A DNA stretch of 39,824 bases from Gammaproteobacteria bacterium (GTDB lineage: Bacteria > Pseudomonadota > Gammaproteobacteria > Steroidobacterales > Steroidobacteraceae), in contig JAURLT010000047.1 of NCBI GenBank assembly GCA_030831085.1, positions 1 to 39,824 of the forward strand, given 5' to 3'. Of this stretch, positions 1 to 39,824 are shown one piece after another (positions within the stretch are counted from its first letter, which is position 1; each line of letters starts with the position of its first letter). The position numbers and the translations under genes are program-made. The notes beneath the pieces are model-generated. The model saw only the letters and a program-made list of their open reading frames with translations. It ran no database searches and was not told where the DNA came from.

Positions 1-687
1 ATCGGCGACGTCTGCTTCAAGCGCGACGGCGTGTTTGCCATGGAGCTCGGCGGGCCCGAAGTTGGCCGGGGCTGCGGAGGGCGCGGCATCATCCACGGCT
101 TCGAGCTGTTGGAGAAGCTGGGCTTTCACGAGTGGGGCTTCGACTACGTCCTGCTCGACTTCCTAGGCGACGTGGTCTGTGGCGGCTTCGGCCTGCCCAT
201 CGCTCGCGACATGTGCCAGAAGGTCATCGTGGTCGGGTCCAACGACCTCCAGTCCTTATACGTGGCCAATAACGTCTGCTCGGCCGTGCAATATTTTCGG
301 CAGCTTGGCGGCAACGTCGGCGTGGCCGGGTTGGTAGTCAACAAGGACGATGGCACGGGCGAGGCGCATGCCTTTGCCGAGGCCGTCGGCATCCCGGTGC
401 TCGCGTCGATCCCAGCCCATGAGGACATCCGTCGCAAGAGCGCCAACTACGAAATCGTCGGTCGTCCGGGCGGTCAGTGGGCGCCGCTGTTCGAACAGTT
501 GGCCGGCGGTGTCGCTACCGCCCCGCCGCTGGCCCCGACTCCGCTGGACCAGGATGGGCTGCTGGGCCTGTTCAAGGGCGAGGACGTCGGTCGCAACGTG
601 GTGCTGCAGCCAGCCACCATGGAGGACATGTGCGGCCGAGCCATCGTCAGCAGGCCTTCCCTCGAAGTTCGTTACGACCAGGCTTGA
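1..687 (+). CDS. bchX: Chlorophyllide a reductase iron protein BchX (5' truncated by window)
   Basis: ATP-dependent reductase component of chlorophyllide a oxidoreductase (COR), which passes electrons to BchYZ to reduce ring B of chlorophyllide. The frame is open from base 1, so the N-terminus with the P-loop lies outside the window; 228 residues remain. Visible NifH-type features are the cysteine in GRGCGGRGI, the second cluster cysteine in [12 protein letters not shown], and the Switch II aspartate region just before it. The C-terminal part (AIVSRPSLEVRYDQA) fits BchX better than BchL, and the gene is followed after 10 nt by bchY and bchZ, the other two COR subunits. BchL, encoded at 16034-16945, is a separate paralogue. 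The assignment is secure; only the missing start is uncertain. Confidence 0.96.
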   Translation: MGDVCFKRDGVFAMELGGPEVGRGCGGRGIIHGFELLEKLGFHEWGFDYVLLDFLGDVVCGGFGLPIARDMCQKVIVVGSNDLQSLYVANNVCSAVQYFRQLGGNVGVAGLVVNKDDGTGEAHAFAEAVGIPVLASIPAHEDIRRKSANYEIVGRPGGQWAPLFEQLAGGVATAPPLAPTPLDQDGLLGLFKGEDVGRNVVLQPATMEDMCGRAIVSRPSLEVRYDQA

Positions 688-697
688 TGGACACGCA

Positions 698-2206
698 ATG
701 ACCGCGCAGACCGCCAGTACCGAGATCACCAGCGACGTTGCAGCAGGCGGCTGCCACGGTGGTAAGGCTCGGTTGCGTGAAGCGGCGGCGGCGGCCGGCA
801 AGAGCGAAACCCTCGAAGGCTATGCAGCCGACTATCCGGTCGGGCCCCATGACCAGCCACAGAGCATGTGTCCAGCCTTCGGTTCCCTGCGCGTCGGACT
901 TCGGATGCGGCGCACCGCGACCATCCTGTCCGGCTCCGCCTGCTGCGTCTACGGCCTGACCTTTACCTCGCATTTTTATGGTGCCCGGCGTTCGGTCGGC
1001 TATGTGCCATTCAACTCGGAGACGCTGGTCACCGGGCGGCTGTACGAGGACATTCGCGAGGCCGTTTTCAAGCTCGCAGATCCCGCTCTTTACGACACGG
1101 TGGTGGTGACCAACCTTTGCGTGCCCACTGCCTCGGGCGTGCCCATCCAGAAGTTGCCTCGCGAGGTCAACGGGGTCCGGATCATTCCGATCGACGTGCC
1201 GGGCTTTGGGGTGCCAACTCATGCCGAAGCCAAGGATGTGCTCGCGGGCGCCATGCTGCGCTATGCGCGCAACGAGGCGGAAAATGGGCCGGTGGCGGCG
1301 CCGCGAGGTGGGGCTTCCGCTCGCCCGACGGTGACGCTGCTTGGCGAGATGTTCCCAGCCGACCCGGTCGGACTCGGCATGTTGCTTGAGCCGATGGGCC
1401 TTGCTGCGGGCCCGGTGGTGCCCACCCGGGAGTGGCGCGAACTCTACGCTGCGCTCGACTGTGCAGCCGTCGCAGCCATTCATCCGTTCTATACCGCGGC
1501 GGTCAGGGAGTTCCAGACGGCGGGTCGCGAGGTCGTCGGTTCCGCGCCGGTCGGCTTTGAGGGCACCGCTGCGTGGCTCGACACCGTCGGGCGCGCCTGT
1601 GGCGTGTCCGCTGCGGCGATCGGCGTTGCGCAGGATCGCGCCTTGCCCGCCATTCGCGCCGCACTGGCGCAGGCGCCTGTCAAGGGTCGCATGACCTTGT
1701 CGGGTTATGAGGGATCCGAATTGCTGGTGGCTCGCCTGTTGGTGGAGTCGGGTGCCGACCTTCGTTACGTTGGTACGGCCTGCCCGCGCACGCCCTGGTC
1801 AAACCCGGATCGAGAGTGGCTCGAGTCGCGCGGGGTTCAGGTCAGGTTCCGGGCTTCATTGGAGCAGGATCTGGAAGCGCTGGCTGAATACCAGCCCGAG
1901 CTCGCCATAGGCACCACCCCGGTGGTGCAGAAGGCCAAGCAACGCGGGATTCCGGCGCTGTATTTCACCAACCTGATTTCGGCGCGTCCGCTGATGGGGG
2001 TGGCCGGGGCAGGCTCGCTCGCCCAGGTGGTCAATGCGGCGCTGGCCAACCAGTCTCGTTTCGATGAAATGACTGCTTTCTTTGAGGGCGTCGGTGACGG
2101 AGACACCGCGGGTGTCTGGCCGTCGCAGCCCGTCATGCACCCTGAATTCCGTCAACGCCAGCGCAAGGCCAAGGCCAAGGCGTCCGTTATCGAGGAGCCG
2201 GTCTGA
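698..2206 (+). CDS. bchY: Chlorophyllide a reductase subunit BchY
   Basis: Catalytic NifD-like subunit of chlorophyllide a reductase, acting with BchZ and BchX in the cytoplasm. The chosen ATG gives 502 residues, the usual family size, and starts 10 nt after bchX. The open frame extends much further upstream, but that part lies inside bchX and reads as low-complexity Arg/Pro/Ser shadow. Likely [4Fe-4S] ligand cysteines are C58 (SMCPAFGSL), C82 or C83 ([10 protein letters not shown]) and C141 (NLCVPTASG). The last ~20 residues are Lys/Arg rich. The stop overlaps the bchZ start (TGATG), indicating translational coupling. Confidence 0.96.
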
Positions 2207-3657
2207 TGCTGGTCCTGGATCACGATCGCGCGGGGGGCTACTGGGGTGCGGTCTACGCATTCACCGCCATCAAGGGCCTGCAGGTCATCATCGATGGTCC
2301 GGTCGGTTGCGAGAACCTGCCGGTGACTTCGGTGCTGCATTACACCGATGGATTGCCGCCACATGAACTGCCGATCGTGGTCACTGGCCTGGGCGAGGAA
2401 GAACTCGGACAGCATGGCACCGAGAACGCAATGCGTCGTGCCCATCGGGCGCTGGATCCTGACTTACCGAGTGTCGTGGTCACCGGTTCCATCGCCGAGA
2501 TGATCGGAGGCGGGGTGACCCCGCAAGGCACCAACATCCAGCGCTTCCTGCCGAGGACCATTGACGAGGACCAGTGGCAGAGTGCGGACCGTGCGCTCAA
2601 CTGGCTGTGGACGCAGTACGGCGTCCGCAAGATTCCCCCGCGCAAGGCACGCAAGGAAGGGGAAAAACCAAGGGTCAACCTCATTGGCCCCATCTATGGT
2701 GGCTTCAATACCCCGTCGGACCTGGCCGAGATCCGGCGCCTGGTCGAGGGCATCGGGGCGGAGGTCAACCTGGTATTCCCCCTCGGCAGTCACCTCGTCG
2801 ACGTGCCGAAATTGCTCAATGCCGACGTCAACGTCTGCCTGTATCGCGAGTATGGGCGGCTGCTGTGCGAAAACCTCGATCGTCCCTACTTGCATGCCCC
2901 CATCGGTCTTCATACCACCACTCGTTTCCTGCGCAAGCTGGGCGAGCTGACGGGCCTGGATCCGGAGCCGTTCATCGAGCGGGAGAAGCACACCACCATC
3001 AAGCCGCTGTGGGACTTGTGGCGTTCCGTGACGCAGGATTTCTTCGGCACCGCGAGCTTTGCCATCGTCGCCGGCGAGACCTATGCGGGCGGCGTACGGC
3101 GCTTCCTTGAGGATGAGCTGGGCCTGCCCTGCACCTTCGCCGTGTCCAGGGGGCCAGGCCTCAAGCCGGATAACGAGGCAGTCAGGTCGATGGTGAGGGA
3201 GAAAACCCCACTGGTGCTGTTCGGAAGTTACAACGAACGCATGTACCTCGCGGAAGCCGGCGGTCGGGCTCGGTTCATCCCGGCGTCGTTCCCCGGGGCC
3301 ATCATCCGCCGGCACACCGGCACGCCCTTCATGGGTTACTCCGGGGCCACGTACATCGTGCAGGAGATCTGCAACGCCCTGTTTGATGCCCTGTTCGAAA
3401 TCCTCCCGCTAGGCACCGAGCTTGACCGGGTCGACTCCACTCCATCGCGCCTGCACCAGGAATTGCCCTGGACCACGGAGGCGCGTGAGGCCCTTGATCG
3501 CAAGCTTGAGGAGCAGCCGGTGCTGGTGCGGATCTCTGCGGCTCGCCGCTTCCGCGATGCAGCCGAGCGCACCGCAAGAGCGGCTGGCCTGGCGCAGGTC
3601 ACCCTCGAATGTGTCACCGGGGCACCACCCGGTCCACGGCAGGTGCAGTCGGCATGA
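2206..3657 (+). CDS. bchZ: Chlorophyllide a reductase subunit BchZ
   Basis: NifK-like catalytic partner of BchY; the BchY/BchZ heterotetramer binds chlorophyllide a and forms the bacteriochlorin ring. It is 483 residues, the normal length. The N-terminus has the BchZ hallmark [13 protein letters not shown], with C35 a probable cluster ligand shared at the BchY interface. A conserved [17 protein letters not shown] segment lies in the middle domain and [21 protein letters not shown] near the C-terminus. The start is fixed by the one-base TGATG overlap with bchY. A 173-nt leader with hairpins separates it from pufB, so read-through from bch into puf (a superoperon) is plausible. Confidence 0.97.
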
Positions 3658-3716
3658 GTGCCCTGCTGCCCCAGACATTTTTTTCAGGCTCGCCGCAGCG
3701 GGCCTGGCAACTGAAT

Positions 3717-3808
3717 CCACCCGGTCGCTCCGGGTGGCTCGTGCGTCACGGTCATCGCCGTGACGTTGACTGCCGCGCAGCCAACGGCGCGGTGATGGCC
3801 GAAAGGCC
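3717..3808 (+). promoter_or_regulatory. Four tandem stem-loops in the bchZ-pufB leader
   Basis: Four consecutive inverted repeats fill the space before pufB. Stem 1 at 3717-3737 has 8-bp perfect arms (CCACCCGG/CCGGGTGG) and a 5-nt loop. Stem 2 at 3744-3765 has 8-bp perfect arms (CGTCACGG/CCGTGACG) and a 6-nt loop. Stem 3 at 3773-3792 has 6-bp arms (CCGCGC/GCGCGG). Stem 4 at 3797-3808 is GGCC-GAAA-GGCC, with a GNRA tetraloop. None is followed by a U-tract, so they do not look like intrinsic terminators. An RNA-processing or mRNA-protecting role for the puf message is inferred. The pufB ribosome site (AGAGG) lies just downstream, outside the stems. No pufQ is present in this leader. Confidence 0.6.
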
Positions 3809-3830
3809 TTTAGCTAGAGGTCGTTAACTT

Positions 3831-3977
3831 ATGGCTGACAACAGACAGAGTCTTTCGGGACTCAACGCGGAGGAGGCCAAGGCCTTCCACAGCGCCATGC
3901 TGCAAGGCACGGGCATCTTCATTGCAGTGACGTTGGTTGCACACTTCCTGGTGTGGAACTGGCGCCCCTGGTTCTGA
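3831..3977 (+). CDS. pufB: LH1 antenna beta polypeptide PufB
   Basis: Small single-helix antenna subunit (48 residues) that binds bacteriochlorophyll around the reaction centre. The N-terminal half has the beta-chain signature LNAEEAKAFHSAM with His20. The transmembrane helix runs through about residues 27-45, and His38 (VAHFLVWNWRPWF) is the central bacteriochlorophyll Mg ligand, with the family's C-terminal RPWF. Length and motifs are typical of LH1 rather than LH2 beta because it sits directly before pufA, pufL and pufM. The gene is too short for usual ORF length cut-offs. An AGAGG at about 3816-3820 serves as ribosome site. Confidence 0.96.
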   Translation: MADNRQSLSGLNAEEAKAFHSAMLQGTGIFIAVTLVAHFLVWNWRPWF

Positions 3978-4024
3978 AGCTCCCAAGGCATCTTTTAATC
4001 AAATAGCTTAAGGAGTAAGGAATC

Positions 4025-4234
4025 ATGTGGCGAGTCTGGATGCTTTTTGACCCACGCCGTGCGTTGATCGCGGTCCTCACGTTCGCGTTCTTCATGGTGT
4101 TGGTGAACCACTTCGTGCAGCTGAGCACGCCCCGTTACGGGAGCTGGCTGAGCGGCGACGGCGCGGAATCGACCGCTGCCGTGGTGGTGGAGCCCGAGGA
4201 TTCGGCGCCGGTGGTCGCACTGGCGCAGCAATAA
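4025..4234 (+). CDS. pufA: LH1 antenna alpha polypeptide PufA
   Basis: Antenna alpha subunit (69 residues) pairing with PufB to form the LH1 ring. It opens with the classic MWRVWMLFDPRRAL, followed by one transmembrane helix (about residues 13-33). His29 (VNHFVQLSTP) is the bacteriochlorophyll ligand. The residue four before the His is Val rather than the frequent Ala. The conserved Trp after STPRY is at His+12 (W41), one position later than the His+11 of Rhodobacter sphaeroides or Rhodospirillum rubrum LH1 alpha. The C-terminal tail (residues 42-69) is long and Ala/Val/Glu rich. AAGGAG at 4010-4015 is a good ribosome site, 9 nt before the ATG. Confidence 0.96.
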   Translation: MWRVWMLFDPRRALIAVLTFAFFMVLVNHFVQLSTPRYGSWLSGDGAESTAAVVVEPEDSAPVVALAQQ

Positions 4235-4246
4235 GGGCGTTGACGA

Positions 4247-4282
4247 CGGTTCCGGCGCGGGGTTCGCCCCGCGTCGGAACCG
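4247..4282 (+). promoter_or_regulatory. Intercistronic pufA-pufL hairpin
   Basis: A 16-bp stem closed by a TTCG tetraloop: left arm 4247-4262, loop 4263-4266, right arm 4267-4282. The only non-Watson-Crick position is one G-U pair. No T-run follows, and pufL starts 35 nt downstream with its own GAGAGGA ribosome site. In Rhodobacter capsulatus a hairpin at this position protects the pufBA segment from 3' exonucleases and sets antenna excess over reaction centre subunits. The same function is inferred here from position and stability. Confidence 0.8.
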
Positions 4283-4317
4283 CAAGCCGGGCGCATCGCT
4301 AACGAGAGGATCGCACG

Positions 4318-5142
4318 ATGTCCATGTTGAATTTCGAACGAAAGTACCGGGTCAGGGGAGGCACCCTGATCGGGGGCGACCTGTTCGACTTCTGGGTGGG
4401 TCCGTTTTACGTCGGTTTCTTCGGCGTATCCGGAGCCTTCTTCGCCCTGCTGGGCACGGTAATGCTGGCCTGGGGAGCGGCCATGGGGCCGACCTGGAAC
4501 CTGTGGCAGATCAGCATCGCGCCGCCGGACCTGAGTTACGGACTCGGCGCAGCACCGCTCTACGATGGGGGACTCTGGCAGATCGTCACGATCTGCGCCC
4601 TGGGTGCCTTTACCTCATGGATGCTGCGTGAGGTCGAGATCTGCAGGAAGCTCGGTATCGGCTATCACGTGCCGATCATCTTCGGCAGCGCGATCCTCGC
4701 CTATGCCACCCTGGTGGTGATCAGGCCTGTTCTGCTGGGCGCCTGGGGTCACGGATTTCCCTACGGCATCTACAGCCATCTCGACTGGGTGTCGAACGTC
4801 GGCTACCAGTTCCTGCACTTCCACTACAACCCGGCGCATATGGTGGCGGTAACCTTCTTCTTTACCACCGTCCTGGCCCTGGCCATGCACGGTGGTGCCA
4901 TCCTGGCCACGGCCAATCCCAAGAAGGGGGAGGTGGTCAAGACCGCGGAGCATGAGAACACCTTCTTCCGCGACTTCATCGGCTATTCCATCGGTGCCCT
5001 GGGTATCCATCGGTTGGGATATTTCCTGGCCCTCAACGCGGGCATATGGAGCGCGATCTGCATCGTCATCAGCGGGCCCTTCTGGACCCGTGGCTGGCCG
5101 GAATGGTGGAGCTGGTGGCTCAACCTTCCGATCTGGAGCTAG
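4318..5142 (+). CDS. pufL: Photosynthetic reaction centre L subunit
   Basis: Core membrane subunit of the type II reaction centre (274 residues, five transmembrane helices) that binds the special pair, accessory bacteriochlorophyll, bacteriopheophytin and quinones with PufM. All expected ligands are present with an offset of +1 from Rhodobacter numbering: His154 (YSHLDW) and His174 (NPAHM) for bacteriochlorophylls, His191 (AMHGG) and His231 (GIHRLG) for the non-haem iron, and Glu213 (EHENTFFRD) near QB. An AGAGGA box precedes the ATG. It is separated from pufA by the hairpin and lies 15 nt before pufM. Confidence 0.98.
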
Positions 5143-5157
5143 GTCAGGAGAAGCATC

Positions 5158-6132
5158 ATGGCTGGCTATCAAAGTCTCTATACACGTGTCCAGGTCGTAC
5201 CGCCCCATTACCCGGGCGTGCCGGTTCAGTCGGGTGCCTTTACCCGCGGGACCAAGACCGGACTTTCCTACTGGCTCGGCAGGATCGGCGACACCCAGAT
5301 CGGCCCCATTTACCTGGGCTGGACCGGGTTGACGTCACTGCTGTTCGGGCTTGCCGCTTTTGAGATCATCGGTCTCAACATGTGGGCGTCGGTGAACTGG
5401 GATCCGGTGGAATTCATCCGCCAGTTGCCCTGGCTGGCGCTCGAGCCACCGCCGGCCAAGTACGGACTGGGTCTGCCACCGCTGAATGACGGCGGATGGT
5501 GGCTGATGGCGGGGTTGTTCCTGACCATCTCCATCATGCTCTGGTGGCTGCGGACCTACCGGCGCGCAAGACAACTGGGAATGGGCACTCATGTAGCCTG
5601 GGCCTTTGCTGCAGCCATCTGGCTGTACCTGGTCTGCGGCTTCATCCGCCCCTTCTTCATGGGTAGCTGGTCCGAGGCCGTGCCCTTCGGCATCTTCCCG
5701 CACCTTGACTGGACGGCGGCTTTCTCGCTGCGCTATGGCAACCTGCTGTACAACCCGTTTCACGCACTGTCGATCGTGTTCCTGTACGGGTCAGTGTTGC
5801 TGTTCGCCATGCACGCCGGAACCGTGCTCTCGACAGTGCGCTTCGGCGGTGATCGCGAAGTGGAACAGATCACCGACCGCGGCACCGCCTCGGAGCGTAT
5901 GGCGCTGTTCTGGCGCTGGACCATGGGCTTCAACGCCAGCATGGAATCGGTGCATCGCTGGGCCTGGTGGTTCGCGGTGCTGTGTCCCTTATGCGGCGGT
6001 ATCGGCATCCTCTTGACCGGAACCGTGGTGGACAACTGGTACCTGTGGGCGATCAAGCACGGCGTGGCGCCTGCCTATCCAGCGGTCGTGCCGCCCCTGG
6101 CCGACCCGGCACTCTCGGGGGTGATGCCATGA
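5158..6132 (+). CDS. pufM: Photosynthetic reaction centre M subunit
   Basis: Second core reaction centre subunit (324 residues, five membrane helices). Positions match Rhodobacter sphaeroides numbering without offset: His182 (PHLDW) and His202 (NPFHAL) for bacteriochlorophylls, Tyr210 next to the primary donor, and His219, Glu234 and His266 for the non-haem iron. The C-terminal tail ([20 protein letters not shown]) is longer than in Rhodobacter; such extensions are common where a tetraheme cytochrome is bound, as the next gene suggests. AGGAGA precedes the ATG. The stop overlaps pufC by four bases (ATGA). Confidence 0.98.
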
Positions 6133-7205
6133 TCAACAACAAGCAGAACATCCTGACGGTGCTGGTGTGCCTCTGCGCCGGCCTGATCCTTGCAGGCTGT
6201 GGCGAGCGGCCGCCGGTCGACAGCCAGCAGGTGGGCTATCGAGGCACGGCGATGGTGAATTTCACCAACCCGCGCGTCGAGGCAGCTACTGAAGCCGCCA
6301 ATGCCGTGCCTGCCGCGCTGCCTGCGGTCCCGGGCGATGGTCCCAGGGCGGGCGAGGTCTACCAGAACGTGCAGGTCCTCGGTGACCTGAGTGTTGCGGA
6401 ATTCGCCCGTGTGATGCTGGCGATTTCGAACTGGGTCGCGCCGGAACAGCAGTGTGCCTACTGTCACGCTGATGGCGAGAGCCTCGCCTCCGATAGCCTC
6501 TACACCAAAGTGGTGGCCCGCAAGATGCTGGAGATGAACCGTGACATCAACGTCAACTGGACCGCGCACGTCCAGCAGACGGGCGTCACCTGCTATACCT
6601 GCCACCGCGGCAAGGCGGTGCCGGAGAGCATCTGGTTCGCGGATCCGGGTCCGGTCACCGCGGGTGGTGGCGTCGCTGGCAGCCGCATGGGTCAGAACAC
6701 GCCGGCCACTGCGACGGCACTGACCTCGCTCCCCTACGACCCCTTTACGCCCTACCTGCTGGATGCCGGTCCGATCCGCCTCGCTACCGATCAGGCGCTG
6801 CCGGCGGACAACGACCTGAACGTGAAGGCGGCCGAGGGTACCTACGCCCTGATGATGCATTTCTCAGATGGGCTCGGGGTGAACTGCACTTTCTGTCACA
6901 ACTCGCGTGCCTTCGCGAGCTGGTCGGAGAGCAATCCCCAGAGGGTGACTGCCTGGCATGGCATCCAGATGGCACGCAGCTTGAACAACGAGTACCTCGT
7001 GCCGCTGACCTCTACCTTCCCGGCCAGCCGACTGGGTCCGCTTGGTGACGTGGCCAAGGTGAACTGCCAGACCTGTCACCAGGGCGTGTCCAAGCCGCTT
7101 TATGGGGTAAGCATGTTCGCAGATTACCCTGAACTCGGCGCTCCCAAGGCGCCCGCAGCGCAGCCAGCGGAGGGCGAGGCAGTCGCGGCAGCCGCAACGG
7201 ATTAA
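6129..7205 (+). CDS. pufC: Reaction centre tetraheme cytochrome c subunit
   Basis: Periplasmic lipoprotein (358 residues) that re-reduces the photo-oxidised special pair. The N-terminus has a lipoprotein signal: MINNKQ, a hydrophobic core, then LAGC with Cys24 as the lipidated residue. Four c-type haem motifs are visible in order: CAYCH, CYTCH, CTFCH and CQTCH. Methionine haem-ligand candidates precede several of them ([22 protein letters not shown]). The start is set by the ATGA overlap with pufM; a longer open frame upstream lies inside pufM. The C-terminal ~25 residues are Ala/Pro/Glu rich and probably disordered. Confidence 0.97.
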
Positions 7206-7208
7206 GCC

Positions 7209-8198
7209 TTGCCGGCCAGAAGTCCCCTGACGGTGTTGTTGGCGCAGCCCAGGGGCTTCTGTGCCGGCGTCATTCGCGCCATCCAGACGGTTGAGCATGC
7301 GCTCCAGTTGCACGGGCCGCCGGTTTACGTGGTCCATGAGATTGTCCACAACCGTACGGTTGTCCGTGAGCTAAGTGCGAAAGGTGCGGTGTTCGTCGAG
7401 CGCGTGGAAGAGGTCCCGAGGGGTGCGGTAGCCGTGCTCAGCGCGCATGGTTCGGCGCATTCGGTCTTCGACCGGGCGGAGCGTCGCGTGCTGCGGGTAG
7501 TGGACGCGGTGTGTCCCCTGGTCGCCAAGGTCCACCAGCAGGCACGGCGCTACGCCAGCGAGGGTCGGGCGATCATCCTGATCGGGCACCGCGGCCATCC
7601 GGAGGTGGAGGGGACCGTGGGTTCCGTGGGCGTGCCCGTGCATGTGGTGAGCAGCCTGCGGGAGGTGGCAGCGCTCAGACTCTCCGCGGACGAACCTGCG
7701 GCCTATGTCACCCAGACCACGCTCAGCATGGATGATGCGAGATCGATCATCGACGCCCTCAAGCAACGTTTTCTCGACCTTCGGGGTCCCGAGCTGGACG
7801 ACATCTGCTACGCGACCCAGAACCGACAGGACGCGGTGCGTCGGCTGGCCGGCGAGGTCGAAATGGTACTGGTGGTAGGCTCGCCCAAGAGCTCGAATTC
7901 CAACCGCTTGCGCGAGGTGGCCGCCGAGTGCGGAGTGGCGGCCTACCTGCTGGACGAGGCTATGCAGCTCGATCCAGCCTGGTTGCGTGGGATCAACCGG
8001 CTCGGCCTGACCGCTGGTGCTTCGGCCCCCGAATCGGTGGTCCAGTCCGTACTGGAACGGCTCAGCCTGCTGCGCGAACTGGAAGTGCGGGAGCATGAGG
8101 GTTCCAGGGAGCAGGTCCGGTTTAGGCTACCCATGGCCGCCCTCAGGGCTACCGTGCGACGACCGCGCAATTCGCTGCGCTGCTCCGCTCCGGCCTGA
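7209..8198 (+). CDS. ispH: 4-hydroxy-3-methylbut-2-enyl diphosphate reductase IspH (LytB)
   Basis: Last enzyme of the MEP isoprenoid pathway, converting HMBPP to IPP and DMAPP with a [4Fe-4S] cluster. Three cluster cysteines are clear: C18 (QPRGFCAGV), C102 (DAVCPLVAKVH) and C200 (DICYATQNRQ). The HEIVHN, GHRGHPEVEGT, SSNSNRL and TAGASAPE substrate-site motifs are intact. It begins 3 nt after pufC, most simply with TTG at 7209 (329 residues); GTG at 7233 is an alternative closer to the E. coli start, and neither has a strong ribosome site. Same-strand placement suggests cotranscription with puf. A Lys/Arg-rich tail of ~25 residues follows the core. The gene may be an extra copy, which the window cannot show. 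Confidence 0.93.
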   Translation: MPARSPLTVLLAQPRGFCAGVIRAIQTVEHALQLHGPPVYVVHEIVHNRTVVRELSAKGAVFVERVEEVPRGAVAVLSAHGSAHSVFDRAERRVLRVVDAVCPLVAKVHQQARRYASEGRAIILIGHRGHPEVEGTVGSVGVPVHVVSSLREVAALRLSADEPAAYVTQTTLSMDDARSIIDALKQRFLDLRGPELDDICYATQNRQDAVRRLAGEVEMVLVVGSPKSSNSNRLREVAAECGVAAYLLDEAMQLDPAWLRGINRLGLTAGASAPESVVQSVLERLSLLRELEVREHEGSREQVRFRLPMAALRATVRRPRNSLRCSAPA

Positions 8199-8204
8199 AG
8201 CGAG

Positions 8205-10061
8205 TCAGCGGACGCGGGCGAGGGCCTCGAAGGCCTCGCGCAGGGTGCCCCGTGAATCTCGTCCGCTGGATCCGCCGGGCTGCCGATTGACCAGTCGGTC
8301 AGCGACTGCGACCAGGATCCCCGCCCGGTCGAGCCCGGCAGCTTCCAGGACCTCCTCACGGGTGCCGTGGTCGATGAACCTATCGGGGAGACCAAGATGC
8401 AGGACCGGCATGGCCACCCCATGCAGCGCCAGACACTCGCTTACCGCGCTTCCTGCGCCGCCGCTCACCGCGCCCTCCTCGACCGTCACCAGCAGGTCAT
8501 GCTGGCGAGAGGCCTGCAGGACGGCTTCCTGGTCCAGCGGCTTGACCGAGCGCATGTCGTAGACGCTCGCGTCGAGGGCCTCGGCAACTTCCATGACGGT
8601 TGCCAACAGAGTTCCGAAGCAGAGGAACACCATGCCGTTGCCCTGCCGCAGCAAGCGTGACTTGCCGATATCCATCAGCGTCATGCCCGGACCGGGCGTC
8701 GGGCCCGCCGCCGCGCAACGCGGATAGCGGACCGCCACGGGTCCGTCCCGGCGGACCGCGGTAAAGAGCATATCGCGCAGCTCAACGGCTGACGACGGGG
8801 TCAGCACGGCCATGCCGGGCAGTGTCCTGAGGAAGGCAAGGTCGTAACTGCCGTTGTGCGTTGCCCCGTCTGGACCGACCAGGCCACCGCGGTCGATGGC
8901 GAAGGTCACCGGCAAGGATTGCAGTGCGACGTCATGAATCACCTGATCGAGGCCGCGCTGCAGGAAAGTCGAGTAGATGGCAACCACCGGGCGTAATCCC
9001 TGACAGGCCAGGCCGGCGGCGAAGGTGACGCAATGCTGTTCGGCGATACCTACGTCGAAGTAACGGTCGGGAAAACGCTCGGCAAAGCGCACCAGGCCAG
9101 AGCCCTCCCGCATCGCAGGCGTGACGGCCACGATGCGCGGATCACGCTCGGCCATGTCACAGAGCCAGTCGGAAAACACGTCGGTGTAGTTGGCGACCCG
9201 ACGCCCGCTGCCGGTGATGCCCACCCGAGGGTCGAATGGCGTGACCCCGTGGTAGCGAATGGGGTCTGCTTCTGCCGGGATGTAGCCATTGCCCTTACGC
9301 GTGACCACGTGCAGCAGCTTCGGTCCTCCCCGGCGCCTCGCCTCGCGCAGTGCGTCCACCAGACCCAGCGCGTCATGCCCGTCGATCGGACCGCTGTAGT
9401 GGAACCCCAGCGTCTCGAAGAAAGGCCCGAGGTCCCGTGCCCGATCCGCTCCCTCGTGACCGAGGCTTTGGTGGAGCGCCCCTACGTTGCGCGAAATCGA
9501 CATGCCGTTGTCATTGAGGATGACCAGCAGGTCGGCGCCGCTGGCACCCGCGTGATTGAGTGCCTCATAGGCGAGCCCCGCAGTGAGGCCTCCGTCGCCG
9601 ATCACCGCCACGCTGCGAAAATCGGGGTCGTGCCTGTTTCCGGCAATGGCCATGCCCAGAGCGGCGCTGATCGAGGTGCTGGAATGTCCCGCGCCAAAAG
9701 CGTCATATTGGCTCTCTTCACGCCGTAGGAAGCCGGAAATCCCGTCCTTGCGACGCAACCCGCCGAACATCGGTCCGCGCCCGGTCAGCACCTTGTGCGG
9801 ATAGGCCTGATGGCCGACGTCCCAGATCAGCGCGTCACGCGGGGTCAGGTAAACGTAGTGCAGCGCGATGGCCAACTCCACCGTACCGAGCCCCGCTGCC
9901 AGATGGCCACCGGTAGTCGCGACCTCGCGGATCAGGAAGCCGCGCAACTCGTCAGCCAGGTGCGGCAGGTCGCCGGGCGGCAGTCGCCTCAGGTCACGGG
10001 GAGACCCGATACGCTCCAGCATCGGGAAGCCGGGCGCCAGACTGTGGACTACCGCTGCCAT
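8205..10061 (-). CDS. dxs: 1-deoxy-D-xylulose-5-phosphate synthase
   Basis: Thiamine-diphosphate enzyme that condenses pyruvate and glyceraldehyde 3-phosphate, the committed first step of the MEP pathway. It is 618 residues from the chosen ATG (MAAVVHSLAPGFP), a typical length; MLERIGSPRDL at 10022 is a possible later start. Visible motifs are the TPP-binding GDGGLTAGLAYEALNHAG and downstream NDNGMSIS, the transketolase-like DVGIAEQHCVTFAAGLA with the catalytic glutamate, and DRGGLVGPDGATHNGSYD. It lies 13 nt downstream of puhE and ends the bchF-dxs superoperon. Its stop is 6 nt from the convergent ispH stop. Confidence 0.96.
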   Translation of the reverse strand: MAAVVHSLAPGFPMLERIGSPRDLRRLPPGDLPHLADELRGFLIREVATTGGHLAAGLGTVELAIALHYVYLTPRDALIWDVGHQAYPHKVLTGRGPMFGGLRRKDGISGFLRREESQYDAFGAGHSSTSISAALGMAIAGNRHDPDFRSVAVIGDGGLTAGLAYEALNHAGASGADLLVILNDNGMSISRNVGALHQSLGHEGADRARDLGPFFETLGFHYSGPIDGHDALGLVDALREARRRGGPKLLHVVTRKGNGYIPAEADPIRYHGVTPFDPRVGITGSGRRVANYTDVFSDWLCDMAERDPRIVAVTPAMREGSGLVRFAERFPDRYFDVGIAEQHCVTFAAGLACQGLRPVVAIYSTFLQRGLDQVIHDVALQSLPVTFAIDRGGLVGPDGATHNGSYDLAFLRTLPGMAVLTPSSAVELRDMLFTAVRRDGPVAVRYPRCAAAGPTPGPGMTLMDIGKSRLLRQGNGMVFLCFGTLLATVMEVAEALDASVYDMRSVKPLDQEAVLQASRQHDLLVTVEEGAVSGGAGSAVSECLALHGVAMPVLHLGLPDRFIDHGTREEVLEAAGLDRAGILVAVADRLVNRQPGGSSGRDSRGTLREAFEALARVR

Positions 10062-10074
10062 GCCATCCCCCCGG

Positions 10075-10863
10075 CTAACGTGGTGCCTGCACCGGTTGAA
10101 CCGGTGCTTCGAGTGGTCTGACCGCCCACAGCGCTTCCGCACGCAGGGGCAGGATCATCATCCAGTGTTCCAAGACCGCCAGCAGCAGCAGCATGCCGAC
10201 CAGAGCGTCGCCCGCGGTTGGCCCCGGAGCGAGGTCACCGGAAAGAGCCGAGGCCAGGTAGGCGACCGCGGCCAGTGTGCCGGCGGTGACCGAGACAGGA
10301 AACAGCAGGTTCACCGGCCGGTTCCGGAAGAAGGTGGTGAGGTAGCGCAGGTGCTCTGGCAGGAAGTCTGCGCTGTGATTGGGGACGCCGAGGAACAGGT
10401 TCAGCTTGGCGCTGTGCCTCATGACCCAGAGCACCAGGAAGGCTTCCAGCCCGGTTTTGTTGGGCTCCGCCCAGTGCAGCCAGACGAGGATCCCACAGGT
10501 GGCTGCCAGCAGGAGCTCGTGGTGCAGGATGGCAGCCACCCCGTGACCGAAGTGCTTCCATCCATTACATCCGGGTGGGCAGGCGTGCCGGCGTGGGCCG
10601 GTAACCAGTCCGGTCAGAAAAGCCAGTTCGAGGCAGCCCCAGATCGTCAGCGCTGCGACGAAGCCGGTGTAGTGCCCGGTGAGGCTGTCATGGCCGGCAG
10701 CCCATCCAGAGGCAACCAGGGCCAGGCCCAGCAGCAGCGCTGCCCCGGACAGGCTCCAGCGATAGCTGCCGCGGGGCATGCGGTCGAGTGCCAGCACCAG
10801 GGCGGTTCCCAGCCACCAGCCAGCAATGGCTACCAGCGCTGCTACCACGATCAGGATGCCCAC
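10075..10863 (-). CDS. puhE: Photosynthetic complex assembly protein PuhE
   Basis: Polytopic membrane protein (262 residues, about seven hydrophobic segments) of the DUF3623 family found next to puh genes. In Rhodobacter, PuhE influences bacteriochlorophyll production and reaction centre assembly. Family signatures are WGCLELAFLTGLVTGPRR, CPPGCNGWKHF, AAILHHELLLA and FLGVPNHSADFLPEHLRYL. The start codon is GTG at 10863, 18 nt after the acsF stop; no better start exists before the first helix. The C-terminus ends in a Pro/Val/Gln-rich tail. Confidence 0.9.
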   Translation of the reverse strand: MGILIVVAALVAIAGWWLGTALVLALDRMPRGSYRWSLSGAALLLGLALVASGWAAGHDSLTGHYTGFVAALTIWGCLELAFLTGLVTGPRRHACPPGCNGWKHFGHGVAAILHHELLLAATCGILVWLHWAEPNKTGLEAFLVLWVMRHSAKLNLFLGVPNHSADFLPEHLRYLTTFFRNRPVNLLFPVSVTAGTLAAVAYLASALSGDLAPGPTAGDALVGMLLLLAVLEHWMMILPLRAEALWAVRPLEAPVQPVQAPR

Positions 10864-10881
10864 CGGGAGGCCGCTTCCCGC

Positions 10882-11946
10882 CTACCAGGCCGGTGCCACC
10901 CGGATTGACTCCGGGAGCCGGTTGGGTAGCGTGGGCAGCAGGTACAGGCGCAGGAAGGCCAGGGCTCCGGCTGCGCCGCAGGCAGCCACCCGCAGGCGCC
11001 CGAGCAGGCCTCCGCGAGCCCGCGCGGCCTCAGCGCGCTCGGACAAGATCCGCAGCCGCTCGAGGCCAGCCCTGAACGCCGGATGATCGAGATCAAGAGT
11101 CAGCGGGAACACCTGGCGGGAGATCTCCGAGGTGATCCTGAAGACCTCGAAGTCGTAGTCAGTCGGATCCACCCCGAAGGCTTTGTGCAACTCGGGACGG
11201 GCATGGTCGCGTACGTACATGGTGGCGAAGACCGCCAGCAGGAAAAAGCGGATCCACAGGCGGTTGGGGCCCTGCAACAGCGCCGGATCGGCGCGCATCA
11301 GCAGCGCGAAGGCTTCACCGTGCCGGAACTCATCGTTACACCAGCGTTCGAACCAGCGAAAGATCGGATGGAAGCGCCGCTCCGGATGGCGCTCCAGCTC
11401 GCGGAAGATGCGGATGTAGCGCGCGTAGCCAATCTTCTCGGAAAGATAGGTGGCGTAGAAGATGTACTTGGGTTTGAAGTAGGTGTACTTCTTGGCCTTC
11501 TTCAGGAAGGTCAGGTCCAGCCCCAGGCCGAAGTCCTTCAGGGCCATGTTGATGAAGTTGGCGTGACGGGCCTCGTCACGCGCCATGAAGGCCATCAGCT
11601 CGCGCACGTCGGGATTCTTCACCTTGCGCCGGATGTCGTTGTAGAGCACGCAACCCGAGTACTCCGAGGTACAACTGCTGACCAGGAAGTCCAGGAATTC
11701 TTCCTTGAGGGCCGGCGGCAGGTCATGGATCTCGGCGACGAAATCGTCGGTACGTTGGAAATGGTTGCGGTTGGAGTCGTTCCTGAATTCGTTCATCAGC
11801 GCGTCCCACTCCCGCCGGATCGGCGTCGGGTCGAGACGATCCATGGCCGCGAAGTCGGTGGTGTAGAAGCGGGGCGCCAGGAGGTTTTCGGTCTGCGCCT
11901 TGCGGGTGCAATCCTCGACACTGGTGAAGGTTGTGGCTTGGCTCAT
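10882..11946 (-). CDS. acsF: Mg-protoporphyrin IX monomethyl ester oxidative cyclase AcsF
   Basis: Oxygen-dependent diiron cyclase that forms the isocyclic ring E. It is 354 residues. Ferritin-like iron ligands are visible: Glu95 (TSEYSG), Glu125 and His128 (DEARHANF), and Glu206 and His209 ([10 protein letters not shown]). A Lys/Tyr-rich segment ([16 protein letters not shown]) and the [13 protein letters not shown] motif are typical of AcsF. The C-terminus adds a hydrophobic stretch near residues 315-340 that could touch the membrane. It lies 10 nt after puhC in the superoperon. No anaerobic BchE is present in the window, so the visible route needs O2. Confidence 0.96.
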
Positions 11947-11956
11947 GGCGGGCTCC

Positions 11957-12430
11957 TCAGGGCGATTCCGATCCCAGTTGGGCGCTGCGAAGGGGTAGCG
12001 TCAACAGGCTGGCGAAGGCAGCCAGGTTGTCAGCGCCGAATGCGGCGAGGTCGATCGACTGGCCCGTGGCCGGATCGCTCAACGAGAAGCGGCCGTCACT
12101 CCAGCGGGTCAGCTCAAACGGCACTTCGGGGCCGATGCCCCGCAAGCGCCGCTCCCTGGCCAGACCGCGCAGCGCGCCGCGAATGAAACCGTCACTCCCG
12201 GGCTCGATGACGCTCAGGATGTCGGCCTGCTCAAGCACCACGATGCTGCCATTGGCGCCGTCCTCGAAACGCAGGGCCCGGCTTTCCAGGGGAGCCGACG
12301 CGACCGGGGTGGTAGTGCCCACCCCGGTCAGCCTGCCTAGTCCGGCCAGGGTCAGCGCAGTCACCACCAGGGCGAGCGAGGACAGGGTCATGAATCGCGG
12401 AATGGGCCGGTCAGCGAACGGGTTGCTCAT
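11957..12430 (-). CDS. puhC: Photosynthetic complex assembly protein PuhC
   Basis: Single-pass membrane protein (157 residues) required for normal reaction centre-LH1 assembly in Rhodobacter. One N-terminal transmembrane segment (about residues 14-36) is followed by a periplasmic domain with the family pattern [50 protein letters not shown] and [11 protein letters not shown]. It sits between puhB (9 nt) and acsF (10 nt), the classic puhABC order. GAGGAG precedes the ATG. Confidence 0.92.
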
Positions 12431-12439
12431 GACTCCTCC

Positions 12440-13078
12440 TCAGGCTACGGCCGCCGAACCATTGGCGACCAGGGATTCGCTGCGGCGAACCTGGCCATTC
12501 TCCCTTTCCAGGGCCTGGACCAGCAGTGCGCCGACCTGTTCGGCCTTCGGCACCGAGCGCAGCATCGGCCCTGCCTTGCCGCCCCTGCCAAGCCGGACAT
12601 GCGGCCAGGTCACGACGTAACCCAGCCGCTGTCCCTCGATGAGCTGCAGCGGCAGGTCACCGCAGCCATTGCCGAACAGCCGGATCGAGGCTGAGTCCAC
12701 CATCCGGTAGGGCACGTTGACCGACATGGGCAAGGCGATGCCGAAGCGCATCACCAGCCGCCGATTGGTCAGCGTGTACAGGGTGGAGCCGGCGCTGAGC
12801 CGGGCCAGCAGCATGACCAGTCCCAGTGCCAGCAAGGCGAGCGGCAGCAATCCGCTGGCATCCGCCGCCGCCTCGACCGTCGTCGAGCCAGCCCGGATCG
12901 ACTCCAGCGCCCGGAGTGCCATCAGCAGCCCGAAGTAGATGGCCAGCTTGCGCACGTGAAAGGCGCGTACCGCCAGACTGGTCCAGCGCGGTGCACCCTG
13001 CCAGAGGATGTGTTCACCCTCTGGCAGGCGCTCCGGCAGGCCGGGGACCGGTTCGCCCTCGTGATCATGGTCGCTCAT
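12440..13078 (-). CDS. puhB: Photosynthetic complex assembly protein PuhB
   Basis: Reaction centre assembly factor (212 residues) with a bacterial PH-like domain. The N-terminus reads LPERLPEGEHILWQGAPRW, typical of PuhB. Two to three membrane segments follow (about 45-60 and 80-100), then the PH-like part with YTLTNRRLVMRFGIALP and VNVPYRMVDSASIRLF. The ATG overlaps the puhA stop by four bases (ATGA), so translation is probably coupled to the H subunit. Confidence 0.93.
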   Translation of the reverse strand: MSDHDHEGEPVPGLPERLPEGEHILWQGAPRWTSLAVRAFHVRKLAIYFGLLMALRALESIRAGSTTVEAAADASGLLPLALLALGLVMLLARLSAGSTLYTLTNRRLVMRFGIALPMSVNVPYRMVDSASIRLFGNGCGDLPLQLIEGQRLGYVVTWPHVRLGRGGKAGPMLRSVPKAEQVGALLVQALERENGQVRRSESLVANGSAAVA

Positions 13079-13851
13079 ATCAGCGGCTCGGCTCGCGACG
13101 GCTCTGCATACAGCAGGCCGCCAGCGTAGTAAGCGCTGATCCGGTCCTCTTCGGCCAGCGTGACCTGCTCGGGGCTGGCATGAGCGGGCACTCCCGCGAA
13201 CTGGTCACCCAGGATCGAATTGACCTGTACCTTGTTGAGGCGACGGTCCACCTTGGCCATGTAGATCGGCAGCAGCACGTTGCGACCGTCACCGACGGTG
13301 ACTTCCAGGTAGCGCACCTGGGGCTCCGAGCGGTCGACCCAGATGTCGCGGATCGTGCCACCGCTGACGCCGTCGGCGCCGTAGACAGACATGCCCCGGG
13401 GATCGGGATCGCGTTGATCGACCACGTAGTCCGTGGCCACCCGCAGCGGCACGATCTTCGGTGCGCCGGCGATGGTCAGGTCTGGTGTGTCAGCCCGCTC
13501 CGCCCATGAAGCAGGGCCTACTCCGTCGCCCATCCCGTTGCCGGTGGGACGATAGGGCGAGCCGGGATAGCGCGAGGTGGGCTCTATCGCCAGCGAGCGC
13601 TGCTCGCGCCTGGCCCGTGGTGCCTGCACGCTGCCTCCGTGTGGCAGCAGGAAGGTCTTGGGTTCAGGCATCGCCGGGAATCCCTGAATCAGGATCCGCT
13701 GATCGCGATCGCTCTGGTCCGACTCCAGGGGATAGCCCTCGCGCTTGTCCTCGCGGCGCAGGTAGAAAATCAGACCTGCAAAAAAGATCCAGAAGATGTA
13801 CAGCAATATCTGCGCTACGTCGATGTAGCCGGTAAACGCACCCGTTTGCAT
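13075..13851 (-). CDS. puhA: Photosynthetic reaction centre H subunit
   Basis: Third reaction centre subunit (258 residues), anchored by one N-terminal helix (IDVAQILLYIFWIFFAGLIFYL, about residues 10-31) with a cytoplasmic domain covering the quinone side of L and M. The helix exit has the H-subunit hallmark LRREDKREGYPLESD. The PRC-barrel-like core contains PKTFLLPHGG, RYLEVTVGDGRNVLLPI and the EDRISAYYAGGLLYAEP end. A perfect AAGGAGG ribosome site precedes the ATG. A 42-nt gap to lhaA is free of clear signals; in other purple bacteria puhA promoters lie inside lhaA. Confidence 0.97.
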   Translation of the reverse strand: MQTGAFTGYIDVAQILLYIFWIFFAGLIFYLRREDKREGYPLESDQSDRDQRILIQGFPAMPEPKTFLLPHGGSVQAPRARREQRSLAIEPTSRYPGSPYRPTGNGMGDGVGPASWAERADTPDLTIAGAPKIVPLRVATDYVVDQRDPDPRGMSVYGADGVSGGTIRDIWVDRSEPQVRYLEVTVGDGRNVLLPIYMAKVDRRLNKVQVNSILGDQFAGVPAHASPEQVTLAEEDRISAYYAGGLLYAEPSRAEPLI

Positions 13852-13893
13852 GACGAGACCTCCTTAACAGTCCAAGACTCCAGACCCAGACGA

Positions 13894-15336
13894 CTAGCCG
13901 GGGAACTCGGCCAGACCAAACCTGCCGGGCGGTGACCGCACCGGCGTAAAACCACGCTGCCCAACCAGTGGCCCGATGGCAGCCAGGCTGGCGAACAACA
14001 AGCCCACTTCGAGGTGATAAACGAACGCATAGCCGGCCACCACGGGATCGAGGCCCCCGCCCAGGTGACCCGCTGCGGCCAGTTGGCCGAAGACGTCGCG
14101 CAGCGCACCGCCCAAGGCGATGCCGAGTCCGGCCGCTGTCGCCTGCGCCGCACCCCAGGCACCCAGAGCCAGCCCATGATCGGCGCCGCCGGTTTCCAGG
14201 TTCATGGCTGCCGTCAGCGAGCCCACGGCGAACCAACCTGCGCCGAGACCGATGAGCGTGGTGCCGACCCTGAACAATCCCGGTGAGTGCAGTGTTGCGG
14301 CGAAGATCACTGCCGAGAAGGCCACGATTCCGGTCAGCGATCCCCAGGCCGCCAGCCGCAGGGGGTCGCCTCCGCGACCCAGCAGCCGGGCCGCAATAAT
14401 GAAAGCCAGCAGCGACCCGCCGGCCATGAATGCGGTCAGCAGGGTAGTGGCACCGACCGACAGGCCGAGCACCTCACCGCCGTAGGGCTCCAGCAGAACG
14501 TCCTGCATGCTGAAGCCGGCAGTGCCGAGGGCGACGGCCAGCAGGAAGCGCCGCGCGCGCGCTGCTTGCCCGAAGCGCCGCCAGGCCTCACCGAATTCGT
14601 TGCCCCGCGCGTCCTCGTCGCCGGCTTGAGCAGGCCGTCGCCGCTCCTGCTGCCAGAGCGCGACGACGTTGAGCACCAGGGTGACCACCGCGGAACCCTG
14701 CACCACCTGGATCAGGCGGAGCTGGGTGAAGTCGGACAGCAGCCAGCCGAAGGCCAAAGCGCTGGCCACCATGCCGCCAAGCAACATGACGTAGAGCAGT
14801 GCCACTACGCGGGGCCGTAACTCTGCAGGCGCAAGATCGGCAGCCAGCGCGAGACCCGCGGTCTGCGTGGTGTGCAGACCGGCGCCGACCAGCAGGAAGG
14901 CCAGTCCGGCGGCCATCGGGCCAATCCACAGGGGCCCGTGGGTGTCGCCGGATAGGATCAGGAGCGCGAAGGGCATGATGGCCAGCCCACCGTACTGCAG
15001 TAGCGTGCCCATCCAGATGTAGGGCACGCGGCGCAGGCCGAATACGGATCGATGGGTGTCCGACTTGAAGCCGATGAGTGCGCGCAGTGGAGCGAACACC
15101 AGCGGCAGGGACACCATCAGTGCCACCAGCCATGCCGGCACCCCGAGTTCCAGGATCATGACCCGATTAAGCGTCCCGGTGAGCAGGACCGTGGCCATGC
15201 CCACCGAAACCTGGAACAGAGCGAGTCGCAGCAGGCGGCTCAGCGGCAGCGCGTCGCTGCCGGCGTCGGCAAAGGGCAGCCAGGACAGACCGGTCCTGGC
15301 CCAGCGTCTGCTCGGGTTGCCGACGGAGAGGTTCAC
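13894..15336 (-). CDS. lhaA: LH1 assembly protein LhaA (PucC/BCH2 family)
   Basis: Major-facilitator-like membrane protein (480 residues, about 12 helices) needed for LH1 assembly and thought to deliver bacteriochlorophyll to antenna polypeptides. The core has the family sequence GTLNRVMILELGVPAWLVALMVSLPLVFAPLRALIGFKSD and RVPYIWMGTLLQYGG. I chose GTG at 15336, which overlaps the bchM stop (GTGA) and gives the usual length; the open frame upstream lies inside bchM. Position between bchM and puhA identifies it as LhaA. A second PucC-family gene follows bchG. Confidence 0.93.
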   Translation of the reverse strand: MNLSVGNPSRRWARTGLSWLPFADAGSDALPLSRLLRLALFQVSVGMATVLLTGTLNRVMILELGVPAWLVALMVSLPLVFAPLRALIGFKSDTHRSVFGLRRVPYIWMGTLLQYGGLAIMPFALLILSGDTHGPLWIGPMAAGLAFLLVGAGLHTTQTAGLALAADLAPAELRPRVVALLYVMLLGGMVASALAFGWLLSDFTQLRLIQVVQGSAVVTLVLNVVALWQQERRRPAQAGDEDARGNEFGEAWRRFGQAARARRFLLAVALGTAGFSMQDVLLEPYGGEVLGLSVGATTLLTAFMAGGSLLAFIIAARLLGRGGDPLRLAAWGSLTGIVAFSAVIFAATLHSPGLFRVGTTLIGLGAGWFAVGSLTAAMNLETGGADHGLALGAWGAAQATAAGLGIALGGALRDVFGQLAAAGHLGGGLDPVVAGYAFVYHLEVGLLFASLAAIGPLVGQRGFTPVRSPPGRFGLAEFPG

Positions 15337-16033
15337 GTCAACACCAACTCCAGGGCCTGCGAGGTGTAGAAACCGCTGGCGATACGCTCGCTCCTGCCTG
15401 TCCACCACTGATCCAGGCCCGAATGGCCGGCGATCAGGGTGAGCAGTCGATGCGGGGCAATCGGCTCGATCGACGGCGCGCGATCGCTGCGGGGAAACCA
15501 TCGCCCGGCCGCATGCATCAGGCTGAGCGCCGGCGTACGGGGCGCGAAGGTGAACAGCATCTTCTGGCGCGTCCGCCTGGCCAGCTCGCCGAGCGCTGCC
15601 ACCACGTCAACGTCGGGGTAATGGATCAGGGAATCCATGGCCACTACGTAGTCGAAGTGGCCGAGGTGCGGGTCCAGCATGTCACCGACCCGGAACGATA
15701 CCCTGCCGGCGCCGAGATCACCGGGCATGCGCTCGCCCGCCAATTGCACCAGGGTTGGAGAGATATCGACTGCTACCACCTCGGCGCCACGTCGGGCGGC
15801 CTCGATCGCCAGTGCGCCGGTACCGCAGCCCGCATCCAGCAGCCGGGCCCCACGCAGGTCGTCAGGGAGCCAGCTGAGTAGCGTGCCACGCATGCGATCG
15901 CGTCCGGCGCGCACGGTAGCCCGGATGCGGCTCACCGGCGCGTCTGAGGTCAGCCTGGACCAGGCCTCAGCGGCCGTGCGGTCGAAGTATTCCTCCAACT
16001 GCCCGCGGCGGCGGGTGTAACGGGTGCTTTCCA

Positions 16034-16034
<1 letters not shown>
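15333..16034 (-). CDS. bchM: Mg-protoporphyrin IX O-methyltransferase BchM
   Basis: SAM-dependent enzyme (233 residues) that methylates the propionate of Mg-protoporphyrin IX, giving the AcsF substrate. Motif I is LLDAGCGTGALAIEAARRGA with VVAVDIS after it. The BchM pattern HYPDVDVVAALGELARR and the C-terminal RIASGFYTSQALELV are present. The ATG is set by the one-base TGATG overlap with bchL and the MESTRYTRRRGQLEEYFDRTA start, which resembles BchM; the open frame upstream is inside bchL. Confidence 0.95.
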
Positions 16035-20586
<4,552 letters not shown>

Positions 20587-20593
20587 GGGTGAT

Positions 20594-22135
20594 TCAGCGG
20601 CCGAAGTGCGCTTTTGCCTCATACAGCGTGTCGGTGGTGATGACTTGGATACCGCGCTCCCGCGCGAACAGTTCGGTGTTGCGGCGAGCCTTGTTGCGGA
20701 CGAAAAAGGGAATCTTGCGCAGCTCCTGCTCGCCGTCGATTGACCATGCCAGCCCGTCTTGGCCTGCTGAAGCCGGCGCATCGGTGGCTGCGGGCGCCGG
20801 GCTGCCGGCCGGCAGGTGCGAGGCTGCCGCCCCGTCATGGAACTCGAAGTCGTCACGGAACATCGCCAGCAAGTGCTCTTCCAGGCCCATCATCAGGGGA
20901 TGGATCCAGCTGTCGAACAGCACGTTGGCACCCTCGAAGCCGTATACCGGGCTGTATCGCGCCGGCACATCCTGGACGTGAATGGGACTGGAAATCACTG
21001 CGCAGGCGATGCCCAGGCGCTTGGCGATGTGCCGCTCCATCTGCGTGCCGAGCACCAGTTCTGGCGCGGCCGCCGTGATGGCCCGTTCCACCTCGAGATA
21101 GTCGTCGGTGATCAGGGCCTCTATGCCGTAGCCGGCGGCCGCCTCGCGCAACTCCCGGGCAAATTCGCGGCTGTAGCTGCCAAGGCCGCAGACCTCAAAA
21201 CCCATTTCTGTGGCGGCGACCCTGGCGGCGGCGATGGCGTGGGTGGCATCACCGAAGATGAAGACCCGCTTACCCGTCAGGTAGGTGGAGTCTACCGAGC
21301 GTGAATACCAGGGCAGGCGCGAGGCTTTCGATGCGAGGAAGGCACTCGGATCGACACCCGCCAGAGCGGCTGCTTCCATGACAAAGTCGCGTGTGGCACC
21401 CGCGCCCATCGGGATCACGGTGGTATGTGGCATGCCCAGCGACCGCTTGAGCCAGGCACAGGCACTGCGGGAGACTTCCGGGTATAGATCCACGTTGAAG
21501 TCGGCGTCAGGTACCCTCCGCAGGTCTTCCACCGTCGCTCCCAGCGGGACGATCGTGTTGACCTCGATGCCCAACTCCTCAAGCAGACTACTGACCTCGC
21601 GCACGTCATCGCGGCAGCGGAAGCCGAGGCGGGTCGGCCCAAGGATGTTGGCTCTTGGCTTGGTTCCCGCGATACGTTCCCGGCGTGCCGGGCGCGCACC
21701 GAGCACGCCGCGCAGCAGTTGATACAGCGTCTCAGCCGTCCCCCAGTTTTCCTTCTTGGAGTAGGCTGGCAGTTCGAGGGGAATGACCGGTACCGGCAAG
21801 CCCAGGCTGGCGGCTAGCGTGCCTGCCTGGTCCTGGATCAGTTCCGCGGTGCAGGATTCACCCACCAGCAGGGCATCCGGCTGGAATCGTTCGAAGGCAG
21901 CCCGGGTCGCGTCTTTCACCAGTCCGGCCGTGTCGCCACCGAGGTCACGGGCCTGGAAAGTGGTGTAGGACACCGGGGGGCGCCGGTCCTGCCGTTCGAT
22001 CATGGTGAATAGCAGGTCTGCATAGGTGTCGCCCTGTGGTGCGTGCAGGACGTAGTGCACGCCATGCATCGAGCTGGCAACGCGCATGGCGCCGATGTGC
22101 GGCGGTCCCTCATAGGTCCATAGCGTCAGCTGCAT
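20594..22135 (-). CDS. bchB: Light-independent protochlorophyllide reductase subunit BchB
   Basis: Catalytic NifK-like subunit of DPOR (513 residues). It has Asp36 ([12 protein letters not shown]), the unusual aspartate ligand that with three BchN cysteines holds the NB cluster in Rhodobacter capsulatus. The conserved [12 protein letters not shown] follows near residue 95. Between the core and the C-terminal domain there is an Ala/Pro/Ser linker (about residues 435-460), then [22 protein letters not shown], the family's end domain. It starts 10 nt after bchN with [13 protein letters not shown]. Confidence 0.97.
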
Positions 22136-22145
22136 AAACTGGGCC

Positions 22146-23926
<1,781 letters not shown>

Positions 23927-23961
23927 ATATATGTCTACTCCCCCTGAACCCCGCGATAACC

Positions 23962-23990
23962 ACTGTAGGCACGGGCTGGAAACCTGTCAA
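23962..23990 (-). promoter_or_regulatory. Putative sigma70 promoter of bchF superoperon
   Basis: Read on the minus strand: a perfect -35 TTGACA (23985-23990), a 17-nt spacer and a -10 TACAGT (23962-23967, 4 of 6 consensus). Transcription would begin near 23955, leaving a ~30-nt leader before the bchF ATG with a GGGAG ribosome site. The -35 hexamer is part of the PpsR-like operator. Seen as sequence; promoter activity is inferred. Confidence 0.5.
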
Positions 23991-24018
23991 CAAAAAATGA
24001 CGTAAATAAAAGTTGACA
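23985..24018. promoter_or_regulatory. Paired PpsR/CrtJ-like operators between divergent promoters
   Basis: Two near-consensus PpsR half-palindromic boxes (consensus TGT-N12-ACA) share two bases. Box 1 is TGTCAACAAAAAATGACG (23985-24002). Box 2, 24001-24018, is its counterpart on the opposite strand, CGT-N12-ACA. Each has one base off the consensus at the inner end. The outer arms TGTCAAC and GTTGACA form a 34-bp imperfect palindrome, and each outer arm contains the -35 hexamer of one divergent promoter. A repressor bound here would block both. The regulator genes aerR and ppsR are adjacent, which supports the call. Confidence 0.55.
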
Positions 24019-24042
24019 CAAATCGTCCCGGCAGAGGATGAT
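24013..24042 (+). promoter_or_regulatory. Putative sigma70 promoter of aerR-ppsR operon
   Basis: Perfect -35 TTGACA (24013-24018) with an 18-nt spacer to GATGAT (24037-24042, 4 of 6 matches to the -10 consensus). The start would be near 24049, giving a ~120-nt leader that contains two further inverted repeats. The -10 is weak, so an activator or another start is possible. Shares its -35 with operator box 2. Confidence 0.4.
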
Positions 24043-24072
24043 TTCTCGGAGCGGTGTCCCATGAGCCGGTTC

Positions 24073-24089
24073 ATGTTGCGTTGCAACAT
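24073..24089. repeat. Perfect inverted repeat ATGTTGC-N3-GCAACAT
   Basis: Seven-base perfect arms around a 3-nt centre, in the aerR leader region. It does not have the TGT-N12-ACA spacing of a PpsR site or the FNR-box pattern, so it is either an operator of another dimeric regulator or a small RNA hairpin. Seen in sequence; function unknown. Confidence 0.5.
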
Positions 24090-24097
24090 AGGAGTTG

Positions 24098-24127
24098 TGT
24101 CTTTTTAGGTTGACGCATGATGTCAAC
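24098..24127. promoter_or_regulatory. Third PpsR-like box with overlapping GTTGAC/GTCAAC inverted repeat
   Basis: 24098-24115 reads TGT-N12-ACG, the same one-base departure from the PpsR consensus as box 1. It overlaps a perfect 6-bp inverted repeat, GTTGAC (24109-24114) and GTCAAC (24122-24127), 7 nt apart. The arms repeat the TGTCAAC/GTTGAC words of the upstream operator 90-110 bp away. Cooperative binding by a PpsR-type repressor across both sites, possibly with looping, is inferred. Confidence 0.4.
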
Positions 24128-24172
24128 CCATGAGAGACAGGAAGACCGAGGGGCTCTGCGGGGAGGCGGGCC

Positions 24173-24991
24173 ATGAGCGAGTTTGGGGGTGATGGGATAG
24201 GCGGCAGTTCTGGCCCAGCCTGGAACGGTCCGCACGTGCATGGAATAGTCGAGTGGGAGGTTGTTCCCCGGCTCGCTACTGCCCATGGGGTGCGGAGCCC
24301 GACCGCGGACGCCGCGTGGATACGCCGTGAAGACGTCGAGTTCTTTACCCGCTGCGCCGTAGAGCGGGACGCGCTCGCCCTGCACGATTTCCTGGAATCG
24401 TTGCGCCTGGCGGGTGCCAGTCACCAAACCCTCTTGCTGGAAGTGATAGCCCCAGCGGCGCGAGCGCTCGGCGTGCAGTGGGAACAGGACAGCTGCGATT
24501 TCGCAGCGGTCACGGTCGGCGTCGGGCGCATGCAGCAGGCCATGCGGATGCTGACGCCCGACAGCCTGGTGCCGTCACTCGAGGGTGTGGTCGCCCCGCG
24601 GCGTGCCTGGCTGTCGGTGGGGCCGGGCGAACAACACACTTTGGCGGTAGGGATCCTGAGTCACTGCCTGCGTGGCGCGGGCTGGCAGGTGGATGGGCCG
24701 GGTGCCGCCGATACGGCGAGTCAACCCCTGCGTGCGCTTAGCGAGCACTGGTACGACATGGTCGGCCTGTCGGTGCAATGCCACCGTTTCCTGGAGGACC
24801 TCAGCCGGCAGATCGAGCGATTGCGCGACTGCTCCCGTAACGAAAACCTCAGCATCATGGTTGGAGGAATGCCCTTTCTCAGCGACCCTGGCCTGGCCGC
24901 CGAGGTGGGCGCCGACCTGACCGCGATCGATGCGCGCGAAGCGGTGTGCGCTGCCGATGAACTGGCTGTCAACCGCGCCAAACAAGACTGA
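24173..24991 (+). CDS. aerR: Cobalamin-binding antirepressor AerR/PpaA
   Basis: Regulator of the photosynthesis cluster (272 residues) that in Rhodobacter modulates CrtJ/PpsR in a B12- and light-dependent way. After a ~50-residue variable N-terminus there is a helical B12-cap-like region (LGVQWEQDSCDFAAVTVGVGRMQ, about 99-121) and a Rossmann-type B12-binding domain starting LSVGPGEQHTLAVGILSHCLRGAGWQV. His155 in GEQHTL aligns with the cofactor-ligand histidine of the AerR/PpaA (SCHIC) group. GGGAGGCGGG precedes the ATG. It is next to ppsR, as in other purple bacteria. Confidence 0.92.
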   Translation: MSEFGGDGIGGSSGPAWNGPHVHGIVEWEVVPRLATAHGVRSPTADAAWIRREDVEFFTRCAVERDALALHDFLESLRLAGASHQTLLLEVIAPAARALGVQWEQDSCDFAAVTVGVGRMQQAMRMLTPDSLVPSLEGVVAPRRAWLSVGPGEQHTLAVGILSHCLRGAGWQVDGPGAADTASQPLRALSEHWYDMVGLSVQCHRFLEDLSRQIERLRDCSRNENLSIMVGGMPFLSDPGLAAEVGADLTAIDAREAVCAADELAVNRAKQD

Positions 24992-25001
24992 ATGGATCGA
25001 G

Positions 25002-26501
25002 GTGAAATTGTCGAGCAATTCCCAGGTTGAGCCAGTGAACCGGCCGACCGCATCGAGTGAAATCAAAGTAGTGCAGGCCGGAGTGACCGGTTTTTCTGCC
25101 GCAGAAACCTCGTTGTCCGGACTGACTGCCGACGACTCGGGACGCGTGTTGGAGGCGACCAGCGACGTGGCGCTGGTCATCGATGAGCGCGGCCTGATCC
25201 AGGACCTCGCTTTTGGCACTGAAGAGATGTCGGCCGAGGGTTTCGAGGGCTGGCTTGGCAGGCCGTGGATCGATACCGTCACTGTGGAAAGCCGCCCCAA
25301 GATCGAGGCTATGCTCGCCGACGCCGGAGTGGGCCGTCCTCCGCGCTGGAGACAGGTGAATCATCCGACACCGGCGGGCGTGGACGTGCCGGTCATGTAC
25401 TCGGCAGTCCCCTGTGGTCGGACCGGGCGGATCATTGCAGTGGGGCGTGACTTGCGCGGCATTGCACAGCTTCAGCAGCGCCTGGTCGATGCCCAGCAGG
25501 CCATCGAGCAGGATTATTGGCGCCTGCGCCATGCTGAGACCCGCTATCGCTTGCTGTTCGAGATGGCCAGCGAGGCGCTGCTGATCATCGACGCGTCAAA
25601 TCGCAAGATCGTCGAGGTGAATCCTGCTGCAGCGGCCCTGCTTGGCGAGCCGGCGAGGCGCCTGACCGGCCAGTCCTTCCCGCGCGCACTTGATCCGGAA
25701 GGCTCGCGCATCGTCGGCGACCTGCTCGACGCCGTGAAAGTTGCCGGCCGGGCTGACGCGGTACAGGTCAGGCAGGCTGATCGGCCAGGTACGTTATCCG
25801 TGTCCGCTTCAGTCTTCCAGCAGGATGGCACGGCGCTGTTTCTGGTGCGCTTGAGTCTTCAACGGGGTGCCGGCGAGGCGCCGGCACAGGATGCTGCCAA
25901 GCTGCGTTTGCTGCAGGTCATTGAAAGCTCGCCGGATGCGATGGTGGTGACCGACCTCGATGGCAAGGTCATTCTCGCCAACCGGTCTTTCCTCGACCTG
26001 TCGCAGGTTTCCCACCTCGAACAAGCCCGGGGCCAGTCGCTGGATCGCTGGTTCGGTCGGCCGGGCGTTGACCTGAACGTGTTGCTGGCCAACCTGCGTC
26101 GGCATGGCTCAGTGAAGCTGTTTGCCACGACCCTGCGGGGCGAATTTGGCGCGGCCAGCGAGGTCGAGATATCGGCCGTTGCAGTCACCGATCCGGACAC
26201 ACCCTGTCACGGGTTCGTGATTCGTAACGTTGGCCCGAGGCTTGGGCGGGATACCCGCACCGAGGGCCATCTCCCGCGCTCGGTCCAGCAGCTCACCGAG
26301 CTGGTCGGACGTGTTTCCCTCAAGGAGTTGGTCCGCGAGGCAACCGACGTGATTGAACGGCTATGCATTGAAGCCGCGCTCGAGGTCACCGGTAATAACC
26401 GCGCCTCTGCCGCCGAGATGCTCGGCCTCAGTCGCCAGAGCCTTTACGTCAAGCTCCGCCGTTACGGGCTCGGCGAGTCGGGCGACGCCCAGGAGGAGTA
26501 G
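25002..26501 (+). CDS. ppsR: Transcriptional regulator PpsR/CrtJ
   Basis: Repressor of photosynthesis genes (499 residues from GTG at 25002; ATG at 24957 inside aerR is less likely because GTG has a GGA box 5 nt upstream and lies just after the aerR stop). Order of domains: an N-terminal PAS-like region (SDVALVIDERGLI), a Gln-rich helix (LQQRLVDAQQAIEQDYWRL), PAS1 (RLLFEMASEALLIID), PAS2 (VIESSPDAMVVTDLDG) and a Fis-type helix-turn-helix (NNRASAAEMLGLSRQSLYVKLRRYGL, about 466-490). Cys455 precedes the HTH and may match the redox cysteine of CrtJ. The PAS1 region contains no cysteine. Only three cysteines are present: C138, C402 and C455. Confidence 0.95.
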   Translation: MKLSSNSQVEPVNRPTASSEIKVVQAGVTGFSAAETSLSGLTADDSGRVLEATSDVALVIDERGLIQDLAFGTEEMSAEGFEGWLGRPWIDTVTVESRPKIEAMLADAGVGRPPRWRQVNHPTPAGVDVPVMYSAVPCGRTGRIIAVGRDLRGIAQLQQRLVDAQQAIEQDYWRLRHAETRYRLLFEMASEALLIIDASNRKIVEVNPAAAALLGEPARRLTGQSFPRALDPEGSRIVGDLLDAVKVAGRADAVQVRQADRPGTLSVSASVFQQDGTALFLVRLSLQRGAGEAPAQDAAKLRLLQVIESSPDAMVVTDLDGKVILANRSFLDLSQVSHLEQARGQSLDRWFGRPGVDLNVLLANLRRHGSVKLFATTLRGEFGAASEVEISAVAVTDPDTPCHGFVIRNVGPRLGRDTRTEGHLPRSVQQLTELVGRVSLKELVREATDVIERLCIEAALEVTGNNRASAAEMLGLSRQSLYVKLRRYGLGESGDAQEE

Positions 26502-26504
26502 TAC

Positions 26505-27419
26505 GTGTCGCGTCCGGCCGAGCTGGCGGCAGTCCCCACCCGCCCTTCGCCAGCTGCCGTTCTCGAGCTGCTGAAGCCGATCACCTGGTTCCCGCCCATG
26601 TGGGCCTTCGCCTGTGGAGCCATCTCGGCGGGGGTGCCGCTCGCCGGCAAGGCCTGGTTAATAGTGGCCGGCATCCTGCTCGCGGGGCCCCTGGTGTGCG
26701 GTACCAGCCAGGCGGTGAACGACTGGTTCGACCGCGAGGTGGATGCCATCAACGAGCCGAACCGGCCGATTCCCTCCGGGCGCTTGCCCGGGCGCTGGGG
26801 GCTCATGGTCGCGCTTGGTTGGACTGGCCTGTCACTGGTGCTTGCCAGCCTGCTGGGCCAGTGGGTGCTATGGGCCAGCATGGCGGGACTCGCGCTGGCC
26901 TGGGCCTACAGTGCACCGCCGCTGCGCCTGAAGCGCAATGGCTGGTGGGGCAACCTGGCGGTCGGCGTGTCATACGAGGGGTTGGCCTGGGTGACCGGTG
27001 CTGCGGTGATGCTCAACGGCCTGATGCCGGGCGTGGATATCTGGCTGTTTGCGCTCCTCTACAGTCTCGGTGCCCACGGCATCATGACGCTCAACGATTT
27101 CAAGTCCATCGAGGGTGATCGCCGCATGAATGTGGCCTCCCTGCCGGTTCAGCTCGGCGTGCAGGGGGCTGCCCGTTTCGCCTGCCTCGCCATGGCCTTG
27201 CCGCAGTGCGTGGTGGTCACTCTGCTCGTGTCCTGGGGTCGGCCCGCCCACGCGCTGGCGGTGGCCGGCCTCCTGCTGCTGCAGGCTGCCCTGATGCCTA
27301 GATTCCTGCAGCAGCCGAGGGCTCGGGCGGTGTGGTTCAGTGGTGTCGGCGTGGCGCTTTACGTCTCCGGCATGATGGTCAGCGCCTGGGCGCTGCGTGG
27401 ACTGGGGATGGCTGCGTGA
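26505..27419 (+). CDS. bchG: Bacteriochlorophyll a synthase BchG
   Basis: UbiA-type prenyltransferase (304 residues, about eight to nine helices) that esterifies bacteriochlorophyllide with geranylgeranyl diphosphate. The diphosphate/Mg site NDWFDREVDAINEPNRPIPSGR is intact, and the second Asp-rich loop is LNDFKSIEGDRRMNVASLP. PPMWAFACGA near the N-terminus is typical. The start is GTG at 26505, supported by an excellent AGGAGGAG 6 nt upstream. The stop overlaps the next gene (GTGA). Confidence 0.97.
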   Translation: MSRPAELAAVPTRPSPAAVLELLKPITWFPPMWAFACGAISAGVPLAGKAWLIVAGILLAGPLVCGTSQAVNDWFDREVDAINEPNRPIPSGRLPGRWGLMVALGWTGLSLVLASLLGQWVLWASMAGLALAWAYSAPPLRLKRNGWWGNLAVGVSYEGLAWVTGAAVMLNGLMPGVDIWLFALLYSLGAHGIMTLNDFKSIEGDRRMNVASLPVQLGVQGAARFACLAMALPQCVVVTLLVSWGRPAHALAVAGLLLLQAALMPRFLQQPRARAVWFSGVGVALYVSGMMVSAWALRGLGMAA

Positions 27420-28753
27420 GCGCCGCGCCCCTTGGTTGGCCCGGCATCATCCGTCTGGGCCTGGTCCAGAGTTCGCTGGGCGCGGTGGTAGTCCTGACGA
27501 CCTCCACCCTCAATCGTGTGATGGTCGTCGAGCTCATGCTGCCGGCCCTGGTGCCGGGTCTCATGGTGGCACTGCACCACGTCATCCAGCTTCTCCGCCC
27601 TCGCTTCGGTTACGGCTCGGATGTCGGTGGCCGACGCACGCCGTGGATCATCGGTGGCATGGCGGTATTGTGCGCCGGCGGATTGCTGGCGGCGGTGGCC
27701 ACGGCGATGATTCCCAACTACCCGGGCCTCGGCCTCGCACTGGCGCTGGCCGGCTTTGCCGCCGTCGGCGTGGGGGTCGGCGCAGCCGGGACCTCGCTGC
27801 TCGTACTGCTGGCCAAGCGGGTGCAACCCGAGCGGCGTGCGGCAGCTGCCACAACCGTCTGGATCATGATGATCGCCGGTTTTGTGCTGACCGCGGGCGT
27901 GGCGGGTGCGTTACTTGAACCCTTCAGCTTGCCCCGCATGGTCGCCGTGTCGGCGGGCGTGGTCGGCATGGCGTGGCTGGTGGCCACGCTGGCAGTCTGG
28001 GGTGTCGAGGGGGACGCGCCGGCGATACCGGAGCCGGAGACCATGCCGGCCTTCCGGTCGGCCCTGCGCGAGGTCTGGGCCGAGACCCGGGCGCGACGGC
28101 TGACGGTCTTCATCTTTGTGTCGATGTTGGCCTATTCCGCCCAGGACCTGATCCTGGAGCCATTTGCCGGATCGATCTTCGGACTGAGTCCCGGGGAGTC
28201 CACCCAACTGTCCGGCATTCAGAACGCGGGTGTCCTGCTCGGCATGCTGCTGGTTGCTGGGCTGGCGCGGTCCGGTGCGGGCCGCGGGTACGGCAGCCTG
28301 ACGGCCTGGTGCGTGGGCGGTTGCCTGGCTTCTGGCGTCGCGCTGTTTGGCCTGTCAGTCGCGGGTTACCTGCCTGACAGTTGGCCTCTGGCGCCCTCGG
28401 TCTTTGCATTGGGCGCTGCCAATGGCGCTTTTTCGGTGGCTGCCATCGGCTCAATGATGGCGATGGTGGCGGAAGGCGCGCGCGCACGCGAGGGCGTGCG
28501 CATGGGCCTGTGGGGTGCGGCCCAGGCGATCGCCTTTGCCGCTGGCGGAATCGCTGGTACGGGTCTCGTAGATCTCATCCGGTTGGTCAGTGGTTCGGCG
28601 TTGACGGCTTACTCCATGGTGTTTTTCCTTGAGGGGTTTGTGTTCCTGGTCGCTGCTTATCTGGCGAGGTATATCGGCCCGTCGTCAGTCATGGCGCAGG
28701 CCCGGACCTGGATAGGGCGGGGGGCCGCCACCGTCTCGGCGGGGGGGAGGTAA
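27416..28753 (+). CDS. bch2: PucC-family (BCH2) bacteriochlorophyll-related transporter/assembly protein
   Basis: Twelve-helix MFS-like protein (445 residues) of the LhaA/PucC/BCH2 family, probably involved in pigment delivery or antenna assembly. Family signatures are LTTSTLNRVMVVELMLPALVPGLMVALHH, RFGYGSDVGGRRTPWIIGGM and AYSAQDLILEPFAGSIFGLSPGESTQL. It is related to lhaA (13894-15336), but its place between bchG and bchP matches ORF428/BCH2 of Rhodobacter. GTG start overlaps the bchG stop; the open frame upstream lies in bchG. The exact substrate is not established by the sequence. Confidence 0.88.
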   Translation: MSAAPLGWPGIIRLGLVQSSLGAVVVLTTSTLNRVMVVELMLPALVPGLMVALHHVIQLLRPRFGYGSDVGGRRTPWIIGGMAVLCAGGLLAAVATAMIPNYPGLGLALALAGFAAVGVGVGAAGTSLLVLLAKRVQPERRAAAATTVWIMMIAGFVLTAGVAGALLEPFSLPRMVAVSAGVVGMAWLVATLAVWGVEGDAPAIPEPETMPAFRSALREVWAETRARRLTVFIFVSMLAYSAQDLILEPFAGSIFGLSPGESTQLSGIQNAGVLLGMLLVAGLARSGAGRGYGSLTAWCVGGCLASGVALFGLSVAGYLPDSWPLAPSVFALGAANGAFSVAAIGSMMAMVAEGARAREGVRMGLWGAAQAIAFAAGGIAGTGLVDLIRLVSGSALTAYSMVFFLEGFVFLVAAYLARYIGPSSVMAQARTWIGRGAATVSAGGR

Positions 28754-28756
28754 CAG

Positions 28757-29950
28757 ATGCAGACTGAAAATTTCGACGTGGTGGTGGTGGGCGGTGGCCC
28801 GGCCGGCGCGACCGCTGCCGACGACCTTGCCCGTCGGGGGCTGAGTGTTGCCCTGCTGGATCGGGCGGGTCGCATCAAGCCCTGCGGCGGCGCCATTCCC
28901 CCGCAGGCCATGACCGAGTTTGACTTGCCGGAATCGCTGCTGGTTGCACGCATCAGGTCGGCGCGAATGGTCTCGCCGACTTCCGTAAGTGTCGACATGC
29001 ATATCGAGGGCGGCTACGTCGGCATGGTCGACCGGGAAAGCTTCGACGAGTGGTTGCGCGAGCGGGCGGCTGCGCATGGAGCCGTCAGGCTCACCGGCCA
29101 GTTCGATCGTCTCGATTACCTCGAGGACGGTGTCATCGAACTCAGCTATGACGTGCGGGGAGCCGACCAGGCGCCGACGAGCCGCAGAGTGACCGCCCGA
29201 GCAGTGATCGGCGCGGATGGGGCGCGCTCCGCGGTGGCGAGGCAGTGCATTCCGGATGCGGGTCGGGTGCCCTACGTGGCGGCCTATCACGAGATTGTCC
29301 GCTCGCCGGCCACCGGTGCCGATTACGACGGCCAGCGCTGCGACGTGTATTACCAGGGCAGGTTATCCCCGGACTTTTACGCATGGGTCTTCCCCCACGG
29401 GGAGACCGTCAGTGTGGGAGTTGGTAGCGCACTCAAGGGTTTTTCGCTCCGTAACGCGGTGGCGGACCTGCGCAGCGTGACCGGTCTCGATCTCAGCGAT
29501 ACGGTTCGCAAGGAAGGTGCGCCGATTCCGTTGCGCCCCCTGCGGCGTTGGGATGACGGCCGCGGTGTGGTGCTGGCGGGTGACGCAGCCGGGGTAGTGG
29601 CGCCCGCGTCGGGAGAGGGCATCTACTACGCGCTGGCCGGCGGCAGGCTGGCAGCTGAGGCCGTTATCGGCTTGCTGGAGACGGGTGATCCGGGTGCGCT
29701 GAAGTCGGCCCGCCTCCGCTTCATGCGGGCGCACGGGCGGGTATTCTGGGTGCTGGGGCTTCTGCAGCGGTTTTGGTACTCGAGTGACGCGCGCCGTGAG
29801 CGCTTCGTCAGCATGTGCCGTGATCCCGACGTTCAGCACCTGACCTGGCAAGCCTACATGTACAAGAAGCTGGTGCGGGCGCGACCGCTGGCCCACTTGC
29901 GTATTTTCTTCAAGGATCTTGGGCACCTCCTGGGGGTGGTCCGGGCATGA
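28757..29950 (+). CDS. bchP: Geranylgeranyl reductase BchP
   Basis: FAD-dependent reductase (397 residues) that saturates the geranylgeranyl tail of bacteriochlorophyll to phytyl. Rossmann motif VVVVGGGPAGATAADDLARRG at residues 9-29, KPCGGAIPP near 42, the VIGADGARSAVARQ motif, and the FAD-ribityl site GVVLAGDAAGVVAPASGEGIYYAL. It starts 3 nt after the preceding gene with a GGGGGAGG ribosome site. The ATG of tspO overlaps its stop (ATGA). Confidence 0.96.
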   Translation: MQTENFDVVVVGGGPAGATAADDLARRGLSVALLDRAGRIKPCGGAIPPQAMTEFDLPESLLVARIRSARMVSPTSVSVDMHIEGGYVGMVDRESFDEWLRERAAAHGAVRLTGQFDRLDYLEDGVIELSYDVRGADQAPTSRRVTARAVIGADGARSAVARQCIPDAGRVPYVAAYHEIVRSPATGADYDGQRCDVYYQGRLSPDFYAWVFPHGETVSVGVGSALKGFSLRNAVADLRSVTGLDLSDTVRKEGAPIPLRPLRRWDDGRGVVLAGDAAGVVAPASGEGIYYALAGGRLAAEAVIGLLETGDPGALKSARLRFMRAHGRVFWVLGLLQRFWYSSDARRERFVSMCRDPDVQHLTWQAYMYKKLVRARPLAHLRIFFKDLGHLLGVVRA

Positions 29951-30441
29951 CCTTTCAGAGCGGCCGCTGGGTCGCGCCGCTGGTAGCTTCCTCGGCTGCG
30001 GTGCTGGTCGCACTGCTCGGTGGGCTGCTCACGCGGCTGGATGACTGGTATTACGCATTGTCCAAACCCGCTTTCCAGCCACCCGATTGGCTGTTCGGCC
30101 CGGCGTGGACGATCATTTTCCTGCTCTGTGTCCTTGCCGCGCTGGACGTCTGGCGGCGGGAGTTGGGGCCTGGTCAGCGGCGGCTCATCCTGCTGCTGTT
30201 TGCCGTCAACGGCGTGCTCAACGTGGCCTGGAGCGGCCTGTTCTTCTTCCTTAAGCGCCCCGACCTCGCGCTGGGCGAGGTCGTGATGCTCTGGATTTCG
30301 GTGCTGTCCCTGGTCTTGATGCTTGGCAGGCACTCCCGACCAGCCGGCCTGATGCTGGTGCCCTATCTGGCCTGGGTAGGCTTTGCGGCTGCGCTCAACC
30401 TGGCCATCGTGCGGCTCAACGCGCCATTCGTGGGTGGTTGA
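29947..30441 (+). CDS. tspO: TspO/MBR family tryptophan-rich sensory protein
   Basis: Five-helix membrane protein (164 residues) of the TspO/peripheral benzodiazepine receptor family, which binds porphyrins and in Rhodobacter sphaeroides down-regulates photosynthesis genes in air. Family marks are LSKPAFQPPDWLFGPAWTIIF, NVAWSGLFF and the C-terminal PYLAWVGFAAALNLAIVRLN, which holds the cholesterol/porphyrin-site residues. It directly follows bchP, overlapping by four bases, and is in turn coupled by TGATG to a small unknown gene. Confidence 0.95.
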   Translation: MTFQSGRWVAPLVASSAAVLVALLGGLLTRLDDWYYALSKPAFQPPDWLFGPAWTIIFLLCVLAALDVWRRELGPGQRRLILLLFAVNGVLNVAWSGLFFFLKRPDLALGEVVMLWISVLSLVLMLGRHSRPAGLMLVPYLAWVGFAAALNLAIVRLNAPFVGG

Positions 30442-30725
30442 TGGACGCCCTCATCAGTCCCCGGCTGGTCGATCTCATCCTGCTGGGAGTCGCTCTGGAG
30501 GCGCTGCTGCTATGGGCCTGGTCACGGCGCGACGGCCGGGTGCCGGCCGTCGGCGCGCTGCTGCCAAACCTGGTATCCGGTGCCTGCCTGTTCCTGGCCC
30601 TGCGCTTTACAATGAGCGGTGTTGACGCCGTTTGGGTGGGCGCCAGCCTCGGCGCGGCCCTGTTGGCCCATCTGCTCGACCTTGCCTTGAGGATACGGGC
30701 GGCCCGGGTGAGGGTCCCGGCTTAG
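30441..30725 (+). CDS. Small hypothetical membrane protein, end of photosynthesis operon
   Basis: I do not recognise this 94-residue protein. It has three hydrophobic segments at about residues 8-27, 40-57 and 64-84 and a basic C-terminus (LRIRAARVRVPA). A loop RRDGRVPAVGALLPNLVSG separates the first two. The ATG overlaps the tspO stop (TGATG), so it is probably translated with tspO and is the last gene of the aerR-tspO operon. A TTG directly before the ATG is possible as start. It overlaps the stop of the convergent gene by 4 nt. Function is unknown; operon position suggests an accessory role in pigment or membrane assembly. Confidence 0.7.
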   Translation: MDALISPRLVDLILLGVALEALLLWAWSRRDGRVPAVGALLPNLVSGACLFLALRFTMSGVDAVWVGASLGAALLAHLLDLALRIRAARVRVPA

Positions 30726-31114
30726 GCTGGCCGGCCACCGCCGAGGGCGATCCAGCCACGCAATACCCGATAGATGATCCAGAGCGCGATGATTGCGAGA
30801 CCGAGAAACCACGTGACGACCCCGACCAGGATGATTAACAGCAGGCCCGAGACGATCCCGGTCATCAAGGTCCAGAACGCGGCATACCAGAAGGTTCTTC
30901 TTTGCCAGCTAAAGTGCGATTCGAGCCAGGTTCCCTCGGCCTCGTTTCGCCGGACGTAGTTCATGATGATGGCAATAATTGAGGGAATGCCGAAGATGAA
31001 GCTGCCAGCAACGGTCACGCTGCTCGTGATCCCGATCAGTGCCGAGAGAGCGTGCAGTCCGTACATGATGTGGACGTAGCTGACCAGGGTCGGGTCTGGC
31101 TGGCGCGCTTCCAT
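30722..31114 (-). CDS. Conserved inner-membrane protein (DUF4870-like)
   Basis: 130-residue protein with three to four hydrophobic segments. The sequence YVHIMYGLHALSALIGITSSVTV, GIPSIIAIIMNYVRRNEAEGTWLESHFSWQRRTFWYAAFW and a glycine-rich end resemble the small proteins annotated as DUF4870-like or transmembrane protein in beta- and gammaproteobacteria. No catalytic motif is visible and the function is unknown. It is a single gene on the minus strand between the photosynthesis cluster and the catabolic operon, divergent from the latter with 70 nt between. Confidence 0.8.
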   Translation of the reverse strand: MEARQPDPTLVSYVHIMYGLHALSALIGITSSVTVAGSFIFGIPSIIAIIMNYVRRNEAEGTWLESHFSWQRRTFWYAAFWTLMTGIVSGLLLIILVGVVTWFLGLAIIALWIIYRVLRGWIALGGGRPA

Positions 31115-31184
31115 TATTGTCCCCCGTCGGGCGTTACAATTCGTCCGAAGCTTATCAGCCTTTCGATGTCAGGGAGCGTCAGCC

Positions 31185-32147
31185 GTGACCAGTTTTCCCC
31201 GCGAGCACCTTGAAGCCGACGTGCAGATCATTGCCGATCCCGGCCTGTATGCGCCGTGGCCGTACCTCGACCGGCCGAAAATCGAGTGGCCGGGCGGCGC
31301 GCGGCTGGCTTTCTGGGTTGCGCCCAATGTGGAGTTCTACGAGCTCAACCCTCCGCAGGGACCGATCCAGCCTTCGACCCTCTGGCGCCCGGCCCCTGAT
31401 CTGGTCAATTACTCCATCCGCGACTATGGGAACCGGGTCGGTTTCTGGCGCATGCTGTCGCTCTTCGATGAGCTCGGCGTAAGGCCGAGCGTCTCGCTCA
31501 GCATAGCGATGTGCGATCACTGTCCCGAGATCGTCGAGGAAATGGCCAGCCGGGACTGGGAATTCTTTTCACACGGAATTTACAACTCACGGTACCTGTA
31601 CGGCCTGTCCGAGGAGCAGGAACTCGGCGTGATTGCCGATGCCCGCGAGGCGATCCGGCGTGCATCGGGACAATCGATGGATGGCTGGCTGTCGCCGGCC
31701 CTGACCAACACGCCCCGTACCTTGCAGCTGCTCGCGCGCAGCGGTGTGCGCTATACGCTGGACCTGTTCCATGACGACCAGCCGACCCCGTTGAACTTGC
31801 CAGACGGCCGTTTGATCAGTCTGCCCTATTCTCTGGAGGTCAACGACTGGACCGGACTTCACACCTCGCGAGGCACCCCGGCAGAATACGCGGAACGGAT
31901 CCGCGACCAGTTCGATCGTCTCTACGCCGAGGGGAGTGAGTCCGGCACGGTCATGTGCCTGCCCTTGCACCCGTTCCTGATCGGAGTGCCGCACCGAGTG
32001 GATCACCTGGCCGGCGTGCTCGAATATATCCTTGGACATGACGGTGTCTGGCATGCGACTGCTCGCGAGATCGCTGGCTGGTATGTCGAGCATTACCTCG
32101 ACTCTACCGTCGCCGCGCAGCGCGACTTCGCGAGGGACTGGTCATGA
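31185..32147 (+). CDS. Polysaccharide-deacetylase-fold protein, PuuE-like (first copy)
   Basis: 320-residue protein of the NodB/CE4 fold, closest in pattern to the PuuE-type allantoinase branch. Visible: NYSIRDYGNRVGFWRMLSLFDELGV, the SHGIYNSRYLYGLSEEQE segment, GWLSPALTNTPRTLQLLARSGVRY and the CLPLHPFLIGVPHRVDHL end motif. The usual NodB DD metal pair near the N-terminus is not seen (VAPNVEFYELNP instead), as in metal-independent PuuE. It begins with GTG after AGGGAG and overlaps the next gene by ATGA. A ring-opening amidohydrolase role is inferred; the substrate is unknown. Confidence 0.8.
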   Translation: MTSFPREHLEADVQIIADPGLYAPWPYLDRPKIEWPGGARLAFWVAPNVEFYELNPPQGPIQPSTLWRPAPDLVNYSIRDYGNRVGFWRMLSLFDELGVRPSVSLSIAMCDHCPEIVEEMASRDWEFFSHGIYNSRYLYGLSEEQELGVIADAREAIRRASGQSMDGWLSPALTNTPRTLQLLARSGVRYTLDLFHDDQPTPLNLPDGRLISLPYSLEVNDWTGLHTSRGTPAEYAERIRDQFDRLYAEGSESGTVMCLPLHPFLIGVPHRVDHLAGVLEYILGHDGVWHATAREIAGWYVEHYLDSTVAAQRDFARDWS

Positions 32148-33070
32148 CCGTCGAGGGATCCTATCTGCGCTATGCCCACCGACGGCCGGGCATGGATCAC
32201 GAGCGCTATCCACTCGAAAATGCTTTTGCCCGGTCGCCGGTCAGGTGGCCGAATGGAGCCCGGGTCGCGGTCTGGATCATGCCCGTGATCGAGTTCTTCC
32301 CGCTCGACATGCCGCTCAATCTGGTGCCCGGCGGCATGACCCGTCCCTTTCCTGACTACTGGAATTACACCCTGCGCGACTACGGTAACCGGGTGGGCGT
32401 CTACCGGATCCTGCGGGCACTCGATGCCGCAGGGTTTCCAGCCACCGTCGCCTTCAACGCCGTAGCCGCCGAGCGTGATCGTTTCCTGGTGCAGCAGGTG
32501 CTGCGGCGTGGCTGGGAAGTGGTCGGCATGGGGCTGGACATGGCTCACCTGCATAGCAGCGCGGTGCCGAGAGACATGGAGTCCGCCTGGGTCGAGAGCT
32601 CGCTGGCTCGGCTGCGGACTGCCACGGGTCAGCCGGTACGAGGCTGGATCTCGCCCGGACTGTCCGAGTCCTTCGTCACGCCAGACCTGCTGGCTGCTGC
32701 GGGCGTCGAATATTTCTGCGACTGGATGAACGACGAGTTGCCCTATCGCTTCAAGACCGAAGCGGGTGAGTTGGTTGCGATGCCGCACAGTCACGAACTC
32801 AGCGACCTGAAGCTGATCGGCGATTACGGACACACTGCAAGTCAATACGCGGAGCAGGTCATCGACAGCTTCGACTTCCTGTACCGGGAGGCGGCCGAGG
32901 AGGGCGGGCGGATCCTTTCGCTGCCCCTGCGCCCCTGGCTTACTGGCGCGCCCCATCGCATCGCTGCGCTGGAGCGCATCCTGAAGCATATCGCCTCCCG
33001 AGCTGGTGTCTGGGCGACCACGGGGTCGGCGATTCTCGATGCCTGGCGTGAGCAGGCGAGGAGGGCTTGA
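32144..33070 (+). CDS. Polysaccharide-deacetylase-fold protein, PuuE-like (second copy)
   Basis: 308-residue paralogue of the preceding protein, with the same architecture: YTLRDYGNRVGVYRILRALDAAGFPATVAFN, GWISPGLSESFVTPDLLAAAGVEYFCDWMNDELPYRF and RPWLTGAPHRIAAL. The two copies differ through most of their length, so this is an old duplication and they may form a heteromer or act on successive substrates. The N-terminal strand reads IMPVIEFFPLDMP, again without the NodB Asp pair. Start set by the ATGA overlap. Confidence 0.8.
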   Translation: MTVEGSYLRYAHRRPGMDHERYPLENAFARSPVRWPNGARVAVWIMPVIEFFPLDMPLNLVPGGMTRPFPDYWNYTLRDYGNRVGVYRILRALDAAGFPATVAFNAVAAERDRFLVQQVLRRGWEVVGMGLDMAHLHSSAVPRDMESAWVESSLARLRTATGQPVRGWISPGLSESFVTPDLLAAAGVEYFCDWMNDELPYRFKTEAGELVAMPHSHELSDLKLIGDYGHTASQYAEQVIDSFDFLYREAAEEGGRILSLPLRPWLTGAPHRIAALERILKHIASRAGVWATTGSAILDAWREQARRA

Positions 33071-33072
33071 GC

Positions 33073-34449
33073 ATGGCAGCAACGCTGACTGAGGCCTACG
33101 CCCGCTTCGTGGCGCAAAACCGTAGCGGCCGGCTGCCGGACGTGGCTGTCGAGGTGGCGAGGCTCGGCTTTACGGATGCGGTAGCTGCACTCCTGGCGGG
33201 CTCGCGAGAGCCGGTCACCGAGGTGGCTGGCAAGGCTGCCGCCACCCGCACCGCAGTGCAGGAGAGCTGTGCACTGCTCGGGGGACTTGCGTCCAGCGCC
33301 GACCTCGCGGCCATGGTGGACGCCTGCGCCGCCCACGCGCTGGACATCGATGACTATGCGTTTGCCAATCACCCGAGTGCCGTTCTGGTACCCGTTGCCC
33401 TGGCCTGTGGCCAGACGACCCGAGCGGACGGTGGAGCATTGGTCGCGGCCTATGTGGCAGGTTACGAAGTCTGGGCCGACCTGATGTTGCGCGAGCCGGA
33501 CCATTTGCACAGCCGCGGATGGCATCCGACCGCGCTGTTCGGGGGTATCGGCGCGGCAGCAACCGCCGCCTCACTGCTCGGGCTCGAGAAGGATCAGACC
33601 CGCAACGCGCTTGGCCTCGCGGCCTCCCACGCAGGCGGCACGATGGGTAATTTCGGCTCAATGGCCAAGGCTTATCATGCGGGCAAGGCGGCCCAGGCCG
33701 GCGTGTTCTGTGCGCTGCTGGCGCGGGCTGGCATGACCGCTACGCCCGACGTGCTCGAAGGCGAGCGGGGCCTGCTGCGCACCCTCTCGCCGCAGGGCAG
33801 GGTGGACGTGCAGTCGGAGCCGGAACTCGGCGCCTATCGGCACATCTCCAACCTGCGCCTGAACATCAAGAAATATCCCACCGTAGGCGCCTCGCAGCGC
33901 ATCATCGATTCAGTGCTCGAGCATCTGCATGATCACAGCGTCGAACTCGAGGCGCTAGCGCGCATCGAGCCAAGGGTCAGCGAGAAGCATGCGGCGGTGA
34001 TGCCCTTCCACTCGCCCTCCAAGCCCGAAGAGGCGAAGTTCTCGCTGGAGTACGCCACTGCCTGTGCGCTGCTGCATGGTCGGGTGGGACTGGCTGAGTT
34101 AGGTGTCGATGCCGTAGCTGATCCACGCCTGCAGTCCCTAATCCAGCGCGTGCAGGTGGTCACCACGACGGATTACGACCCGGATTATCCGGTGGCTGCA
34201 CGCTTTGATCAGGTGACTCTGGTGGACAGGGACGGCCGGTCGGTCATCACCCCGCCCGTGAAGCGCGCCAGCGGGCATGCGGATCGACCACTCACGGACC
34301 GGCAGCTGTGCGACAAGTTCCTCGACTGCGCCGCGTACGGTGGCGTTGACGCCGGTCCGGCCAGCGGGCTTTTCGATCGTCTGCAGGCGCTGCGGGGATG
34401 GTCATTTGCCGACCTGGCATGGGTCACGAACGGAGCATGGCGCAAGTGA
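33073..34449 (+). CDS. MmgE/PrpD family protein
   Basis: 458-residue protein of the MmgE/PrpD fold, which includes 2-methylcitrate dehydratase, cis-aconitate decarboxylase and iminodisuccinate epimerase. Family patterns: AHALDIDDYAFANHPSAVLVPVALA, YVAGYEVWADLM, RGWHPTALFGGIGAAATAASLLGL, LAASHAGGTMGNFGSMAKAYHAGKAAQAG, and the IKKYPTVGASQRIIDSVL segment. A TTG exists at 33067, but ATG at 33073 has GAGGAGGG at a better distance. The exact reaction cannot be told from the sequence. Confidence 0.85.
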   Translation: MAATLTEAYARFVAQNRSGRLPDVAVEVARLGFTDAVAALLAGSREPVTEVAGKAAATRTAVQESCALLGGLASSADLAAMVDACAAHALDIDDYAFANHPSAVLVPVALACGQTTRADGGALVAAYVAGYEVWADLMLREPDHLHSRGWHPTALFGGIGAAATAASLLGLEKDQTRNALGLAASHAGGTMGNFGSMAKAYHAGKAAQAGVFCALLARAGMTATPDVLEGERGLLRTLSPQGRVDVQSEPELGAYRHISNLRLNIKKYPTVGASQRIIDSVLEHLHDHSVELEALARIEPRVSEKHAAVMPFHSPSKPEEAKFSLEYATACALLHGRVGLAELGVDAVADPRLQSLIQRVQVVTTTDYDPDYPVAARFDQVTLVDRDGRSVITPPVKRASGHADRPLTDRQLCDKFLDCAAYGGVDAGPASGLFDRLQALRGWSFADLAWVTNGAWRK

Positions 34450-35738
34450 GGCCGAGCGAGCTGACGGCCACTGCAGCGGCGGCCGAGATCCGTGAGGGCC
34501 GCTTGAGCAGCGAGGCGCTGGTGGGCGACTGCCTTGACACTATTGCCAAGGTCGACGGTGCGGTGCGCGCTTTTGCCTGGGTCGAGCCCGAACAGGCCCT
34601 CGAAGCGGCACGCCAGCGTGATGCTGAGCCAACACGTGGGCCCCTGCACGGGATCCCGGTCGCGGTGAAAGACATGATCGATACCGCTGACCTGCCTACC
34701 CAGCACAATTCGCCGATCTATGCGGGGCATCGACCCACCCGCGACGCTGCCTGCGTGCGCACGCTGCGCGCGCTCGGGGCGGTGATCCTCGGCAAGACCG
34801 ATACCCACGAATTCGCGGCTGCGGGCCGCCTCCCGGCGACGCGCAATCCCCACGACCTCGCCTGTACCGCCGGCGGATCATCCAGCGGTTCGGCCGCGGC
34901 GGTAGCAGCCCGCATGGTGCCGCTTGCCCTGGGTACCCAGACGGGCGGTTCCACCATCCGTCCGGCTGCCTTCTGCGGTATCGCCGGCATGAAGCCGACC
35001 TGGGCCGAGGTCAGCTTCGAGGGCGCCAAGGGCTTCTCGCCCTCGCTCGACACGCTGGGGTGGATGGCTCGGTCGGTGGCCGATCTCGGCCTGCTGGCTT
35101 TGGCCTTCGGGGTCGGGCGCGGCGACTGGGCGGCAGGGTCCAAAGTCGCAGGCATGAACCTGGCGGTTTGTCGTACTCCCATGTGGGCCGACCTCGAGCC
35201 CGATGCGGCCGAGCATTTCGACGCCTGCGTAGCCCGCCTCGCTGCAGCGGGTGCGCGGGTCTCCAACCTCGAGTTACCGGACGAATTCGCCGACCTTAAC
35301 GCGGTGCATGACGTCGTGATGCAGGGTGAGGGTCGCGCATCATTTCGCGACCTCTACCTCGCTTATCCTGACCTGCTGCACGATGAGTTCAAGGCCAAAG
35401 TTGAGAACCACCTCGGCATCGAGCCCCGCCAGCTGGCCGAAGCGCGCGACACCATCGCCTTGCTCCGCCCGGTGTTCGACCGGCTCGCGCACCATTTTGA
35501 TGCCGTGGTGACACCGGCCGCCCCGGGGCAGGCCCCACGTGACCTCACCACCACCGGTATGGCCACTTTCAGCCGGAGCTGGACGGCACTGCACGTACCG
35601 TGCATCACGCTACCGGCAGGTCAAGGTGACCGCGGACTGCCGCTGGGCCTGCAGCTGGTTGGTCCGCGATTTGCCGACCTGCCGCTGCTGGGTGTCGCTG
35701 CGGCCGTCGAGACTGTTCTGAACGGGGTTGCTGGCTAG
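34437..35738 (+). CDS. Amidase (amidase-signature family)
   Basis: 433-residue amidohydrolase with the Ser-cisSer-Lys triad: Lys78 (VAVKDMID), the cis-serine in AGGSSSGSAAAVAA (about S149/S150) and the nucleophile Ser172 (GTQTGGSTIRPAAFCGIAGMKPT). It is the last gene of the operon and overlaps the MmgE/PrpD gene by 13 nt. Earlier in-frame ATGs exist at 34398 and 34419, but the protein begins naturally at MAQVRPSELTATAAAAEI. Its stop (TAG) overlaps the convergent argH stop in the palindrome CTAG. Substrate unknown. Confidence 0.88.
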   Translation: MAQVRPSELTATAAAAEIREGRLSSEALVGDCLDTIAKVDGAVRAFAWVEPEQALEAARQRDAEPTRGPLHGIPVAVKDMIDTADLPTQHNSPIYAGHRPTRDAACVRTLRALGAVILGKTDTHEFAAAGRLPATRNPHDLACTAGGSSSGSAAAVAARMVPLALGTQTGGSTIRPAAFCGIAGMKPTWAEVSFEGAKGFSPSLDTLGWMARSVADLGLLALAFGVGRGDWAAGSKVAGMNLAVCRTPMWADLEPDAAEHFDACVARLAAAGARVSNLELPDEFADLNAVHDVVMQGEGRASFRDLYLAYPDLLHDEFKAKVENHLGIEPRQLAEARDTIALLRPVFDRLAHHFDAVVTPAAPGQAPRDLTTTGMATFSRSWTALHVPCITLPAGQGDRGLPLGLQLVGPRFADLPLLGVAAAVETVLNGVAG

Positions 35739-36919
35739 CTCTTCAGTTCGGCGGCGATCCTGCGATAGGCCTCGCGGAAGGGAATGCCCTCCTTCAGCAC
35801 CAGCCGGTAGGCTGCCTCGGCCGCATGGATGGCAGGATCGGGATGGATGTTTTCCGGTCGAAAGACCAGCCCGTCGAGCGCCTGGGGCAGCAGGCCAAGG
35901 GTCTCGGCGGCCAGGTCGATGCCGCGAAACAGCGGGGCCTTTAGTAGCTGCAGGTCGCGGTGATAGCCCGAGGGTAGCTTGGCCACGATGCCGAGAGCCT
36001 CGGTCAGACAGCCGAGTGCGGAGGCACCCCGGCCGCGCATCAGCTCGAAGACATCCGGGTTGCGCTTCTGCGGCATGATGGAGGAACCCGTGGTAAACGC
36101 CTCCGGCAAGTCTACGTAAGAGAATTCACGGGTATAGAACAGGATCAGGTCAGCGGCCAGACGACCTACGTCCTGCATCAGCAAGGTGAGCTCGAACAAC
36201 AGCTGCGACTCTGCCTTGCCCCTGGAGAGTTGGACTGAGGTCACTGGTTCCTGTGGCCCGGCGAAGCCCAGCCGGTTGGCCGTGACGGTTCGGTCGAGCT
36301 CAAGCCCCGGTGTGCCGTAGCCCGCGGCGGAGCCCAGCGGGCATCCTGCGAGCCGTCTCAGTACCGCCCGGATGCCCTCGGCGTCGTCGGCCAGCTCGGC
36401 AGCGAAGCCTGCTGACCACAACCGGACGCTGCTCGGCATGGCCTGCTGCAGGTGCGTGTAACCGGGCAGTGCCACTTCTCCCTGCCGCTCGGCCAGCCGC
36501 TGCAGGGCAGAGACCACCGCCTCCGTATCCTGGGCCAGGGCCGTGATGGCATCGCGCAGGTAGAGGCGCAGCGCGGTAAGGACCTGGTCATTGCGGGAAC
36601 GCCCGAGGTGGATGCGCGCTCCGGTTGCGCCCAGGCGTTCCGTCAGCAGCGTCTCGAGGGCGGTCTGGCCGTCTTCCTGCTCGAGGCTTATGCGCCAATC
36701 GCCCCGCGCATGCGCTGCCCCAATCTCCTCGAGCGCATGCACTATCCGATCCGCGTCTGGATTACTCAGCAGTCCGGCCGCCCGCAAGCCCTCTGCGTGG
36801 GCAATCGAGCCCTGCACGTCGTAAGCAACCAGCCGCTCGTCCAGCGCGTGGTCCTCGCCGGCGGTGTAGGCGAGGACTCGCTGATCCAGCGCGCCACCCT
36901 TGTCCCACAACCGGGTCAT
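35735..36919 (-). CDS. argH: Argininosuccinate lyase (short C-terminus)
   Basis: Last enzyme of arginine synthesis, splitting argininosuccinate to arginine and fumarate. It is 394 residues, against about 430-470 in the family. Motifs present: GRSRNDQVLTALRLYLRD (107-124), GYTHLQQAMPSS with His156, and the superfamily signature TTGSSIMPQKRNPDVFELMRG with the catalytic serine loop (about 277-297). The protein ends at GIPFREAYRRIAAELKS, so the last 40-60 residues of typical ArgH are missing. The start overlaps argB (ATGA). It appears functional in its catalytic core; the short end is notable. Confidence 0.92.
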   Translation of the reverse strand: MTRLWDKGGALDQRVLAYTAGEDHALDERLVAYDVQGSIAHAEGLRAAGLLSNPDADRIVHALEEIGAAHARGDWRISLEQEDGQTALETLLTERLGATGARIHLGRSRNDQVLTALRLYLRDAITALAQDTEAVVSALQRLAERQGEVALPGYTHLQQAMPSSVRLWSAGFAAELADDAEGIRAVLRRLAGCPLGSAAGYGTPGLELDRTVTANRLGFAGPQEPVTSVQLSRGKAESQLLFELTLLMQDVGRLAADLILFYTREFSYVDLPEAFTTGSSIMPQKRNPDVFELMRGRGASALGCLTEALGIVAKLPSGYHRDLQLLKAPLFRGIDLAAETLGLLPQALDGLVFRPENIHPDPAIHAAEAAYRLVLKEGIPFREAYRRIAAELKS

Positions 36920-37839
36920 GGCAGTGCCTGCTCGGCCGGCGTCAAGGCGCCGATATCCTCCACCACCAGTGTGCCCGTACCCTCGTTGGTGAAGACCTCT
37001 GCCAGCAGGCTGTCGGGCACCTTGTAGGAGATGACGTGCACCCGCCTGACCCCGCCGCGCAGTGCACCTTCGATTGCGGTGGCCTTGGGCAGCATGCCGT
37101 CGGCGAAGCTGCCCGACGCCTGCAGCCGGGCCAGGCCCCCGAGATCGGTGTAGGACACCAGGCTACCGGGGTCGGAGAGGTCTTCCAGGATGCCGGGCGC
37201 CCCCGTGCAGAGAATCAGCTTCTCGGCGCTGAGTGCCGCGCCGATCCTGGCGGCGATGGTGTCAGCATTGATGTTGAGCACGCAGCCTTCGCCGTCGGAC
37301 GATAAGGGACTGACCACCGGCATGAGTCCAGCCTCGAGCTGGCGGGTCAGGACCGAGGGGTCGATGGCCTCCACATCCCCCACCAGGCCGTAGTCGACCT
37401 TCTGCCCGTCTACCTCGACCGGTGGCCTGCGCCGAGCCTGCACCAGTCCGGCGTCGATGCCGGAAATTCCCACGGCATTCACGCCGAGCTCGCGGCAGGT
37501 GGCCAGGATGCGGGTGTTGATCAACCCGTTGAGCACCATCACCGTCACGTCGATGCTGCGCTCGTCGGTGACCCGGCGGCCGCCGACCATGCGCGGTTCG
37601 ATGCCCAGCGAACGCTGCATGTCGTCGAGTTGCGGCCCGCCACCGTGGACCAGCACCACCTTGATCCCCAGGTGATGAAGGATCGCGATCTGCTCGATCA
37701 GTGCCCGCGTGCTCGCGGAATCCGCGAACACGGCACCCCCCGCTTTGACCACGAAAGTCTTGCCCTTGAACAGCCGAACGTAGGGTGCGGCCCCGCGCAG
37801 GGCGCGGACGGTGAGCGATGGATCGGTACGGTGGGGCAT
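36916..37839 (-). CDS. argB: Acetylglutamate kinase
   Basis: Phosphorylates N-acetylglutamate in arginine synthesis; 307 residues. Clear motifs: FVVKAGGAVF near the N-terminus, LVHGGGPQLDDMQRSLGI, the VVSPLSSDGEGCVLNINADTIAARIGAAL core, and LCTGAPGILEDL. The N-terminal ~20 residues before the kinase core could be the extra helix seen in arginine-inhibited enzymes, which is not certain. The ATG at 37839 overlaps the argF' stop by one base (TGATG); a TTG one codon earlier is less likely. Confidence 0.96.
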   Translation of the reverse strand: MPHRTDPSLTVRALRGAAPYVRLFKGKTFVVKAGGAVFADSASTRALIEQIAILHHLGIKVVLVHGGGPQLDDMQRSLGIEPRMVGGRRVTDERSIDVTVMVLNGLINTRILATCRELGVNAVGISGIDAGLVQARRRPPVEVDGQKVDYGLVGDVEAIDPSVLTRQLEAGLMPVVSPLSSDGEGCVLNINADTIAARIGAALSAEKLILCTGAPGILEDLSDPGSLVSYTDLGGLARLQASGSFADGMLPKATAIEGALRGGVRRVHVISYKVPDSLLAEVFTNEGTGTLVVEDIGALTPAEQALP

Positions 37840-38846
37840 CAAGGATTCCTCCGGGCAAGCAAGCGATGCAGGACGGCCATCTGCACGACCATCCGGTTGT
37901 GGGCTTCCTGGCGCACCACGCTGCGTGCGCCGTCGAGTACTGCGTCGGCCACGGCCACGTTACGCCTGACCGGCAGGCAGTGCATGAAACGGCAATCGCG
38001 GCGGGCCCCGGCAAACCAGTCTTCGGTCACCATCCAGTCCGAGTGCCGGGCCCTCAGGGCGGCTTCTGCCTCGGCATTCCCGTAGTGCAGGGCTGATCCC
38101 CATTCCTTGGCATAGAGCACCTGTGCCCCGACCATCGCCGCACCTCGATCGTCGGTCTCGCTCACTGAGCCGCCGGCAACTTCGGCGAGCCGGCGGGCTT
38201 TGGCCATCAGCGGCTCGGGCAGTGCATAGCCCTCTGGGCGCAGCACCACTACCTCCATGCCGCGCTGGGCTGCCATGGTCAGGGTCGCGGCCGGGACGGC
38301 CAGCGGCAGGGCCCGGGGATGATGCACCCAGCTCAGGACGAAGCGCGCCGGCGGGGCAACCTGCAGCTGATCCAGCGTTCGCCAGTCGGCCAGCGCCTGG
38401 CAGGGATGATTCATGGCCGACTCGAGGTTGATCAACGGCTTCTCGCACAGGTCGGCCATCGACATGAAGCGCGTTTCGGCGAGGTCCTCGGCCAGGTTGC
38501 TGCCATCGGCAAAGGCCCGAATTCCCAGGGCGTCGCAGTAGGAGGCGAGTACGGGGATGCCCTCACGCACATGCTCCGCCGCATTGCCATTCATCACGGC
38601 GCCGTCCCGCCATTCCAGCCGCCAGGTGCCCTGGCCAGGACTGATCACGACCGACTGACCGCCGAGGCGCGCCATGCCCGCCTGCATGGAGGCCAAGGTG
38701 CGCAGCGAGGGGTCGAAGAACAGCAGGCCGAGGATTCGTCCGGCGAGTGCCGCCGGCTCGGGCCTGTCCTGAAGGCGCTGGGCCAGCGCCAGCAGGTCCA
38801 GAATCTCGTCGCGTTGCAGGTCGGCCAGGTCGATGAAGCGATTCAA
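37839..38846 (-). CDS. argF': N-acetylornithine carbamoyltransferase
   Basis: 335-residue transcarbamylase that acts on N-acetylornithine (Xanthomonas-type pathway) rather than ornithine. Carbamoyl-phosphate motif FFDPSLRTLASM (43-54), the acetyl-pocket loop TWRLEWRDGAVMNGNAAEHVREG, HPCQALAD (147-154) and HCLPVRRNVAVADAVLDG. The E/W-rich 80s loop distinguishes it from ordinary OTCases. The start is TTG at 38846, overlapping the argD stop (TTGA) and supported by AGGAGAG 7 nt upstream. N-succinylornithine as substrate is not excluded. Confidence 0.88.
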   Translation of the reverse strand: MNRFIDLADLQRDEILDLLALAQRLQDRPEPAALAGRILGLLFFDPSLRTLASMQAGMARLGGQSVVISPGQGTWRLEWRDGAVMNGNAAEHVREGIPVLASYCDALGIRAFADGSNLAEDLAETRFMSMADLCEKPLINLESAMNHPCQALADWRTLDQLQVAPPARFVLSWVHHPRALPLAVPAATLTMAAQRGMEVVVLRPEGYALPEPLMAKARRLAEVAGGSVSETDDRGAAMVGAQVLYAKEWGSALHYGNAEAEAALRARHSDWMVTEDWFAGARRDCRFMHCLPVRRNVAVADAVLDGARSVVRQEAHNRMVVQMAVLHRLLARRNP

Positions 38847-39824
38847 TTGACCACTCTCCTGAGCGCCGAGGCCAGCAGCTCGACGTGTTCTTCAGCCAGG
38901 GTGTAAGGCGGTAGCAGCCGCAACACGTGCGGGTCGGCGCTGGTACCGGCCAGGATGTCCTGCTCGAGCAGCCGGGCCTGGATCTCTGCGGCCGGGGCCA
39001 CGGTCCGCAGGCCCAGCAGGAAGCCCTCTCCCTGGCAGGCCTGTACGGGACCGACTACGCAGCGCTCGCGGATCAGGGCAGAGATCCGCCTCACGTTAGA
39101 CAGCAGGTCCTCCTGACGCAGCGTGTCGATCACGGCTTCCACGACAGCGCAGGCCAAGGGCCCGCCACCGAAAGTGGTACCCAGTTCGCCCATCTTCAGC
39201 TCGGCAGCGATGGTGGGTGTCAGCATCAGCGCACCGACCGGAAAGCCCGCGCCGAGGGCCTTGGCCGTGGTGAGCAGGTCGGGCCGGACTCCGTACAGCC
39301 CCGCGGCGAACGGGCGACCCGTTCGGCCTACTCCACATTGAACCTCGTCAAGGATGAGCAGCGCCCCCACCTCATCACAACGGCGGCGGAGTGCGGCGAG
39401 GTAATCCGCGCCCAGGTCGTAGGCGCCCGCGACACCCTGCACAGGTTCGGCGATCACGGCTGCTACGCTGGAATCGATGCCGGTCTCGATGGCCGTCAGG
39501 TCACCTCGCGGCAGGTGTCCGACGTCGAAGGGCGTGCGCGGAAACCCGTACCAGCGCGACGATCCCCAGGTCACCGCAGCCGCCGCCGCTGACCGGCCGT
39601 GGAAGCCTCCCTCGATGGCCACGATGCGACCACGACCGGTCAAGCGACACGCCAGCCGCAGCGCGTTCTCGTTGGCTTCTGCGCCGCTGTTGACGAAAAA
39701 CACCGTGTCGAGGGGCAGTTCGGCGAATTCGACCAGCTTGCGTGCCGCGCGGACGCGGACGTCCATGGGCACGGCATTGCTCTGGAACGCCACCGCCCGC
39801 GCCTGACTCTGCAGGGCTTCCAGC
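38843..39824 (-). CDS. argD: Acetylornithine aminotransferase (5' truncated by window)
   Basis: PLP-dependent class III aminotransferase; 326 residues are visible and the frame stays open to the right edge, so the N-terminus is outside. Motifs: VFFVNSGAEANENALRLACRLTGR, IEGGFHGRS, ILDEVQCGVGRTG and the PLP lysine in TTAKALGAGFPVGA. The C-terminus GTSADPHVLRLLPPYTLAEEHVELLASALRRV is typical. It heads the visible argD-argF'-argB-argH order. Closely related lysine or ornithine aminotransferases cannot be excluded, but the operon argues for ArgD. Confidence 0.93.
   Translation of the reverse strand, partial: LEALQSQARAVAFQSNAVPMDVRVRAARKLVEFAELPLDTVFFVNSGAEANENALRLACRLTGRGRIVAIEGGFHGRSAAAAAVTWGSSRWYGFPRTPFDVGHLPRGDLTAIETGIDSSVAAVIAEPVQGVAGAYDLGADYLAALRRRCDEVGALLILDEVQCGVGRTGRPFAAGLYGVRPDLLTTAKALGAGFPVGALMLTPTIAAELKMGELGTTFGGGPLACAVVEAVIDTLRQEDLLSNVRRISALIRERCVVGPVQACQGEGFLLGLRTVAPAAEIQARLLEQDILAGTSADPHVLRLLPPYTLAEEHVELLASALRRVVN

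Follow-up and report, generated by a model that had tools for sequence, protein, structure and literature searches.

A fused 34-bp candidate PpsR/CrtJ operator between divergent bchF and aerR-ppsR promoters, and its conservation outside Rhodobacterales

Control of photosynthesis genes by PpsR/CrtJ is mostly known from Rhodobacterales, where each flanking operon has its own boxes. The published systems are described here from excerpts of the cited papers. PpsR exists in equilibrium between dimers and tetramers (PMC9144470, PMC3949515), and the tetramer is the form in which CrtJ binds to paired boxes (PMC9144470). Two classes of PpsR operator are recognized, one of close pairs, separated by about 8 nt, and one of distant pairs with looping (PMC9144470). 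The bchC tandem (PMC5362033, PMC9144470) consists of a pair of TGT-N12-ACA boxes with some 8 nt between them, or 26 bp centre to centre, at one promoter. R. sphaeroides (PMC4344238) and D. shibae (PMC10890935) have a divergent bchF-aerR/ppaA junction with PpsR control on both sides and separate bchF and ppaA motifs; the D. shibae junction carries several separate PpsR sites, and mutated PpsR half-sites at its bchF promoter lead to derepression (PMC10890935). Congregibacter litoralis, a gammaproteobacterium, uses the box TGTcaN8tgACA in pairs overlapping promoters, and 12 of its 15 sites are reported as tandems whose boxes are separated by 7 or 8 nt; no fused pair appears in the excerpts (PMC2654016). 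In Rubrivivax, PpsR binds promoters with the mismatched boxes TGT-N12-ACG and cGT-N12-ACA (PMC4452267), the same two forms that we describe below. The excerpts of the literature searched gave no account of a PpsR operator with overlapping boxes, and an earlier one in the older key papers is possible.

We analyzed a 39,824-nt stretch of DNA from a member of the Steroidobacteraceae (the window), which has the same divergent junction. The genes on either side of the junction are as follows.

23408..23926, minus strand: bchF, the first gene of a bchFNBHLM-puh-acsF run (TIGR02020, 179.6 bits, cut-off 101.35)
24173..24991, plus strand: aerR/ppaA-like gene, a B12-binding antirepressor homologue, named from its B12 domain and position ahead of ppsR
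24930..26501, plus strand: ppsR/crtJ open reading frame, overlapping the 3' end of aerR (TIGR02040, 513.8 bits, cut-off 275.4)

The aerR-like product matches PF02310 (B12-binding) with 41.2 bits against the Pfam cut-off of 32.1, and its gene lies directly upstream of ppsR, as is required of AerR/PpaA, antirepressors that bind B12 and modulate PpsR according to light or redox. The ppsR product combines the TIGR02040 equivalog match with the Fis-type helix-turn-helix of a PpsR/CrtJ regulator (HTH_8 at 475-512); the TIGR02040 match starts at residue 74, and the true start of ppsR is uncertain. Residue 479, within the helix-turn-helix region, is a cysteine (IERLCIEAA). CrtJ has a redox-active Cys420 in its helix-turn-helix region (PMC9144470), to which residue 479 may correspond. 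An exact TGT-N12-ACA lies at 24967-24984, across the end of the aerR/ppsR overlap (24930-24991). Leftward, the genes are bchF, bchN, bchB and bchH, then bchL, bchM, puhA, puhB, puhC, acsF and dxs. The minus-strand run reaches the end of acsF at 10882 (about 13 kb) and that of dxs at 8205 (15.7 kb), so that a pigment and puh gene run of about 16 kb, as stated in the original prediction, was borne out for the open reading frames scanned from bchF to dxs. A 535-aa open reading frame at 13894-15501 had no NCBIfam match. Rightward, the aerR-like gene and ppsR are followed by bchG, a PUCC-family gene and bchP.

Between bchF and aerR lies a 34-bp element, TGTCAACAAAAAATGACGTAAATAAAAGTTGACA, read directly from bases 23985-24018.

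23985..24018, no strand: fused PpsR-type candidate operator, 34 bp, TGTCAA-N9-ACGT-N9-TTGACA (direct read; 88 of 128 bchF loci)
23985..24002, plus strand: box 1, TGTCAACAAAAAATGACG, TGT-N12-ACG (direct read, relatives' junctions)
24001..24018, plus strand: box 2, CGTAAATAAAAGTTGACA, CGT-N12-ACA (direct read, relatives' junctions)
23998..24005, no strand: centre, TGACGTAA, where the two inner half-sites meet (57 of 66 distinct elements have ACGT)

The ACGT core occupies 24000-24003, and 24001-24002 belong to both candidate PpsR boxes, each of which has one mismatch to TGT-N12-ACA. The reading of these bases thus agreed with the two boxes, two shared bases and one mismatch apiece that had been proposed. 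Two perfect boxes are impossible with a 2-base overlap because ACA ends in CA and TGT starts with TG; the CG found in the overlap leaves one mismatch per box. Paired PpsR boxes have 7-9 nt between them or lie at a distance, whereas the boxes here overlap by 2 bp. As judged from its bases, the element is a putative variant of the PpsR/CrtJ operator and not a standard tandem. It resembles the bchC tandem in its candidate boxes, presumed regulator family and overlap with predicted sigma-70 promoter elements, and the box centres of both are offset by half-integral helical turns. It differs from that tandem in the 16 bp between its box centres, the fusion of its inner half-sites and its two divergent promoters.

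Scans for exact TGT-N12-ACA miss the fused element because each of its boxes has the forced mismatch. In the window they returned 3 matches against 3.84 expected and neither fused box, and these chance-level counts were dropped as evidence. The composite pattern (16 bases, at most 3 mismatches) matched the window only at 23985-24018, with 0 mismatches and 0.07 matches expected. Exact TGT-N12-ACGT-N12-ACA occurred once in the window's 2.5-Mb genome (89% complete), at the same place, a count that is not significant alone. Genome-wide, the pattern with 1 mismatch was wholly background (25 against 28), and the extended PpsR box TGTCA-N8-TGACA with 2 mismatches was mostly background (381 against 304 in the reversed control). 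There are other repeats between the element and aerR. A weaker PpsR-like box, TGTCTTTTTAGGTTGACG, lies at 24098-24115 between the predicted aerR promoter and the start codon and runs into an inverted repeat, GTTGAC-N7-GTCAAC, at 24109-24127. This feature (24098-24127) is kept in the closest relative, G002, and was seen in none of the other 11 junctions compared. The aerR leader also contains a perfect inverted repeat, ATGTTGC-GTT-GCAACAT, at 24073-24089, which is not intact in G002.

The outer arms of the element coincide with predicted promoters. A scan of 23600-24400 predicted 2 promoters against 0.2 in shuffled sequences, TTGACA-N17-TACAGT on the minus strand for bchF and TTGACA-N18-GATGAT on the plus strand for aerR.

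23985..23990, minus strand: −35 TTGACA of the predicted bchF promoter (scan; left arm TGTCAA in 65 of 66 elements)
23962..23967, minus strand: −10 TACAGT of the predicted bchF promoter, spacer 17 (scan; geometry in 60 of 65 elements)
24013..24018, plus strand: −35 TTGACA of the predicted aerR promoter (scan; right arm TTGACA in 45 of 66 elements)
24037..24042, plus strand: −10-like GATGAT of the predicted aerR promoter, spacer 18, weaker (scan; geometry in 28 of 65 elements)

The proposal that the arms are perfect −35 hexamers of oppositely directed promoters was therefore matched by the scan. Among the conserved elements analyzed below, the outward −10 geometry was found on the bchF side in 60/65 (background mean 8.5%) and on the aerR side in 28/65 (background mean 12.1%), being absent by the same test in 37/65. 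The case for the predicted bchF promoter is strong and that for the aerR promoter, the weaker half, is moderate. Overlap with sigma-70 promoter elements of photosynthesis genes is a property of PpsR/CrtJ operators, and the element shows it with respect to predicted, conserved promoters.

We then compared bchF loci of related phototrophs. A bchF gene was present in 14 of 98 genomes (own and relatives). In the class sample 8 of 369 genomes had a bchF match (7 over the cut-off), and in the phylum sample 32 of 398 (31 over the cut-off). Named loci were the best 80 of 578 confirmed stretches, which biases them towards the query set, and species may overlap between the genome and named-locus collections. 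The survey, which includes loci from these best 80 of 578, comprised 128 bchF loci, 111 of them with divergent aerR. The window duplicate L053 and the fragment L055 were left out beforehand, and G611 and G623, from which no locus was obtained, are outside the survey. Of 13 junctions read individually (own and relatives), 11 had the 34-bp element, and so did a fourteenth, L047. G067 and G080 have TGTCAACTCAGGTAGACA-N8-CGTACCATCAGCTTGACA at bchF-aerR, a canonical tandem of 44 bp, exactly 10 bp longer. A TGT..ACA outer palindrome (at least 9 of 10 positions) with a length of 34 bp occurred at 70/128 loci against a shuffle mean of 0.65; every other length from 19 to 60 was found at 8 loci or fewer, and single 18-bp boxes at 49.

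With a 16-position score of at least 13, the element was found at 88/128 bchF loci (0.15 per 128 in shuffles). Outside Rhodobacterales it was present at 76/81 loci with divergent aerR. It was also present at 9/12 loci with a divergent ppsR-like gene and no aerR found (one of the 12, L116, is a partial, weak hit, E 3.5e-11), and a requirement for aerR was rejected on this ground. Where no divergent regulator was found within the available 1.4-2.5 kb, it was present at 1/5 loci, the exception being L087. Six of the loci lacking it outside Rhodobacterales have another pair, spaced by 26 bp in L037, L040, L054 and L117 and possibly by 25 bp in L155 and L165; L090 and L162 have divergent aerR with neither the fused element nor a 25- or 26-bp pair. 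In Rhodobacterales only 2/30 loci scored at least 13, and neither is convincing: both L063 and L154 had a score of 13, the first being doubtful as a fused site and the second matching poorly in its right arm. This group includes f236 and L150, assigned from tree position and box layout and not from name. Full boxes stood 124-156 bp apart in 26/30 Rhodobacterales loci, in line with the separate control that had been ascribed to Rhodobacter. The distance was 142-145 bp in 17/30 (e.g. L095, L113, L118, L152), and such near-constancy suggests a constrained spacing. The fused arrangement had been called unusual, which holds only in comparison with Rhodobacter and fails outside Rhodobacterales.

The consensus of the fused element is TGTCAA-N6-TTGACGTCAA-N6-TTGACA. 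It was derived from 66 distinct elements, which are 69 loci with identical repeats merged and L079 omitted for its short flank. They were selected by their outer arms, and the centre served only as a tie-breaker within a locus. Positions 1-6 are TGTCAA in 65/66, the right arm is TTGACA in 45/66 and the centre is ACGT in 57/66, or 57/65 in the set without L078, a Rhodobacterales element in another register with the centre GTGT. In these 65 elements ACGT occurred at none of 1040 other interior positions. The columns beside ACGT lean to TTGAC on one side and GTCAA or GTAAA on the other, which are PpsR half-site bases and not promoter bases. Among the best 80 of 578 named loci, fused ones come from alpha-, beta- and gammaproteobacteria and include Acetobacteraceae (4/4), Erythrobacteraceae (2/2) and Sphingomonadaceae (1/1). 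Two single MAG contigs labelled Myxococcota and Acidobacteriota (L087 and L123) also carry bchF and a fused element, which could reflect transfer or mis-binning. On a BchF tree of 155 columns, which is poorly resolved and leaves the ancestral state unproven, the layout is clustered, with 13 changes against 33.9 in shuffles.

The spacing of the boxes depends on the site. At the bchF junction, box centres were 16 bp apart in 40/128 loci (stricter threshold) and 26 bp apart in 3. For bchC, 40 of the 49 bchF-bearing genomes were searched and 30 loci returned; the pair was 26 bp apart in 21, 25 bp in 3, 16 bp in 1, 13 bp in 2 and 51 or 52 bp in 2, and 1 had no pair. The box threshold was looser for bchC than for bchF, and a Fisher test mixing both is only indicative. 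A 10-bp step turns one spacing into the other, and each occurs at the other's site: the tandem at bchF-aerR in G067 and G080, the fused form before bchC in G063. The window's own genome has 26 bp at bchC and at the divergent crtE-crtC junction. We rejected the idea of a fused site at every divergent photosynthesis promoter pair, given this crtE-crtC spacing and the fused site of G063 at a one-way bchC promoter. The pattern with at most 1 mismatch was found in 32 of the 49 bchF-bearing genomes, once in each except G063 (two), with none in the reversed control, and in 31 of the 32 it lay at bchF. Of 20 further genomes behind the named loci, 17 had a match with up to 2 mismatches (control 1). Across all 69 genomes, 5 matches with 0 or 1 mismatch were elsewhere than at bchF: G727 has one between bchN-like and FrhB-family genes, G063 one 32 bp before bchC as identified by family match, G848 one ahead of a hemA-like gene, G847 one upstream of a bchJ-like V4R gene and G840 one near a P-II-like, non-photosynthesis gene named from its translation alone. 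The assignments of hemA, bchJ and bchN are based on Pfam domains and a reading of the translations. Four of the five are at bacteriochlorophyll or tetrapyrrole genes, which fits PpsR, and the G063 element at bchC counts against a confinement of fusion to divergent promoters.

We consider it likely, from the sequence comparisons, that the element represents a third, fused class of PpsR/CrtJ operator which represses bchF and aerR-ppsR together. Two 18-bp PpsR boxes would lie so close together that their inner half-sites touch (TTGAC next to GTCAA), with one terminal mismatch per box as the price. The box centres are then 16 bp apart, about 1.5 helical turns, compared with 26 bp or about 2.5 turns in the canonical tandem. 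Repressors binding opposite faces of DNA are the comparison case for such a site. The step of 10 bp, about one turn, and the occurrence of each geometry at the other's site suggest two dimers in phase, and two PpsR dimers (one tetramer) may sit on opposite DNA faces with the relative phase of the canonical tandem. Their occupancy would cover both −35 hexamers and block RNA polymerase at bchF and at aerR-ppsR. Pigment synthesis by the bchFNBHLM-puh genes led by bchF would be repressed from the fused site, and the same site would provide autoregulation of PpsR and its B12-binding partner. The anatomy, conservation, promoter geometry, spacing and association with the neighbouring regulator gene are observed; PpsR binding, double occupancy and repression of both promoters we infer from them. 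The way in which the element tracks a divergent regulator gene (76/81, 9/12 and 1/5) supports a fused double operator, and one site probably sets both operons together. Of the joint silencing by one complex that had been predicted, the conserved operator on divergent −35 boxes stands, and the simultaneous silencing follows by inference.

The chief rival is exclusive binding, in which a single PpsR dimer is bound at a time, box 1 silencing bchF and box 2 silencing aerR-ppsR, and the repressor is partitioned between the operons as by an either/or switch. The two shared bases, the abutting inner half-sites and the mismatch in each box would suit such a switch. An exclusive pair needs no phasing, however, and the 16- and 26-bp spacings are about one turn apart and interchange at bchF-aerR and bchC; we hold this reading to be unlikely. 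It is somewhat unlikely that the bchF promoter alone is controlled, with aerR-ppsR expressed mainly from another start under weak autoregulation. The weaker −10 on the aerR side (28/65) would agree with this, as would the constant ppsR level of a Sphingomonas strain on illumination (PMC11406998), but the element follows the divergent regulator gene, and ppaA/ppsR expression goes with that of the target genes in Sediminicoccus (PMC10949492).

Two further explanations concern the role of PpsR itself. That the arms are mere −35 boxes, with the centre roleless or the site of another protein and PpsR acting elsewhere (e.g. at 24098-24115), appears highly improbable. The arms do match the sigma-70 −35 consensus, and the −10 geometry is conserved. 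Promoters alone would leave unexplained the TTTACA or CTTACA of the right arm in 15/66 elements, a variation like that of PpsR half-sites, as well as the fixed 34-bp length with its ACGT centre, the near-copies at a one-way bchC promoter and at other tetrapyrrole genes, and the lack of the element in 4/5 loci where no divergent regulator was found. A PpsR-AerR activation platform, in which the fused site helps to switch both operons on, is decidedly unlikely. Occupancy of −35 hexamers is typical of repression, and here both would be covered. In its favor, CrtJ peaks of R. capsulatus persist under photosynthetic conditions, in which AerR also extends the CrtJ footprint at bchC (PMC5362033); this evidence is from Rhodobacterales, in which the boxes are separate.

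Published expression data, seen in excerpts, are mixed with respect to joint repression by the fused site, and the aerR limb is the weakest part of the mechanism. In Sediminicoccus, where ppaA/ppsR follow their targets, bchC and puc are the only places for which the authors list PpsR sites (PMC10949492). The level of ppsR stays constant as pufM declines in D. shibae and the compared Sphingomonas strain, and it is unchanged in Gemmatimonas (PMC11406998). D. shibae belongs to the group with split boxes, so its constant ppsR fits the model. The Sphingomonas case may not fit co-silencing; its sphingomonad relatives in our survey are fused, and the strain itself is outside it.

We lean slightly to the view that fused operators are, besides a third class, the point from which the photosynthesis cluster of purple bacteria was ancestrally controlled, and that Rhodobacterales split the fused site into two boxes. 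One 34-bp site would then hard-wire bacteriochlorophyll synthesis to PpsR-AerR autoregulation. The fused motif can now be used by other surveys, and it offers a possible sequence explanation for the behavior of ppaA/ppsR in Sediminicoccus (PMC10949492). If the proposal is true, most of the other purple bacteria sampled tie the level of the repressor to its main target at one site, and the expected dynamics would differ, with repression that limits itself.
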